This document shows positions 1 through 64,000 of a DNA stretch of 64,000 nucleotides, one piece after another. Made by a program: the position numbers and the translations under genes. The stretch lies in the NCBI GenBank assembly GCA_026393675.1, contig JAPKZQ010000006.1:1-64000 (forward strand), written 5' to 3'. Under the pieces are notes generated by a model. That model searched no databases. It was given only the letters and a program-made list of their open reading frames with translations, and had not been told where the DNA came from. The first letter of the stretch is position 1; every line of letters begins with the position of its first letter. This stretch comes from Acidobacteriota bacterium. GTDB lineage: Bacteria; Acidobacteriota; Vicinamibacteria; Vicinamibacterales; JAKQTR01.

Positions 1-116
1 AAGGCATACTCGGTGAACGTCGAGGGAAGCCGTATGCGGGAAATCCGCACGTACGGTTTGACGAGGGGTTGCTGGTCCGTGCGTGATTCCACGGCGGACT
101 GGGGCCTACTCCACCC
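1..116 (+). mobile_element. Group II intron 3' end (domains V and VI), truncated by window edge
   Basis: Positions 27-59 form the highly conserved domain V hairpin. The arm AAGCCGTATGCGG is followed by a GAAA loop and the complementary arm CCGCACGTACGGTTT, and the catalytic AGC triad lies at 28-30. A second stem at 75-99 (GTCCGTG with CACGGCGGAC) fits domain VI, which carries the branch-point adenosine. It is followed by CCTACTCCAC at 105-114, which resembles the usual 3' terminus of bacterial group II introns. The reverse transcriptase/maturase reading frame would lie to the left, outside the window. The intron is transcribed rightward. The exact 3' splice point (about 112-114) is inferred. 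Confidence 0.72.
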
Positions 117-242
117 GGCTTGTGTGAGCGGGGACGCGAAGGAACCGTCGTCCCGCCGCGACGATGTTGCGCGCAAAGGACAAGGACGAAGGGACGGCCT
201 CCCCTTGGGACGCCGAAGCCTCGGGCGTAGGCGGCGTGGCCG

Positions 243-959
243 CTACGCGCTTGCGCGTTTCGTCTTGGCGTTGATCGATGGCGACACGCTGCACACCCGG
301 TCGCCAATCCAGATCAGGATCAGGCCGATGAACTCGAGCACGTAGAGCACTTCGACGTAGCCGGCTTTTGCCATCGACCCGCCGATGCCAGGCATGAGCG
401 CGCCCACGGCGATCAAGGCGTTTCCGGCCGCCCGGTGGCCGTCATGCTGGTTGTGGAGATACTTCCACGCGCTGTAGGCTGCGCCGCCAATCAGGAAGAA
501 CGAGGCGTAGATATTGATAAACGGCGTGAGCAGCCGGATCCAGCTCCAGCCCAGGATCGCTCCGGTGGGACGAGTCACCTGGAGCATCTCCATCCGCACC
601 GGCGACAGAAAGACCAGGATCGACGCGATAATCACGAACGGCAGCGTGATCATCGTCGCTCGATCGGCGAACTTCTTCGAGTGCGTGAGGTACACCGACC
701 CCTGGGCCAGCGGATAGCCTCCGAGCAGCGCCCCCGTGACGTACCAGAGCTTGTTCAGCAACACCGTGTTGCCAGACAGCGTAATCAGGCTTTCGACGAC
801 CGTGCCGCTGCCATAACAAGCGACTCCGAAGGCCCACCAGAACAGGTGCGGCGACCGATGCGCGAAGTACTTCCGGAACAGTAACGTCGAAAAGGTGATC
901 GCGATGATCGACGTCCCGATCGGGAAGTAGTGAACAATCGTGAGGGCCTGCTGATCCAT
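243..959 (-). CDS. Polytopic membrane protein of unknown function
   Basis: The product is 238 residues, mostly hydrophobic, with about seven predicted membrane spans (near residues 14-32, 38-59, 72-92, 101-121, 143-166, 178-199 and 205-225) and a short basic C-terminal tail. I do not recognise a family. The layout of seven short helices with small loops resembles sensor input modules, but no kinase or cyclase domain follows. The ATG at 959 is preceded by AGGA at a suitable distance. It lies just downstream of the group II intron tail and is transcribed toward it. The nearest gene on the same strand ends 54 bases upstream. Confidence 0.7.
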   Translation of the reverse strand: MDQQALTIVHYFPIGTSIIAITFSTLLFRKYFAHRSPHLFWWAFGVACYGSGTVVESLITLSGNTVLLNKLWYVTGALLGGYPLAQGSVYLTHSKKFADRATMITLPFVIIASILVFLSPVRMEMLQVTRPTGAILGWSWIRLLTPFINIYASFFLIGGAAYSAWKYLHNQHDGHRAAGNALIAVGALMPGIGGSMAKAGYVEVLYVLEFIGLILIWIGDRVCSVSPSINAKTKRASA

Positions 960-1013
960 GGCTATCCTGTTCGCCGGAGCTGAAGCCCCGGCCTCGATCT
1001 GACCGACTACGTC

Positions 1014-2063
1014 CTACTTCTTGGGGCCGACATTCAGCGACGAGATGTCCATCAGGTACATGAACATCTTTCGCTCGCCCGGCTTCGCGTCGCGGCTCGA
1101 CGAGAAGCCCATCCAGTGGCCGTCTGGCGAGATGTCCGGGAACCCATCGAATGCGTCGTTGAAGGTGAGTCGGCGTTGTTCACCGCTCACCAGATCCATC
1201 ATGAAGATCTCGAAATTGCGTGGCGGCAGCAGCTTGACGAAGACGAAGTGCCGTCCATCTGGTGCCGGCGCCGGCGCCCAGTTGGTGCCGATCTCCGACG
1301 TGATCTGTTTCGTGTCGGTGCCATCGGGCTTGATGGTGAAGATCTGCATCGGCATGCCGCGCTGGTTCTGATCCTGGATCTTCCACGCGCGGTAGATGAT
1401 CGTCTTGCCGTCCGGCATCCACCGAGCCCCGCCTTCCTGCCAGTCGGCCGTGTGCGTGATCTGGAACAGTTCGCTCCCGTCAGGCCGCATCTTGTAGAGG
1501 TCCATCTTCCCGTCGGTCTGGCGTCCGAACAGGATCCACTTGCCGTCGGGCGAGACCGTCACCTCGGCGTCGTACACCTTGTTGGTGGTCATCCGGACCA
1601 CGTGGCCGCCGTCGAGATCGGAGGTGTAGAGCTCGGCTCCCTGCGGGTAGTCGTTGGCGTCAGAGTAGTTGCCGGCCGGCATGTCGAGGTTGTCGCGCGT
1701 AGACGTCCAGATCAGCTTCTTCCCGTCCGGGTAATAGAACGAACAGGCGTCACCACCCTTGTCATTGATCCGCCGGACGTTTGTGCCATCCAGGTTGAAC
1801 GTGTAGACCTGGAACTGCTTGTCGTCCGCCATCTTGGCGTTGCAGATCATGCTCTTGCCGTCGGGGGAGAAGTACCCTTCGGCGGCCTCGCCCGCAATCG
1901 GAATCTTGTGGATCGGCAGCTCCGAACCGGTCGCCTGGGGTGCCGCCGCCGCGACGTTCTGCGCCGGGGCCTGCCCGTTGGCCGCGAGTCCGGTTACCAG
2001 GGCCGTCGTGCATGCCAGGCCCAGAACAGCCACCCACCGAAACGCGCCAGATCCACCCGTCAC
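1014..2063 (-). CDS. Secreted TolB-like beta-propeller (PD40 repeat) protein
   Basis: The product is 349 residues. A signal peptide (hydrophobic stretch about residues 10-28, AxA-like end near NGQAPAQ) is followed by repeated SPDGK / PDGKxLIWTS blades typical of PD40/WD40-like repeats of TolB and related exported proteins. Blade motifs recur about every 45-50 residues (for example FSPDGKSM, VSPDGKWILF, WMPDGKTIIY, ISPDGHWMGF). Members bind proteins or sense ligands in the periplasm. No Tol-Pal genes are nearby, so this is not called TolB itself. The start is a GTG at 2063 with a G-rich site upstream. Confidence 0.8.
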   Translation of the reverse strand: MTGGSGAFRWVAVLGLACTTALVTGLAANGQAPAQNVAAAAPQATGSELPIHKIPIAGEAAEGYFSPDGKSMICNAKMADDKQFQVYTFNLDGTNVRRINDKGGDACSFYYPDGKKLIWTSTRDNLDMPAGNYSDANDYPQGAELYTSDLDGGHVVRMTTNKVYDAEVTVSPDGKWILFGRQTDGKMDLYKMRPDGSELFQITHTADWQEGGARWMPDGKTIIYRAWKIQDQNQRGMPMQIFTIKPDGTDTKQITSEIGTNWAPAPAPDGRHFVFVKLLPPRNFEIFMMDLVSGEQRRLTFNDAFDGFPDISPDGHWMGFSSSRDAKPGERKMFMYLMDISSLNVGPKK

Positions 2064-2333
2064 ACGGCACCCCCTTCACAAGTCCCGACCTTCGACAATG
2101 GCACGTCCGAATTCACTGAGTCAAGGCGGCTCTTGCGGCAGGTGACATCGACGCAGGTTTCGCTGCACAATGGGGCGCCCAAGACCCGCCAGGGCTTTCC
2201 GTTTGTGCTTCGACTCGCAGTCATGGCTGCGTAATATGATGAGCCGAATCGGCAGGAACGCTCGCTCAGCACGACGTCCTGAGTGAGCGGATTGGTTGCC
2301 GATTTCATGAAACGAAGGACGTCGCGAGGCATC
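2064..2333. other. Divergent intergenic region with an inverted repeat
   Basis: This 270-base region separates the divergent genes at 1014-2063 and 2334-4313. No convincing small gene is seen. An imperfect inverted repeat at 2259-2289 (CGCTCGCTCAG with CTGAGTGAGCG) lies just before the rightward gene and could be an operator or a 5'-leader hairpin. Confidence 0.35.
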
Positions 2334-4313
2334 ATGACGATTGAACAGTGCTCCCGTCTTACTTTCCGACTGTGCGTCGCCGCGCTGGCCGCCGCCATCA
2401 TTGGCGTCGCCCCCGTTGCTGCTCAAACCAAGCCCGCGGATACGAAACAGACTCCGCCGGCCACGGCGCAGGCCAAGCCCGCCGAGCCGGCTGCGCCTGC
2501 TGCTCAAGCCAAGCCCGCGGACCAGGCGAAGCCGCCCGCGGCGACCACGGCCGGGGCGCAGAGGCCTGCTGATCAGGCCAAGCCTGCCGATCAGGCGAAG
2601 CCGCCTGCCGCGGGATCGACCGGGCAGAAACCCGCTGATCCGAAGGCCGCCCCTGCCGCTCCGGCTGCTGCGCGCGAGGTGACACCCGAGGCCAAGGCGC
2701 TAAGGGATGCAGCGGCAATCACCGATCCCGACAAGCAGATCGAAGCGTTCAAGAAGGTGATGGCGGACTTCCCGAAGACCTCGGCGGCCAGCTCCGCCGA
2801 GAACATGATCATCAACACGCTGACCAAAAAAGCGTCGACCGACATCAAGACCCTGCAGGAGCAGGCGAAGAAGTATGTCGACGGTGCAGCCACGCCGAAC
2901 GAACAGGCGCGGCGCCTCGGGTCCACCGCCAGTGGATTTGCGAGTGCCAGCATGCTGCTCGACGAGGCCGAGCAGTACGCGAAGAAGGCGCTCGACCTGC
3001 TCGGCAACGAGAAGGCCTGGATAGAGGCCGAGAAGAAAGCCGCAGCCGAGTCGCAAGCCGAAGCACTCAAGCGGGATCCGAAGGCCAAGCCGCGGCCTGC
3101 CGCAACTGACGCGGACTACTCGATCCGGCTGGTGTCGATGCGGCAGACGGGTCTGATGACGCTCGGCCAAGTTTACGACAAGCGCGGGAAAACGGCTGAA
3201 GCCGAGAAGAGCTACCGCGAAGCCTACAATCTGCAGCCCAAATCCGGGGCTGCCGCGGCCCTGAAGCTGGCGGACTACGCGAAACTGGCCAACCACCCGT
3301 ACGAGCAGCTCGAGTACCTGACGGTCGCCACGCTGGCCGGCCGGGTGACGGCCGCCTCACGCGCCGAACTTGAGGCGGTCTACAAGCAGACCCACGGTGG
3401 GTCGCCGGTCGACCTCGACAAGATGCTGGACGAGCGCTACGAGAAGGACGCCCCGAAGGTCGAGGCCAAACCGTACGCGGCTTCAAAGAAGCGAACCGAC
3501 CGCATGGTCGTCGCTGAACTGTTTACCGGGGCTGGCTGTCCGCCGTGCGTCGCCGCCGATATGGCATTTGAAGCGGCCATTGATCGCTACTCCGCCAAAG
3601 ACGTCGCGGTGCTCGTGTACCATCTCCACATTCCGCGGCCCGATCCGATGACCAACCCGTCCACGCAAACGCGCAAGGACTTCTACGACGTGCCGGGGAC
3701 GCCCACCTACTTCATCGACGGCGGAAACCAGAAAGTAGGCGGCGGCGGCGCGGCCCAGGCGGAGAAGCTCTTCAAGGAGACGGTTGAATCCGTCGTCGAC
3801 AAACGCCTCGATGTCAAGCCTGGTGCGCGGATCAAGCTGCAGGCCAGCATGAAGGGCGGGGCGGTCGACGTTGCCGTCGAAGTGGGGAAGACGGTGAAAA
3901 CCGGAAAGCCAGATCAGAAACTCAGATTACAGGTCGCACTGGTCGAGGAACTCGTGCACTACACAGGCGAGAACGGCGTGCGGTTCCACCCGATGGTCGT
4001 CCGAAGTCTCGCGTCGACCGAAAAGGACAAGCTCGGCTTCGCGGTGACTCCGGGGCAGACGTCGAAGGTCACGCACACGTTCGATGTGGCCAAGGCCGTC
4101 GCCGATGCCAAGGCGCACCTCGATGCGATGGAGGGCGGCGCGAATCAGCGTTTCGGCAAGTTCCAGTTCATCGAACGCAAGAACGCCATCGACATGGCAC
4201 ACCTGCGCGTGGTGGCCTTCGTGCAGGATGAGAAGACCAAGGATATCTTGCAGGCCGCGATTGTCGACCTGCCGGCTCCGACGAAGGCGCCGGCCGTCAA
4301 GGGCACTAACTAA
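2334..4313 (+). CDS. Secreted TPR / thioredoxin-fold protein with Lys-Pro-Ala repeats
   Basis: From the ATG at 2334 the product is 659 residues. This start is chosen over GTG 2283 and ATG 2307 because GAGG lies 5 bases upstream and a clean signal peptide follows (residues about 6-31, ending VAAQ). Next comes a low-complexity segment built on repeats of [10 protein letters not shown] (about residues 32-115). A helical TPR-like region follows (about 120-370), then a thioredoxin fold with a CPPC motif (Cys402, Cys405) and the cis-Pro motif [10 protein letters not shown] beta-rich C-terminal domain ends the protein. The fold suggests periplasmic thiol-disulfide chemistry, but the substrate is unknown. 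The 3' end overlaps the convergent purL by 8 bases. Confidence 0.8.
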
Positions 4314-7300
4314 CGTAGACCCGAGCGTTGCGGAAGAGCCGCATCCAGGGGCTGTCTTCACCCCAGCCATCCGGATGCCACGAGAGCTGGACCGATCGGA
4401 ACACCCGTTCCGGGTGCGGCATGAGAATCGTGAACCGGCCATCGGCGGTGGTCACGGCTGTCAAGCCGCGGGGAGAACCGTTGGGGTTGAGGGGATAGGT
4501 CTCGGTCGCCTGTCCCCGATTGTCAACCTGGCGAGCCGACACGATGACGCGCTGCGCATCGGCGGATCGTTCGAACACCGCCCTGCCTTCGCCATGCGCG
4601 GTGACAACCGGAAGGAAACTCCCGGCCATCCCGGTGAAGAACAGCGAGGGGCTCGGCACGATCTCTACCGTGATGAGCCGAGCCTCGAACTGTTCGGACG
4701 CGTTCTTGACGAATCTCGGCCAGGCCGCGGCTCCCGGGACGAGCGACTTCAGCGCGGCCATCATCTGGCATCCGTTGCAGACACCCAGCGCGAAGGTATC
4801 CGGCCGCTCGAAGAACGCGGCGAACTGGTCACGGGCGCGGGTGTTGTAGAGGATCGACTTCGCCCACCCCTCGCCGCCGCCAAGCACGTCACCGTATGAG
4901 AATCCGCCGCACGCGACCAAACCCCGAAACGATTCGAGCGACACGCGTCCCGCAATGATGTCGCTCATGTGCACGTCATGCGCCTCGAAACCGGCCCGGT
5001 CGAAGGCCGCCGCCATCTCGACCTCGCCGTTCACGCCCTGTTCGCGTAGAATCGCCATGGGCGGTCTGACGCCTGTCGCGATAAACGGCGCACCCACTTC
5101 GTCAGTCGGGTCGAATCGCACAACCGGGGTGATGCCCGGATCGCCGCCATCCAAAATCCGGTCGTACTCCTGAAGCGCTGAAACCGGGTTGTCGCGGAGA
5201 GACTGCAGCAGCCAGGTGGTCTCGCTCCATACTCGTTGCAGCGCGACACGCGACTCGCTGAAGAGTTCCTGGCCGCCGCGCGCCACACGCAGCACGTCGT
5301 CATCGGTGACGCGTCCGACCACACGGCCGTCAAGGTCGTGCGACTGGAGCACGGCGAGCACGCGCGACAAATCGGCATCGCGAACCTGGATGACTGCGCC
5401 CAACTCCTCTGCAAACAGTTTGGCAAGAAGGGCGGTATCGTCGGCGGCCGGATGCGCGCCAATGGCGTCGGCATCAAGCGCAAGGCCCACGTGTCCGGCA
5501 AACGCCATTTCCGCCGCCGTCACGAACAGGCCGCCGTCCGACCGATCGTGGTACGCCAGCACGAGGCCGGCGGTGCGCAGTTCAGCGAGCGCCGCAAACA
5601 GGCCGCGAATCGCCGCCGGGTCGTCGAGATCCGGCACGTCGCCGCCGACCTGGCTAACCACCTGCGCCAGGATCGAACCGCCCAGCCTCGCCTGGCCGCC
5701 TGCCAGGTCAATGAGCACAAGAGAGGTCGGGCCCGCGTCGGTTTTCAACTGCGGCGTCCATGTCGGTCTGACGTCATCACAGGGGGCGAACGCCGAGATG
5801 ATGAGCGACACCGGACTGACGACATCGCGCGTCGCGCCTGCCTCGGTCCACCGCGTGCGCATCGACATCGAGTCCTTGCCGACGGGAATGCTGATGCCCA
5901 GGGCCGGGCACAGATCGATCGCAACGGCGCAAACCGTGTCATAGAGTGCCGCGTCCTCGCCTGGCGCGCCTGCGGCGGCCATCCAGTTGGCCGACAGCTT
6001 GACCAGTGAGAGTGCATGCACGGGGGCGGCGGCGAGATTCGTGAGCGCCTCCCCGACAGCCATTCGCCCGGAGGCCGGCGCGTTGGTCGCCGCGATTGGC
6101 GTCCGTTCACCGATGGCGAACGCCTCGCCCGCGTAGCCCTCGAAGGCCAGGAGCGTCGTCGCGCAGTCAGCCACTGGAACCTGCCATGGTCCAACGCACT
6201 GGTCGCGTGAGCACAGGCCGCCGACGGTGCGATCGCCGATGCTGATGAGAAACGTCTTGTCGGCAACCGTCGGCGCGCGAAGGACCAGATGCGCGGCCTC
6301 GGCCAACGACACACCTCGTCCATCAAACGGAGCAACGTCGATGTGCGCGTGTGCGACATCGCGCGTCATTCGTGGCGGCTTCCCGAGTAGCGCCGGCAGG
6401 TCCATGTCGACAGGTGCGTTGTCGAAGAGCGGGTCGCGCACTTCGAGCCGCTCGTCGTCTGTGGCGACGCCGACGACGGCAAACGGGCAGCGCTCGCGCT
6501 CGCAGAGCGCGCGGAAGCGATCGAGATCACCCGGGGCAATCGCCAGCACGTACCGCTCCTGCGCCTCGTTGCACCACACCTCACGAGGCGTCATCCCGGG
6601 CTCTTCGTTGGGAGCCGCCCGCAGGTCGATTCGCGCTCCCCGGCCGGCGCCGTGCGCGAGCTCCGGCAACGCGTTCGACAGGCCCCCCGCGCCGACGTCG
6701 TGGATCGAGAGGATGGGATTGGACGCGCCGAGGGCCCCGCAGCGATCGATGACTTCCTGGGCGCGGCGCTGGATCTCGGCGTTGCCCCGCTGGACCGAAT
6801 CGAAGTCGAGATCGGCCGTGTTTGTGCCGGTGGTCATAGACGAGGCAGACCCGCCGCCCATCCCGATGAGCATGCCGGGCCCCCCGATCTGGATCAGCAG
6901 CGAGCCGGGCGGGATGTCCGCTTTGTACGCGTCGTCGGCGCAGATGTTGCCCACGCCCCCCGCCAGCATGATGGGCTTGTGGTATCCGCGAACCACGCCG
7001 CCCACACGCTGCTCGTAGCTGCGGAAGTACCCAGCGAGGTTGGGACGCCCGAACTCGTTGTTGAACGAGGCCGCGCCAATCGGGCCGTCAATCATGATGG
7101 CCAAGGGGGAACTGATGCGGCCGGGTCTGGATTCCGGATCCTCCCATGGCCGCTCGTACCCGGGAATGCGCAGGTGTGACACGGAGAAGCCGCAGAGACC
7201 CGCCTTGGGCTTCGAGCCGCGACCAGTGGCACCCTCGTCGCGGATCTCGCCGCCCGATCCTGTTGCCGCGCCGGGAAACGGCGAGATGGCTGTCGGATGA

Positions 7301-8175
7301 TTGTGTGTCTCCACCTTCATCAGTGTGTGGAGATGCGTCTCGCGGTAGCCGTAAAGGCCGGTCTCCGCGTCCGCGAAGAAACGGCGCACACGGCGTCCTT
7401 CCATGACCGCGGCGTTGTCGGAATACGCCACCACCGTGCCTTGCGGGTTCTTCTCGTCGGTCGTCCGGATCATCGCGAAGAGCGAGTCGTCGCAGGGCTG
7501 GCCGTCGATAATCCACGAAGCATTGAAGATCTTGTGGCGGCAGTGCTCGGAGTTCGCCTGCGCGAACATCGTGAGCTCCACATCGGTCGGATTGCGCCTA
7601 TGGCTGGTGAAGTACGCCACCAGATAGTCAATCTCGTCGGGCGCGAGAGCGAGACCGAACCTCGCATTGGCTTCGTCAAGCGCCGCAGGCCCACGTCCGA
7701 GGACGTCCACCAGGGTCAGCGGTTTCGGGGCGTAGTGGTGGAACAGTTCGTCGGCCTCATCGAAGCTGTTGACGACCGTCTCTGTCATCCGATCGTGCAG
7801 CAGCGGAAGGATGGCTGATAGGAGACCCGCGCCCTCCACATCGAACGCCGTTCCACGCTCGATGCGCCTGACGGCGTCGAGCCCGCACTGCTTCGCGATG
7901 TCGGTGGCCTTCGACGACCACGGTGAGATCGTCCCGAATCTGGGCGTCACCAGGATCGGACGACCCACGGCCTCTGGCGCGGCGTCGCCGTAGGTCAGCA
8001 ATCTCGTGAGTGTGTCGCTCTCCGGCTGAGTCAGGTCCCGCGTGGTTTCGACAAAATGCCAGAACCGGGCCGATCGGATCTCGAACCCGGCCTTGGTGGC
8101 ACGAACCAGGGCATTGAGCTTGTCGAGGCGGAAGCTTGAGAGCGCCAGGCCCCCCGGCGTCTTGAGGACGGTCAT
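4306..8175 (-). CDS. purL: Phosphoribosylformylglycinamidine synthase, single-chain type
   Basis: The enzyme converts FGAR to FGAM with ATP and glutamine in purine biosynthesis. The 1289-residue length matches the large proteobacterial/eukaryotic form, in which the PurS-like N-terminus, the PurL core and the PurQ glutaminase are fused. Seen in the sequence: the N-terminal region, a core with [20 protein letters not shown]-type substrate and ATP motifs (about residue 290), and a C-terminal class I glutaminase with the nucleophile in GVCNGCQMM (Cys1133) and the HPERVFRS histidine. Many Gram-positive and related bacteria use separate purS, purQ and purL, so the fused form is a point of note. No other pur gene is present in the window. 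Confidence 0.97.
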
Positions 8176-8215
8176 GCGCTTGGAATTCTACCCTGTCTGC
8201 CGACACGACGGCTCC

Positions 8216-8262
8216 CGCCCTTCGACTGCGCTCAGGGCGTGGCGAGCGAAGTCGAACCACGA
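8216..8262. repeat. Imperfect palindromic intergenic repeat
   Basis: The purL-hypA divergent gap contains TTCGACTGCGCTCAGGGCG facing GCGAGCGAAGTCGAA, an inverted pair of a kind dispersed through intergenic DNA of many high-GC bacteria. A looser relative lies near 49165-49205. No promoter could be assigned with confidence in this gap. Confidence 0.45.
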
Positions 8263-8342
8263 GGGTCGGTCTATTCTGGACCTTCGTGAATAGACCGCGC
8301 CACGGAGCGACAGCGCCCGGCAGGTATAGAATCAGGAGAGCC

Positions 8343-8684
8343 GTGCACGAAGTGGGTATCATGCAGTCGGTTCTCGAGATCGCCGAGGCGCAGGCGCGGA
8401 CATCCGGCGCTCTGCGCATCCGCGAGGTCAAGATGCGGGTCGGCCGCATGACCGGCGTCGTGTCGGAGGCTCTGGACCACGCCTTCGCGGTGCTGCGCGA
8501 AGGGACCATGGCCGCCGGCGCGCGGCTCGACGTCGAGTTCGTGCCCGGCGCCTTCTGGTGCATGACCTGCGCCGCGGAGTTCGAGTCCGACGATCTGATT
8601 GGCGGGTGCCCGACGTGCCACGAGCCCAGCTTTGATATGCGGCGGGGTCGGGAACTGGACGTGGTCTCGCTGGAGGTTGACTGA
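8343..8684 (+). CDS. hypA: Hydrogenase nickel-incorporation protein HypA
   Basis: The 113-residue zinc protein delivers nickel to [NiFe]-hydrogenase together with HypB. The GTG at 8343 is chosen because the resulting N-terminus, (M)HEVGIMQS, begins with the invariant Met-His nickel site of HypA, and AGGAG lies at 8335-8339. Two CxxC-type zinc pairs are seen, CMTC (about residue 77) and CPTC (about residue 95). The hypB start follows after 2 bases, so the two are one transcription unit. No hydrogenase structural or hypCDEF genes lie nearby. Confidence 0.95.
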   Translation: MHEVGIMQSVLEIAEAQARTSGALRIREVKMRVGRMTGVVSEALDHAFAVLREGTMAAGARLDVEFVPGAFWCMTCAAEFESDDLIGGCPTCHEPSFDMRRGRELDVVSLEVD

Positions 8685-8686
8685 TC

Positions 8687-9607
8687 ATGTGCGTGGAATG
8701 CGGATGCGGCCTTCCGGGGCCGACCAGGATCGATGGCAAGCCGGCTTCCGAGGTGAGTTCACCGCTGATCGAGGACCCGCACGCGTACAGTCACGAGCAC
8801 GATCACGGTGACGGGCACGTGCATAGACACGAGCACGCGCACGGGCGCGAACACGACCACGCCCACGAGCATGCGCATCCGCACTCGGACGATCTTGCGC
8901 ACGACCACGAACATCTCCACGACCACACCCACGACCACGATCAGCCGCATCGCGAGATCGCGGTGCACCAGTCCATCTTTGCGGCCAACGACAGGATGGC
9001 CGAGCGCAATCGCGGCTTCTTCAAGGCCCTTGGCCTGTTCACGCTGAACGTCGTGTCGTCACCAGGGTCGGGTAAGACCGCGCTTCTTCAGAAGACGATT
9101 GAACGGCTGCAACCCGTCACGCGCGTTGGCGTCATCGTCGGCGATCTTGAAACCGACAACGACGCGAGGCGCCTGCGCACGACCGGGGCGCCGGTGGTCC
9201 AGATCTCCACCGGAACGCTCTGCCACCTCGATGCGGAGATGATCGCGCGGGCGGTTGGGCAGCTTGATGCGAAGGCGCTCGACGTGCTGTTCATCGAGAA
9301 CGTCGGCAATCTCGTGTGTCCGGCCGAGTTCGACCTCGGCGAGGATCTGCGGGTCGCGCTGCTCTCGGTGACGGAAGGCGAGGACAAGCCGCTCAAGTAC
9401 CCGCCCATGTTCCGACACGCCCACGTGGTCGTCATCACCAAGACCGACCTGGCGCCGCACGTCGACTTCGACCGCGCCGCCGCGCTGGCCAACATCCGGC
9501 GCGTCAACCCGAAAGCCAGGATCTTCGACGTGTCGGCAAAGACAGGCGCAGGCATGGACGAGTGGTGCGACTATCTGAAGGCCAGGCGGACCGGGAACCT
9601 CGTATAG
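8687..9607 (+). CDS. hypB: Hydrogenase/urease nickel-incorporation GTPase HypB
   Basis: The 306-residue GTPase works with HypA in nickel insertion. The N-terminus carries the high-affinity nickel motif CxxCGC (CVECGC, residues 2-7). A long His-Asp-Glu-rich tract follows (about residues 28-88, more than 25 His), typical of nickel-storing HypB variants. The G domain has P-loop SSPGSGKT (about residues 122-129), the ENVGNLVCPAEFDLGE metal/dimer segment and TKTDL for guanine. The spacing of 2 bases after hypA indicates co-translation. The His-rich repeat DNA (CACGACCACG-type units) spans about 8790-8950. Confidence 0.97.
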   Translation: MCVECGCGLPGPTRIDGKPASEVSSPLIEDPHAYSHEHDHGDGHVHRHEHAHGREHDHAHEHAHPHSDDLAHDHEHLHDHTHDHDQPHREIAVHQSIFAANDRMAERNRGFFKALGLFTLNVVSSPGSGKTALLQKTIERLQPVTRVGVIVGDLETDNDARRLRTTGAPVVQISTGTLCHLDAEMIARAVGQLDAKALDVLFIENVGNLVCPAEFDLGEDLRVALLSVTEGEDKPLKYPPMFRHAHVVVITKTDLAPHVDFDRAAALANIRRVNPKARIFDVSAKTGAGMDEWCDYLKARRTGNLV

Positions 9608-9621
9608 ACCGACGCGGCCGT

Positions 9622-10176
9622 TCAGCTGAACGGCGCGGCCGACGAGGCCCGGAAGAGCGCCTGCGCGACAGCCGCAATCGCAGTCTCCCGGCGGGTCTCC
9701 CACGATCCAGCAATATCGACGACGCGAGCGCCGAACACCTCCAACTGCCGGCGGAAAAGCTCGTGCATGTAGGCGCGTTCGTCGGGCCTGTCGCGCTGGA
9801 GGCCATCCGCCAGCCACGGCACATCCGGGTGCAGCAACAGGTACAGATCTGCCAGGCGTTTTTTCGCCGCGTCGGCTATCCATGGCGGGCACTCGCCGTA
9901 GTAGTGCCGGCCGTAGACGACGGTGCTGATGAGGTCGGTGTCTCTGATGACCAGGCGCGACGCCGACGAGGCCGCCTCGTCCTCGACACGCATCTGTCCG
10001 CACGCGATCGGCGATACATCCGACGCGTCGAGCGGCGTGCCCTTGCGGTCGAGGTACTCGCGGACGTACTCCGGCGACGCGGGTGCCCCGAAGTGCGCCG
10101 CCAGGTCAGCGGCCAGCGTCGTCTTGCCGGTGCACTCCGAGCCGGTGAGCACGACGACGAACGGCCTGGCGCTCAT
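9622..10176 (-). CDS. P-loop kinase of the NadR C-terminal (AAA_28) type, probable vitamin kinase
   Basis: The 184-residue protein has a Walker A motif GSECTGKTT at residues 11-19 and a fold like the ribosylnicotinamide kinase domain of NadR. It also has RDTDLISTVVYGRHYYG, matching the substrate-binding segment of that group. By sequence alone it would be called nicotinamide riboside kinase. Its gene overlaps the PnuC-type transporter by 4 bases in an operon led by a TPP riboswitch, so thiamine or a thiamine precursor is the likelier substrate (inference). Trapping the imported vitamin by phosphorylation would make facilitated uptake unidirectional. Confidence 0.75.
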   Translation of the reverse strand: MSARPFVVVLTGSECTGKTTLAADLAAHFGAPASPEYVREYLDRKGTPLDASDVSPIACGQMRVEDEAASSASRLVIRDTDLISTVVYGRHYYGECPPWIADAAKKRLADLYLLLHPDVPWLADGLQRDRPDERAYMHELFRRQLEVFGARVVDIAGSWETRRETAIAAVAQALFRASSAAPFS

Positions 10177-10745
10177 GCAGGCTCCCGCGCCATCGCCATG
10201 GACCGGCGCCAGTCGCGGTAGCCGAGAAGCGCCAGGACGACGTAGACGACATACAGGCCCGCCGTCAGCCTCAAGCCCTGCGTCAGACTCATGCTGATGT
10301 AGATCAGGTCCACCACGACCCAGAGCGGCCAGTTCTCCACGTGCTTACGCGTCTGCATCCACTGGGCGACGAGGCTGAACGACATGGTGAAGGCGTCGAG
10401 AAAGGGCAGCGATTCGTCGGTGCGGCTCTGGAGCCAGACGCCCAGCAGCGCGGTCGATGCCAGCCCCGCAGCCGTCAAAGGCACCAGGATTCGCCTCGGG
10501 ACGCGCGAGACGAGCAACTCCCCATGTCCCGTTCCGCCGTGGAGCCACGCGTACCAGCCGTAGGCAACCAGGACGACGTAGATGGCCTGGAGTCCCATGG
10601 CGGCGTACAACTTCGCCTCGAAAAAGACGACGATGAACGCGAGCACCGAGACGAGCCCAACGGGCCAGCACCAGATCTTCTGACGCGTGGTCAGCCAGAC
10701 GCCGAGAATGCCGGTGACGACGCCGACGATTTCAAACGCACCCAT
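10173..10745 (-). CDS. PnuC-family vitamin transporter, probably thiamine (PnuT)
   Basis: The 190-residue inner-membrane protein has about seven predicted helices and the family motif WCWPVGLVSVLAF near residues 26-38. A further family segment, YAAMGLQAIYVVLVAYGWYAWL, is located at residues 48-69. PnuC proteins move vitamins by facilitated diffusion. Nicotinamide riboside (PnuC), riboflavin (PnuX) and thiamine (PnuT) forms are known. Placement downstream of a TPP riboswitch and a TonB receptor favours thiamine. It overlaps the downstream kinase gene by 4 bases and lies 9 bases after the receptor gene. Confidence 0.85.
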   Translation of the reverse strand: MGAFEIVGVVTGILGVWLTTRQKIWCWPVGLVSVLAFIVVFFEAKLYAAMGLQAIYVVLVAYGWYAWLHGGTGHGELLVSRVPRRILVPLTAAGLASTALLGVWLQSRTDESLPFLDAFTMSFSLVAQWMQTRKHVENWPLWVVVDLIYISMSLTQGLRLTAGLYVVYVVLALLGYRDWRRSMAMAREPA

Positions 10746-10754
10746 TGGGTGTCT

Positions 10755-13115
10755 TCACAACTTCAAGTCGAGCATAACCATGATGCTCCGGGTGGCAAGC
10801 GGGTAGTAGTACCTGGTGCCGCCAGGCTGCAGTCGGCCGGCGCCGTCCTCGGTGAAGAACAGGTAGCTGTACCCGTTGGGGAACATGGCCCGGTTGTCGA
10901 GGACGTTGTCCACCTGGATCCGCAGTCGCGGCGCGGTCCGAGCCGAGAAGCGGAAGAGCCGCGTCAGATTGATCGACGCCACGGCGTCGAGGCCGAAGAA
11001 CCCTTGTGCGACGTAGGCGGGGTTCCCGGTGTTGTCGAGGTGCGACTGGCCGACGTAGCGCCCCGCCCCGCTCACGGTGAGCCAGGACGCCGGCGTATAG
11101 TCGGCCAAGACACTCGCCAGCATCGCAGGTGTCAGCAACGGTGTGACGTTAGTGTGCGTGAGGCTGGTGCTCGCCAGCCAGGACCCTGCCGTGTCGTAGA
11201 TGTCGTAGAACTGCGTCCAGGTTCGGATACGGTTGTAGCTGTAGGTGGCCGTGTGACGCAGGCGGAGAGACGACCACGGCTGCCAGGTCAGGTCGATCTC
11301 GACGCCGCGCCTGAAGCTGCGATCCACGTTGCGGCGTAGCGGAAGTCCGATCTCGGACAGTTCGCCGGTTTGCGCGATCTCGTGGCGGAACTCCATGAAA
11401 AAGGCGTTGAATTGCGCCGTAAAGCCCGGCCGCGCGAACTCGACACCCGACTCGACGTTGACGACGCGTTCCGGTGTGACGGACCGGAGGTCGTAGGGCA
11501 GGCTGGCGTTGTCCTCACCCTGCAGCATGTCGCTTCGGGCCGGTTCCCGGCCTGCGCGGCCAATCGATCCGTAGACGCTCACGCCGCGCCCGATATCGAC
11601 GCGGGTGCCGACCTTGGGATTGAAGAACGTCCAGCCGACCGAGCCCAGCGGCACATCGCCGTCGTAGCGGAAGCGAGCCCACCGCACCTGGAGGTCGGCG
11701 TAGTGATGCCAGCGCCCGCTCGTGTAGATCGTTTTCGCGAAGTTGTTGATCTCGTTCTTAAAGCCGTGATTCGTGTACTCGCGCGAGCCGTCTACGATGT
11801 CGCGAGCGTGACGGCTCTCGAAGTTGTTGACGTGCGCACCCCACGTGAAGTCGAGCCTCTTGCCCGTCGTGTGGAACGTCGCCGTTGCGCCGAGGCTGCG
11901 CCAGTCGAGGCCGTATTGGAACAGTCCTGCCGCCGCGTCGCGAACGCGATACCAGCCGCCGGCGCCGTTGTAGTAGCCCTGAACCGACAGCTCCGATGAG
12001 GGACCAAACGCGCGGTGATACTGGGCGTTCACAAAGCCCTGCCGGAAGTTATCGCGTTCATCGGCGCCCAGCGGGTTGAAGCGGAGGTCTTGCTTCAGTG
12101 TGTCTTCGTCGGTCGCGAGAAACGCAAGGTTGGTGCGCTCGTGTCCGAGGAAGCCGAAGACCTTGAAGAACGACGCGTCTGATTCATGGGTGGCTCCCAC
12201 GTAGACGCTCTGCTGGTTCACCCCGGAATGATCACGAAAGCCGTTTGTGTCCTGGTAGGCCACCTGGCCGTAGAGCTTGAGTCCTCCGTCCAGCTTTCCC
12301 GATTGGAGGACCGCGCTCACACGGTTGGTACCAAACGAGCCGCTGCCGATCCGGACGTTGGCCTCGGGCGTGTCCTTGAGATCGATGCTGGCGAAGTTGA
12401 TGGAGCCGACAAACGAAGCCGCCCCGACCGTGGACGTGCCGACCCCCCGCTGCACCTGGATGCTCTGGACGGCGTTCGCGAAATCTCCGATGTTGGAGAA
12501 GTAGAACGCCGAGTCCTCGGGCTCGTTAAGCGGTGCGCCATCGAACGTGATGTTCATCCGCGTCTGCGGGATGCCACGCAGATAGATGTACGAGTAGCCG
12601 GTCGCCGATCCGGAGTCGGAGTACTGCGTGAGCGAGGGCACCTGCTTCAGCAGGAACGGCATCTCCTGTCCCGAGTTCAGGGATTCGATCTCGTGCCGAT
12701 CGAGATCGCGTTTGGTGATCGGCGCCTCGGCGTCCGCCCGGACGGCCGCGACCACGACGTTCTCCGAGAACCGGGCCAGGGGGTCAAGAACGAAATCCAC
12801 ACCGTCTACCGGGCCTCCGACATTGAGGCTCCTCTTGGCTGGGAGATACGACGGATGCGTCACACGCAGCACGTGGGTGCCGCGCGGCAACGTCAGGGCG
12901 AATCGGCCCGCCTCATCGGTCCGCGTTTCGGCGGCAATTTCGGCCGACACGACGGCGGCGGCAAGCGGGGCGCCCGCAGCCGTACGGATCGTTCCGCGGA
13001 TGGTGGGCGTGGAATCCTGCGCGGCCGCGATGCCGACCAGGCCCACGGCGACGGCGAAAGCGAGCGCGGTCCGGATCGCGACACGCGCCGCGAGCGATAG
13101 TCGAAACGTCTTCAT
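10755..13115 (-). CDS. TonB-dependent outer-membrane receptor, probably for thiamine
   Basis: The product is 786 residues from the ATG at 13115, preferred over GTG 13121 because GGAGG lies 8 bases upstream. In order: signal peptide (about 1-31), carboxypeptidase-regulatory-like domain (about 35-115), plug (about 125-240, with LRGIPQTRMNITFDGAPLNEP as the plug core), and a beta barrel to the C-terminus. The last residue, after SIMVMLDLKL, is the hydrophobic signal for barrel insertion. TonB receptors energise uptake of scarce ligands across the outer membrane. The upstream TPP riboswitch and downstream PnuC-type transporter indicate thiamine or a derivative as ligand (inference). Confidence 0.9.
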   Translation of the reverse strand: MKTFRLSLAARVAIRTALAFAVAVGLVGIAAAQDSTPTIRGTIRTAAGAPLAAAVVSAEIAAETRTDEAGRFALTLPRGTHVLRVTHPSYLPAKRSLNVGGPVDGVDFVLDPLARFSENVVVAAVRADAEAPITKRDLDRHEIESLNSGQEMPFLLKQVPSLTQYSDSGSATGYSYIYLRGIPQTRMNITFDGAPLNEPEDSAFYFSNIGDFANAVQSIQVQRGVGTSTVGAASFVGSINFASIDLKDTPEANVRIGSGSFGTNRVSAVLQSGKLDGGLKLYGQVAYQDTNGFRDHSGVNQQSVYVGATHESDASFFKVFGFLGHERTNLAFLATDEDTLKQDLRFNPLGADERDNFRQGFVNAQYHRAFGPSSELSVQGYYNGAGGWYRVRDAAAGLFQYGLDWRSLGATATFHTTGKRLDFTWGAHVNNFESRHARDIVDGSREYTNHGFKNEINNFAKTIYTSGRWHHYADLQVRWARFRYDGDVPLGSVGWTFFNPKVGTRVDIGRGVSVYGSIGRAGREPARSDMLQGEDNASLPYDLRSVTPERVVNVESGVEFARPGFTAQFNAFFMEFRHEIAQTGELSEIGLPLRRNVDRSFRRGVEIDLTWQPWSSLRLRHTATYSYNRIRTWTQFYDIYDTAGSWLASTSLTHTNVTPLLTPAMLASVLADYTPASWLTVSGAGRYVGQSHLDNTGNPAYVAQGFFGLDAVASINLTRLFRFSARTAPRLRIQVDNVLDNRAMFPNGYSYLFFTEDGAGRLQPGGTRYYYPLATRSIMVMLDLKL

Positions 13116-13209
13116 GGTCACCCCTCCTCTCGTCGGGCACGAACCTCATGCCGAACGAGCGAAAAGGATGCTTTGGGGAGTTCTCGAATCGACGGGGAGC
13201 CGCGCTCCC

Positions 13210-13290
13210 GATCGCCTTCCCTACGCCGGTACTACCCGGTTCAGGTTCGAGGGTGTGATCTCAGGCCGTATGTTTGGGCCACCCCTAGGC
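13210..13290 (-). promoter_or_regulatory. TPP riboswitch (THI box)
   Basis: Read on the minus strand, the segment contains all the conserved THI-box blocks. These are AGGGGTG near 13287, CTGAGATCACACCC at about 13265-13252, GAACCTGAACCGGGTA (the T-loop and pyrophosphate-sensing region), and the closing TACCGGCGTAGGGA at about 13231-13218. The receptor gene starts about 100 bases downstream at 13115. Between them a GGGAGC/GCTCCC hairpin (about 13190-13205) and CTCCCC segments could pair with the GAGGAGGGG ribosome site. No T-rich terminator is seen, so control of translation is the likelier mechanism (inference). Confidence 0.93.
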
Positions 13291-13487
13291 GTCCTGCCAG
13301 ATTCGAGTGTCGCGCGATTGGCGCCGGGAGTCAAGGACGCCGAGTCGCAGTCACGCTCAGCCAGCCACGCTCAGCCGTTGACGCCACGCAACCGGGGCGT
13401 ATGATCGTTCCGTGTCTCATGCGTTTCGTGTCAGGGTGCCCCTGGCAGCAGAGGTCCCTGGCGCTCCGGGCGGACGAGGAAGCAACT

Positions 13488-15740
13488 ATGCGGAGTCGTC
13501 TGGCGGTCGGTATCGCGCTTGCACTGGCGCTGGCGGGTGTGCTCGGCGCGGTCCAAGCCGCGGCCGAAGACGGTCAGCAGCCACCGCCACAGACTCCCTC
13601 TGATCAGCAGCGACCGACATTCCGCAGCGAAGTCAATTTCGTCCGCGTCGATGTGTACCCGCGCGCGGATGGGCGGCCCGTCCCGGACCTGCGCATCGAG
13701 GATTTCGAGATCCTCGAGGACGGAGCCGTGCAGAAGATCGCGACCTTTGAGCACATCGTCATCCGCGGCGGGACAGCCCCGGGTGAACGGGTCGACCCGC
13801 GCAATGTGCGCGAGTCGAACCAAATGGCGGGGGATCCACGAAACCGCCTGTTCGTGTTGTTTCTCGACACCTATCACGTCACCGATCCCGCAGCGTGGCA
13901 CAACGGCCGGATAAGGAACCCCGGATCCGCCACGGGGCGTCTGCCGCCTCAGGCGCGGATGGGCCCGCCCAGCTTCGTCGACCGGGCGTTGTCGAACTTC
14001 CTTCAGCGCACCATCGGGCCCGACGATCTGATTGCCGCCATGACTCCGGAGATGGAGGCGGGTGAGCTGACGTTTGTCCGCCGCCCGGAGTCGATCGAGG
14101 CGTTTCTCAAAACGACCTGGGCGCGGCGCTTCTCGGCCGACGATCTCGATCCCGAGATGGAAAGCTACTTCAGATGCTACCCGCCGGACGACCCGCAGCA
14201 CAGGTTCGATGGCATCGCGGAAGAGATGGTGGCGCGTGAACAGGAGGGGCGGACACTCCATGCGTTGCGAGACCTCGTGCGGCGGCTCGGAGAACTGCGC
14301 GATGAACGCAAAGGCGTGCTGCTCATCAGTGAGGGATTTGGGCTCTTCGGCCCAAACCAGACGCTGGCGCGGCGGCTCGAGGGCACGCCGCCGCCCCAGC
14401 CGCCCGGGGTGTATGTCGGCCCTGGCGGCAAGCCCACGAGCGGAACCGATCCGCGCCTCAGCCCCGGCGGCGACTGGCAGAAGTGCGAGGCGGCACGGGT
14501 GCGGCTGGCGAACGTGGACCTCGGGCGTGAGTTCCGCGACGTGCTCGACCAGGCCAATCGTGCAAATGCCAGCTTCTATCCGGTGGACCCGCGAGGCCTC
14601 GCCTCCTTCGATACGCCCATCGACTACAACCCGATCAGCGCGCCGAAAGGCGCGGACCCCGCCCAGGTTGGCCGACCGGCGTCGGTCATCGAAGACCAGG
14701 CCCGCCTCCGCGAGCGCCTCGAAACGCTTCAGACGGCCGCCGCCGACACCGATGGCCTGGCGCTCGTCAACACCAACGACCTTGGCGTGTCGCTGAAGCG
14801 GGTGGTCGACGATTTGTCCGACTACTACCTGCTCGGCTACTACGCGACCAACGCGGCGGCGGACGGCACGTTCCGCAGGATCGCCGTTCGAGTGAAACGG
14901 CCGGGCGTCGAAGTACGGACGCGCCGCGGGTACCGGGCGGCCACGGCGGCCGAGGTGGCTGCCCGCGCACGCGCGTCCGTGCTCGCCGATCCGGAGGTGT
15001 TCGCCCGCGACGCCGCCCTGGCCTCGCTCGACCGGATGAGACCCGACAGCAGCCCACGCTTCGGCGGGGGCTTCGGGTGGGAGCCGGCGCCGGACGGCGC
15101 GCTCGAGCCACGGCCGGTGCTGTGGATCGTCGGAGAACTGGACGGCGCGGCGGCCCGGCTGCCGGAGTGGCGCGCCGGCGAGGCCACCATCACGCTGAAG
15201 ACGGCCCTGGGCGCGACGCTGCTGTCCGAGCGAGTCAGCGTCACACCGCAGGCGCGGACATTCGTGCGCTTCCTGTCGCACGCCGACATCAGGGCCGGCG
15301 AGTACCTCGTGCGGGCACAGATGCAGGGCGAGCCCGGCAGCGTCGCGGATTTCACCGAACAACTGCGGATCACGGTCCCGACACGGGCGGTAGGCACCGA
15401 TCCGCCGCCGGGCCAGCCGTTAATCTTCAGGCGCGGCCCGTACACCGGCCCGACGTTCCAGCCGACGTTGGACATGCGGTTCCGGCGGGCCGAGCGCATC
15501 CGTGTCGACGTGTCCATCGCCGGATCGGAGCCGTCGATCTCGGCCCGGCTCCTCGACCGGAAAGGCCAGCCGCTCCAGGTCCCGGTGACGGCGGCGCTCC
15601 GCGAAGAGGCCGGCCGTCGATTCGCCGCGGCGGAACTCGTTCTTGCGCCGATTGCCCCGGCCGACTACCTGATCGAGCTGTCCATCCACCGCGATCAGAG
15701 ACTCGACAAAGTGATCGTTCCCATCCGCATCGTCCCCTGA
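13488..15740 (+). CDS. Secreted VWFA-related acidobacterial-type protein
   Basis: From the ATG at 13488 (GAGGA at 13476-13480, spacing 7) the product is 750 residues with a signal peptide (about 1-24, ending QAAAED). The next region, starting FRSEVNFVRVDVYPRADGRPVPDL and IEDFEILEDGAVQKI, is the hallmark start of the VWFA-related domain family that is greatly expanded in Acidobacteria. A Rossmann-like vWA core follows (FVLFLDTYH near residue 120, GVLLISEGFGLFG near 280). The LSDYYLLGYY segment with RIAVRVKRPGVEVRTRRGY (about 440-480) is the family's C-terminal signature. The remaining roughly 260 residues are a beta-rich extension. Function unknown, probably extracytoplasmic protein interaction. 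Confidence 0.88.
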   Translation: MRSRLAVGIALALALAGVLGAVQAAAEDGQQPPPQTPSDQQRPTFRSEVNFVRVDVYPRADGRPVPDLRIEDFEILEDGAVQKIATFEHIVIRGGTAPGERVDPRNVRESNQMAGDPRNRLFVLFLDTYHVTDPAAWHNGRIRNPGSATGRLPPQARMGPPSFVDRALSNFLQRTIGPDDLIAAMTPEMEAGELTFVRRPESIEAFLKTTWARRFSADDLDPEMESYFRCYPPDDPQHRFDGIAEEMVAREQEGRTLHALRDLVRRLGELRDERKGVLLISEGFGLFGPNQTLARRLEGTPPPQPPGVYVGPGGKPTSGTDPRLSPGGDWQKCEAARVRLANVDLGREFRDVLDQANRANASFYPVDPRGLASFDTPIDYNPISAPKGADPAQVGRPASVIEDQARLRERLETLQTAAADTDGLALVNTNDLGVSLKRVVDDLSDYYLLGYYATNAAADGTFRRIAVRVKRPGVEVRTRRGYRAATAAEVAARARASVLADPEVFARDAALASLDRMRPDSSPRFGGGFGWEPAPDGALEPRPVLWIVGELDGAAARLPEWRAGEATITLKTALGATLLSERVSVTPQARTFVRFLSHADIRAGEYLVRAQMQGEPGSVADFTEQLRITVPTRAVGTDPPPGQPLIFRRGPYTGPTFQPTLDMRFRRAERIRVDVSIAGSEPSISARLLDRKGQPLQVPVTAALREEAGRRFAAAELVLAPIAPADYLIELSIHRDQRLDKVIVPIRIVP

Positions 15741-15772
15741 GCGGCCTCCGCGCATTTCTGGTGTGCCAGAGT

Positions 15773-15788
15773 CCCCTGGCAATAGGGG
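15773..15788. terminator. Short GC hairpin between convergent genes
   Basis: CCCCT (15773-15777) and AGGGG (15784-15788) form a small hairpin between the ends of the VWFA gene and nhaA, followed on the plus strand by TTCTCT. It may act as a weak terminator, but the stem is only 5 bp. Confidence 0.3.
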
Positions 15789-15792
15789 TTCT

Positions 15793-16983
15793 CTAGCGCT
15801 TGAAGCGGGCGTGCAGCACCGCGGATCCCCAGGCGGCCGCGACCAGCGACGCGCAGAGGATGCCGGCCTTCGCCTGGCTCAGTGTGCCGGCCGTGCCGCC
15901 GAACGCCAACTCTGCCACGAAGAGCGACATCGTGAAACCGATGCCCGCTACGCAGGCGGCACCGTAGAGATCCACCCAGCCGAGGCCGTCCGGCAGCACA
16001 GCCTGCCCGCTTTTCACGGCGATCCAGCTGAAGAGCAGGATGCCAATCTGCTTCCCGATGACCAACCCGACGATGATACCCAGGCTGACGGGATATGCGA
16101 GGCCCGCCATGACGCGGCCATCGATGGTGACGCCGGCGTTGAAGAAGGCGAAGAGGGGCAGGATGACGAACGCGACCGGCGGGTGCAGCCTGTCTTCGAG
16201 CGTCAGGCCCGCCGGCATCAGTCCGTCGTGGCGGTCCCGGACCGGGAGCATCATGGCCACCAGGACGCCGGCCACCGTGGCGTGGATGCCCGAGGCGAAC
16301 ACCGCGGCCCAAACGCCCATGGCTATCAGCAGGTACACCGAGGCGAACCGCACGCCGGCGCGGGACGCGGCGGCAATCAGCGCGAGCAGGACGCCCGCCA
16401 CCAGCAGCGCGGCCCAGTGCAGCTGTGACGTGTAGAACACAGCGATCACGAGGACCGCGCCGAGATCGTCGGAAATCGCCAGCGCCGTCAGGAACACCTT
16501 CAGCCCGACCGGCACCCGTCGGCCGAACGCCGCGAGCACGCCGAGCGCGAACGCGATGTCGGTGGCCATCGGGATGCCCCATCCCCGGGCGCCGGGCCCA
16601 CCACCGTTGAGCGCCGCATACAGCACGGCCGGCACCACCATGCCGCCGAACGCCGCCACCAGGGGCAGGGTGGCCTTCCGGCGAGAAGAGAGTTGGCCGG
16701 CCACGAACTCGCGCTTGATCTCGAGGCCGACGACGAAGAAGAACACGGCCATCAGCAGGTCGTTGATCCACGCCTGCACGCTGAGCGAAAGGGCGCGGTC
16801 GCCCCAGGAGGGGCCGATCCTGGCGTCAGCCAGCGCGCGGTACGTCTCGGCCCACGGCGAGTTGGCCAGGACGAGGGCGGCGGCCGTGCTCGCGAGGAGC
16901 AGGCCGCTGGCCGAAACCTCCGAGCGCACGAAGCGCTCAAAGATGAGCGATCCCACCGTGCGAATGCGTTTCCTGGCCGTCAT
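15793..16983 (-). CDS. nhaA: Na+/H+ antiporter NhaA
   Basis: The 396-residue inner-membrane antiporter exports Na+ (or Li+) in exchange for protons. The family's essential paired aspartates are seen in ALAISDDLGAVLVIAVFY (about residues 158-175). The N-terminal segment SGLLLASTAAALVLANSPWA and the GLEIKREFVAGQL motif (about residues 67-79) are also characteristic. Length matches E. coli NhaA (388). The ATG at 16983 is preceded by GGAGAG. A 40-codon transporter remnant on the same strand ends 9 bases upstream. Confidence 0.96.
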   Translation of the reverse strand: MTARKRIRTVGSLIFERFVRSEVSASGLLLASTAAALVLANSPWAETYRALADARIGPSWGDRALSLSVQAWINDLLMAVFFFVVGLEIKREFVAGQLSSRRKATLPLVAAFGGMVVPAVLYAALNGGGPGARGWGIPMATDIAFALGVLAAFGRRVPVGLKVFLTALAISDDLGAVLVIAVFYTSQLHWAALLVAGVLLALIAAASRAGVRFASVYLLIAMGVWAAVFASGIHATVAGVLVAMMLPVRDRHDGLMPAGLTLEDRLHPPVAFVILPLFAFFNAGVTIDGRVMAGLAYPVSLGIIVGLVIGKQIGILLFSWIAVKSGQAVLPDGLGWVDLYGAACVAGIGFTMSLFVAELAFGGTAGTLSQAKAGILCASLVAAAWGSAVLHARFKR

Positions 16984-16992
16984 GGCTCTCCG

Positions 16993-17115
16993 CTATTTCC
17001 TGTCCTTGGATGGCGTCCGCACGCGATCGAAGTCCGCTGGCGTGAGATCGAGACCCACCGCCGCCAGCAGCAGGAACGTGATGGCCGGGATCGCGAGATC
17101 AACGAGGGTCTTCAC
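16993..17115 (-). pseudogene. N-terminal remnant of a bile-acid:sodium symporter (BASS) family protein
   Basis: A 40-codon frame starts at GTG 17115 and stops at TAG 16995-16993. Its residues 11-32 read as the first transmembrane segment and signature of BASS/SBF-type transporters, with GLDLTPADFDRV at 21-32. It then diverges into a short polar tail (RTPSKDRK) and ends. Full-length members are about 300 residues, so roughly 85 percent is missing. It sits 9 bases upstream of nhaA and just downstream of pyk. It could be a deletion remnant or, less likely, a conserved micro-protein translated ahead of NhaA. Confidence 0.55.
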
Positions 17116-17124
17116 GCGGGGCTG

Positions 17125-18570
17125 TTACCTCGCCGGCGCGCCGACGCGCATGAACTCGATCCGGTGATTGGCGGTCGGCTGGGTCGTCGACGGGCCGGCC
17201 ACCAGCATCACCGTGTCGCCCGCGACGCCCAGCTCGCGCAGCTGGCTCTCGATGAACGGCCGCCAGTCATCGGGCTCCGACACCATCTTCACCGGGAGGA
17301 CGCCGCACGAGAAGACCAGCCCGGCCAGCACGCGATCGTCCTGGCTGGCGGCGAGGATCCACGCGGCGGGCTTGTAGCGGGAGATCATGCGCGGGGTCCG
17401 GCCGGAGTGCGTGGGCGCGAACACCACCGCACTGGCGACCGTGTCGAGCGCGTGTTCGACCACCTCCGACATGTGCTCCACGAAGGTCTCGGGCCGACGC
17501 CGGTGGAAGGTGTCGCGCAGCAGCGCGCTCAGCGTGGTCCGCGGACGCTGGGGCTCGGTGGCCGCCGCGATGTGCGCCAGCATGGCGACCGCCTCCTCCG
17601 GGTACCGGCCCATGGCCGATTCCTCGGACAGCATCACGCAGTCGGTGCCGTCGAGAATCGCATTGGCGACATCGGTCGCCTCGGCGCGCGTCGGCAACCG
17701 GTTGGCCACCATCGACTCCAGCATCTGCGTCGCCGTGATGACGGGTTTGCCCGCCAGGTTGGCCCGGGCGATGAGCGCTTTCTGCGTGACGGCGATGCGC
17801 TCGAGCGGCACCTCCACGCCGAGGTCGCCGCGCGCCACCATGATGCCGTCGGCGGCGTCGAGGATCTCGTCGTAGTGATCGAGCGCGCCGGCGCGCTCGA
17901 TCTTCGCGATGATGAACGGATCCCGGCCGAACGCCAGCGCCGCAGCCCGCACGGCTTCGATGTCGGAGGCGCGCTCGACAAACGACTGGCTCACCGCGTC
18001 AACGCCAGCGCGCAGCGCGAACTCAAGGCATGCCCGATCGTGCTCGGTGAACGCGTTCACGCCCAGCCTGATCCCGGGCAGGTTGAGCCCCTTCCGCGAG
18101 CGCAGTTCGCCGCCGGCGATGACACAGCACTGGATATCGGGCCCGGTTACGCGTTCCACGCGCAACTGTACCAGCCCGTCATTGAGGAAAAGCCGGTCGC
18201 CAGGCTTCACGGCCGCCGCCAGTCCTTTGAACGAGACCGACACGCGCTCGGCGGTTCCAGTCACCTCATCAATGGTCAGCGTAAACGGCGCGCCGGTCTG
18301 CAACTCGATCGGTTCTGGCGTGATCTGGCCGACGCGCATCTTCGGGCCTGGCAGGTCCGCCAGGATGGCCAGCCGCTTGCCCGTGGTGTGCTCAACGTCG
18401 CGGATGCGCGAAATGCGGGCGGCGTGCGCCTCGAAGTCGCCGTGCGAGAAGTTGAGGCGCGCGACATCCATGCCCGCATGCGCCAGCCGCGCGATCATCT
18501 CCGGCGATTCGGACGCCGGCCCGATGGTGGCGACAATTTTCGTCTTGTGGTCCGGCAGGCTCATAGGCAT
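17125..18570 (-). CDS. pyk: Pyruvate kinase
   Basis: The 481-residue glycolytic enzyme transfers phosphate from PEP to ADP. Seen motifs: TKIVATIGPASESPE at the N-terminus and MDVARLNFSHGDFEAH (substrate loop). The active-site and metal-binding block is IIAKIERAGALDHYDEILDAADGIMVARGDLGVE (about residues 215-250), and GKPVITATQMLESM is also present. A C-terminal domain of about 130 residues is present, as in most bacterial forms. The start at 18570 has GGGAG 4 bases upstream. The neighbour 33 bases upstream is an aldehyde dehydrogenase on the same strand. Confidence 0.97.
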   Translation of the reverse strand: MPMSLPDHKTKIVATIGPASESPEMIARLAHAGMDVARLNFSHGDFEAHAARISRIRDVEHTTGKRLAILADLPGPKMRVGQITPEPIELQTGAPFTLTIDEVTGTAERVSVSFKGLAAAVKPGDRLFLNDGLVQLRVERVTGPDIQCCVIAGGELRSRKGLNLPGIRLGVNAFTEHDRACLEFALRAGVDAVSQSFVERASDIEAVRAAALAFGRDPFIIAKIERAGALDHYDEILDAADGIMVARGDLGVEVPLERIAVTQKALIARANLAGKPVITATQMLESMVANRLPTRAEATDVANAILDGTDCVMLSEESAMGRYPEEAVAMLAHIAAATEPQRPRTTLSALLRDTFHRRRPETFVEHMSEVVEHALDTVASAVVFAPTHSGRTPRMISRYKPAAWILAASQDDRVLAGLVFSCGVLPVKMVSEPDDWRPFIESQLRELGVAGDTVMLVAGPSTTQPTANHRIEFMRVGAPAR

Positions 18571-18603
18571 GCGCTCCCTGCTATCACGAGCGGCCCGGGC
18601 TCA

Positions 18604-20034
18604 TCACGTCAACCACTTCAGGGTGATCTTGATCAGCGCCCGCACCCGTTCAGTGTAGGGCGGGAACATCCAGTGCACGATGCTGAACCGATCGCGCAGC
18701 ACTGATCGCTCGTGCGAGAACGCGGTAAAGCCGAAGAAGCCGTGGCTCTTGCCGATGCCGCTGTTGTTGACGCCGCCAAACGGCAGGTTCAGGTGCAGGA
18801 AGTGGATCACCGTGTGATTGACACACGTATCTCCAGCCGACGTCTCGGTCAGCACGCGGTCGATGTTCGGCTCACTGCGGCTGAACACGTACAGCGACAG
18901 GGGTTTGGGCTTGCCGTTGACGAACGCGATGGCCTCACCAATGTCGGTGAAGGTGACGATGGGCAGGAGGGGGCCGAAAATCTCCTCTTCCAGGATCCGG
19001 CTGTCCGGCGCAACATCCGCGAGCAGCGTCGGGCCGATGAATAGGTCATCTCGCGACAGCGCTCCACCATAGGCGACCTTCGCACCCTTGTGAACCGCAT
19101 CGTCAAACAACCCACGCAATCGCTCGTAGTGCTTCTCGTTCACGATGCGGCAGTAGTCAGGCGTAGCGCGCTGCGGATCCGGGCCCGCTCCGTACGCGTG
19201 CTCGATGCTGCTGATGATCTCGGCGATCAACCCATCCCTGACGCTGGCGTGCACCAGGAGATAGTCGGGCGCGATGCAGGTCTGGCCGCTGTTGGCGAAC
19301 TTGCCCGCGGTGATCGCGCGAGCGGCTCTCTTGAGATCGGCAGTGGCGTCGACAATCGCCGGGCTCTTGCCGCCAAGTTCGAGCGTGATCGACGTGAGGT
19401 GCTTCGCCGCCGCTGCCATGACGAGGCGACCCACCAGTGGGCTGCCTGTGAAGAAGACGTGATCGAACGGGCGCTCCAGGAGCGCCGTGGCCACCGTCGC
19501 ATCCCCTTCGAATACGGCGACTTCGGACGTGTCGAAGATCTCTTCAACCAACCGGCGTATGAGCGCCGAGCAGTGGGGCGTCATCTCGGATGGTTTGATG
19601 ATGGCGGTGTTGCCGGCGGCGATGGCTGAGACCAGCGGGCAGAACGCCAGGTTGAACGGGTAGTTCCACGGCACGATGATGAGCGTGACGCCTCTGGGCT
19701 CGTACCGGACCTCAGCCGACGTTCCGAGCATCGCCAGCGTCGGCGGAACCCGGTGCGGTCGCATCCACCCCTCGAGGTGACGGATAGCATGCTTGGCTTC
19801 GGCCAGGATGGGCAGCAGTTCGGTGAGATCCACCTCCGGACGCGGCTTGCTGAAATCGGCGGCCGCCGCCGCGCAGATATCCTCCCGGTGCGACTCGACC
19901 GCGGCGATGAGCCGTCTGAGCGTGTCGATTCGCTGCTGCGCGGTCGAGCATCGCAGCGCCAGCGCTCGTGCACGCTGTGCGGCAAACACGTCGTCGATGC
20001 GCCGCCCAGTTTCGGGGCCCACGGTGTTCGTCAT
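18604..20034 (-). CDS. NAD(P)-dependent aldehyde dehydrogenase, class 3-like
   Basis: From the ATG at 20034 (a GGGGA-type site upstream) the product is 476 residues. It oxidises aldehydes to acids. The catalytic cysteine lies in NSGQTCIAPDYLLV (about residue 241) and the general-base glutamate in TLELGGKSPAIVDATADL (about residue 207). Short class 3 length, the NYPFNLAFCPLVSAIAAGN segment, and a C-terminal hydrophobic/basic tail (MFPPYTERVRALIKITLKWL) resemble fatty-aldehyde and coniferyl-aldehyde dehydrogenases that associate with membranes. Exact substrate cannot be told from sequence. Confidence 0.9.
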   Translation of the reverse strand: MTNTVGPETGRRIDDVFAAQRARALALRCSTAQQRIDTLRRLIAAVESHREDICAAAAADFSKPRPEVDLTELLPILAEAKHAIRHLEGWMRPHRVPPTLAMLGTSAEVRYEPRGVTLIIVPWNYPFNLAFCPLVSAIAAGNTAIIKPSEMTPHCSALIRRLVEEIFDTSEVAVFEGDATVATALLERPFDHVFFTGSPLVGRLVMAAAAKHLTSITLELGGKSPAIVDATADLKRAARAITAGKFANSGQTCIAPDYLLVHASVRDGLIAEIISSIEHAYGAGPDPQRATPDYCRIVNEKHYERLRGLFDDAVHKGAKVAYGGALSRDDLFIGPTLLADVAPDSRILEEEIFGPLLPIVTFTDIGEAIAFVNGKPKPLSLYVFSRSEPNIDRVLTETSAGDTCVNHTVIHFLHLNLPFGGVNNSGIGKSHGFFGFTAFSHERSVLRDRFSIVHWMFPPYTERVRALIKITLKWLT

Positions 20035-20109
20035 CTTCTCTCCCCTACGGACCGGCTTCAAAACCCGTTCTCGCAGCTCCTGCGCGCCGAGACCCTGAAA
20101 GCAGGCCGC

Positions 20110-20883
20110 TCACGCAGGTTTTGAAACCGTCCCCAATTCGCCGCCCTTCAACTGGTTCGCGACCGCCTGGCTCGCCTTCGCGATCGCCTCGGGGTCGCCG
20201 AGGTAGTAGTTGCGGATGGGTTTCAGGTCGTCGGTGAGTTCGTAGACGAGCGGGATCCCGGTCGGGATGTTGAGGCCGACGATCTTGTCGTCCGGGATGC
20301 TATCCAGGTACTTCACCAGCGCACGGAGACTGTTGCCGTGCGCCGCGATCAGCACGCGCTGACCGTGTCGCACGGCAGGCGCAATGGTCTCGTGCCAGAT
20401 CGGCAGGAAACGCGCCACCGTGTCCTTGAGACATTCGGTGAGTGGCAGTTCCTCCGGCCGGAGCGACGCGTACCGGGGATCGTGGCCCGGATGACGCGGA
20501 TCATCGGGCGCCAGCGCCGGCGGCGGCACATCGTAGCTCCGCCGCCAGATCTGGGTCTGCTCCATGCCGTGCCTGGCCGCCGTCTCGGCCTTGTTCAGGC
20601 CCTGCAGGGCTCCGTAGTGGCGTTCGTTCAGCCGCCACGAGTTGTGAATGGGAATCCACATCTGATCCATCTGCTCGAGCGCCAGCCACAGCGTTTTGAT
20701 GGCGCGCTTGAGCACCGACGTATAGGCGACGTCAAACACGTAGCCACCGTCCCTCAGGAGACGGCCGGCTTCGGTCGCCTCCTGTACGCCCTTCTCGCTC
20801 AGTTCAACATCGGTCCAGCCCGTGAACCGATTCTCCTTGTTCCAGGTGCTCTCACCGTGCCGCAGCAAGACAAGTATTTTCAT
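20110..20883 (-). CDS. gpmA: 2,3-bisphosphoglycerate-dependent phosphoglycerate mutase
   Basis: The 257-residue glycolytic enzyme interconverts 3- and 2-phosphoglycerate through a phosphohistidine. The catalytic motif [20 protein letters not shown] sits at residues 4-23 and the second catalytic histidine in [18 protein letters not shown] (about residue 190). The [12 protein letters not shown] segment is typical of dPGM. The ATG at 20883 is used because family members begin MxKLVLLRHG; GGAAGG lies just upstream. Pyruvate kinase lies 1.5 kb away on the same strand, giving a loose lower-glycolysis neighbourhood. Confidence 0.96.
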
Positions 20884-20966
20884 GATGCCTTCCCGATGCC
20901 CTCCCGAGAAAAGATATGTCGTCGACGTCCCGTAGAGGCGCAATTGATTGCGCCCGTCGTGGGCGG

Positions 20967-22046
20967 CTATCCGGCGACCTGGCTTTCGTCGCTTTCGACC
21001 TCTTCTGTCGGCGGTGGTGCGGCAGCCGGATCCACGGCCTCGTGCGCGACCAGCCGCTCGCTGAGCCACGCATGCGCCGCGGCATCGCCGCGAGCGAGCA
21101 GGCTCTCGAGCGGTGTCCGGCCGAAGTCGCGAGGATCCCGTCCCTGCATGGTTGGAAACGATCCGTCGGCCCGCTGGGGCACGTAGCGGCACCAGAACCC
21201 GAAGTGCCACCGCGTGAAGTCGGCGACGCGTGCCAGGCCGTACTCGTCGGTGCCCCAGTGTTCGAGGGCAAAATCGACATACCGGCCGTAGATCGCCAGA
21301 CGCTCGTCAGCCGTGATGTCGCGGTAACCCTCGACGGCCTCGCGGAAGATCCAGGGCTTGATGAGTGCGCCCCGGCCCACCATCACACCGGCGCACCCCG
21401 AGCGCGCGCGGGCCTCGGCGATCTCGTGGGGGAACAGGATATCGCCGTTGCCGACCACCGGGACCGCTACGGCCGCGACCACTTCGCCGACCGCATCCCA
21501 GTCGGTCGCGGATCGATAGCGGGCATCCCTGGTTCGACCGTGCACAACAATCGCATCCGCGCCGCCATCGACGGCCGCCCGCGCCTGCTCCACGTGGTTG
21601 CGTGACCGCTCATTCCACCCGAGCCGGATCTTGACGGTGATGGGCACACGCTGGACGGATCGCTTCATGGCCTCCACGATGCGCCCGATGCGGACCGGCT
21701 GCCGCGAAAGCGCCGCGCCCAGGCCTTTGCTTGTGAAGTAGTCGATGGGGCATCCCACATTGAGATCGACCAGATCGACGCCGTGCGATTCGACCAGCGC
21801 GGCGGCCCAGCCCATTTCCTCAGGGTTGGTTCCCACCAACTGCACGCCAAAGAACGGCTCGTCGGGCGCCCGCCGGATCAGGGCGTACTCGCCTCGCCGC
21901 TTCTGCTTGAGGCGCCGCGCCACGGTCATCTCGCTCATGGTGACGCGAGCGCCCAGGGCCACGCACAATCGGCGGTATGGGAGGTTGCCCCCCTTCGTGA
22001 GCGGCGCCAGAACCACCGCGTCGGTCAGCGTCTCGGCAAGCGGCAT
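20967..22046 (-). CDS. tRNA-dihydrouridine synthase, resembling the eukaryotic Dus3 group
   Basis: The 359-residue FMN enzyme reduces uridines in tRNA. Family motifs: [18 protein letters not shown] at the FMN-binding N-terminus, [20 protein letters not shown] containing the active-site cysteine (about residue 95), the KIRLG and [10 protein letters not shown] loops, and GNGDI plus [12 protein letters not shown] for phosphate binding. The stretches [22 protein letters not shown] and FWCRYVP look closer to Dus3 than to DusA/B/C, whose usual start is APMAGVTD and which carry MGCP. The C-terminus has an acidic tail. The target uridine is unproven. Confidence 0.88.
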
Positions 22047-22055
22047 GAACTCATC

Positions 22056-23711
22056 CTACTTGAACGCTGCCGGCGGGGTCGGCGTCTCAGCCGTCTCCTG
22101 GCGCACATACATCGTCTGTGAGGGCACGGCGAGCGCCGTGCCGGCCTTCTGCACGATGTCCATGACACCCAGCAGAATCTCCTCCTGCACAGCGAGAAAG
22201 GCTTCAAAGTTCGGAACCCTGACGTACGCGAACACCTCGATGTCGAGCGATGATGAGCCGAAGCGGACCAACCGGGCGCGCGAGGTATCTGCCTCGATGC
22301 GGGCATCGCCAGAGAGTAACCGGCGGATGCTGGTCAGGACCTGTTCGAGTTGGGTGCGGCTGGTTTCGTAGTGCAACGCAATGGTCGGATTGAGCAGGAA
22401 CTTGTCGCGCCGGCTGTAGTTCTCGAGGTCCATCGTGGACAGCGTGCCGTTGGGCACGTGCACGAGCGTTCGGCCGAGCGTGCGCAGGCTTGTCGTGCGC
22501 AGGCCGACGTCTTCGACCTCGCCGACGTGCTGTCCAAGGCGGCAGAAATCCCCGACGAGCAGGCTTCGATCGCTCAGCACGAAGATGCCGCCGAAGACGT
22601 TCTCGAGCGTCTTCTGCGCCGCGAAGGCGATCGCGATTCCGCCGATGCCAAGGCCCGCAAGCGTCGCGCTGAGGTTGACCCCGAAGGCGGCCAACCCGAT
22701 GAGCAGGCCGAAGGCGAACGCCACCCCTTTCAGGATGCGACGGCCAAGGACATACGCCGATTGGGCGGTGCGTGGATAGGCCGTCTGGAGGCGTTCGCGG
22801 ACGCGATCCGCGACAAAGTCGACCATGCGCCATAACCACCAGACCAGCCCGGCGAGCAGCAGGATGACGATGAGCCGGTCGTAGTAGTACCGGAAGAGCA
22901 GGGGGATGCCGAGTCTCAATGCGATGATGCGATGAAGGGCGATGGTCAGCAGGAACGCCGAGGGCCTGACCAGCGTCGACCAGGCCCGCGACCGCCGGAT
23001 GGAGCCCGGGCGGTGCCGCATTCGTCTGATGAGACCGACGAGCCAGGCCGCCGCCGCCAGCAGCAGACGCATCATGAAGTACAGAGCGACGAGCAGCACC
23101 GTGAGCGCAATCGGCACCCACGCGGGCAGTTCTCCGATTTGGGCCGAGGTCAGCGACTTCGGCAGGCGCCGTTCGAGTTCCGGCAGTCCGCTCTTCTCGT
23201 ACATCCGTGGAATTTCGGCGACGGTGTCCGCCGCGACGACCCACACCATGGGTCCCGACCGCGGAGCGATGCGAGTGAGGATGATGTCGACGCGCTCGCC
23301 ATCGGCGAGGACGACCGCGCCGACCTTCTCCCGTTTGGACGGCTGCGTGTCCGAGAGGCTGCCCTGAGGATCGCGGCTCAGCTGATCGATGCTGCCTTCG
23401 AACCCGTGATTGAGCACGAAGCGGAGTTGCTCGGCCGCCTCGGTCTTCGTGATCGGCATGCTGTGGCGGGGCCACTGCAGGTACTCGGCGGCGGCGCCGA
23501 GGTTGCCCGTCTGCGCGGCAGCCACGAAAGCGAGGAACGAACCCCTTGGCGTCTCGCGGCCAAGCGGGTCGTCAACGACCGTTGGTGCGGATACCGCGGG
23601 TTGTGCCGGCTGCGGAATTGCCGGAGCCTTGGCCGACGCTGTCGCGTGGGCAAGGCCACCGGCCAGCAGGATTGCCAGAGCTGGCACCAGGCTGTTCCAT
23701 CGTTGATGCAT
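22056..23711 (-). CDS. Mechanosensitive ion channel of the MscS family
   Basis: From the ATG at 23711 (GGAGG 7 bases upstream) the product is 551 residues. It has a signal peptide, a periplasmic N-terminal domain of about 180 residues, then five or so membrane helices (about 205-385). The conserved pore and beta domain follow: GIGGIAIAFAAQKTLENVFGG, then DRSLLVGDFCRLGQHVGEVEDVGLR and VPNGTLS (about 390-465). The C-terminal alpha/beta domain completes the channel. Such channels release solutes during osmotic down-shock. The extra N-terminal domain makes it a large MscS-like member rather than MscS itself. The gene ends 9 bases before the upstream end of the dus gene. Confidence 0.93.
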   Translation of the reverse strand: MHQRWNSLVPALAILLAGGLAHATASAKAPAIPQPAQPAVSAPTVVDDPLGRETPRGSFLAFVAAAQTGNLGAAAEYLQWPRHSMPITKTEAAEQLRFVLNHGFEGSIDQLSRDPQGSLSDTQPSKREKVGAVVLADGERVDIILTRIAPRSGPMVWVVAADTVAEIPRMYEKSGLPELERRLPKSLTSAQIGELPAWVPIALTVLLVALYFMMRLLLAAAAWLVGLIRRMRHRPGSIRRSRAWSTLVRPSAFLLTIALHRIIALRLGIPLLFRYYYDRLIVILLLAGLVWWLWRMVDFVADRVRERLQTAYPRTAQSAYVLGRRILKGVAFAFGLLIGLAAFGVNLSATLAGLGIGGIAIAFAAQKTLENVFGGIFVLSDRSLLVGDFCRLGQHVGEVEDVGLRTTSLRTLGRTLVHVPNGTLSTMDLENYSRRDKFLLNPTIALHYETSRTQLEQVLTSIRRLLSGDARIEADTSRARLVRFGSSSLDIEVFAYVRVPNFEAFLAVQEEILLGVMDIVQKAGTALAVPSQTMYVRQETAETPTPPAAFK

Positions 23712-23777
23712 CACCGAGCCTCCGTGCCCATTCTACCCGGTGCTCTGGATGCATGGGGGAGACCCGCGGTCTGCGCG

Positions 23778-25034
23778 TCAGAAGCGCAGGCCTGCCGTGA
23801 CGTGTGCGCGCGTGCCGCGACCGGATCCGTGCGCCACGTCGATGCCGAGTTGCACAAGCGGTGCGCGGACGTACCAGCCGACGCCCACGCCATAGTGGGG
23901 CTTCGTCTCCGAAAGTCGAATGCCGTGGTCGTAAGCCGTACCGGCATCGGCAAACACGGTCAGCCCGCTCTGTCCGAGATTCATCGGCGAATGGAGAGGG
24001 ATGCGCAGTTCGACCGATGCGGTGGCGAGATTGTCGCCAGCGAACGAACCGGCGCGGAAACCTCGCAGTGTGTCGACTCCACCCAGCAGCGCGTTCTCGT
24101 AGACCGGAAGCGGGCGATCGGCCGTCTCCGAAAGCGCCCTGACGGAGAGCACCGTTGAACCGATGAACCCGAGGTACCCGCGCGCTTCAAGGCGATAGCG
24201 ATTGACCGTGGATCCGGTTTCCGGGCTCAGGCAATTCCACCAGGCGCTTGCGTAGATGGCATTGCGCGGAAACGCCGGGTTGTCGCGTGTGTCGACAATC
24301 ACGCCCGCGCCGTAGGTCGTGATCCGATCGCGGGTGCTTCCAAATGTCACGTCCGACCACGCGCCGCGCACCCCGAGGCTCGTCGCCTTCCACGCCGGTG
24401 TCGCCGCGTTGACCCACACGCTCTTCCTGAAGTCGCGAACGTCAAACGCGGGATTGTTGCGGCTGATGAGCGATGCGCCTGCGTGCAGTCGCCTGAACGG
24501 CCCTCCGCCCAGCGTCGTGTCCAGCTCAACGGCGGCCTGGCGCGTTCCGCCCCACGTGAGCGGCACGGCAATCAGTCCCTGTTTGCCAAGCACCCGCACG
24601 AAGCTGATCCGCCCGCCGTAGGTCAGACCGTACCCGTCAACGTAATCGAGCGTCGGAAGCAGCATCACGCTGTCGCCGAGCCGCCGGAGTGGATTGGGTA
24701 CGCCTCCGCCCTTGGCCGTCGAGGGATACTCTTCGACGATGATGATGAGTGCCACCTGGTCGGTTGCAGTGAGCGACCGCAGACGCTTGCGGACCTCAAC
24801 GGACTGGAACCGGCCGGTCTTCCGCAGGCGTTCGGAAACGGCGTCAATACCGGCCACGTCGATGGGCTGGCCGATCGTCACGCCGGCCAGCGCGAGCACG
24901 TCGGCGTCTGGCGTGCGATAGTTGCCGTGGATGCGGACCTCGGACACGGTTTCGGCGGTCTGGGCTGCCGCGCTCGAAGCAACGGCGAGGATAAGCCCGA
25001 GCACGAGCGCCGTCGCCATGAGCCGCCGGATCAT
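23778..25034 (-). CDS. Outer-membrane beta-barrel protein with POTRA domain (BamA/TamA/ShlB superfamily)
   Basis: From the ATG at 25034 (ATGA overlap with the upstream gene) the product is 418 residues. A signal peptide (1-24, ending SSAAAQ) is followed by one POTRA-like domain (about 28-105, VSEVRIHGNYRTPDADVLAL). A surface-antigen barrel makes up the rest, with the late-barrel segment LGGVDTLRGFRAGSF (about residue 330, the conserved VRGF/LRGF loop). The final residue is Phe after HVTAGLR, the barrel-insertion signal. A single POTRA is too few for BamA, so its role may be secretion or lipid transport. It is co-transcribed with the gene at 25031-26107. Confidence 0.85.
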   Translation of the reverse strand: MIRRLMATALVLGLILAVASSAAAQTAETVSEVRIHGNYRTPDADVLALAGVTIGQPIDVAGIDAVSERLRKTGRFQSVEVRKRLRSLTATDQVALIIIVEEYPSTAKGGGVPNPLRRLGDSVMLLPTLDYVDGYGLTYGGRISFVRVLGKQGLIAVPLTWGGTRQAAVELDTTLGGGPFRRLHAGASLISRNNPAFDVRDFRKSVWVNAATPAWKATSLGVRGAWSDVTFGSTRDRITTYGAGVIVDTRDNPAFPRNAIYASAWWNCLSPETGSTVNRYRLEARGYLGFIGSTVLSVRALSETADRPLPVYENALLGGVDTLRGFRAGSFAGDNLATASVELRIPLHSPMNLGQSGLTVFADAGTAYDHGIRLSETKPHYGVGVGWYVRAPLVQLGIDVAHGSGRGTRAHVTAGLRF

Positions 25035-26107
25035 TTGGCGTCCTTCGGGACATACGCCCGGATCCGCGCGCTCACCTCGCCCTTGCGGTAGTCGTAGAAC
25101 GATCGGTCGTAGGTGAAGCGGTACGAACCGGTCGCCAGCGTGGCGCCAGCCCGGAAGCTGATCTGCTTCGGCAACCACACATTCTCGAAGTACCGCCCCA
25201 TCGTCATCGATGCGCGCGCCTCGTCTACGCGTACGACTGTCCGGCCTGGCAGGAACCCGAAGTCCGCGTTGTCGAACGTGTATTTGACGATCTGGCGTTC
25301 CTCCGGATCGATCCACATCGTCACCCGCGTGACCTTGTTCATGCTGCGCTCGATCTCCTGATCCATCTCGTCGCCCTTGTCGGACGTCTTCGGCGCGGGC
25401 TTCTTTGCCTGGTCCTTCGCCGTCTGATCCGCAGAGGTGACCTTCACGTCGCCCTTGGCATTCACCGAGACGGCCGTGCCGCGCTTCTCCTTGTCGTCCT
25501 TGAACATGCGTGACGGGTAGTACTCGACCACCACGACGTCGCGGCCTTCAATTTTTTCGCGTCCGGCAACGTAGTAGTTGCCCGGCTCGAACGGGAACCT
25601 CATGAAGTAGGCTTCCGAGATGAACCGCGGCTCGCCGGTTTGTCGAACCACATCGCCCACGCCGACCTCGGCGCTCGGGGCGGGAGCCGCGTCGGCGGCG
25701 GCCTTTTTCGCAGCCCGCTCCTTCTGCCGCTGCTCGCGTCGCTTCTCGTCAGCCAGCCACTGCTGCTCATAGCGCTTACGCTCGGCCTCGCCAAGCGTGA
25801 CGCCGTTGGTCTTCACCGGACTTCGCACGAGGTACCCGTCCCGCACGAACCAGTGGAATTCCCGATCGAGACCATCGAGGCGAAGTCCACCCGGTCCGAC
25901 GATCAGAAATTGTTCGCGTTCGCTGAGGATGTAGTCGTGGAGGGTGCGCCAATTGTCATTCCGGCGCTCGAGCACCTTCGCCATGAACGCGTCGAGATCG
26001 TTCAGTTGGGTAAAGGCTGGCGCGGCTTGCTGCGCATGACCGGCACCCGCTAAGAGCCAGGCGCTGGCGCATGCGATGAAGAGACCGATGGACGCTTTCA
26101 TCTTCAC
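25031..26107 (-). CDS. Periplasmic protein, lipoprotein-carrier-like, partner of the barrel protein
   Basis: The product is about 358 residues. The start is GTG 26107 (GGGGAG 7 bases upstream), with ATG 26101 as the alternative; a signal peptide ends near GAGHAQ. The body is charged and beta-rich, with a Lys/Ala/Glu-rich segment (about 130-160) that may be coiled. The C-terminal half has [19 protein letters not shown] and later strands reminiscent of outer-membrane lipoprotein-sorting (LolA-like) folds. I do not recognise a named family. Its stop overlaps the start of the barrel gene by 4 bases, so the two probably act together at the outer membrane. Confidence 0.75.
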
Positions 26108-26192
26108 GGAAGTACTCCCCGGCAGGCATACCGATCCCTGTTGAAGGTAGACGAAGATCGCGGCCGCCTGGTTCAACCGGAGAGCGGGATGC

Positions 26193-29318
<3,126 letters not shown>

Positions 29319-29319
29319 G

Positions 29320-30711
29320 TCACGCCTCCGTTCGGGGAGCCGGATGATCGGGCGGTCTGCGGGTCACCCAAAACCCAATGGCCAGCACGGCAAGCCAGGG
29401 TCCGCCCGCGAGCAGGGTGATGCGGAGATCGGGCACCCACCACGTTGAGATCAAGACCGTGGCAATGGCCACGGCACCGGCGGCGGATGCGAGACGAGCG
29501 AACCGAATCCGGCGCACAAGTGTATCGATGGGCTGTGCATCATGATGGCGACGGAACGCGAGATGCGTGACGAAAATCATCAGCCACACGAACAGCGCGC
29601 CAAACAGGGCCACACCGAAGAACCAGACATAGGCGGTGACCGGCCACACCGCTCGCACGATGACCGCCGCGCCCAGGCCGACGCTCGACACGAGCAGGGC
29701 GCGCAGCGGCGTGCCGTTGATCGTGACGGCGCCGAGCCAGTGCGGCACGTACCCGCCCCGGCCAAGCGAGAACAACGTCCGCGAGATCAGGTACAGGTTG
29801 GCGTTCGCGCTGGAGAGCGCGGCGCTCAGCACGACCACGTTCATCAACGACGCGGCGGCGGGGAAGCCGACCTGGCCGAGCACTTTCACGAATGGGCTTT
29901 CGCCGACTCCCAGTTCCTGCCACGGCACGAGCCGCACGACCAGGGCGGTTGTCACCAGGTAGATGAGCGAGAGACCTGCGACGAGCCGGAAGAACGCGAC
30001 GGGGATCGTGCGTTGCGGATCGCGTGCCTCACCCGAGGTGACGCCGACGATTTCGACGCCGATAAGCGAGTAGATCACAAACGGCACCGCCAGCAGCATG
30101 CCGGAGAGTCCCATCGGGAACAGGCTCCCGGCGGCCGGGGTCACACCTGATGATGCGCCCAGCAGGCCCGTGACGAGCCCCACGCCGAGTACCACGAAGA
30201 TCGTGATGGCGACGACCTTGACCATCACAAACCAGTACTCGAACCGACCGAGCGTGGCCACGTCGCGCGAGTTCACGTAGATGAGCGCGACCGAGAAGGC
30301 GACGATCCACACCGCGCCCGGAATGGCGGGAAACCAGTAGCCCATGTAGATCGACACCGCCACCATGTGACCGCCCGTCGCGACAATCTGCATCAGCCAG
30401 TAGCTCACCCGCACGGCGTAGCCCGCAAACGGAGAGATGTACATCTCGGCATAGACGCCGAAGGACCCGGCCGTCGGATGCTGGACGCACATCTCCGTTA
30501 GCGCCGCGCCGAGCAACAGCGCCACGAAGGCGCCGATCGCATAGGAGGCGACCACCGCGGGTCCGGCAACGTTGACCGCGAGGCCGCTGCCCAGGAACAG
30601 GCCGGTACCGATCGCACCGCCCACCGCCATCATGGCCTGCTGGCCGGCGCTCAACTCACGTGAGAGCACTTGCTCGTTGCGGACGCGGGGGTCGGATGAG
30701 GAGTCAGTCAT
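29320..30711 (-). CDS. Amino-acid permease of the APC superfamily (AAT group)
   Basis: The 463-residue protein starts from the ATG at 30711. A TTG 39 bases further upstream is possible, but ATG fits the family N-terminus. It has about 12 membrane helices. The signature GGAIGTGLFLGSG (about residues 31-43) is the substrate-binding unwound helix 1 of proton-driven amino-acid permeases such as GabP, ProY and AnsP. The gene is 1 base from the kinase/M23/PLP fusion and 40 bases after metX, so it belongs to the same run. The substrate may be what the fusion enzyme consumes, or methionine-related (inference). Confidence 0.9.
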   Translation of the reverse strand: MTDSSSDPRVRNEQVLSRELSAGQQAMMAVGGAIGTGLFLGSGLAVNVAGPAVVASYAIGAFVALLLGAALTEMCVQHPTAGSFGVYAEMYISPFAGYAVRVSYWLMQIVATGGHMVAVSIYMGYWFPAIPGAVWIVAFSVALIYVNSRDVATLGRFEYWFVMVKVVAITIFVVLGVGLVTGLLGASSGVTPAAGSLFPMGLSGMLLAVPFVIYSLIGVEIVGVTSGEARDPQRTIPVAFFRLVAGLSLIYLVTTALVVRLVPWQELGVGESPFVKVLGQVGFPAAASLMNVVVLSAALSSANANLYLISRTLFSLGRGGYVPHWLGAVTINGTPLRALLVSSVGLGAAVIVRAVWPVTAYVWFFGVALFGALFVWLMIFVTHLAFRRHHDAQPIDTLVRRIRFARLASAAGAVAIATVLISTWWVPDLRITLLAGGPWLAVLAIGFWVTRRPPDHPAPRTEA

Positions 30712-30751
30712 GGGTTGCCGGACAATAGCGCGGCGCGTGATTCCCGTCAAT

Positions 30752-31879
30752 TCACCCGCAGATCCGACTCAGAAATTCCCGGACGATCGGCTGCTGCGCT
30801 TCGTGTTCAAGCAGGAACGCGTCGTGGCCGTATTCGCTCGACAGTTCGCGATACTCGGCGGTGCGACCCGCCTGTCTGAGCGCGGCGGCGACAGTGGCCA
30901 ACTGATAGGGCGGATACAACCAGTCCGACGAAAACGTCAGGAGCAGAAACGCCGCTTCGGTCGCTTCGAACGCGTCCGCCAGCGACCGACGCCCGGCCTC
31001 CAGGTCGAAGTAGTCGAGCGCCTTCGATAGGTACACCAGCGAATTAGCGTCGAAGCGATCGACGAAGCTGCGGCCCTGATAATCGAGATACCGCTCCACC
31101 TCGAACTCGGGTCCAAGGCTGTAGCCCGGGCCACTCTGTCCGAGGCGTCGCCCGAACTTCCGTTCCATTCCGGGATCGGACAGATACGTGACATGGCCAA
31201 TCATGCGCGCGACCGAGAGCCCGTCAGCCGGCCGCTCGCCATCGTAGTACTCGCCGCCGCGCCAGTTGGGATCGGCCGTGAGGGCACGGCGGGCGATCTC
31301 ATCGAACGCAATCTGCTGGGCGGAGTGCCGGTGCGTCGTGGCCAGCGCGACCACGGAACGCACGGTCTCCGGGAACGACACCGCCCATTGAAGGGCCTGC
31401 ATGCCGCCCATCGAGCCCCCAGCTACGGAGACAAGGCACGAGATGCCCAGTCGATCGACGAGCGCCTTCTGCACCCGCACCATGTCGGCAATGGTCACGA
31501 AGGGAAACCGGCTGCCATATGGACGTCCCGTGCCGGGGTCGGGCGAGGCAGGCCCCGTCGTGCCGTAGCAGCTTCCGAGGACATTGGTGCACAGGACACA
31601 GAAGCGGTCGGTGTCGAAGGCGCGCCCGGGGCCGATCGCCGCGTCCCACCAGCCTGGCTTCCGGGCGCCCGGGTGCCAGCCCGCCGCGTGCGCGCCGCCC
31701 GACAACGCGTGGCACACCAGGATGACGTTGTCTCTGGCCGCACTCATGGCGCCGTATTGCTCGAACGCGACCGTGACCGACTCCAGGCGCCGGCCGCAGT
31801 CGAGTTCAAGCCCGTCCTCGAAGACGCGCAGCGTCTCGGTCTCCACGATCCCGATACCGGCGCCAGAGGTCGTGATCAC
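30752..31879 (-). CDS. metX: Homoserine O-acetyltransferase
   Basis: The 375-residue alpha/beta-hydrolase-fold enzyme activates homoserine with acetyl-CoA (some family members use succinyl-CoA) for methionine synthesis. Seen: [13 protein letters not shown] near residue 56, the nucleophile elbow [12 protein letters not shown] (Ser about 154), the [12 protein letters not shown] substrate segment, and the catalytic histidine in SEYGHDAFL near residue 355. Its start overlaps the metY stop by 4 bases, so the product of MetX is handed to the enzyme encoded by the adjoining gene. Confidence 0.96.
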
Positions 31880-33204
31880 GCCGCCTCCGTCTCACGCCTC
31901 GCGGCGGCAATCGCCTGTTCCAGATCCGCGATCAAGTCGGCGGCGTCTTCAATGCCAATCGACAGACGGATGAAATCATCAGGCACACCGACCGCCGCGC
32001 GCTCCTCGCCCGACAACTGCTGGTGCGTCGTCGACGCCGGGTGAATCACCAGACTCTTCGCGTCGCCGATGTTCGCCAGGTGGCTGAACAGGCGTACGGA
32101 GTTGATGAACCGTTTCGCCGCCTCGAACCCTCCGCGGATGCCGAAGCCGATAATCGCGCCGGCGCCAGACGGGAAGTACCGACGCGCGCGCGCCTCGTCG
32201 GGGTGGCCGGCCAGACCCGGATAGTTCACCCACGCGACATCAGGATGCTTCTCCAGCCACTCGGCGACGCGTATCGCGTTGGCGCAGTGCGCCGCCATGC
32301 GGTATGGGAGTGTCTCGATGCCTTGGAGAAACAGGAAGGCATTGAAGGGTGACAAGCAAGCGCCGAGATCGCGCAGCCACTGCACGCGGGCCTTGGTGAT
32401 GAATGCCGCGCCCGGCGCCACCGCGCGTTCGTGGGTGCCGAACAGATCCCAGAAGACGATCCCGTGGTACGAGGGGTCCGGCTCGGTGTATTCGGGGAAC
32501 CGTCCGTTGGCCCAGTTGAAGCGGCCGGCATCCACAATGGCGCCCCCGATGGAGGTGCCATGTCCGCCCAGGAACTTCGTGAGCGAGTAGACGATGATAT
32601 CGGCGCCGTGGTCAAAGGGCTTGAAGATGTGCGGCGTCACCGTGTTGTCGACGACAAACGGCACGCCGGCGTCGTGCGCCACGCGGGCAATCGCATCGAC
32701 ATCATCCACGTTGTTCTTCGGGTTGCCGATCGATTCCGTGTACACCAGCCGGGTGTTCTCATCGATGGCACGCGCCACATTGGCCGGGTCGGATGAATCG
32801 ACGAAGCGCGTCTCGATTCCCAGGCGTTCGAGCGTGTAGTGGAACAAGTTGTACGTGCCGCCATACAGGAAGCGCGTGGAGACGATGTTCTGCCCCGTAC
32901 GGGCCAGGGCCAGCACGACCGTCGTGATGGCCGCCTGGCCGGACGCGAGGGCAAGAGCGCCGACTCCGCCGTCCAGTTCGGCCAACCGGCCTTCGAGCAC
33001 ATCGGTGGTCGGGTTGCCGATGCGTGTGTAGATGTGACCGGGCGCCTGCAGCGCGAATAGCGCCGCCGCGTGGTCCGCCGATTCGAAGACGTACGACGAG
33101 GTCTGATAGATCGGCACCGCGCGGGCGCCAACCGCGTTGTCGGGGGACTGGCCACCGTGCAGGGCCAGCGTGGCGGGACCAAACGATGAGGGAGATGTAG
33201 ACAT
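31876..33204 (-). CDS. metY: O-acetylhomoserine sulfhydrylase (aminocarboxypropyltransferase)
   Basis: From the ATG at 33204 (AGGAGG at 33217-33212, spacing 7) the product is 442 residues. It is a Cys/Met-metabolism PLP enzyme that makes homocysteine from O-acetylhomoserine and sulfide. Motifs: [20 protein letters not shown] at the N-terminus, [22 protein letters not shown], and the PLP lysine in [18 protein letters not shown] (about residue 210). Length and the long insert after the PLP lysine ([13 protein letters not shown]) fit MetY rather than MetB or MetC. It overlaps metX by 4 bases. Confidence 0.95.
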
Positions 33205-33260
33205 GAGCAATCCTCCTGGAGCACCTGCCGGGCTGTTCTGCCCGGCGGCGACGCCGCCGT

Positions 33261-34553
33261 TCATCGGTCGGCGTCAAACAGGGGCAGAGCGACCGCGCTG
33301 CGGCCGGCGCCGGCCGCCGGTCGGAACGCCTCGATCGCCCGGTTGAGTTTCAGATGGCTGCACGACGAAACAAGCGCGGCAAAGCGCGACCCGCTCGAGC
33401 AACGCTCCTGCCACACGCGTTCCGGCCTGATGCCGGCTTGGTCGAGCACGCTCGCAAGGTCGGATGCGAGTGTGGGATCGGTGACGGTCGACGGGTCCGG
33501 CAGACTGACGCGCACGTAGTGACGAGCGTCGAAGTCGCGTTCGACGCGCGTGACCGCGGTAGCCGACCACGCACGCGGTGCCACGACGCCGGCCGCAATC
33601 GCCAGCAGATCGGAGACGACGGCGATGGCCGTCGCGTCGCCCCCGGCGCCCTGGCCGGCAAACACCGTCTGGCCGCTGCGTTCGCCGCGCACGAGCACGA
33701 CGTTCTCCGACCCGTTGGCCCGAGCGAGCCACGACTGCCCATCGACCAGCGCGGGCAACACGCCGGCCGCGACGCCGCCACTACGAGCATCTGAGCGGTC
33801 GGCCCACGCGATCTGGCGCACGACGTACCCGAGTTCGTCCGCCAGCGCGTGGTCGCCCGCATCCACGGCGCGGATCGACTCGGTCGGGATATCGGCGGGC
33901 CGCAGATACCCATCGAATCCAATCGTCGCCAGGATGGCCAGTTTCGCGCGCGCATCGATCCCATCCAGATCGGCGGACGGATCCTGCTCGGCCAGTCCTC
34001 TGGCCTGCGCGTCGGCGACGGCGTCGCTCATCGACACGCGCCGCTGCGCCATTTCGGTGAGCACGAAGTTACAGGTGCCGTTGACGACACCGACGATGCG
34101 CGTGAGGTGATCGCTGCTGAGGCCGTCCTGTACGCCGCGGATTACCGGCACGACGCCGCCGACAGCCGCCTCGTACCGGAGCGACTGCCCGGTCTGCCGC
34201 GCCAGGGCGATCAGCTCTCGGCCATGCTCGGCGATCACCTGCTTGTTGGCGGTGACGACGGAACGCCCCGCGCCAAGCGCGCCTGCGATCCACGTTCGGG
34301 CCGGCTCGATGCCCCCAATCACCTCGACGAAGATGTCGGTTCCCGTCTTGATCAGCGTCTCGACATCGTCGGTCCATACGACACCGGGCGGCACCCAGCC
34401 GGCAGCGGCGCGGGCAAGCGCCACGCGGCGGGTGCAGATCCCGGCGAGACGGAGGTTGGGATGGCGCTTCTCGCACAGGATGCGTGCGACCGAGCGGCCG
34501 ACCGTGCCGAATCCGGCGAGACCGATCGTGAGTGGTGTGCGTGTAGCGCTCAT
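33261..34553 (-). CDS. hom: Homoserine dehydrogenase
   Basis: The 430-residue enzyme reduces aspartate semialdehyde to homoserine. Seen: the Rossmann motif [44 protein letters not shown] and [14 protein letters not shown] in the catalytic domain, and [24 protein letters not shown]. The C-terminal part (about 340-430) looks like a weak ACT-type regulatory domain, [14 protein letters not shown] being its first strand. Its start overlaps the stop of the truncated aspartokinase by 4 bases. In the transcript it lies between asd and metY, so the operon runs from aspartyl phosphate to homocysteine. Confidence 0.95.
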
Positions 34554-34969
34554 GCCCAGATCTCCTGCGATGCTGCGGTCAGACCGGTCCTGATGGCGGC
34601 GCCCGCCGCTTCGCCTCCGTGTCCGGTGGAGTCGCGCCCAGTGCCGACTCCCACTCCGCTGCGCTCGTGCTCGAAGAACCGAGCGTGTAGCTGGGACATC
34701 GCGCGAACCACTCTTCGTTCTGCGACCACGACGGCGAGGTGGCAGGCGCCCGGAGCGTGGACGACCAGATGCAGTGGAATGCCCTCGAGCGCGCGTGCAG
34801 GGTTGCCGCGCTCAGCGAGACGTCCGATTTCGATCAGCACGTCGGTCACGCCAGCCAGAGCCGACACGACCACACCCTGGGGCCGCCGCTCGCGCGCGAC
34901 GATCGTGGCGACGCGGTCGATCGCCGCGGAGTGAGCGACCGACGAGCCTCCGAATTTCAGGATTACCAT
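34550..34969 (-). pseudogene. Internally deleted aspartokinase (N-terminus joined to C-terminal ACT part)
   Basis: The frame encodes 139 residues. Residues 1-57 match the N-terminus of aspartokinases (MVILKFGGSSVAHSAAIDRV, then GVVVSALAGVTDVLIEI). Residues about 59-102 match the last ACT module of the same enzyme (ALEGIPLHLVVHAPGACHLAVVV, AMSQLHARFFE). About 300-350 residues that would hold the aspartate site and most of the regulatory region are missing. The tail from 103 is Gly/Ala-rich. The frame is open, overlaps asd by 7 bases and hom by 4 bases, and is thus still translationally coupled. Catalysis is very unlikely. It may be a relic, or a free ACT peptide with a regulatory job. Another aspartokinase must exist elsewhere. 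Confidence 0.75.
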
Positions 34970-36030
34970 GGGGTCACTCCGTCCAGCAGCCAGCCGTCGT
35001 GGGCCAACAGTTCAGCGTTGAGAATGGCGGCGCCTGCGGCGCCTCGCACGGCGTTGTGGCCCAGCGCGACCAGCTTGTAATCGAGTACCGGGCAGCGGCG
35101 GAGGCGTCCGACCGACACCGCCATCCCGTTCTCGCGGCCGGCATCGAGGCGTGGTTGTGGTCGGTTTGCTTCCGAGAGGTAGACGATGGGATGACGCGGT
35201 GCCGTGGGGAGATCGGCGGCCTGCGGGCGCCCCGAAAACCCCGCGAGCGCTGCGATCAGATCCTGACTATCGGGCGCGGAGTCGAACGCGATAGAAATCG
35301 ACTCTGTGTGGCCGTCGGCGACGGGCACGCGGGTGGCCTGTGCGCTGACCGCCACCGGGTGGTCCACCACCCGGCCACGATCGATGACGCCGAGGATCTT
35401 CGGCGTTTCGGTTTCGATCTTCTCGTCCTCGCCGTCGATGAACGGCACGACGTTGCCGAGCAGGTCCCACGACGCGACGCCCGGGTACCCGGCGCCGGAC
35501 GCGGCCTGGAGCGTCGTGACCAGGGCGCGCCGCGGACCGAAAGGTCGGCAGGCCGCGAGGACCATGGCCAGGAACACCGTGGAGCAGTTCGGGTTCGTGA
35601 CGATGGCGCCCCGCCAGTTGCGAGCGCGGCGCTGGGTGGCGACAAGCGAGAGGTGGTCCGGGTTGATCTCGGGCACCACCAACGGCACGTCGGCGTCGAG
35701 CCGGTGGGTGCTGGCGTTGCTCACCACGACGTGGCCCGCGGCGGCAAACGCCGGCTCGAGCTGCGCCGCCACCGTCGCGTCGAGCGCGGAGAACACGAGG
35801 TGCGTGGCCCGTCCCGGGATCGGCCGTTGGATCTCGAGATCCCTCGCCGAATCAGGTATCGGATCAGCGAGTCGCCACGGCTGGTCACCGTATCGCTGGC
35901 CTGCAGAACGCTCGCCTGCCGCCAGCCACCTCACCCTGAACCAGGGGTGGCCCGCGAGCCGGCGGACCAGATGCTGTCCCACCATCCCCGTGGCGCCGAG
36001 AATGCCGACGTCCCAGCCTGTCTGCGTCAT
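34963..36030 (-). CDS. asd: Aspartate-semialdehyde dehydrogenase
   Basis: The 355-residue enzyme reduces aspartyl phosphate to the semialdehyde, the branch precursor of lysine, threonine and methionine. Seen: the Rossmann motif GILGATGMVGQHLVRRL, the catalytic cysteine in VTNPNCSTVFLAM (about residue 149), LQAASGAGYPGV, and a C-terminal NAVRGAAGAAILNAE. The NPNCST context and length match the archaeal/fungal type rather than the E. coli type. It is the first structural gene after the attenuator, about 50 bases after the terminator, with AGGAG near 36043. Confidence 0.94.
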   Translation of the reverse strand: MTQTGWDVGILGATGMVGQHLVRRLAGHPWFRVRWLAAGERSAGQRYGDQPWRLADPIPDSARDLEIQRPIPGRATHLVFSALDATVAAQLEPAFAAAGHVVVSNASTHRLDADVPLVVPEINPDHLSLVATQRRARNWRGAIVTNPNCSTVFLAMVLAACRPFGPRRALVTTLQAASGAGYPGVASWDLLGNVVPFIDGEDEKIETETPKILGVIDRGRVVDHPVAVSAQATRVPVADGHTESISIAFDSAPDSQDLIAALAGFSGRPQAADLPTAPRHPIVYLSEANRPQPRLDAGRENGMAVSVGRLRRCPVLDYKLVALGHNAVRGAAGAAILNAELLAHDGWLLDGVTPW

Positions 36031-36081
36031 CGCGTCCTGCTCCTTTGCGGGGGGCCCGGACTGTCGGTCCCGCCGTACATG

Positions 36082-36118
36082 AAAAAACCCGCCGACTGGC
36101 TGCCCAGGTCGGCGGGTT
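36082..36118 (-). terminator. Intrinsic terminator of the methionine attenuator
   Basis: On the minus strand, AACCCGCCGAC (36118-36108) pairs perfectly over 11 bp with GTCGGCGGGTT (36096-36086). The inner part of the loop adds three more pairs around one bulge. A run of six T (36087-36082) follows directly. It lies between the leader peptide and asd. Its 5' arm is also the 3' partner of the antiterminator at 36109-36179, so the two structures cannot coexist. Confidence 0.9.
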
Positions 36119-36179
36119 CTCGTGGTCCGTATGGTCTCAGGTCTGCTGTGCTAAGGGCCGGACACGATCCTCCCACCGA
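36109..36179 (-). promoter_or_regulatory. Antiterminator hairpin overlapping the terminator
   Basis: In the minus-strand transcript TCGGTGGG (36179-36172), right after the Met codons of the leader, pairs with CCCGCCGA (36116-36109) over 8 bp with one G-U. The adjacent CGTGTCCG (36166-36159) pairs with CGGACCACG (36129-36121) over 8 bp with one bulged C. An internal loop of 5 by 4 bases separates the two helices. The 3' arm includes eight bases of the terminator 5' arm. A ribosome at the leader stop codon (36153-36151) would cover the 5' arm and let the terminator form. A ribosome stalled on the Met codons would leave it free. Confidence 0.85.
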
Positions 36180-36252
36180 TGCTGGTCATTCGCATGGCCA
36201 TCATCGGCATGGACATCGTGGCCGGGCGAGGGGAGAGGAACCGTGTTGCCAT
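36151..36252 (-). CDS. Met-rich leader peptide of the asd-hom-met operon
   Basis: The frame encodes 33 residues. Residues 13-22 are MSMPMMAMRM, six methionines in ten codons (36216-36187), followed by TSIGGRIVSGP and TAG. The sequence matches the design of classical amino-acid leader peptides: a dense run of the regulatory codon placed just before an antiterminator arm. The ATG at 36252 lies 10 bases from the -10 box and has no Shine-Dalgarno site, so the mRNA is probably leaderless or nearly so. ATG 36216 is an alternative start, also without a ribosome site. Methionine is the sensed amino acid (inference); three Thr codons are also present. Confidence 0.82.
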   Translation of the reverse strand: MATRFLSPRPATMSMPMMAMRMTSIGGRIVSGP

Positions 36253-36262
36253 CTGAGGAAGG

Positions 36263-36292
36263 AGTCTACCGGACAGCAGAGAGGTCTGTCAA
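36263..36292 (-). promoter_or_regulatory. Sigma-70-type promoter for the attenuator and operon
   Basis: On the minus strand a perfect -35 box TTGACA (36292-36287) is followed after 18 bases by TAGACT (36268-36263), which matches 4 of 6 positions of the -10 consensus. The predicted transcript start (about 36256-36252) falls on or just before the leader ATG. Confidence 0.7.
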
Positions 36293-36539
36293 CAGATTTG
36301 TATCCACGTATATCTATCCATGGATGTTGAGGACAGAACGGGCTCGGCCGCAGCATGTCGTGACCTTGCGTCCACTGCCGCACGGCCGATAATGCTGAAG
36401 TCTTGGTATGCTGTCGCCCTGAGGTAACCGCCATGGCTCTGCGTCGAGTGGTCCACGAACCGTTTCACGTCGAACCCCATCTGCTCGGCCAGCCGCGGGC
36501 TTCGGCCCGATAAGCGAGAATACGAACACGGTACGCGTG

Positions 36540-37190
36540 ATGAATCACTTGATGCTCTTCTTGTTCGCGCTCGGGCTTGGGGTCGTCGCCGCGATCCCCC
36601 CGGGCGGTTGTCAGGTGGAGATGGCCAAGCGTGCGGTTGGGGGGCACCTGCACGCCGCATGGATGGTCGTGTGCGGCTCGGTCACCTCCGATCTGATCTA
36701 TGGAGCGATCGCCCTGTTTGGCGTGGCGCCGTTTCTCGAGTACCCGCGAGTGTCGTTGGCGTTCAAGGTGGTGGGAGCCGTGCTCCTGTGGGTGCTGGCG
36801 TATCTGACCTATCAACAGTCGCGGCATCCTCAACACCTGGCGCTGGCCAATTCCGCGTTGAAGAGCCGGCGCTGGGCGTATCTGACCGGGTTCTCGCTGG
36901 GGTTGAGCAATCTCCCGATCGTGCTGAGCTGGTTGCTGGGCGTGTCATTGGCGCGCCAGATGGGGCTGGCTTCCCCGTTGACCAGCCCGTCGAAGATCGT
37001 GTTCCTGGCCGGAGTCGCTGCCGGACTTGGCAGCTATCTCTCCGTACTGGCGGTCGTCTTGCACCGCGCCAAGCACTCCATCCCGGTCCATGCGCTGGGG
37101 CGCGTGTATTACTGGCTTGGGATCGCGCTCTTCTGCCTCTCGTTTTACTTTCTCTACGGCGTCGTGAAGTACTTCAATCCGGCCATCTGA
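36540..37190 (+). CDS. LysE/RhtB-family amino-acid exporter
   Basis: The 216-residue inner-membrane protein has about six helices. The N-terminal motif FALGLGVVAAIPPGGCQVEMAKRA corresponds to the family signature (GxxxxxxPGP...). Members export lysine, homoserine, threonine and similar amino acids. GTG 36537 directly abuts ATG 36540; no strong ribosome site distinguishes them. It is transcribed divergently from the asd-met operon, with the attenuator promoter between, so an exporter of homoserine, threonine or methionine is plausible (inference). The bases between 36293 and 36539 hold no gene that I can see. Confidence 0.8.
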   Translation: MNHLMLFLFALGLGVVAAIPPGGCQVEMAKRAVGGHLHAAWMVVCGSVTSDLIYGAIALFGVAPFLEYPRVSLAFKVVGAVLLWVLAYLTYQQSRHPQHLALANSALKSRRWAYLTGFSLGLSNLPIVLSWLLGVSLARQMGLASPLTSPSKIVFLAGVAAGLGSYLSVLAVVLHRAKHSIPVHALGRVYYWLGIALFCLSFYFLYGVVKYFNPAI

Positions 37191-37261
37191 CCCTCCACGG
37201 GAGTCCCGGAGACAGCACACACGTTCCGGCCAGGAAAATCCGCCGCCTCCGTGATGCCCGG

Positions 37262-38257
37262 TCAGCGTGATGGATGCGGATTCAATTCGCCCGCCTCGAT
37301 GCGCACCGCCAGCGCATTCTCCTTTGGCGGAAGCGGGCACGTCGCGTACGGCGTAAAGGCACACGGCGGGCTGTGCGCCTTGTTGAAGTCCAGCACAACT
37401 TGGCCGTTCGATGGCATGTCGGCGTAGAGGAACCGTCCGCCGGGGTACGTGTCTTTGCCCGTCGTCAGGTCGCGGAATACGAAGAACAGTTCCCGGGCAT
37501 TCGGGCCATCCAGAACCGCGTGCAGGCGGTACTGACGGCCGCCCAGCGTGAACTCCGCATAACCAGGACTCGGCCAGGGATCCACGTCGCCGAGCACATT
37601 GGCAATCATGATCGACGTCGGCTTGGGATGAACCACGAAGCGCGCCGTCACGCGGTAGGATTGCGCGATCGGGAACCACTGGACACCACGAAAATCGCGA
37701 CGGGCCTGGCTGTTGGTATCCCGGACACGTACCCCGTATCTCTGGCCGCGCTTGATCACGAACATCGTGACGGTGCCGATCGAGACCTTGTCGTAGCGTC
37801 CCGGCTGAGCGTTGAGCGCCTGGACGGTGGCCGGTTTGCCATTGATACGGACGTCTACCTGCGGCGCCGGCTTGAAAGTGATCGTCCCCGACGAGTAGAC
37901 GAAATCGCCAATCCTCGACGGGGCCGAGCCCGCCGCCAGAGCAACCCGACACACCGGGTCGGTTCCCGCGCAGTTGGTGCCATCCTGAAGCCAGAACAAC
38001 CCGACCAGCGTGAGCCACCCGTCGTCGGTCTTGAGCGCCGCCTCGCGCTCGCTGCGCCAGTGACCGATGTCGCGAGCATAAGCTTGAGCGGCGGGTGAGG
38101 CCAGCGCAGCGGCTGGGGCCTGCACATTGGGCGCGACGGCCTTCGCGCGTGGGGCCTGCGCGGCGGCGACAATCGGCAACAGGCCGCCGATCAGGAGGAC
38201 CGCCAGGGCTGTCCGACGTTGACGTGTCGATGAGCCGTGGATAATTCGATGCATCAT
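37262..38257 (-). CDS. Secreted DUF1684 protein
   Basis: The product is about 331 residues. A signal peptide ends near IVAAAQA, followed by an Ala/Pro linker. The body begins YARDIGHWRSEREAALKTDDGWLTLVGLFWLQDG, the start signature of DUF1684. It also contains WFPIAQSYRVTARFV and the late block GRFLYADMPSNGQVVLDFNKAHSPPCAFTPYATCPLPPKEN (at about residues 275-315), in which Cys residues and an acidic/His cluster are conserved. The biochemical function of the family is not established. Start codons GTG 38260, ATG 38257 and ATG 38254 are adjacent and cannot be told apart. Confidence 0.85.
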   Translation of the reverse strand: MMHRIIHGSSTRQRRTALAVLLIGGLLPIVAAAQAPRAKAVAPNVQAPAAALASPAAQAYARDIGHWRSEREAALKTDDGWLTLVGLFWLQDGTNCAGTDPVCRVALAAGSAPSRIGDFVYSSGTITFKPAPQVDVRINGKPATVQALNAQPGRYDKVSIGTVTMFVIKRGQRYGVRVRDTNSQARRDFRGVQWFPIAQSYRVTARFVVHPKPTSIMIANVLGDVDPWPSPGYAEFTLGGRQYRLHAVLDGPNARELFFVFRDLTTGKDTYPGGRFLYADMPSNGQVVLDFNKAHSPPCAFTPYATCPLPPKENALAVRIEAGELNPHPSR

Positions 38258-38340
38258 CACCTGATTCTAGTCCCGTGGACAACCCGCGCTCTGCCGCAAA
38301 GACGGACAGTCTCGCCATCGGTCCTGTCAGTGTGTCACGC

Positions 38341-38369
38341 CTGGGATCGCCGGGCTCCAGCCCGGCCCC
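38341..38369. repeat. Dispersed palindromic repeat, copy 1
   Basis: The segment carries the palindrome GCCGGGCTCCAGCCCGGC preceded by CTGGGATC. The same unit recurs at 49327-49355 and 61244-61272. It sits in the divergent gap between the DUF1684 gene and the kynureninase-like gene. Confidence 0.7.
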
Positions 38370-38386
38370 AGGAACGGCGAACGCCG

Positions 38387-39595
38387 CTACGTCACCAGCG
38401 TGGTGGGCGCCGCGCCGGCATCGTAGTCCTTGTCGCCGACGATGCGCGCGAGTTCGCGCATCACCGCGTCGACTTCGTCCATCGTGTTGTAGAAGTGCGG
38501 CGACACGCGAATGCCCACGCCTGGCCGGTAGTCCACCACGTAGTCGCGAGCCTTGAGCGCCCGCGACACGCGTGTCGCGTCAGGCACGTCGACGGCGACG
38601 GTGCCCGCCAGTCGCCTGGGGTCGCGGGACGCCACCGACGAGAATCCATATTCGTCGACGAGGTCGAGCAGCCGCCTCGTCATCGACGTGGACGCATCGC
38701 GAATCCGGTCGACGCCGACCTGCTGGATGATGTCGAGACCCGGGAGCGCCGCGTAGTACGCCGGGATGGCCGGCGTGCCGTTCATCATTCCCATGCCGTC
38801 TTCCCGCAACGCACCGTCATCGATGTCGAATTCGAACGGACGCTTGTGCGCCACCCAGCCCGTCAGGCCCGGGGCCCGCTCCGACTTGATCCACGGCGCG
38901 GTGTAGAGGAACGCGTTGCCGGGTCCCCCGCATAGCCACTTGAGGCAGCCGCCCACGAAGAAATCCACGCCCATCGTCGCGACATCGACCGGGATGATCC
39001 CCGCCGACTGGTAGCCGTCGAGGATGACCACGGCGCCCACCTGGTGTGCGCGTTCGATGACGGGGGCGGGGTCGACGATGTACGAGCTACGGAAGAGGAC
39101 GTGGGAGAGGGCGACCACGGAGGTGCGATCGTCGACGGCCGACGCGATGCGCTCTCCAGGCACGGACAAATCGTCGAGCGCCGGCACGATCTTCAGCTCG
39201 AAGCCGAGCGCTTCCTGCGCGCGATAGAGATAGACCATCGACGGAAAGTCCATCTCGGTGCAGACGATCCGGCGACGGCGGCCATCAGGGTGCAGGCACG
39301 AGAGCGCCACCGCCGACGCGGTCGTCACGTTCTCGTGCATGCTGACCGATCCGATCGGCGCGCCGATGATGCGCGCCACGCGGTTGCCCACATCATTGGC
39401 CAGCTCCCACCAGCGCTCTTCCCACGCCCGCACGCCGCGCGTGGCCCACGTGTCGGCGTACTCGGCGAGCGAGCGGGCCGCGGCGCGTGGCATCGCGCCA
39501 AGCGAGTTGCTGATCATGTAGACCGATCGCGCGAGGATCGGAAACTCGTCGCGCCAGCGGGTCAGGTCATCCATATGAGCCAGCGAACCTGTCAT
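38387..39595 (-). CDS. Kynureninase-like class V PLP enzyme
   Basis: The 402-residue fold-type I enzyme starts DEFPILARSVYMISNSLGAMPR, closely matching the GNSLG phosphate-contact start of kynureninases. The PLP-binding lysine lies in FFVGGCLKWLCGGPGNAFLY (about residue 230), like the YKYLNGGPG of kynureninase. The DGYQSAG segment holds the PLP-ring aspartate. Kynureninase cleaves kynurenine to anthranilate and alanine; related class V proteins act as cysteine lyases or desulfurases. No other kynurenine-pathway gene is close, so the substrate is uncertain. ATG 39595 is used; ATG 39574 is the alternative. Confidence 0.85.
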   Translation of the reverse strand: MTGSLAHMDDLTRWRDEFPILARSVYMISNSLGAMPRAAARSLAEYADTWATRGVRAWEERWWELANDVGNRVARIIGAPIGSVSMHENVTTASAVALSCLHPDGRRRRIVCTEMDFPSMVYLYRAQEALGFELKIVPALDDLSVPGERIASAVDDRTSVVALSHVLFRSSYIVDPAPVIERAHQVGAVVILDGYQSAGIIPVDVATMGVDFFVGGCLKWLCGGPGNAFLYTAPWIKSERAPGLTGWVAHKRPFEFDIDDGALREDGMGMMNGTPAIPAYYAALPGLDIIQQVGVDRIRDASTSMTRRLLDLVDEYGFSSVASRDPRRLAGTVAVDVPDATRVSRALKARDYVVDYRPGVGIRVSPHFYNTMDEVDAVMRELARIVGDKDYDAGAAPTTLVT

Positions 39596-39793
39596 GCCGC
39601 AGGATACTCGATACGAGGATCTGAATGTACAGGCGGCGATCAGTGGAGCGGGGCATCAGACTGCCCGGCGTCACGACGCCGTAGACTTGACGGGTCGTTC
39701 CATATCAGACTGGGTTTCTCATTCACGGAGCGACCCGGCTTGCGCGGCAGGCAAGTTCCTGCCGCTCGTGGTCGGGGTAAGGTTCTGAACCGT

Positions 39794-40570
39794 ATGTCGA
39801 TGGAAGGCTGGCGAGGCTGGGACGACTACGCGCGGTTCTACGACTGGGAGAATGCCCAGACGATGGGGCGGCGCGACGTGAAGTTCTGGCAGCAGATGGC
39901 GCGAAAATGCGGCGGGCCCGTGCTCGAACTGGGATGCGGCACGGGACGCGTGTCGCTGCCCATGGCGCGCACCGGCGCACGCGTCGTTGGCGTCGATCGA
40001 TCCGCGTCGATGCTGGCGCGGGCGCGCAAGCGGACGAGGCTGTCGAAACTCGGTGCGCATCTGCACCTGGTTCGCGGCGACATCCGGTTCCTGCCGTTCA
40101 CGGCTGCAAGCGTCTCTCTGGTCGCCGCACCCTACGGCATCATGCAATCGTTGCTGGATGACGACGCGCTTGATGCCACGCTGGCCGCGGCGTATCGGGT
40201 GTTGAAGAAGGGTGGCACGTTCGCCATCGACATGGTGTCCGATCTGGTGTCGTGGCAGGAGTATGATCGCCGCGTGAAGCTGCGCGGCACCATGCGCGGG
40301 AGCCAGGCGCACATCACGCTGGTCGAATCGGTCCGCCAGGATCGCTCGCGTGGCGTGACGGTCTTCGACCAGGAGTTTGTCGAACGGCGTGGTTCGCGCC
40401 GGCACGTTCACGCCTTCTCGATCAGCTTCAGAACCGTCTCGGTCCAGGAGATGACCCGCCGGCTCGAGCAGGCCGGCTTCGCCGTGTCGGCCGTGCTGGG
40501 CGACTACGATGGCGGCCCCTGGGACGTCCGGGCGGATGTCTGGCTGATCGTGGCGCGCCGTCCCGGCTAG
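39794..40570 (+). CDS. Class I SAM-dependent methyltransferase
   Basis: The 258-residue protein has SAM-binding motif I VLELGCGTGRVSLPMA (about residues 44-59), an acidic motif II end VVGVDRSASML, and the motif PFTAASVSLVAAPYGIMQSLLDD typical of the Methyltransf_11/25 groups. The substrate is not indicated. ATG 39794 is chosen because the longer frame upstream runs through non-coding DNA. A perfect 8-bp hairpin (39744-39765, GCGGCAGG with CCTGCCGC) lies in the probable 5' leader. The 36-bp repeat pair begins just after the stop codon. Confidence 0.85.
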   Translation: MSMEGWRGWDDYARFYDWENAQTMGRRDVKFWQQMARKCGGPVLELGCGTGRVSLPMARTGARVVGVDRSASMLARARKRTRLSKLGAHLHLVRGDIRFLPFTAASVSLVAAPYGIMQSLLDDDALDATLAAAYRVLKKGGTFAIDMVSDLVSWQEYDRRVKLRGTMRGSQAHITLVESVRQDRSRGVTVFDQEFVERRGSRRHVHAFSISFRTVSVQEMTRRLEQAGFAVSAVLGDYDGGPWDVRADVWLIVARRPG

Positions 40571-40575
40571 CGAAA

Positions 40576-40611
40576 ATTGGGTCAGACCCAATTTCTCATG
40601 TCAGTCTCATT
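40576..40611. repeat. REP-like repeat, copy 1 of a 36-bp identical pair
   Basis: The 36 bases are identical to 40741-40776. Each copy contains the palindrome TTGGGTCAGACCCAA followed by TTCTCATG and CAGTCTCATT. It lies just after the methyltransferase stop codon. The intervening DNA (40612-40740) contains related GGGTC/GACCCC words. The pattern resembles the palindromes tied to REP-associated transposases. Confidence 0.8.
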
Positions 40612-40740
40612 ATCGCGGGTCTTTTTCCGAGCATTTATTGCAGTTTTTGCAACATTGCCGCCTGACGCCTGCAGGCGCTGACCCCGGAAGAGGACAGGGG
40701 TCCAACGGATAATGGGGTCAGCAGGGGATGTTGGGCGGAT

Positions 40741-40776
40741 ATTGGGTCAGACCCAATTTCTCATGTCAGTCTCATT
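40741..40776. repeat. REP-like repeat, copy 2 of a 36-bp identical pair
   Basis: Exact second copy of 40576-40611. It ends 5 bases before the GGAGG ribosome site of the downstream thiamine-binding protein gene, so it forms the 5' leader of that gene. Confidence 0.8.
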
Positions 40777-40790
40777 TTGGGGAGGATGCC

Positions 40791-41096
40791 GTGAATGTGA
40801 TGGTGGATGTTACCGTGGTGCCGATTGGGGTCGGCGTGTCGCTCTCGAGTTATGTCGCCGCGTGCGAGAAGGTGTTCAAGGACGCCAAGCTGTCGTCCCG
40901 CCTTCACGCGTTCGGCACCAACATCGAGGGCGAATGGGACGACGTGTTCGCGGCCATCAAGCGATGCCACGAGGTCGTCCACCAGATGGGCGCGCCGCGC
41001 ATCTCGACAGTGATCAAGGCCGGCACCCGCGTCGACAAGTCCCAGACGCTCGACGACAAAGTGCGCAGCGTCGAACAGAAACTGACGAATCACTAG
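40791..41096 (+). CDS. MTH1187/YkoF-family thiamine-binding protein
   Basis: The 101-residue protein matches the small ferredoxin-like family that includes MTH1187, YqgV and the YkoF half-domain. Recognisable are VDVTVVPIGVGVSLSSYVAACEKVF, the HAFGTNIEGEWDDVFAAIKRCHEVV core with the conserved GTxIEG, and the IKAGTRVDKSQTLDDKVRSVEQKL tail. Members bind thiamine or related pyrimidines and may shuttle or sense them in the cytoplasm. GTG 40791 is taken as start because GGAGG lies 5 bases upstream; ATG 40800 is too far. It may complement the thiamine-uptake operon at 9622-13290, but no riboswitch precedes it. Confidence 0.85.
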   Translation: MNVMVDVTVVPIGVGVSLSSYVAACEKVFKDAKLSSRLHAFGTNIEGEWDDVFAAIKRCHEVVHQMGAPRISTVIKAGTRVDKSQTLDDKVRSVEQKLTNH

Positions 41097-41404
41097 CGCG
41101 CTGGCGCGTCGGCGCGTCGGCGGGACCTACGCTGGAGCCGGGTCCTTCTTCCTGCGTCGTGCCTGCGCCGGTCGCTTGGGCGCTCTCCCGGCCTTAACGG
41201 TTGGAAGCCGCATGAACACCTCCTCCAGCCGCTTGCGGGCCGCGACGGTCTCGGCGTCGGTCGTGCCGGCGGCGGCTCTGGCTTCCACCCCAATGCGGTT
41301 GCCGCATGGGGGCCCCGGTTGTCTGGCCTCGCGTCGGTTGGCTATGCTAGGATAAACACGCACTTTTTCGGCCGTTTTCTTTGAGTTTTTGCTGGAGTTT
41401 CCCC
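41097..41404. other. Intergenic region before yebC, no confident gene
   Basis: About 310 bases lie between the thiamine-binding protein gene and yebC. A 78-codon open frame on the minus strand (41127-41363), rich in Arg, Ala and Pro, shows no family and no clear ribosome site, and is not called. T-rich words just before yebC (CACTTTTTCGGCC, TTTTCTTTGAGTTTTTG at 41361-41395) stand out in this GC-rich DNA and may belong to the yebC promoter/leader. Confidence 0.4.
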
Positions 41405-42154
41405 ATGTCTGGCCATTCCAAGTGGGCGACCATCAAGCACAAGAAAGGCGCCGCTGATGCCAAGCGGGGCCGCACGTTCACCCGGATCATTAAGGAATTG
41501 ACGGTGGCCGCCCGCGGTGGCGGCGGCGACCCCGATACCAATCCGCGCTTGCGCACCATCATCGTGGAAGCGAAGCAGGCGAACATGCCCGCCGACAACA
41601 TCAAGCGGGCCATCCGGCGCGGCACCGGCGAAGAGCCCGGCGTCCAGTACGAAGAAATCACCTACGAGGGCTACGGCCCGGGCGGCGCGGCGCTGCTCAT
41701 CGAGACAATGACCGACAACAAGAACCGGACCGTTGGCGAGCTCCGGCACCTGCTCGGCAAGTACGGCGGCAACCTCGGCGAGACCAACAGCGTCCGCCGA
41801 ATGTTCGAGAAGAAGGGCTACATCGTCATCGAGAAGGCGAAGGCCGTCGAAGACACGCTGATGGCCGCGGCACTCGACGCCGGCGCCGACGACCTGCGCG
41901 ACGACGGCGACAGCTGGGAAGTGCTGAGTGCACCTGAGGTGTATCCCACCGTCAAGGAGGCGATCGACAAGCTCGGCATCGAGTTGGTCTCGTCGCAGGT
42001 GTCCATGCTCCCGACTATCTACGTCTCGCTTGAGGGCAGGGCGGCCCAGAGCATGATCAAACTGCTCGACCTGCTCGAGGAGCACGACGACGTGCAGCAC
42101 GTGTGGTCGAACGCGGACATTGCGGAGAAGGACATCGAGGCCTCCTACGCGTGA
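41405..42154 (+). CDS. yebC: YebC/PmpR-family protein
   Basis: The 249-residue protein begins MSGHSKWATIKHKKGAADAKRG, the invariant start of the family, and has the NMPADNIKRAIRRGTGE and YEGYGPGG motifs. YebC-type proteins bind DNA as regulators in some bacteria, and others aid translation of proline stretches on the ribosome. It is the usual upstream partner of ruvC. The last bases overlap the ruvC GTG start (GTGA). Confidence 0.97.
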   Translation: MSGHSKWATIKHKKGAADAKRGRTFTRIIKELTVAARGGGGDPDTNPRLRTIIVEAKQANMPADNIKRAIRRGTGEEPGVQYEEITYEGYGPGGAALLIETMTDNKNRTVGELRHLLGKYGGNLGETNSVRRMFEKKGYIVIEKAKAVEDTLMAAALDAGADDLRDDGDSWEVLSAPEVYPTVKEAIDKLGIELVSSQVSMLPTIYVSLEGRAAQSMIKLLDLLEEHDDVQHVWSNADIAEKDIEASYA

Positions 42155-42696
42155 AGGTGTTTGGCATCGACCCCGGCTCCGAACGCACGGGTTACGGCTG
42201 TATCAAGACTGATGGCAGCCGGCATGCGCTGGTCGCATGCGGCGCGATTGCCACATCCCCTAAAGCCGCGTTTCCCGACAAGTTGCTGACGATTCACAAG
42301 GCGCTCGGCCGGTTGCTCACGGAGCACCGACCGGACTGTGTCGCCATCGAAAACGTGTTCTACGCGAAAAACGTGCGAAGCGCGCTGAAGCTGGGCCATG
42401 CGAGGGGCGTGGCGCTGCTTGCCGCCGTCGAGGGCGGCTACCCGGTATTCGAGTACGCCCCGGCCGAGATCAAGCGGGCTGTTGTCGGCTACGGCCGCGC
42501 CGAGAAACACCAGGTCGGCGAGATGGTGCGGCTCATGCTGGGGCTGGCCGACGTGCCGACACCGCATGACGCGGCTGACGCGCTGGCGGTGGCCATCTGC
42601 CATGTGCACGCGAGCGGCGGGCCGGTGGCCGCGCTCGCGGCCGCTTCGAAGCGGGGTACCCGCGGGCCGAAGAGCTGGCGTGAGTATCGCCCATGA
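42151..42696 (+). CDS. ruvC: Holliday-junction endonuclease RuvC
   Basis: The 181-residue nuclease resolves Holliday junctions. Catalytic acids are seen in FGIDPGSERTGYG (Asp7), VAIENVFYAKN (Glu near 68), and PHDAADALAVAICH (two Asp near 140). The GTG at 42151 overlaps the yebC stop and gives the expected N-terminus VKVFGIDPGS. The gene overlaps ruvA by 4 bases. Confidence 0.97.
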   Translation: MKVFGIDPGSERTGYGCIKTDGSRHALVACGAIATSPKAAFPDKLLTIHKALGRLLTEHRPDCVAIENVFYAKNVRSALKLGHARGVALLAAVEGGYPVFEYAPAEIKRAVVGYGRAEKHQVGEMVRLMLGLADVPTPHDAADALAVAICHVHASGGPVAALAAASKRGTRGPKSWREYRP

Positions 42697-43301
42697 TTGC
42701 GTTCTTGCGTGGCCGGCTGGCCGAGAAACAGCCGAACCGGATTATCGTCGACGTCGCCGGCGTGGGCTACGACGTCTCGGTGCCGCTCTCCACGTTCTAC
42801 AAGCTTGGCGAACCGGGTGGGGAGGTCGCGCTCCGCATCCACACGCACGTGCGTGAAGACGCCCTGGCGCTCTACGGGTTCGCGACGGCGTTCGAGCAGC
42901 AGATTTTCGAGCGGCTGATCGCGACAAGCGGCATCGGGCCGAAGCTGGCGCTGGCGGTGCTCTCCGGAATTGAGCCGGCCGACCTCGTGCGCGCCGTCCA
43001 GACCGGGGATGTCGTACGGTTGACGGCGATTCCCGGCGTCGGGAAGAAAACAGCGGAGCGCATCTGCCTCGAACTCAAGGATCGGCTGCCGACCGACATC
43101 GGTCTCGATCCTGACGCGGGCCGGGAGGCCGATAGACCAGGCGAGGATCTGCGCCGCGACCTGCTCTCGGCGCTTCTGAACCTGGGGTATCATCGGCCTC
43201 TTACGGAGAGAGCTGTGGACGCGGCGCTCAAGCGCGTTGAATCGCCGACCTTTGAACTGGCGCTTAAACAGGCGCTGCGCGAACTGGCGCGCCTGAGCTG
43301 A
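42693..43301 (+). CDS. ruvA: Holliday-junction branch-migration protein RuvA
   Basis: The 202-residue protein forms the tetramer that holds the junction for RuvB. Typical segments are MIAFLRGRL, the OB fold to about residue 63 (YGF), the two helix-hairpin-helix motifs [14 protein letters not shown] (about 78-91) and [16 protein letters not shown] (about 113-128), and a C-terminal RuvB-binding domain. It starts inside the ruvC stop (ATGA) and ends 4 bases before ruvB. Confidence 0.97.
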
Positions 43302-43305
43302 CAAG

Positions 43306-44325
43306 ATGCCTGACGATCGTCTCGTTACACCGGTACGCGAAGACGAAGACACGGTCTTCGAAGCCGGGCTTCGGCCACGGACACTCGACGAGTACATCGG
43401 CCAGGACCGGGTGCGCGAAAACCTCCAAGTGTCGATCACCGCGGCCAAGCAGCGGAACGAAGCGCTCGATCACGTGCTGGTGTACGGTCCGCCGGGCCTC
43501 GGCAAGACGACGCTCGCGTACGTGATTGGCAACGAGCTTGGCGTGCAGGTGCGATCGACGTCAGGTCCGGTACTCGAGAAGCCAGGCGATCTGGCCGCGA
43601 TCCTGACCAACCTCAAGGAGCGCGAAGTCCTCTTCATCGACGAAATCCACCGCATGGCGGCGACGATCGAAGAGATCCTCTATCCGGCGCTCGAGGACTA
43701 CGAACTCGACATCATGATTGGTCAGGGCCCGGGCGCCCGGTCGGTCAAGGTGCCGCTGCAGAAGTTCACGTTGATTGGAGCGACGACGCGCGCGGGGCTG
43801 CTGACATCGCCGTTGCGGAGCCGGTTTGGCATCGTCCACCGTCTCGATTTTTACGGCGACCACGACCTCGAGGAAATCGTGCGGCGCTCGGCGCGTATCC
43901 TCGGCGTGACCACCAGCGATGAAGCGGCGCGCGAGATCGCGCGGCGATCGCGCGGGACTCCACGCATCGCGAACAGGCTGCTGCGACGCGTGCGCGACTA
44001 CGCTCAGGTGCGTGCCAATGGGAACATCACCGCCGAGACGACCAGGGCGGGATTGGCCATGCTCGAGGTGGACGAACATGGCTTCGACGAGATCGACCGC
44101 CGTCTGCTCCGCACGATCATCGACAAGTTCGGCGGCGGGCCGGTCGGCGTCAACACGATTGCGGCGGCGATTAGCGAAGAGAAGGATGCGATCGAGGACA
44201 TCTACGAGCCGTTTCTGATCCAGCGCGGCTTCCTTGATCGCACGCCGCGGGGACGCGTGGCGACGGCCCGCGCCTACGAATATTTCGGCCTCAAGGCCCC
44301 AGGAAGGGATCCGGGACTGTGGTGA
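43306..44325 (+). CDS. ruvB: Holliday-junction helicase RuvB
   Basis: The 339-residue AAA+ motor drives branch migration. Seen: [14 protein letters not shown] near the start, Walker [13 protein letters not shown] (about residues 61-72), Walker [10 protein letters not shown], sensor [18 protein letters not shown], and the winged-helix C-terminus with [24 protein letters not shown]. It overlaps the start of fabH. Confidence 0.98.
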
Positions 44326-45326
44326 ACGGAAACACGATCCGACCGACGCGCATCAGTTCGCTGGCGACCTATGTGCCGCCTGGCATCCTCGACAACAAGA
44401 AGCTGAGCCTGATGGTCGACACGACCGACGAGTGGATTCTCCAGCGCACGGGCATCCACACCCGGCACATCGTCGACAAGGGTGTAGCGACATCAGATCT
44501 GGGCAAAGAGGCCGCGTTGAAAGCCATTGCGCAGGCGGGGCTCACGCCGGCCGACATCGATCTGATCGTCGTGGGCACGACGACACCCGACATGCTTTTT
44601 CCGAGCACGGCAGCGCTCATCCAGAACAAGATCGGCGCGGCCGGGTGCTGGGGCTTCGATCTGGCGGCGGCCTGTTCGGGCTTCACGTTCTCGGTGGGCG
44701 TGGCCAGCCAGATTGTGTCAACCGGCAAGAGCAACCACGCGCTGGTGGTCGGGGCCGATGTGATGTCGAGCATCATCGACTACACGGACCGGACGACCTG
44801 CGTGCTGTTCGGCGACGGCGCAGGCGCGGTCGTGGTGGAAGCGGCCACCGAGGACGGGCTGCAGATCATCGGTTTCGAGCACGAGATTGACGGAAGCGGC
44901 GCGGCGGCCTTGCAGATGCCCGCCGGTGGCAGCCTGCGACCGGCGTCGCACGAGACGGTGGACCAGCGCCTGCACTTCGTGAAGCAGGAGGGCCAGACGG
45001 TCTTCAAGTTCGCCGTGCGCAAGACCGAGGAAATCAGCCGCCGCATCCTCGAGAAACACGGCTTCAGCGCCGAAGATGTGGCCCTCTTCGTGTCGCATCA
45101 AGCCAATCGGCGCATCATCATGTCGGCCGCCGATCGCCTCGGATTCCCCGAGTCGAAGGTGATGCTCAACATCCAGCACTACGGCAACACCACCGCCGCG
45201 ACCATTCCCCTCGCTCTCGAAGACGCCATCAAGCAGGGGCGATTGAAGAAGGGCGACTTGGTGCTGCTCGCGTCTGTTGGCGCCGGCTTTACCGTCGGGT
45301 CGGTGCTGTTGCGCTGGGCGTTCTAA
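44319..45326 (+). CDS. fabH: 3-oxoacyl-ACP synthase III
   Basis: The 335-residue enzyme condenses acetyl-CoA (or a branched acyl-CoA) with malonyl-ACP to start fatty-acid synthesis. The catalytic triad is complete: Cys in [11 protein letters not shown] (about residue 119), His in [10 protein letters not shown] and Asn in [11 protein letters not shown]. Adjacent GTG codons at 44319 and 44322 are both possible starts, overlapping the ruvB stop. GGAAGG lies at 44302-44307. Its place between ruvB and queA is unusual compared with the fab clusters of many bacteria. Confidence 0.95.
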
Positions 45327-45339
45327 TCAACCAATCCAC

Positions 45340-46386
45340 GTGAAGGTCGCCGACTTCTCGTTCGACCTGCCGCCTGATCTCGTTGCGCAGTTTCCGCCCG
45401 CCGAGCGTGGCGCGTCGCGCCTGCTCGTCGTCGATCGGGCATCCGGGACGTGCACGCACGCAACCATCGGTGACCTGCCGCAATTCCTGCGCGCGGGCGA
45501 CCTGCTCGTCTTCAACAACACGCGCGTCTTTCCGGCGCGGCTGCTCGGCACACGCGAGCCAGGCGGTGGCGCCGTCGAGGTGCTGCTGGTCTCGCGCCTC
45601 GACGACGAACGCTGGGAAGCGCTGGTGCATCCAGGGCAGCGCCTCAAGCCCGGTCGCCGGTTGCGGTTCGAGCGCGGTGGCCGCGTGCTGCACGCCGAGG
45701 TACTGGCGCAGCGGTTCTTCGGTCGCCGCGAAGTCCGGTTGTGGACCGACGAGCCGTATCCCGTGATGGATGTGATCGAGTCGATCGGCCACATCCCGTT
45801 GCCGCCCTACATCAAACGCGCAGATCTCGATCTCGACCGCGACCGCTATCAGACCGTTTTCGCCCGCGAGCGCGGGTCGATTGCCGCGCCCACCGCGGGG
45901 CTGCACTTCACCGGCCCCCTGCTGGCGCATCTTGACGCCGCCGGCATCGAACGCGCGGAGATCACACTTCACGTGGGCTACGGCACGTTCAAGCCGGTTC
46001 GAGTCGACGAGGTCGAGGCCCACACGGTCGATGCAGAGCATTACGAGATCGGGCCCGACGCTGCCGCCCGCATCACTGCCGCGCTCGACGCCGGTCGCCG
46101 GCTCGTCGTGGTTGGCACCACGACGACGCGCGCGGTCGAGACGGCGGTGGCGCGCGGTGACGGCCGCGTCGAGGCAGGAGCGGGCGAGACCGATCTGTTC
46201 ATCTACCCGGGTTACCAGTTCCGAGCCGTTGGGGCGCTCGTCACCAACTTTCATCTTCCCTCGTCTTCGCTTTTGATGTTGGTAGCGGCGTTCGGTGGGC
46301 GGGAGACTGTTCTGGCCGCATACGCCGAGGCCGTCGGCGAGCGCTATCGGTTCTACAGCTACGGCGACGCAATGTTGATCGTCTAG
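45340..46386 (+). CDS. queA: S-adenosylmethionine:tRNA ribosyltransferase-isomerase
   Basis: The 348-residue enzyme transfers the ribosyl part of SAM to preQ1 in tRNA, making epoxyqueuosine. Typical blocks are DFSFDLPPDLVAQFPPAERGASRLLV, FNNTRVFPARLLG, HIPLPPYIKR, DRYQTVFARERGSIAAPTAGLHF and TDLFIYPGYQFRAVGALVTNFHLP. The GTG at 45340 gives the standard N-terminus VKVADFSFDLP, 13 bases after the fabH stop. QueA next to ruvB is a common bacterial arrangement. Confidence 0.97.
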   Translation: MKVADFSFDLPPDLVAQFPPAERGASRLLVVDRASGTCTHATIGDLPQFLRAGDLLVFNNTRVFPARLLGTREPGGGAVEVLLVSRLDDERWEALVHPGQRLKPGRRLRFERGGRVLHAEVLAQRFFGRREVRLWTDEPYPVMDVIESIGHIPLPPYIKRADLDLDRDRYQTVFARERGSIAAPTAGLHFTGPLLAHLDAAGIERAEITLHVGYGTFKPVRVDEVEAHTVDAEHYEIGPDAAARITAALDAGRRLVVVGTTTTRAVETAVARGDGRVEAGAGETDLFIYPGYQFRAVGALVTNFHLPSSSLLMLVAAFGGRETVLAAYAEAVGERYRFYSYGDAMLIV

Positions 46387-46400
46387 AAAAGGGAGAGCAC

Positions 46401-47096
46401 ATGCCGCATACGCACCACACCGAGCATCACTTCACCGCCGGCGAGACCGTTCGCGACGTGGTGATCGGGATGTCCGATGGCCTGACGGTGCCCTTCGCGC
46501 TGGCCGCCGGATTGTCGGGCGCGGTGGCCGCATCACGCCTTATTGTCACGGCCGGGCTGGCCGAGGTGGCGGCTGGATCGATTGCCATGGGCCTTGGTGG
46601 CTATCTGGCGGCTCGCAGCGATGCCGAGCACTATGCCTCCGAGCGTCGGCGCGAAGAGCGGGAAGTGGTTGAGTTGCCCGAACGCGAAGTGGCCGAGGTC
46701 TTGGAGGTGCTGCACGCGTACGGGATTGACCAGGAGGCGAGCGCTCCGGTGGTCGCGGCGCTCAAGGCGCGGCCCAAGGCGTGGGTCGACTTCATGATGA
46801 AGTTCGAACTCGGGCTCGAGGAGCCGGATCCGCGTCGGGCGCTGCATAGCGCCGTCACAATCGCGGGGTCGTACGCCGTCGGCGGCATGATTCCGCTGCT
46901 GCCGTATATGCTGCAAAGCAGCGTGGCCAGTGCGCTGCCGGCGTCGGTGGCGGTGACGGCCGTGGCGCTCGCGCTCTTCGGGTACATGAAAGGGCGTTTC
47001 ACCGGGGCGCATCCCGTGCGCAGCGCCGTGCAGACAACGGTGATTGGGGGATTGGCGGCCGGTGCCGCCTTCGCCATCGCCAGAGCAATTAGCTAG
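46401..47096 (+). CDS. VIT1/CCC1-family iron/manganese transporter
   Basis: The 231-residue membrane protein starts with a His-rich segment (MPHTHHTEHHF), followed by VRDVVIGMSDGLTVPFALAAGLSG, the signature first helix of the VIT1/CCC1 family. A second signature block is AGSIAMGLGGYLAARSDAEHY (about residues 53-73). Five helices and a cytoplasmic Glu-rich metal-binding domain (about 74-130) are seen. Members remove Fe2+ or Mn2+ from the cytoplasm. The ribosome site GGGAGAG lies just upstream of the ATG. Confidence 0.92.
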   Translation: MPHTHHTEHHFTAGETVRDVVIGMSDGLTVPFALAAGLSGAVAASRLIVTAGLAEVAAGSIAMGLGGYLAARSDAEHYASERRREEREVVELPEREVAEVLEVLHAYGIDQEASAPVVAALKARPKAWVDFMMKFELGLEEPDPRRALHSAVTIAGSYAVGGMIPLLPYMLQSSVASALPASVAVTAVALALFGYMKGRFTGAHPVRSAVQTTVIGGLAAGAAFAIARAIS

Positions 47097-47191
47097 CGAT
47101 TGGCTTCGGCGGGCTCTTGTGTTTGGCTGGGCGAGTGACTACTGTCTAGTCATCTTCTATGAGCCTCATGTTGCCGAATGAAGCAAGTTCT

Positions 47192-47217
47192 CGTCACCCC
47201 GGCGGAAGCCGGGGTCC
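47192..47217. repeat. Short palindromic intergenic repeat
   Basis: ACCCCGGC (47196-47203) and GCCGGGGT (47208-47215) form a perfect 8-bp hairpin with a GGAA loop, in the motif CGTCACC...GGTCCAG. Units of this form (CGTCATTCCCGC...GCGGGAATCCAG and variants) are widespread intergenic repeats. The rest of the 47097-47340 gap holds no gene I can support. Confidence 0.6.
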
Positions 47218-47340
47218 AGCCGTGCATTCCCGAACTCGGGGGAATGGCGGGCTGCCGGTACCTCTTCTGGCGCCGATTGCCCGCGAGAGCGCTCGGCGGA
47301 ATGAGGCGGAGCTTCGCTAGCGATCCTGTTGGAGAACGCC

Positions 47341-48303
47341 GTGTCTTTTCCCTACGAAGAATTCGACCTGTCGGATGTCCGCACCTATCCGCTGGGCTCG
47401 CGCAAGAGCAAGGCGTCGGTTGCGGATTTCGCAACGCCGCATCAGTTGGGCGACGGTGTCGCGGCGTTTGTCGATCACCTGCCGAACATCCTCGGCGCAG
47501 CCGACTTTCGCGCGGTTGTGCGCGCGATTGTCGAGGCCCGCGACACGGGCGGCGGCATCATCTGGGGCTTTGGTGCGCACGTCATCAAGACCGGCGTCTC
47601 GCCCATCCTGATTGACCTGGCGCGACGCGGGTTCGTGTCTGCCCTGGCCACCAACGGGGCCGGCATCATCCACGATTTCGAGATCGCGCTCGGCGGTTCC
47701 ACCTCGGAAAACGTAGACGAGGAGCTCGGCCCCGGCCGATTTGGCATGGCCGAGGAAACCGGGCGTCTGCTGAACCGCGCGATAAACGAAGGCGTGGCGC
47801 AGGGGCTTGGCATTGGACAGTCGGTCGGGAAGTTCTTGGCCGAGACGCAACCCCCGTTTGGCCACCTCAGCGTTGCGGCGACCGCCGCGCAACTGGGCGT
47901 GCCGCTGACCGTGCACGTGGCGCTTGGCACCGACATCACCCACATGCATCCGGATGCGTCAGGAGAGGCGCTTGGTGCCGGCAGCCTGCGCGACTTCCGT
48001 TATTTTGTGTCGAACGTGGCGCGGCTCAACCGTGGCGTCTACCTGAACTGCGGGTCGGCCGTGGTGCTGCCGGAGGTCTTTCTGAAAGCCGTTGCGCTCG
48101 CCCGCAATCGCGGCATCCCGCTCACAGGTCTCACGACGGTCAACCTCGACTTCGCGCGACTGTACCGGCCCCAGACCAACGTCGTCACGCGTCCGGTGGC
48201 TGGCACCGGCGGGCACGGCTACAGCCTGGTCGGTCAGCACGAAATCCTGATTCCACTGCTCGCCGCCGCGATCATCGAAGCGGCAGGGGAGCAGGGATCA
48301 TGA
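47341..48303 (+). CDS. Deoxyhypusine-synthase-like protein, catalytic lysine region not recognised
   Basis: From GTG 47341 (GGAGA 6 bases upstream) the product is 320 residues. It has the NAD-binding Rossmann core of the deoxyhypusine synthase superfamily: GGGIIWGFGAHVIKTGVSPILIDLARRG, ATNGAGIIHDFEIALGGSTSENVDEEL and HVALGTDITHMHPD. Bacteria lack eIF5A, and the C-terminal segment that in true DHS carries the catalytic lysine (SWGKI context) instead reads TRPVAGTGGHGYSLVGQHEI. It is therefore a paralogue with another role, possibly in polyamine or other amine metabolism (inference). Its end overlaps the convergent methylase gene by 6 bases. Confidence 0.8.
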   Translation: MSFPYEEFDLSDVRTYPLGSRKSKASVADFATPHQLGDGVAAFVDHLPNILGAADFRAVVRAIVEARDTGGGIIWGFGAHVIKTGVSPILIDLARRGFVSALATNGAGIIHDFEIALGGSTSENVDEELGPGRFGMAEETGRLLNRAINEGVAQGLGIGQSVGKFLAETQPPFGHLSVAATAAQLGVPLTVHVALGTDITHMHPDASGEALGAGSLRDFRYFVSNVARLNRGVYLNCGSAVVLPEVFLKAVALARNRGIPLTGLTTVNLDFARLYRPQTNVVTRPVAGTGGHGYSLVGQHEILIPLLAAAIIEAAGEQGS

Positions 48304-49113
48304 CAGGTTCCGCGTGGCCAGCACCTCGCGTGCCGGCGCGCGATCGCCCGTGCAACTGATCCTGCGCGGCGCGGCCAGGAACTTCAGTTTGTAGCCGAGG
48401 CGCTTGTAGAGGGCGACGATGCGCGGCGTGGCCTGATTCGACAGCACGACCGGGCCGGGGTGGCGAGCCAGCCAGTGGGCGGCGCGGAGCTGGTCATCCC
48501 AGGAAAAACGCCCACGCGCATACTGCGTAAACGGTACGTCGTACGGCGGATCCGCGTACACGAAGTCGTCCGGGCGCAGCCGCAAGCTCTCGAAATCCAC
48601 GCTCCGGAACTCCGAGTCAGCAAAGGCGTCCACGTAGCGGGCGAAGTCGCGCGTGTAGCTGATGCGCGCGTAGCGGCCGAACGGCACGTTGAACTGGCCG
48701 CGGCTGTTGAAGCGGCAGAGACCGTTGTACCCGGTGCGATTCAAGTAGTAGAACAGCGATGCCGCCTCGACCGTGCGCACCCGCCCGGCTTGCAGCAACT
48801 CATTGAAGCGCTGGCGGTGCGTATAGAACGCCGCCGAATCGTTCTCCATCGGCAGGCGGATGAGCAGGCCGCGCTTCAGGTGACGGTAGAAGTTGACGAG
48901 ATGGGGATTGACGTCGTTGAGCAGCGCCCGGTCAGGCGCCAGGCTCAACGCCACCGCGAGGCCTCCGCAAAACGGCTCGACCAGTCGGCTCGATGCATGT
49001 GGAGCCCACAGCCGCTGCACATGCGGCACGAGCCACCGCTTTCCACCGGCCCACTTGAGCGGCGGGCCAGGGCGTGCAGGCGTGGTATCGGGGCACTGAG
49101 GGCTTTGGGCCAT
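48298..49113 (-). CDS. DNA adenine methylase of the Dam/D12 class (orphan)
   Basis: The 271-residue enzyme transfers methyl from SAM to the N6 of adenine in a short DNA site. Seen: the SAM-binding motif PPLKWAGGKRWLVPHV (about residues 17-32), VEPFCGGLAVAL, LNDVNPHLVNFYRHLK, NRTGYNGLCRFNSRGQFNVPFG, and the catalytic DPPY in VYADPPYDVPF (about residue 192). These are all alpha-class (Dam-like) features. No restriction endonuclease gene is next to it, so it acts alone, perhaps in regulation or mismatch repair. Recognition sequence unknown. Confidence 0.92.
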   Translation of the reverse strand: MAQSPQCPDTTPARPGPPLKWAGGKRWLVPHVQRLWAPHASSRLVEPFCGGLAVALSLAPDRALLNDVNPHLVNFYRHLKRGLLIRLPMENDSAAFYTHRQRFNELLQAGRVRTVEAASLFYYLNRTGYNGLCRFNSRGQFNVPFGRYARISYTRDFARYVDAFADSEFRSVDFESLRLRPDDFVYADPPYDVPFTQYARGRFSWDDQLRAAHWLARHPGPVVLSNQATPRIVALYKRLGYKLKFLAAPRRISCTGDRAPAREVLATRNLS

Positions 49114-49244
49114 TGATGAAGTATACGGTGACCGACACCCTCAGATGCGCCGAAGGAGAACGCCAGACTCCTCGACTTCGCTCGTTGAGCTTCGTCGAGG
49201 TCTCGCCGTAGCGCTGCGCGGAGGCGGACAGCCCGGCTCCGGAT

Positions 49245-49269
49245 CTGGCCACGCTGGAGCGTGGCGATC
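49245..49269. repeat. 25-bp dispersed repeat, copy 1
   Basis: A 25-base unit containing GCCACGCTGGAGCGTGGC, a near-perfect palindrome. It is identical to 61277-61301. Confidence 0.75.
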
Positions 49270-49326
49270 TCAGGCCCGAGACAGTCCGGACAGCTGGCAA
49301 CCTGACAGTTGGCGAGCGTGATCCGC

Positions 49327-49355
49327 CTGGGATCGCCGGGCTCCAGCCCGGCCCG
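49327..49355. repeat. Dispersed palindromic repeat, copy 2
   Basis: Contains CTGGGATC plus the palindrome GCCGGGCTCCAGCCCGGC, as at 38341-38369 and (with one change) 61244-61272. Confidence 0.75.
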
Positions 49356-49480
49356 GGCAGGAGCCACGGGGAGCGTCGTGCAAATTGGGCCCAAGAAAAT
49401 CTCGGGTGGTTTTTCTGAGAGAACGCTGACCCCGGGGCCGCCAGCTCTCAATTCCCGTGTGGTACAATCAACCGGTTCCG

Positions 49481-49557
49481 GCCGGTGTAGCTCAGATGGT
49501 TAGAGCACGCGGCTCATATCCGCGTTGTCCGGGGTTCAAGTCCCTGCACCGGCACCA
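49481..49557 (+). tRNA. tRNA with CAT anticodon (elongator Met, or Ile with modified CAT)
   Basis: A complete cloverleaf is present. The acceptor stem is GCCGGTG/CACCGGC, the D stem GCTC/GAGC, and the anticodon stem CGCGG/CCGCG with loop CTCATAT (anticodon CAT). The T stem CGGGG/CCCTG has loop TTCAAGT, the discriminator base is A, and CCA is encoded (49555-49557). The G1-C72 pair excludes initiator tRNA. Whether it is Met or the tRNA-Ile2 substrate of TilS cannot be decided by eye. The next gene downstream is tilS. Confidence 0.93.
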
Positions 49558-49562
49558 GATAT

Positions 49563-49601
49563 GTCGAGGGGTCGCGCGTTAGACACGTCCGACCCCTCGA
49601 C
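49563..49601 (+). terminator. Strong hairpin after the tRNA
   Basis: GTCGAGGGGTCG (49563-49574) pairs perfectly with CGACCCCTCGAC (49590-49601), 12 bp, followed by TGCTTTCTG. It is a likely terminator or processing hairpin for the tRNA transcript, although the T tract is interrupted. Confidence 0.65.
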
Positions 49602-49628
49602 TGCTTTCTGCCCCGTCCCAAGACTGTC

Positions 49629-51053
49629 ATGACGCCGCTTTCCGATCGCGTCCGCCGCGCCATCGAGCGCGACCAACTTCTGCCGCCCGGGTGTCGGGTG
49701 CTGGCGACCGTGTCTGGCGGAGCCGACTCGGTGGCGATGTTGTTTCTGCTTCGGCAACTGGTGCCCCAGTGTGGATTCGTGCTCGCCGGGATCGCGCATT
49801 TCAATCACCGATTGCGGGGCAGCGAGAGCGATGGTGACGAGACGTTCTGCCGCGAACTCGCGGCACGCGTCGGCGTTCCTGTCGAAGTCGGTTCCGGGGA
49901 CGTGGCCGCGCTCGCGCGCGTTGGACACGTGTCGATCGAAGTGGCGGCCCGCCGCGCCAGGTACGCGTGGTTCAGCGAAGTCGCCGATCGCCTCGGCGCT
50001 GATCGCGTCGCCACTGGTCACACCCGAGACGATCAGGCCGAGACGTTTCTGCTGCGCGTGCTGCGAGGAGCCGGCACGTCTGGTTTGGCTGGGATTCAGC
50101 CGAGACGCGGGATCTTCGTCAGGCCCCTGCTCGACATCCGCCACCGGGATCTCGTCGGATTCCTCGATGAGGCAGACGAGCGCTACCGCGACGATTCCAC
50201 CAACCGTGACCTGACCATTCCCCGCAATTGGATTCGTCATCACCTGTTGCCATCGCTCGCCAAGCATCTCAACGCCGACATTACTGCCGTGCTCTCGCGC
50301 CAGGCACTCGTGCTGCGCGACGAATCGACGCTGCTCGACCAGATGGCCGAACAGGCGCGCATCTCGATCGAGTCCTCCGTCGATGGCGGCGGGATCGCGC
50401 TCGACGCAACGCGTCTTGGCGCCCTGCCCGTGGCTCTTGCCCGGCGGGTCGTCCGGATGGCACTTCTGCGCGTGAACGATTCCCGGTTCCTCGGATTCGA
50501 CCACGTCGAGCAGGTACTCGGCCTGGCGGCAGGAGACGAAGCCAGCGCGGTCGCCGATCTTCCTGGCATTCGCGTGGAACGAAATCCGTCGGCGGTTGTC
50601 TTATCTAGAAGGGAGTCTCCGGGCCCGGATGCTCCGGTTAGCTTCAGCTATAGCCTGCCGGTTCCGGGCCGTCTGGTGATTCCCGAGTGCGGATGCGTGA
50701 TCGAGACCACGGAGGCTCGAGCAGAAACATTGCAAGTGGCTCAAGGCAAAGGAATTACGTCGAGCCACGAGGCGGTGGTTGATTCGGAGGCCGTGGCCGG
50801 CGGCCTGTGGGTCCGGTCGCGGGCTCCTGGCGATTCGGTCCGGCCCCTCGGACTCGGGGGGCGGAAGAAGCTGCAAGACGTTCTGGTCGACCGGAAAGTG
50901 CCGCGCGCGCTTCGAGATCGGGTGCCGATCGTGGTCGATGCCCTCGGCCGCATCGTCTGGGTGGCAGGGCATGTCACCGGCGACGAAGCCAGGGTCACGG
51001 ATCGCACGCAAACCGTGGTAATCTTGAAACTTAGGCGATTGGGAGAACTCTAG
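49629..51053 (+). CDS. tilS: tRNA(Ile)-lysidine synthase
   Basis: The 474-residue ATP-dependent ligase attaches lysine to C34 of tRNA-Ile(CAU), switching it from Met to Ile. Seen: the PP-loop VLATVSGGADSVAMLFLL (about residues 25-42), AHFNHRLRGSESDGDE, EVAARRARYAWF, ATGHTRDDQAETFLLRVLRG and the TilS C-terminal domain (VRPLGLGGRKKLQDVLVDRKVPR, residues about 402-424). The ftsH start follows with no gap, the classical tilS-ftsH order. A CAT-anticodon tRNA lies 70 bases upstream. Confidence 0.96.
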   Translation: MTPLSDRVRRAIERDQLLPPGCRVLATVSGGADSVAMLFLLRQLVPQCGFVLAGIAHFNHRLRGSESDGDETFCRELAARVGVPVEVGSGDVAALARVGHVSIEVAARRARYAWFSEVADRLGADRVATGHTRDDQAETFLLRVLRGAGTSGLAGIQPRRGIFVRPLLDIRHRDLVGFLDEADERYRDDSTNRDLTIPRNWIRHHLLPSLAKHLNADITAVLSRQALVLRDESTLLDQMAEQARISIESSVDGGGIALDATRLGALPVALARRVVRMALLRVNDSRFLGFDHVEQVLGLAAGDEASAVADLPGIRVERNPSAVVLSRRESPGPDAPVSFSYSLPVPGRLVIPECGCVIETTEARAETLQVAQGKGITSSHEAVVDSEAVAGGLWVRSRAPGDSVRPLGLGGRKKLQDVLVDRKVPRALRDRVPIVVDALGRIVWVAGHVTGDEARVTDRTQTVVILKLRRLGEL

Positions 51054-52985
<1,932 letters not shown>

Positions 52986-52988
<3 letters not shown>

Positions 52989-53110
52989 GTCCTTCGATTC
53001 ATAGATTCGACGACGAATCTACTCACTCAGGACTTAGTGCTGAGCGAGCGTTGGTCATCGGATCGGCTCGCAAGCACACCCAGCCCTGTTTGCGAGTCGA
53101 AGCACTAAGA
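52986..53110. repeat. Nested inverted repeats downstream of ftsH
   Basis: TAAGTCCT (52986-52993, including the ftsH stop) is inverted at 53029-53036 (AGGACTTA), and CTTAGTGCT (53033-53041) is inverted at 53102-53110 (AGCACTAAG). The two pairs share the word CTTA, so alternative folds are possible. This may be the end of the tilS-ftsH transcript. The rest of the gap up to folP shows no gene. Confidence 0.4.
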
Positions 53111-53280
53111 CAGCGCCGGAGTCTCTGTTCCGCCGAAACACCCCGGGCCGCGCCACCGCGCGGTCCGTTCTGTCTGGATGCCGTGCCGCTTGGTGAGCGC
53201 CCGCACTGGGCTTGGCCTACCGCGCTGTAGCCGATTCCGCACACGTCTTGATGGGACCTTCTGGCAGAATTGGGGAGACC

Positions 53281-54150
53281 ATGGAGACCATCGCCGCCCG
53301 CGGCACGTTCACGATCCCGCTCGCCGACGGGCGCAGCCTCGCGCTGGGGGCCCGCACGCTCGTGATGGGGATCGTCAATGCCACGCCCGATTCGTTCGCC
53401 GGCAGTGTGGCCGATCCAGACGAGGCCGCAGCGCTCGCGTTGCGCATGGAAGAGGCCGGGGCCGACATCATCGACATCGGCGGAGAGTCGACACGGCCGG
53501 GTGCTGAGCCGGTGTCAGAAGCCAACGAACTGGCGCGGGTGATACCCGTCATCGAGCGGCTTGTGGGACGGCTGCACATCCCGATTTCCGTCGACACCTA
53601 CAAGGCGGGCGTTGCCGCTGCGGCACTTTCTGCCGGCGCCTGTATCGTGAACGACATCAGCGGGTTAGGGTATGATCACGAGCTGGCAGATGTCGTCGCC
53701 CGAAGCCAAGCGGCCGTGGTGTTGATGCACACGCGAGGCCGGTCGCGGCAGATGTATCGCGACGCGGTTTACAGCGACGTCGTCGTCGAGGTGGCTGCCG
53801 AACTTCGTCAGGCCATGGACCGGGCGACCGCGGCCGGCATCAGTGCCGATCGCATCATCCTCGACCCTGGCCTCGGATTCGCCAAGCGCGCCGACGACAG
53901 TTTCATGCTGCTCGCGGCGTTACCACGGCTTCACGCGCTCGGCCGGCCCCTGCTCATCGGCCCGTCGCGCAAGTCGTTTCTGACGGCGGCGATGGGACCG
54001 GCGATGCCCGCCGAGCGGGATTGGGGAACGGCCGCTGCCGTGACTGCTGCCATCTTGTCGGGTGCCCACATCGTGCGCGTACACGACGTGGGCCCGATGG
54101 TGCAGGTGGCGCGCGTCGCCGATGCCATCCGACAGCGGGCCAGAACCTGA
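53281..54150 (+). CDS. folP: Dihydropteroate synthase
   Basis: The 289-residue enzyme joins p-aminobenzoate to the pterin in folate synthesis and is the sulfonamide target. Signatures: VMGIVNATPDSFAG (first family motif, about residues 28-41), DIIDIGGESTRPGAEPVS (second motif), ISVDTYKAGVA, IVNDISG, ILDPGLGFAKRADDSF and LIGPSRKSFL. ATG 53281 is chosen over a longer upstream frame because GGGGAG lies just before it and the family starts here. Located upstream of cdaA as in many bacteria. Confidence 0.96.
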   Translation: METIAARGTFTIPLADGRSLALGARTLVMGIVNATPDSFAGSVADPDEAAALALRMEEAGADIIDIGGESTRPGAEPVSEANELARVIPVIERLVGRLHIPISVDTYKAGVAAAALSAGACIVNDISGLGYDHELADVVARSQAAVVLMHTRGRSRQMYRDAVYSDVVVEVAAELRQAMDRATAAGISADRIILDPGLGFAKRADDSFMLLAALPRLHALGRPLLIGPSRKSFLTAAMGPAMPAERDWGTAAAVTAAILSGAHIVRVHDVGPMVQVARVADAIRQRART

Positions 54151-54192
54151 CCCGTTGCGGCCAGACGTCAATACCGGAGTGAAGACACCAAC

Positions 54193-55005
54193 GTGGATAG
54201 CCTGACCAGACTTCTCCAGCGTGCGCCGGTCGGCTGGACCGATCTGCTGGACATCCTTGTCGCAGCCGTCGCGATCTACGAACTGCTCAAACAGCTTCGT
54301 GGCACGCGCGCGGTGCAGATGAGCATTGGTGTGGGCCTGCTCGTCGGCGTCTACTACCTGTCGCGCTGGTGGCACCTCGATCTGGTCAACTGGCTCATCC
54401 GCAACATCTTCGGCTACGTCGTCTTTGCGGCCATCGTCCTGTTCCAGTCCGAGATTCGCCGCACGCTGGCCCATCTCGGGCGCGCGCGGTTCTTCCGATA
54501 TCTCACACGGACCGAGTCGAACGAAGAGTTGATCGAGGAACTGGTGGTGGCGGCCACGATGCTGGCGAGCCAGCGCACCGGCGCCATCATCGCGATCGAA
54601 CGCGATATCGGACTGCGCAATTACATCGAGGGCGGCATCCCGCTCGACGCCACGACGACCTACGATCTGCTGCGGAGCATCTTCCAGCTGCAATCGCCGT
54701 TGCATGACGGGGCCGTCATCATCCAGGGCGATCGGATCGCCGCGGCCGCGTGCTTTCTGCCGCTCACGGTCAATCCGGCGGTCAGCCGTGATCTGGGGAC
54801 GCGTCATCGCGCCGCGATCGGCCTGACAGAGGAGTCTGATGCGGCGGCCATCGTCGTGTCCGAGCAGACAGGCCTGATTTCGCTCGCGCTGAACGGCAGA
54901 ATGGAACGGGACCTGGACGCCGATCGCCTGCGAGAGCAATTGCGGGCGCTGGTTCCGCATCGGCGCCGGGTGGCCGAACGCCAATCGACGGGGTCCTTCG
55001 ACTGA
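54193..55005 (+). CDS. cdaA: Diadenylate cyclase CdaA
   Basis: The 270-residue membrane enzyme makes the second messenger c-di-AMP from two ATP. There are three N-terminal helices (about 17-95), then a DAC domain with catalytic LHDGAVII (about 173-180) and GTRHRAAIGL (about 202-211). The C-terminus is basic. The GTG at 54193 fits the start of the family. Its stop overlaps the cdaR start by one base, giving the cdaA-cdaR-glmM order known from Firmicutes, where all three proteins interact. Confidence 0.96.
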   Translation: MDSLTRLLQRAPVGWTDLLDILVAAVAIYELLKQLRGTRAVQMSIGVGLLVGVYYLSRWWHLDLVNWLIRNIFGYVVFAAIVLFQSEIRRTLAHLGRARFFRYLTRTESNEELIEELVVAATMLASQRTGAIIAIERDIGLRNYIEGGIPLDATTTYDLLRSIFQLQSPLHDGAVIIQGDRIAAAACFLPLTVNPAVSRDLGTRHRAAIGLTEESDAAAIVVSEQTGLISLALNGRMERDLDADRLREQLRALVPHRRRVAERQSTGSFD

Positions 55006-55916
55006 TGGCCTACAACCCATTTCGCCATTTCGGTCTCAAGGTGTTGTCGGTGGCGATTGCCGCCCTGCTGTGGGTGTTGGTCGGAGGAGAGAAGATCGTC
55101 GAGCGGAGCCTGCGTGTGCCGCTCGAACTGCAGAATATCCCCGACGGCGTCGAGATGGTCGGCGAGATGCCTGGCACCGTCGACGTCCGCGTACGCGGTT
55201 CGTCCAGCGCGCTCGGCAATCTGTCGGCCGGCGACGTGATGGCGCTCATGGATCTGACAAATGCCGGAGCCGGACGGCATCTGTTTCATCTGGCCCCAGA
55301 CGATGTGCGCGTGCCGTTCGGCGTGGAGGTCAAGAGCGTGGCGCCGGCCACCACCACGCTGGTGTTTGAACGGACCATGACCAAGACCGTGCCGGTGGTG
55401 CCGTCGATCGAAGGCCAGCCGGCGCCCGGGTACGCCGTCGAGCGGATCGCCACCGAACCGACCGAAGTCGCGGTCATCGGTCCGGAAAGCGCCCTGCGTG
55501 GACTCCAGCAAGCGGTGACCGAACCGGTGCCGATCGAAGGCGCGACCTCGTCAGTGCGCGAATCGGTGACGATTGGAATGCCAAACAGTGCCGCGCGCTT
55601 GAAGAACGGCCGTACTGCGCGGGTGTTGGTGGAGATCGCGGCGACTCGAACCGAGCGCACGATCGCAAACGTGGCGATGCGGATGTTCCATCTGCGTGAA
55701 GGGCGCGCGGCCCGATCGACGCCGTCGGCGGTGGTGGTCACGGTCCGCGGTCAGGAGAATGTCCTCCAGCGTCTGACGGCGGACGTCATCGAGGCGTCGG
55801 TCGATCTGAGCGGCCTCGGCCCAGGCAGATACGATCTGTCCGTCACGATCGCGTCCTCCCGTGCCTTCAGCGTCGTCCGGATCGACCCGGCGCAGGTCCA
55901 AATCGCCATCAAATGA
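55005..55916 (+). CDS. cdaR: YbbR-domain regulator of CdaA
   Basis: The 303-residue protein has one N-terminal membrane anchor (about residues 10-27) and an extracytoplasmic part made of about three YbbR repeats, each with a PxxVxVxG strand pattern (MPGTVDVRVRGSS, PTEVAVIGPES, PSAVVVTVRGQ). In Firmicutes CdaR modulates diadenylate cyclase. It overlaps cdaA by 1 base and glmM by 4 bases. The partnership here is inferred from gene order. Confidence 0.88.
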   Translation: MAYNPFRHFGLKVLSVAIAALLWVLVGGEKIVERSLRVPLELQNIPDGVEMVGEMPGTVDVRVRGSSSALGNLSAGDVMALMDLTNAGAGRHLFHLAPDDVRVPFGVEVKSVAPATTTLVFERTMTKTVPVVPSIEGQPAPGYAVERIATEPTEVAVIGPESALRGLQQAVTEPVPIEGATSSVRESVTIGMPNSAARLKNGRTARVLVEIAATRTERTIANVAMRMFHLREGRAARSTPSAVVVTVRGQENVLQRLTADVIEASVDLSGLGPGRYDLSVTIASSRAFSVVRIDPAQVQIAIK

Positions 55917-57256
55917 GCACGCGACTCTTTGGCACAGACGGTGTGCGGGGGCGGGCCGGTGTGCCGCCACTCGATGTTCGGACCATCCGCCGCCTCGGCG
56001 GGGCACTCGTCAGAGCGCTGCCAGCCTCGTCTGAAGCGCCCCACCTGTTGATTGGGCGCGATACGCGCGAGTCGGGCGAGTGGATCGAGCGCGACCTGGC
56101 CTTCGGTGCGACATCACACGGCGCGATGGTCACCAGCGCCGGTATCATCTCGACACCGGCCGTCGCCTATCTGACGCGCAGCCAGGGATTCACGGCAGGT
56201 GTGGTGATCTCGGCATCGCACAATCCCTTCGAAGACAACGGCATCAAAATCTTCTCCGGCGCGGGTGAGAAATTCACGGAAGCGCTCGAGGCGGAAGTTG
56301 AGGCCATCGTCGCCGATGCGTCCTGGTTCGAGCCGCAAGGTGACGCGCCGCCGGTTCAGCAGGTCGATCTGGATGAGGCCTATCTCGCCCACGCGCGGGA
56401 GGCCATGGCCGGCGTGTTTCCGACCCACGCGCGTCGAATCAGTATTGACTGCGGCCACGGAGCCACGTCGTTGCTGGCGCCGAACGCGCTGCGGGCGCTC
56501 GGATTCGACGTCACCACCATCGGGTGTGAACCCAACGGGCGCAATATCAACCTGCTTTGCGGATCGACACATCCGCAGAAACTGGCCGCGCTCGTGGTCG
56601 AACGCGGCTGCCAGTTGGGCGTGGCGTTCGACGGCGACGGCGATCGCGCCATTCTGATCGATGCCAACGGCACCATCACCGACGGCGACGCCATCATGTA
56701 CCTCTGCGCGAAGCAGATGAAGGCCACCGGTCGGCTGCGGGGCAATGCCGTCGTCGCGACCGTGATGAGCAACATTGGCCTCGAGCTGGCCCTGCGAGAT
56801 CTCGGGATCGGGATCGTGCGCTGCCCGGTCGGCGACAAGTACGTGATGGAGGAGTTGCTGCGGGATAACCTGGCGCTCGGCGGCGAACAGTCCGGCCACA
56901 TCATCTTCGCGGACTCCCTCTACACGGGGGATGGCCTGGTCACCGCGATCAACGTGCTGCGCGTGATGGCCGAAACGGGGGAGTCGCTGGCGAGCCTCGC
57001 GTCGGGCCTGAAGACGTTCCCGCAGGTGCTGCTCAATATCCGCGTCCGCGAGAAGCGCGACTGGAACACGATTCCCACCATCGCCAAGGCGGCCGCCTCG
57101 GTCGACGACCGTCTCGCGGGGCGGGGACGCCTGCTGGTGCGCTACTCGGGAACCGAGCCGCTGCTGCGCGTCATGATTGAAGGCGAGCGCCAGGACGAGA
57201 TCAACGCGTGGGCCGAAGAGATTGCGGCGGCGGTGAGACAGGAAATTGGGATGTAG
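55913..57256 (+). CDS. glmM: Phosphoglucosamine mutase
   Basis: The 447-residue enzyme converts glucosamine-6-phosphate to glucosamine-1-phosphate for peptidoglycan precursor synthesis. Seen: LFGTDGVRGRAG at the N-terminus, the phosphoserine loop VISASHNPFEDNGIK (about residue 102), the metal loop FDGDGDRAI (about 240), GGEQSGHIIF and the phosphate-binding RYSGTEPLLRVM near the end. In other bacteria GlmM binds CdaA and lowers c-di-AMP synthesis, which fits this operon. Confidence 0.97.
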   Translation: MSTRLFGTDGVRGRAGVPPLDVRTIRRLGGALVRALPASSEAPHLLIGRDTRESGEWIERDLAFGATSHGAMVTSAGIISTPAVAYLTRSQGFTAGVVISASHNPFEDNGIKIFSGAGEKFTEALEAEVEAIVADASWFEPQGDAPPVQQVDLDEAYLAHAREAMAGVFPTHARRISIDCGHGATSLLAPNALRALGFDVTTIGCEPNGRNINLLCGSTHPQKLAALVVERGCQLGVAFDGDGDRAILIDANGTITDGDAIMYLCAKQMKATGRLRGNAVVATVMSNIGLELALRDLGIGIVRCPVGDKYVMEELLRDNLALGGEQSGHIIFADSLYTGDGLVTAINVLRVMAETGESLASLASGLKTFPQVLLNIRVREKRDWNTIPTIAKAAASVDDRLAGRGRLLVRYSGTEPLLRVMIEGERQDEINAWAEEIAAAVRQEIGM

Positions 57257-57439
57257 GGAGAGAGGCAGCCGGGATTCGGGGTTCGGGATTCGGGATTCGG
57301 GAAGAACCCGGAACGGCAGACTGGGTCTTTGGCACTGGAGGCCGGGTCTTCCGCCTTCGCGTAGAGCTTCGGCGGACCGCCGTAGCCTTGGCGGTGGTGG
57401 TCAGACCCGACGTCAGGGTACGCTCATAGGAGTCATGCA
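57257..57439. repeat. Intergenic tract of short tandem and palindromic repeats
   Basis: At about 57272-57302 the octamer-like unit GGGATTCG repeats about four times. Further on (57347-57397) CCGCC/GGCGG and ACCGCC/GGCGGT palindromes surround the words TTCGCGTAGAGCTTC and GTAGCCTTGGCGG. Similar GGGATT(T/C)GG words recur at 61202-61219. No gene is seen. The ribosome site AGGAG of the next gene lies near 57428. Confidence 0.5.
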
Positions 57440-58342
57440 ATGGCTGATATTGACGACGTCAAGGAAACCAAGAACTTCTTCGTAGACACACCCGCCAGTC
57501 ACGAGGGCTTCTACCTGAAAGGCGCGCATCAGCTCGACTGGGGCATGCGGAATCGCCTGGCTCGGATTTTCCGCCCCGAGAGCGGCCGCACGGTCATGTT
57601 GGCGATCGATCACGGATACTTTCTTGGGCCGACGACGGGCCTGGAGCGCATCGATCTGACCATCGTGCCGCTGCTGAAGTACGCCGACGCGCTGATGTGC
57701 ACGCGCGGCATCCTGCGGTCGACGATTCCCGCGTCGTTCGGGAGCGGCGTCGTGATGCGGTCGAGCGGCGGCCCGAGCACCTTGAAGGAGCTGTCGAACG
57801 AGCAGATCGCCGTCGACATCGACGATGCGATCAGAATGAACGTGTCGGCCATGGCGGTGCAGGTGTACATCGGTGGGGAGTTCGAGACGCAGACCGTCCA
57901 CAACATGACGCGTCTGGTCGACATGGGCCTCCGGTATGGCGTGCCCACGATCGGTGTGACGGCGGTGGGCAAGGACATGGTGAGAGACGCCCGGTACCTC
58001 GGCCTCGCGACCCGCATCTGCGCCGAACTTGGCGCGCAGGTGGTCAAGACCTACTATTGCGACAAGGGGTTCGACACGGTGACGGCCGGCTGCCCCGTGC
58101 CGATCGTCATGGCCGGCGGCAAGAAACTGGCCGAACTGGATGCGCTGACCATGGCGTACAACGCCGTCAGTCAGGGCGCGGCGGGCGTGGATATGGGCCG
58201 CAATATCTTCCAGTCCGATGCCCCTGCCGCCATGATCCAGGCGGTAGGTAAGGTCGTCCACACCCTGATGCCGTCAAAGCAGGCCTACGACTTCTACCTC
58301 ACGCTCAAAGGTGAGCACGAGCGATCGCTGAAGAAGAAATAG
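57440..58342 (+). CDS. lsrF: LsrF-like 3-hydroxy-5-phosphonooxypentane-2,4-dione thiolase / class I aldolase family
   Basis: The 300-residue protein resembles E. coli LsrF along its whole length as I recall that sequence: [83 protein letters not shown] and [14 protein letters not shown]. The Schiff-base lysine falls at residue 203, the LsrF position. LsrF ends phospho-AI-2 breakdown by transferring an acetyl group to CoA. No lsrACDB transporter or lsrK kinase is present here, so the true substrate may be another sugar phosphate. The start has AGGAG 7 bases upstream. Confidence 0.88.
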
Positions 58343-58346
58343 CCGT

Positions 58347-59060
58347 ATGGCCGCCATGCATCCTGTCGTCCGACAGGTCCGCGAGGCCGGACCCGTACTC
58401 AGTGTGGGCCTGGTCTCGGCCGATCTGATGGCGCTCGGCGCCGACGTCGCCCGCCTGGAGCAGGCTGGCGCGCGCGTCGCGCACTTCGACGTCATGGATG
58501 GCTGCTACGTCCCGATGCTCACGGTTGGGCCGCCCTTCATCAAAGCGGTCAGGACCAGGATGCTGAAGGATGTGCACCTCATGATCCGTGAGCCGGGGAC
58601 ATCGGTCGCGGATTACGTGGCGGCCGGCGCGGACATCATCACCGTGCATCCCGACGCGTGCCGGCACCCGCACCGGGTCCTGCAGCAGATCGGGTCGATG
58701 ACCCATGCCGACGACGTGGCGCGACCGATCGCCCGGGGTGTGGCGCTTAACCCGGGCATGCCGATAACCGCGCTCGAGCCGCTCGTCGACGAGATTGATC
58801 TCGTGATGCTGGTGGCGATCAATCCGGGCTTTGGCGGCCAGAAGTTCCTGCCCGCCACGTTCGGACGGATCGAGGCGGTCCGCCGTATCGTCGCCGCCTC
58901 TGGTCGCGACATTCTTCTGGCGGTCGATGGTGGGATCACGAAGGCGAACATCGGCCAACTGGCTGGCCGCGGCGTGGACATGGTCGTGACGGGCAGTGCG
59001 GTGTTCGACGGGGACATCAGCGCCAACCTCGACGGGATGACACGTGCGCTGCGAGGATAG
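58347..59060 (+). CDS. Ribulose-phosphate 3-epimerase family protein
   Basis: The 237-residue TIM-barrel protein has the Rpe motifs HFDVMDGCYVPMLTVGP (metal and catalytic Asp, about residue 46), VHLMIREP, ALNPGMPI, VAINPGFGGQKFLP and AVDGGITKANIGQLAGRGVD followed by VTGSAVF. LSVGLVSADLMALG replaces the usual PSILSAD start, so it is a divergent member, in the manner of LsrE or allulose-6-phosphate epimerases. It follows the LsrF-like gene by 4 bases and precedes the aldolase/SDR gene by 6, suggesting a dedicated epimerase in that pathway. Confidence 0.88.
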   Translation: MAAMHPVVRQVREAGPVLSVGLVSADLMALGADVARLEQAGARVAHFDVMDGCYVPMLTVGPPFIKAVRTRMLKDVHLMIREPGTSVADYVAAGADIITVHPDACRHPHRVLQQIGSMTHADDVARPIARGVALNPGMPITALEPLVDEIDLVMLVAINPGFGGQKFLPATFGRIEAVRRIVAASGRDILLAVDGGITKANIGQLAGRGVDMVVTGSAVFDGDISANLDGMTRALRG

Positions 59061-59066
59061 GACACG

Positions 59067-61175
59067 ATGAAGAACCGCTGGGACGAGCGGGAAGCGGCGC
59101 GGATGGTCGAGCGGTACGGTCCGCGTGTCGGCGAGCCGCTGGCATTGCGAACGTACGCCAGCCGGTTGCTCGGTGCCGACCCGGCACTCGTGCTGCACGG
59201 CGGCGGAAACACGTCGCTGAAAGCGGAGCAACGTTCGGCCCTCGGCGAAGCCGTTCCGGCGATCTTCGTCAAGGCGTCGGGCTTCGACATGGCCACGATT
59301 GAACCCGAAGGCCATCCTGTCCTGGATCTGACGTGGCTGCGCCGCTTCCGCGCGCTCGACCACCTCACAGACGACGAGATGGTCAACCAGCTGCGGCGCG
59401 CGCTGTTCGACTCGCGCGGCCCGACCCCGTCGATCGAAACGCTGGTTCACGCCTTCCTGCCGGGGATCTTCGTCGATCACACCCACGCGGATGCTGTGCT
59501 TACGCTGACGAACCAGCGCGGCGGCGAAACCCTGGTGCGCGAGGCCTTTGGCGACGACGTGGCCATCCTCGACTACGTCGAACCGGGCTTCCTCCTGGCG
59601 AAGGCGGCCGCAGCGGCGGTCGAGGCTGCGCCGGCCGCGCGCGGCCTGGTGCTGTTGAAGCATGGGCTGATGACGTGGGGTGATACCGCCCGCGCCTCAT
59701 ATGAGTCGCACATCGACCTGGTCGCGCGGGCCGAGGCGTTTCTCGCCGCTCGATCGCGCAAGGGCGCCAGGGTCACCGTTTCGCGGACCGCTGTCGCCGA
59801 CGCCTGGGAGCGGCTGGGGGCCGTTGGTCCGATCATTCGTGGCCAACTCGCGCGCCGATCTGGCTCAGCCGAGCCTCAATGGGATCGCGTCGTCCTCTCG
59901 CCGCTCGTCAACGACCAGGTGCTGGGAGCGTTGGAACAGCCTGACGCGAAGGACTCGCTGGTCACGCCACCGCTCACCGCCGATCACCTGATTCGCACCA
60001 GGAGCCTCCCGCTCTGGTTCGATGCGCCCGCTTGGGATGATCTCGCCAGGTTCACAGACGCATTCCGGGCAGCCGTGCAGGCCTACTCAGCAGCCTATGA
60101 GTCCTATCTGGCCAGGCATCGCGCGACGATGCAGGGCGGACTCGAGACGTTCGCTCCGTTGCCGCGCGTGGTGCTGCTGCCGGGCGTGGGCGCGATCTGT
60201 GCGGGGCAGGACGAGCAGGCCGCGGCCATCAGTCGCGACATCACGGCGCAGACGTTGCAGGTCAAGCTCGCCGTTGCCGCCATTGGCGCCTACGAGGGCC
60301 TGTCGGAGTGTCAGCTCTTCGAGATGGAGTACCGCGGCGTGCAGCACGCGAAGTTGGCCGCCACTCGCGGATCGCTTGCCGGGCGCGTGGCGCTCATCAC
60401 GGGCGCGGCGGGAGCCATCGGCGCCGGCATCGCGCAGGGCCTGCTCGAACAAGACTGCCATGTGGTTGTGACCGATCTGGCTGGCGAGCGTCTGGACTCG
60501 CTGGCTGGAGACCTCAGCCGGACCTTCCCGGGGCGGGTGCGCGCGGTGCCAATGGATGTGACGGACGAGGAGTCGGTCGCCGGGGCGTTCCGGCGCGTGG
60601 CGAGCGGCTGGGGCGGCGTGGATCTGGTCATCATCAACGCTGGCATCGCCCATGTGTCGCCGCTGACGAGCATGGACGTTGAGGTGTTCCGGCGGCTGGA
60701 GCGGGTCAACATCGACGGCACCCTGCTGGTGCTGGCGGAATCGGGCCGTCATTTCGCTCTACAGGGCACGGGCGGAGATATCGTGCTCGTTTCGACCAAG
60801 AACGTGTTCGCACCAGGCGCGAAGTTCGGTGCGTACAGCGCCACCAAGGCGGCGGCGCATCAACTCGGTCGGATTGCGAGCCTGGAACTGGCCGATCATG
60901 ACGTGCGGGTCAACATGGTGTCGCCCGACGCCGTCTTCGGCCACGGCACGCGCCGCTCCGGCCTGTGGGCGGAGGTCGGCCCTGACCGGATGAAGGCTCG
61001 TGGCCTCGACGAAGCCGGGCTCGAGGAGTACTACCGGACGCGGAATCTGCTGAAAGCCAGGGTGACCGCGCGGCACGTCGCCAACGCGGTGCTCTACTTC
61101 GCGACGCGCCAGTCGCCCACCACGGGAGCGACCATTCCGGTGGATGGCGGGCTGCCGGATGCGACGCCGAGATAG
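59067..61175 (+). CDS. Bifunctional class II aldolase / short-chain dehydrogenase
   Basis: The 702-residue protein joins a class II aldolase domain (about 20-250) to a C-terminal SDR domain (about 435-698). The aldolase part has HGGGNTSLK and the zinc histidines in VDHTHADAVLTLTN and LLKHGLMTWG. The SDR part has the NAD motif ITGAAGAIGAGIA, NAGIAHVSPL and the catalytic Tyr-x3-Lys in YSATKAAAH. This layout matches the RhaD/aldehyde-dehydrogenase-type fusions that cleave ketose phosphates and oxidise the aldehyde. It is the third gene of a tight operon with the LsrF-like and epimerase genes. Confidence 0.92.
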   Translation: MKNRWDEREAARMVERYGPRVGEPLALRTYASRLLGADPALVLHGGGNTSLKAEQRSALGEAVPAIFVKASGFDMATIEPEGHPVLDLTWLRRFRALDHLTDDEMVNQLRRALFDSRGPTPSIETLVHAFLPGIFVDHTHADAVLTLTNQRGGETLVREAFGDDVAILDYVEPGFLLAKAAAAAVEAAPAARGLVLLKHGLMTWGDTARASYESHIDLVARAEAFLAARSRKGARVTVSRTAVADAWERLGAVGPIIRGQLARRSGSAEPQWDRVVLSPLVNDQVLGALEQPDAKDSLVTPPLTADHLIRTRSLPLWFDAPAWDDLARFTDAFRAAVQAYSAAYESYLARHRATMQGGLETFAPLPRVVLLPGVGAICAGQDEQAAAISRDITAQTLQVKLAVAAIGAYEGLSECQLFEMEYRGVQHAKLAATRGSLAGRVALITGAAGAIGAGIAQGLLEQDCHVVVTDLAGERLDSLAGDLSRTFPGRVRAVPMDVTDEESVAGAFRRVASGWGGVDLVIINAGIAHVSPLTSMDVEVFRRLERVNIDGTLLVLAESGRHFALQGTGGDIVLVSTKNVFAPGAKFGAYSATKAAAHQLGRIASLELADHDVRVNMVSPDAVFGHGTRRSGLWAEVGPDRMKARGLDEAGLEEYYRTRNLLKARVTARHVANAVLYFATRQSPTTGATIPVDGGLPDATPR

Positions 61176-61243
61176 AAACGGCAGACCCCCCAGTCGGTAG
61201 TCGGGATTTGGGATTCGGGAGGGCCGTGGGGACGGGTGAAAAC

Positions 61244-61272
61244 CTGGGAACGCCGGGCTCCAGCCCGGCCCG
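61244..61272. repeat. Dispersed palindromic repeat, copy 3
   Basis: CTGGGAAC plus the palindrome GCCGGGCTCCAGCCCGGC, differing from the copies at 38341 and 49327 in the base before the palindrome block. It is followed directly by the 25-bp repeat. In the 49-kb copy the same two units occur in the opposite order. Confidence 0.75.
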
Positions 61273-61276
61273 TGTT

Positions 61277-61301
61277 CTGGCCACGCTGGAGCGTGGCGAT
61301 C
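61277..61301. repeat. 25-bp dispersed repeat, copy 2
   Basis: Identical to 49245-49269. Contains the palindrome GCCACGCTGGAGCGTGGC. Confidence 0.75.
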
Positions 61302-61403
61302 CCAGGGAAGCCTGTCGGTGGGGCCCCGGGGTTAGGGGTTTGGGACTCGGTAGGAACCCGTAGGGGCGGGCCCCTGTGCGCGCCCGTGTTCAGGAGCAGG
61401 AGC

Positions 61404-62114
61404 ATGCGTTTAGCCGTCAACATCGATCACATTGCGACGATTCGCGAGGCGCGCAAGGCACGCGAACCAGAGCCGGTCGCGGCCGCGATTATTGCGGAAC
61501 TGGCAGGGGCCGAAGGCATCACCGTGCACCTGCGGAGCGACCGCCGCCACATCAAGGACCGGGACGTTGAGTTGCTGCGGCAGGTGGTGCAGAGCAAGCT
61601 CAACATCGAAATGGCGGCGACACGTGAGATGGTCGACATCGCCTGTCGGGTGAAGCCGGACCAGGTGACCCTGGTTCCCGAGCGTCCCGAAGAAGTGACC
61701 ACGACCGGTGGCCTCGATGTCGCTGCGAATCTCTCCGCCGTCCGGCACGCGGTCGAGCGATGCCGGCCGGCCGGCATCCGGGTGAGCATCTTCGTCGATG
61801 CGGCCGCGGCGCAGGTAGAGGCCTCCAGAGAGGTCGGTGCCGATGCGATCGAGATCAACACCGGGCCGTACGCGGACGCGCCTGATGACGACAGACCGCA
61901 GCAACTGGCGCGGATCCGGGAAAGCGCTGAACGCGCAGCGCGGCTCGGGCTCGAGGTGCTGGCCGGGCACGGGTTGAACTACTTCAATGTGCAGCCCATC
62001 GTCGGGGTTTCGCACATCATCGAACTGAACATCGGCCACAGCATTGTGGCGCGTGCCGCCCTGGTTGGGCTCGACAGGGCTGTACGCGAGATGGTGGCGT
62101 TGTTGCGCGGATGA
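61404..62114 (+). CDS. pdxJ: Pyridoxine 5'-phosphate synthase
   Basis: The 236-residue TIM-barrel enzyme closes the vitamin B6 ring from deoxyxylulose phosphate and 3-amino-1-hydroxyacetone phosphate. Seen: [15 protein letters not shown] at residues 3-17, [67 protein letters not shown] and the final [12 protein letters not shown] and [12 protein letters not shown]. The ATG at 61404 has AGGAG upstream and gives the expected N-terminus. It overlaps the next gene by 4 bases. Confidence 0.97.
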
Positions 62115-62827
62115 AGCACCCGACGGCATCCGCCATCGTCCTGCTACTGCTGACCGTCTTGGCCAGCCGTGTGTCGGCCGTCGAGCCGCAAACCGTGTCG
62201 TTTACCACGCGGGACGGAGTCCAGATCACCGGGTCGTTGTTCCTGCCCGACAAGCATCCGGCCCCGGCGGTGGTATTGCTGCACATGATGACGCGCTCGC
62301 GGCACGACTGGGACGGCGCGGCACAGAAGTTCGTCGACGCCGGCATTGCCGCGTTGTCGGTCGACTTTCGTCGCGCCGGTCAGCCACAGACAAATGCGAA
62401 GGGCGGCGACGACCTCGCGGACCTGGTTCTGGACGTCGAGGCCGCGAGAGCGTACCTGGCGGCACGGCCCGAGATTGCTTCCGGCCGCATCGGGATCGCC
62501 GGCGCATCAGTCGGGGCGAACGTCGCGGCGATCGTCGCAGGCAACGACGCGTCGGTCAGGTCGCTGGCGCTCCTGTCGCCGTCGCTGGAATACCGCAACC
62601 TGCGCATGGAGCCGGCACTCAGGAAATTCGGTTCGCGACCGGCACTGCTCGTGGCGAGCAGCGAGGATCCCTACGCCCTGCGCTCCGCACGCGGAATGGT
62701 CAGCATGGGTGACGGCCCTCGCGAACTCCGCGTGCTGTCTGGCGCGGGTCACGGAACCGTCATGCTGAGCCGCGAGTCGGATCTCGCGACGGTGCTGGTG
62801 GACTGGTTCGTTCGCACGTTGCTATGA
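62111..62827 (+). CDS. Secreted alpha/beta hydrolase (dienelactone-hydrolase-like)
   Basis: The 238-residue protein has a signal peptide (about 1-23, ending RVSAVE). A hydrolase fold follows with the nucleophile elbow [12 protein letters not shown] (Ser about 137), an acid in ASSEDPYA (about 187) and the histidine in GAGHGTVML (about 218). [18 protein letters not shown] and [14 protein letters not shown] are typical of the family. The substrate is unknown. The start lies inside the pdxJ stop (ATGA), so it is translated with pdxJ although no functional link is obvious. Confidence 0.85.
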
Positions 62828-62884
62828 TCAAGAGCCGTCGCCACCAGGTCGATCATCGCGGCGCGGCGAGGTCATTGATACGTC

Positions 62885-63541
62885 ATGAAAACTGAATCGA
62901 TGGTTTTTGCCGTTGCTGGCACGCTGTTCGGTCTCATCGTGGGCTGGATTATCGGGACGCAGCAGGTTCTGGTGCGGGTCGTTCCCGGCGGAGCGCCGGC
63001 CGCGCAGATGACCCAGACGGCGGCACCGCCGACGACACGCCCGGCACTGGATGAAAGCCAGGCCGCCCCGCTCAGAAACATTGCCGAGCGCGACCCGAAG
63101 GACGTGCAATCGCGCGTCAGACTCGGCGACATGTACTTCGACGCCGGACGTTACCAGGAGGCCACGAAGTGGTACGAGGAGGCGTTAGCGCTTACCCCGA
63201 AGGACGTCAACGTCAGCACCGATCTGGCGATCTGCTACTACTACACGGATCAGGCCGATCGCGCGATCACACAGATGTCGGTGTCGCTCAGCCTTGATCC
63301 GAAGCACACCAAGACGTGGCTGAATCTGGGCGTGGTCAAGGCGTTCGGCAAGCAGGACCTGACCGGCGCGACGGCGGCGTGGGATGAGGTCATCAAACTC
63401 GCGCCTGGCAGCGAGGAAGCCCAGTCGGCACGGCGGGCCCTCGACAACCTGAAGGCCGCCCACCCGGATGGGGCGATGCCGCCGGTTGGATCTGCCCCGG
63501 TCGCAGTTGGTGCGTCGCCGTCTGGCATGTTAAAGAAGTAG
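62885..63541 (+). CDS. Membrane-anchored TPR protein
   Basis: The 218-residue protein has an N-terminal membrane anchor (about residues 6-24) and an Ala/Pro/Thr linker. Three tetratricopeptide repeats follow (about 75-185): RVRLGDMYFDAGRYQEATKWYEEALALTP, then VSTDLAICYYYTDQADRAITQMSVSLSLDP, then TWLNLGVVKAFGKQDLTGATAAWDEVIKLAP. TPRs bind other proteins. The layout resembles the CcmH/CycH-type assembly factors, but no cytochrome genes are near. The C-terminus is flexible. Confidence 0.82.
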   Translation: MKTESMVFAVAGTLFGLIVGWIIGTQQVLVRVVPGGAPAAQMTQTAAPPTTRPALDESQAAPLRNIAERDPKDVQSRVRLGDMYFDAGRYQEATKWYEEALALTPKDVNVSTDLAICYYYTDQADRAITQMSVSLSLDPKHTKTWLNLGVVKAFGKQDLTGATAAWDEVIKLAPGSEEAQSARRALDNLKAAHPDGAMPPVGSAPVAVGASPSGMLKK

Positions 63542-63565
63542 GGCACGCGATTCACACCGCTCGCT

Positions 63566-63835
63566 ATGTTGGGACGCCTGTTGATCCGGTTCCTCGTTTT
63601 CGGGCTTCTCGCGCTCTTCATCGGACGAGCGCTGCGGAGCTTTTTCTCAGGATTCAAGCAGGGGGTCGCGCCAAAGCCGCCTGCCCAGAAGCCTGAGAAG
63701 GGCCAGGTGATGGCGCGCGATCCGGTTTGCGGCACCTTCGTTGTGCCCAGTTCCGCCCTCGCCGTTCGCGGCAACTCGGGCACGGTGTACTTCTGCTCCG
63801 ACAAGTGTCGCCAGGCGTACCTGTCGCGTGGGTGA
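63566..63835 (+). CDS. Small membrane protein with YHS/TRASH-like cysteine motif
   Basis: The 89-residue protein has one N-terminal membrane segment (about 4-22) and a C-terminal metal-binding-type motif DPVCGTFVVPSSALAV, then YFCSDKCRQAYL (Cys at about 54, 77 and 81). This resembles YHS/TRASH domains, which bind heavy metals or form small zinc knuckles. The next gene begins 1 base after its stop, suggesting one transcript. Confidence 0.75.
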   Translation: MLGRLLIRFLVFGLLALFIGRALRSFFSGFKQGVAPKPPAQKPEKGQVMARDPVCGTFVVPSSALAVRGNSGTVYFCSDKCRQAYLSRG

Positions 63836-63836
63836 G

Positions 63837-64000
63837 ATGTCCCGGCCGGCCGTCCTCATCACTCGCGTCATTCCCGAGTCGGTCAGCGCACGCCTCGCTT
63901 CGGCCTGCGATATCGATCTCTACACCGGCGCGATCGCGATTCCCGAGGGTGAACTCAAGGCCCGGCTGGCCGGCAAGCAGGCGCTGATGTGCCTGCTGAC
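63837..64000 (+). CDS. D-isomer-specific 2-hydroxyacid dehydrogenase, N-terminal part only
   Basis: The frame runs off the window after 54 codons. It reads MSRPAVLITRVIPESVSARL, then the AGKQALMCLL segment, matching the start of glyoxylate/hydroxypyruvate reductases (GyaR/GhrB-type). The Rossmann domain and catalytic Arg-Glu-His would lie beyond the right edge. Confidence 0.7.
   Translation, partial: MSRPAVLITRVIPESVSARLASACDIDLYTGAIAIPEGELKARLAGKQALMCLL

Follow-up and report, generated by a model that had tools for sequence, protein, structure and literature searches.

Attenuation by ribosome stalling on a leader peptide is known for amino acids other than methionine, and the control of methionine synthesis has been described in terms of SAM riboswitches, T-boxes or repressors. 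PMC2659441, citing Vitreschak et al. 2004, describes leader-peptide attenuators of Proteobacteria for trp, thr, his, leu, ilv and phe. In a further survey (PMC1262725), histidine, threonine and phenylalanine are linked to attenuators, and methionine and lysine to riboswitches; it saw no RNA structures in front of methionine operons and points to S-box riboswitch control of methionine genes in other species. Predicted acidobacterial attenuators have been reported with almost no assigned function (PMC2965389). Met-codon attenuation is apparently undescribed so far, as an earlier sequence-only reading of the locus studied here had supposed: no Met-codon leader attenuator was found in the open literature (subscription journals lie outside this scope, and priority is not certain).

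We analyzed a stretch of 64,000 nucleotides (the window) from the genome of a soil-type acidobacterium (3.25 Mb in 46 contigs), hereafter G000. The same reading had judged this genome to be of acidobacterial type, and its nearest named relatives are indeed Vicinamibacterales and other acidobacterial MAGs. On the minus strand, upstream of asd, lies what we consider highly likely to be a ribosome-mediated transcription attenuator that responds to the charging of elongator Met-tRNA and regulates a met operon. The parts proposed here were a promoter, a 33-codon leader, a Met run, an antiterminator in two parts and a terminator followed by T6, and all of them lie where they had been placed (Table 1).

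Table 1. Features of the predicted attenuator and the adjacent genes, in window positions
Feature	Positions	Strand	Details
-35 hexamer	36287..36292	-	TTGACA; from sequence
-10 hexamer	36263..36268	-	TAGACT; spacer to -35 of 18 nt
Predicted leader peptide ORF	36151..36252	-	33 codons, MATRFLSPRPATMSMPMMAMRMTSIGGRIVSGP, then stop; homologous Met leaders in G001-G004 and G089
Met run	36187..36216	-	6 Met in 10 codons; proposed stall codons
Predicted protector (1:2) hairpin	36175..36208	-	Met codon region with arm 2 core; MFE fold with ribosome footprint at stop codon
Antiterminator arm 2	36159..36179	-	core 36179-36172, distal half 36167-36159
Antiterminator arm 3	36109..36129	-	distal half 36129-36120, core 36116-36109
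Intrinsic terminator hairpin, then T6 tract	36082..36118	-	about -27 kcal/mol
asd, aspartate-semialdehyde dehydrogenase	34963..36030	-	TIGR00978 type
Truncated aspartokinase	34550..34969	-	~60 N-terminal residues recognisable; between asd and hom
hom, homoserine dehydrogenase	33261..34553	-	
metY, O-acetylhomoserine sulfhydrylase	31876..33264	-	TIGR01326
metX, homoserine O-acetyltransferase	30752..31879	-	NF001209
Divergent ORF 5' of the attenuator	36537-37190	+	

The four genes named by the sequence-only reading (asd-hom-metY-metX) were correctly identified, but the list was incomplete, as a truncated aspartokinase gene also lies between asd and hom; lysC is full-length at the corresponding operon position in G002, G003 and G089. 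Since the upstream neighbour is divergent, the terminator can act on the asd-metX operon alone. Downstream, metX is followed with almost no gap by an amino acid permease gene (29320-30750, minus strand) and then by a 1041-aa fusion ORF (26193-29318, minus strand) in which kinase, M23 peptidase and aminotransferase parts seem recognisable by eye; both may belong to the met operon. Elsewhere in the window there are a TPP riboswitch (13201-13296, minus strand) and a group II intron match (25-114, plus strand).

The -35 hexamer TTGACA recurs in G001, G002, G003, G004 and G089, and reads TTGACG in G034 and G051. The leader starts at an ATG (36252) 10 nt past the -10 hexamer and ends at a TAG stop (36153-36151). 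The corresponding distance from the -10 is about 10-11 nt in units of the window's own family (f1) and in those built like them, and 7-8 nt in the first units of the second family (f11). Spacings as short as ~7-11 nt imply a leaderless or nearly leaderless mRNA, from which the Met leader is probably translated. Its Met codons are nos. 13, 15, 17, 18, 20 and 22. The proposed density of six Met in ten codons was confirmed: this leader is the sole site with at least six Met in ten codons in all six frames of the 64 kb, and none of 200 dinucleotide shuffles of the window attains even five. Just 5' of the -35 there is an AT-rich, partly palindromic element (~36298-36325, minus strand), with comparable AT-rich stretches in G001, G003, G004 and G089; it could be an UP element or an operator and provide a second layer of control.

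The antiterminator consists of an 8-bp core (TCGGTGGG/CCCGCCGA) and a distal helix of 9 bp that contains a single bulge. Its arm 3 core also forms part of the 5' arm of the terminator. The folding of the two alternative states agreed in part with the logic that had been proposed by analogy with trp and thr. With a ribosome placed on Met 13-18 and the terminator 3' arm absent from the RNA, 13 of the 17 bases of the terminator 5' arm are found in the antiterminator. In equilibrium folds of the full-length RNA the terminator is more stable in nearly every unit, even with a stalled ribosome, and antitermination must therefore be kinetic. The state at the stop codon depends on the footprint assumed. 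The proposed anatomy, its specificity for Met and its association with met operons held up in nine genomes of two families; the masking of arm 2 calls for a refinement, since a ribosome at the stop codon covers mainly its distal half. The core would best be hidden by the protector hairpin formed with the Met codons, like the 1:2 pairing of trp, and the proposed scheme as a whole follows the 1:2 / 2:3 / 3:4 pairings of trp. In G000 this hairpin holds the arm 2 core when the ribosome at the stop codon is given a 20-nt upstream footprint, whereas with 17 nt the antiterminator core still forms in silico. Protector-type hairpins also appear in the folds of G001, G024 and G034.

Complementarity of the core arms exceeds that of mononucleotide shuffles at the G000 locus alone (p=0.046) and in 11 units combined (Fisher 8e-8, over units that are related and non-independent). 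Swaps of the distal arms gave a weak result (p=0.08, again with mononucleotide shuffles), and swaps of whole-arm duplexes showed weak specificity because the sequence is GC-rich. Across the units measured, the arm 2 core (7-10 bp) begins 3-13 nt past the last Met codon, and in ten units the terminator lies 20-32 nt past the stop codon of the leader. The U tract is poor at the G001 and G003 terminators. Covariation in the helices had been put forward as a check, and here the outcome is mixed: the second of the tandem units in f11 has an unrelated core helix (GCGGATGAC/GTCATCCGC), but in the family that can be aligned the cores hardly vary, and covariation there is weak. Tool-based pair counting was left out because MAFFT misaligns the distal arms.

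From these parts we infer a start, an order of events and a sign of response as follows. RNA polymerase would start just 5' of the leader ATG or at it, and a ribosome would enter the Met-rich leader. When Met-tRNA is scarce, the ribosome would stall in the Met run and keep the hairpin between the Met codons and arm 2 open; the free arm 2 would then pair with arm 3 before the terminator 3' arm exists, and transcription would read through into asd-hom-metY-metX. When Met-tRNA is plentiful, the ribosome would reach the stop codon, the Met-codon hairpin would re-form behind it and hide the arm 2 core, the ribosome itself would cover the distal half, and the terminator would form.

Altogether, twelve Met leader/terminator units were found in nine genomes of the two families. 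Conservation of the Met codons in related genomes had also been named as a check, and units are present in all five f1 genomes examined, in G089 and in three f11 genomes (G024, G034 and G051), which carry two complete units in tandem before hom-metY-metX. Most leaders contain five to eight Met codons, those of G004 and G089 just two internal ones. The Met stretch reads MRMMAMRMT in G002 and G003 and MTSMRR in G004. In G001, from the same genus as G000, the leader is MMVMRMLVMRMT, with the Met positions shifted and the count at six in both. The first gene after the unit is asd in G000, G002, G003, G004 and G089, hom in G024, G034 and G051, and metY in G001; the predicted unit tracks the met operon and not whichever gene comes first. 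For G004 the link between leader and asd is drawn from a contig that ends inside asd, and the G089 locus (L206) is the same locus as L031 from a Vicinamibacterales MAG. The unit of G001 came to light through an architecture pattern of arms and terminator that is blind to the leader codons. It matched all five f1 genomes, plus G089 and G024 of f11. One further match, in G090, is a leader with Lys codons that precedes a different asd, and of the other matches two were inspected, neither of them leader-like. Taken together, the unit is very probably a conserved, Met-specific leader-peptide attenuator.

Met runs elsewhere, taken as controls, were negative. In 12 genomes of f1 and f11, the MxMxMxM runs sampled outside the hom leaders lie in ordinary proteins or terminator-less ORFs. 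When 396 genomes of the phylum were scanned for MxMxMxMxM, 30 sampled runs included no leader with a strong terminator and gave no sign of a wider spread, this pattern being insensitive enough to miss the G000 locus itself. The metX-metY operons retrieved from other families of the order had no Met leader with a terminator. At L187, L188 and L190, loci of f4 genomes, short ORFs that contain several Cys codons (for example MRRCAFTGPCRGCLQ...) precede metY-metX, with no clear terminator.

Other families of the order have asd as the first gene of asd-lysC-dapB-dapA-dapD/dapE operons. The leaders of these operons lie 4-13 nt past a -10-like element and are followed, after 20-41 nt, by a similar terminator; they show a recurrent Arg-Lys-Arg with Lys codons and, in several cases, Thr/Ile runs. 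For instance, the loci L114-L150 upstream of asd and L292 (in G090) share a conserved Arg-Lys-Arg (CGAAAGCG), to which f4 adds a Thr/Ile run. The average leader contains 5.5 Met in met operons versus 0.6 in dap operons (p about 4e-6) and 0.1 Lys versus 2.1 (p about 6e-6). These p-values overstate independence, given leaders that are related to one another and a Met set that owes part of its members to a search by Met codons; the direction of this contrast between the predicted leaders of the two operon types is clear. The leaders of asd-lysC-dap operons look like Lys or Thr attenuators, and relatives of G000 appear to carry the attenuator with lysine in place of methionine codons at operons for lysine synthesis. 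Leader-peptide control of lysine genes likewise seems undescribed.

The same comparison bears on what is sensed. The signal might be general translation, or initiator fMet-tRNA and formylation, with the Met run only tuning the timing of the ribosome; the apparently leaderless leader would make initiation depend directly on fMet-tRNA, and two of the units have just two internal Met codons. However, Met enrichment is confined to the met operons, the similarly built dap leaders have Lys or Thr and little Met, and the Met positions turn over between G000 and G001 while their number stays at six, which makes such a signal improbable. Sensing of elongator Met-tRNA still poses a puzzle, as the leader would report a shortage of Met although its own initiation also needs Met. 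Because initiation itself needs fMet-tRNA, a Met sensor must respond more at elongation than at initiation, and we infer that several Met codons would make elongation the more Met-sensitive step.

If the ORF were incidental, the leader RNA could instead contain a riboswitch-like aptamer that binds methionine or SAM; a terminator and an antiterminator are present, and genes of this type are usually under the control of SAM aptamers (PMC4239095). Conservation rests instead on the Met codons of one reading frame, while the arm sequences vary among units, and an Rfam search gave no riboswitch or T-box match at the attenuator region or in ten related loci; we therefore regard an aptamer as very improbable. 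The SAM-I riboswitch RF00162 had no match anywhere in the genome, and a SAM-I riboswitch at the locus was rejected. MxMxM motifs can bind Cu(I), and the ORF might encode a genuine small Met-rich protein, such as a copper-binding peptide, next to an unrelated terminator; this is extremely doubtful, as every unit found precedes a met operon, the end of the coding region overlaps an antiterminator arm, and the other Met runs sampled in the 12 genomes lack terminators. Equally hard to credit is a chance meeting of a constitutive terminator and a fortuitous Met-rich ORF, for although GC-rich DNA easily yields paired arms and the swap tests were weak, the predicted arrangement recurs in twelve units over two families, and the comparative evidence already disfavours it.

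Lys or Thr and Met leaders on otherwise similar units, matched to the operon behind them, look like a natural recoding experiment. It is about as likely as not that the Met-codon attenuators form a class that arose by recoding of a Lys/Thr-codon attenuator, or gave rise to one, when the operon behind asd changed between lysine and methionine synthesis, and that they work despite Met-dependent initiation, with two in series in some lineages.

Compared with known systems, the unit as predicted resembles the attenuators of Proteobacteria, in which a short leader ORF with many codons for the end-product amino acid likewise goes with protector, antiterminator and terminator pairings and the regulatory codons lie in the protector stem. 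It differs in its amino acid, Met, which also starts every protein, in a probable leaderless start, in the phylum, and in the tandem copies of the family related to that of G000. The trp, leu and cys leader peptides of Actinobacteria (PMC1262725) are likewise cases of leader-peptide control outside Proteobacteria. RNA-level control of met genes in Gram-negatives is shared with the terminator-antiterminator RNA of β-proteobacterial metX/metZ (PMC4239095) and the Xanthomonas met 5'UTR (PMC6230763), but these involve conserved RNA regions of another kind, and no leader peptide is mentioned for them. SAM riboswitches and Met T-boxes have the same target genes; in contrast to them, the unit has no Rfam match, and the proposed signal is codon stalling, not binding of a ligand or tRNA to the RNA. 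If true, such a codon-stalling Met sensor would extend the attenuation repertoire by an amino acid that it has lacked.
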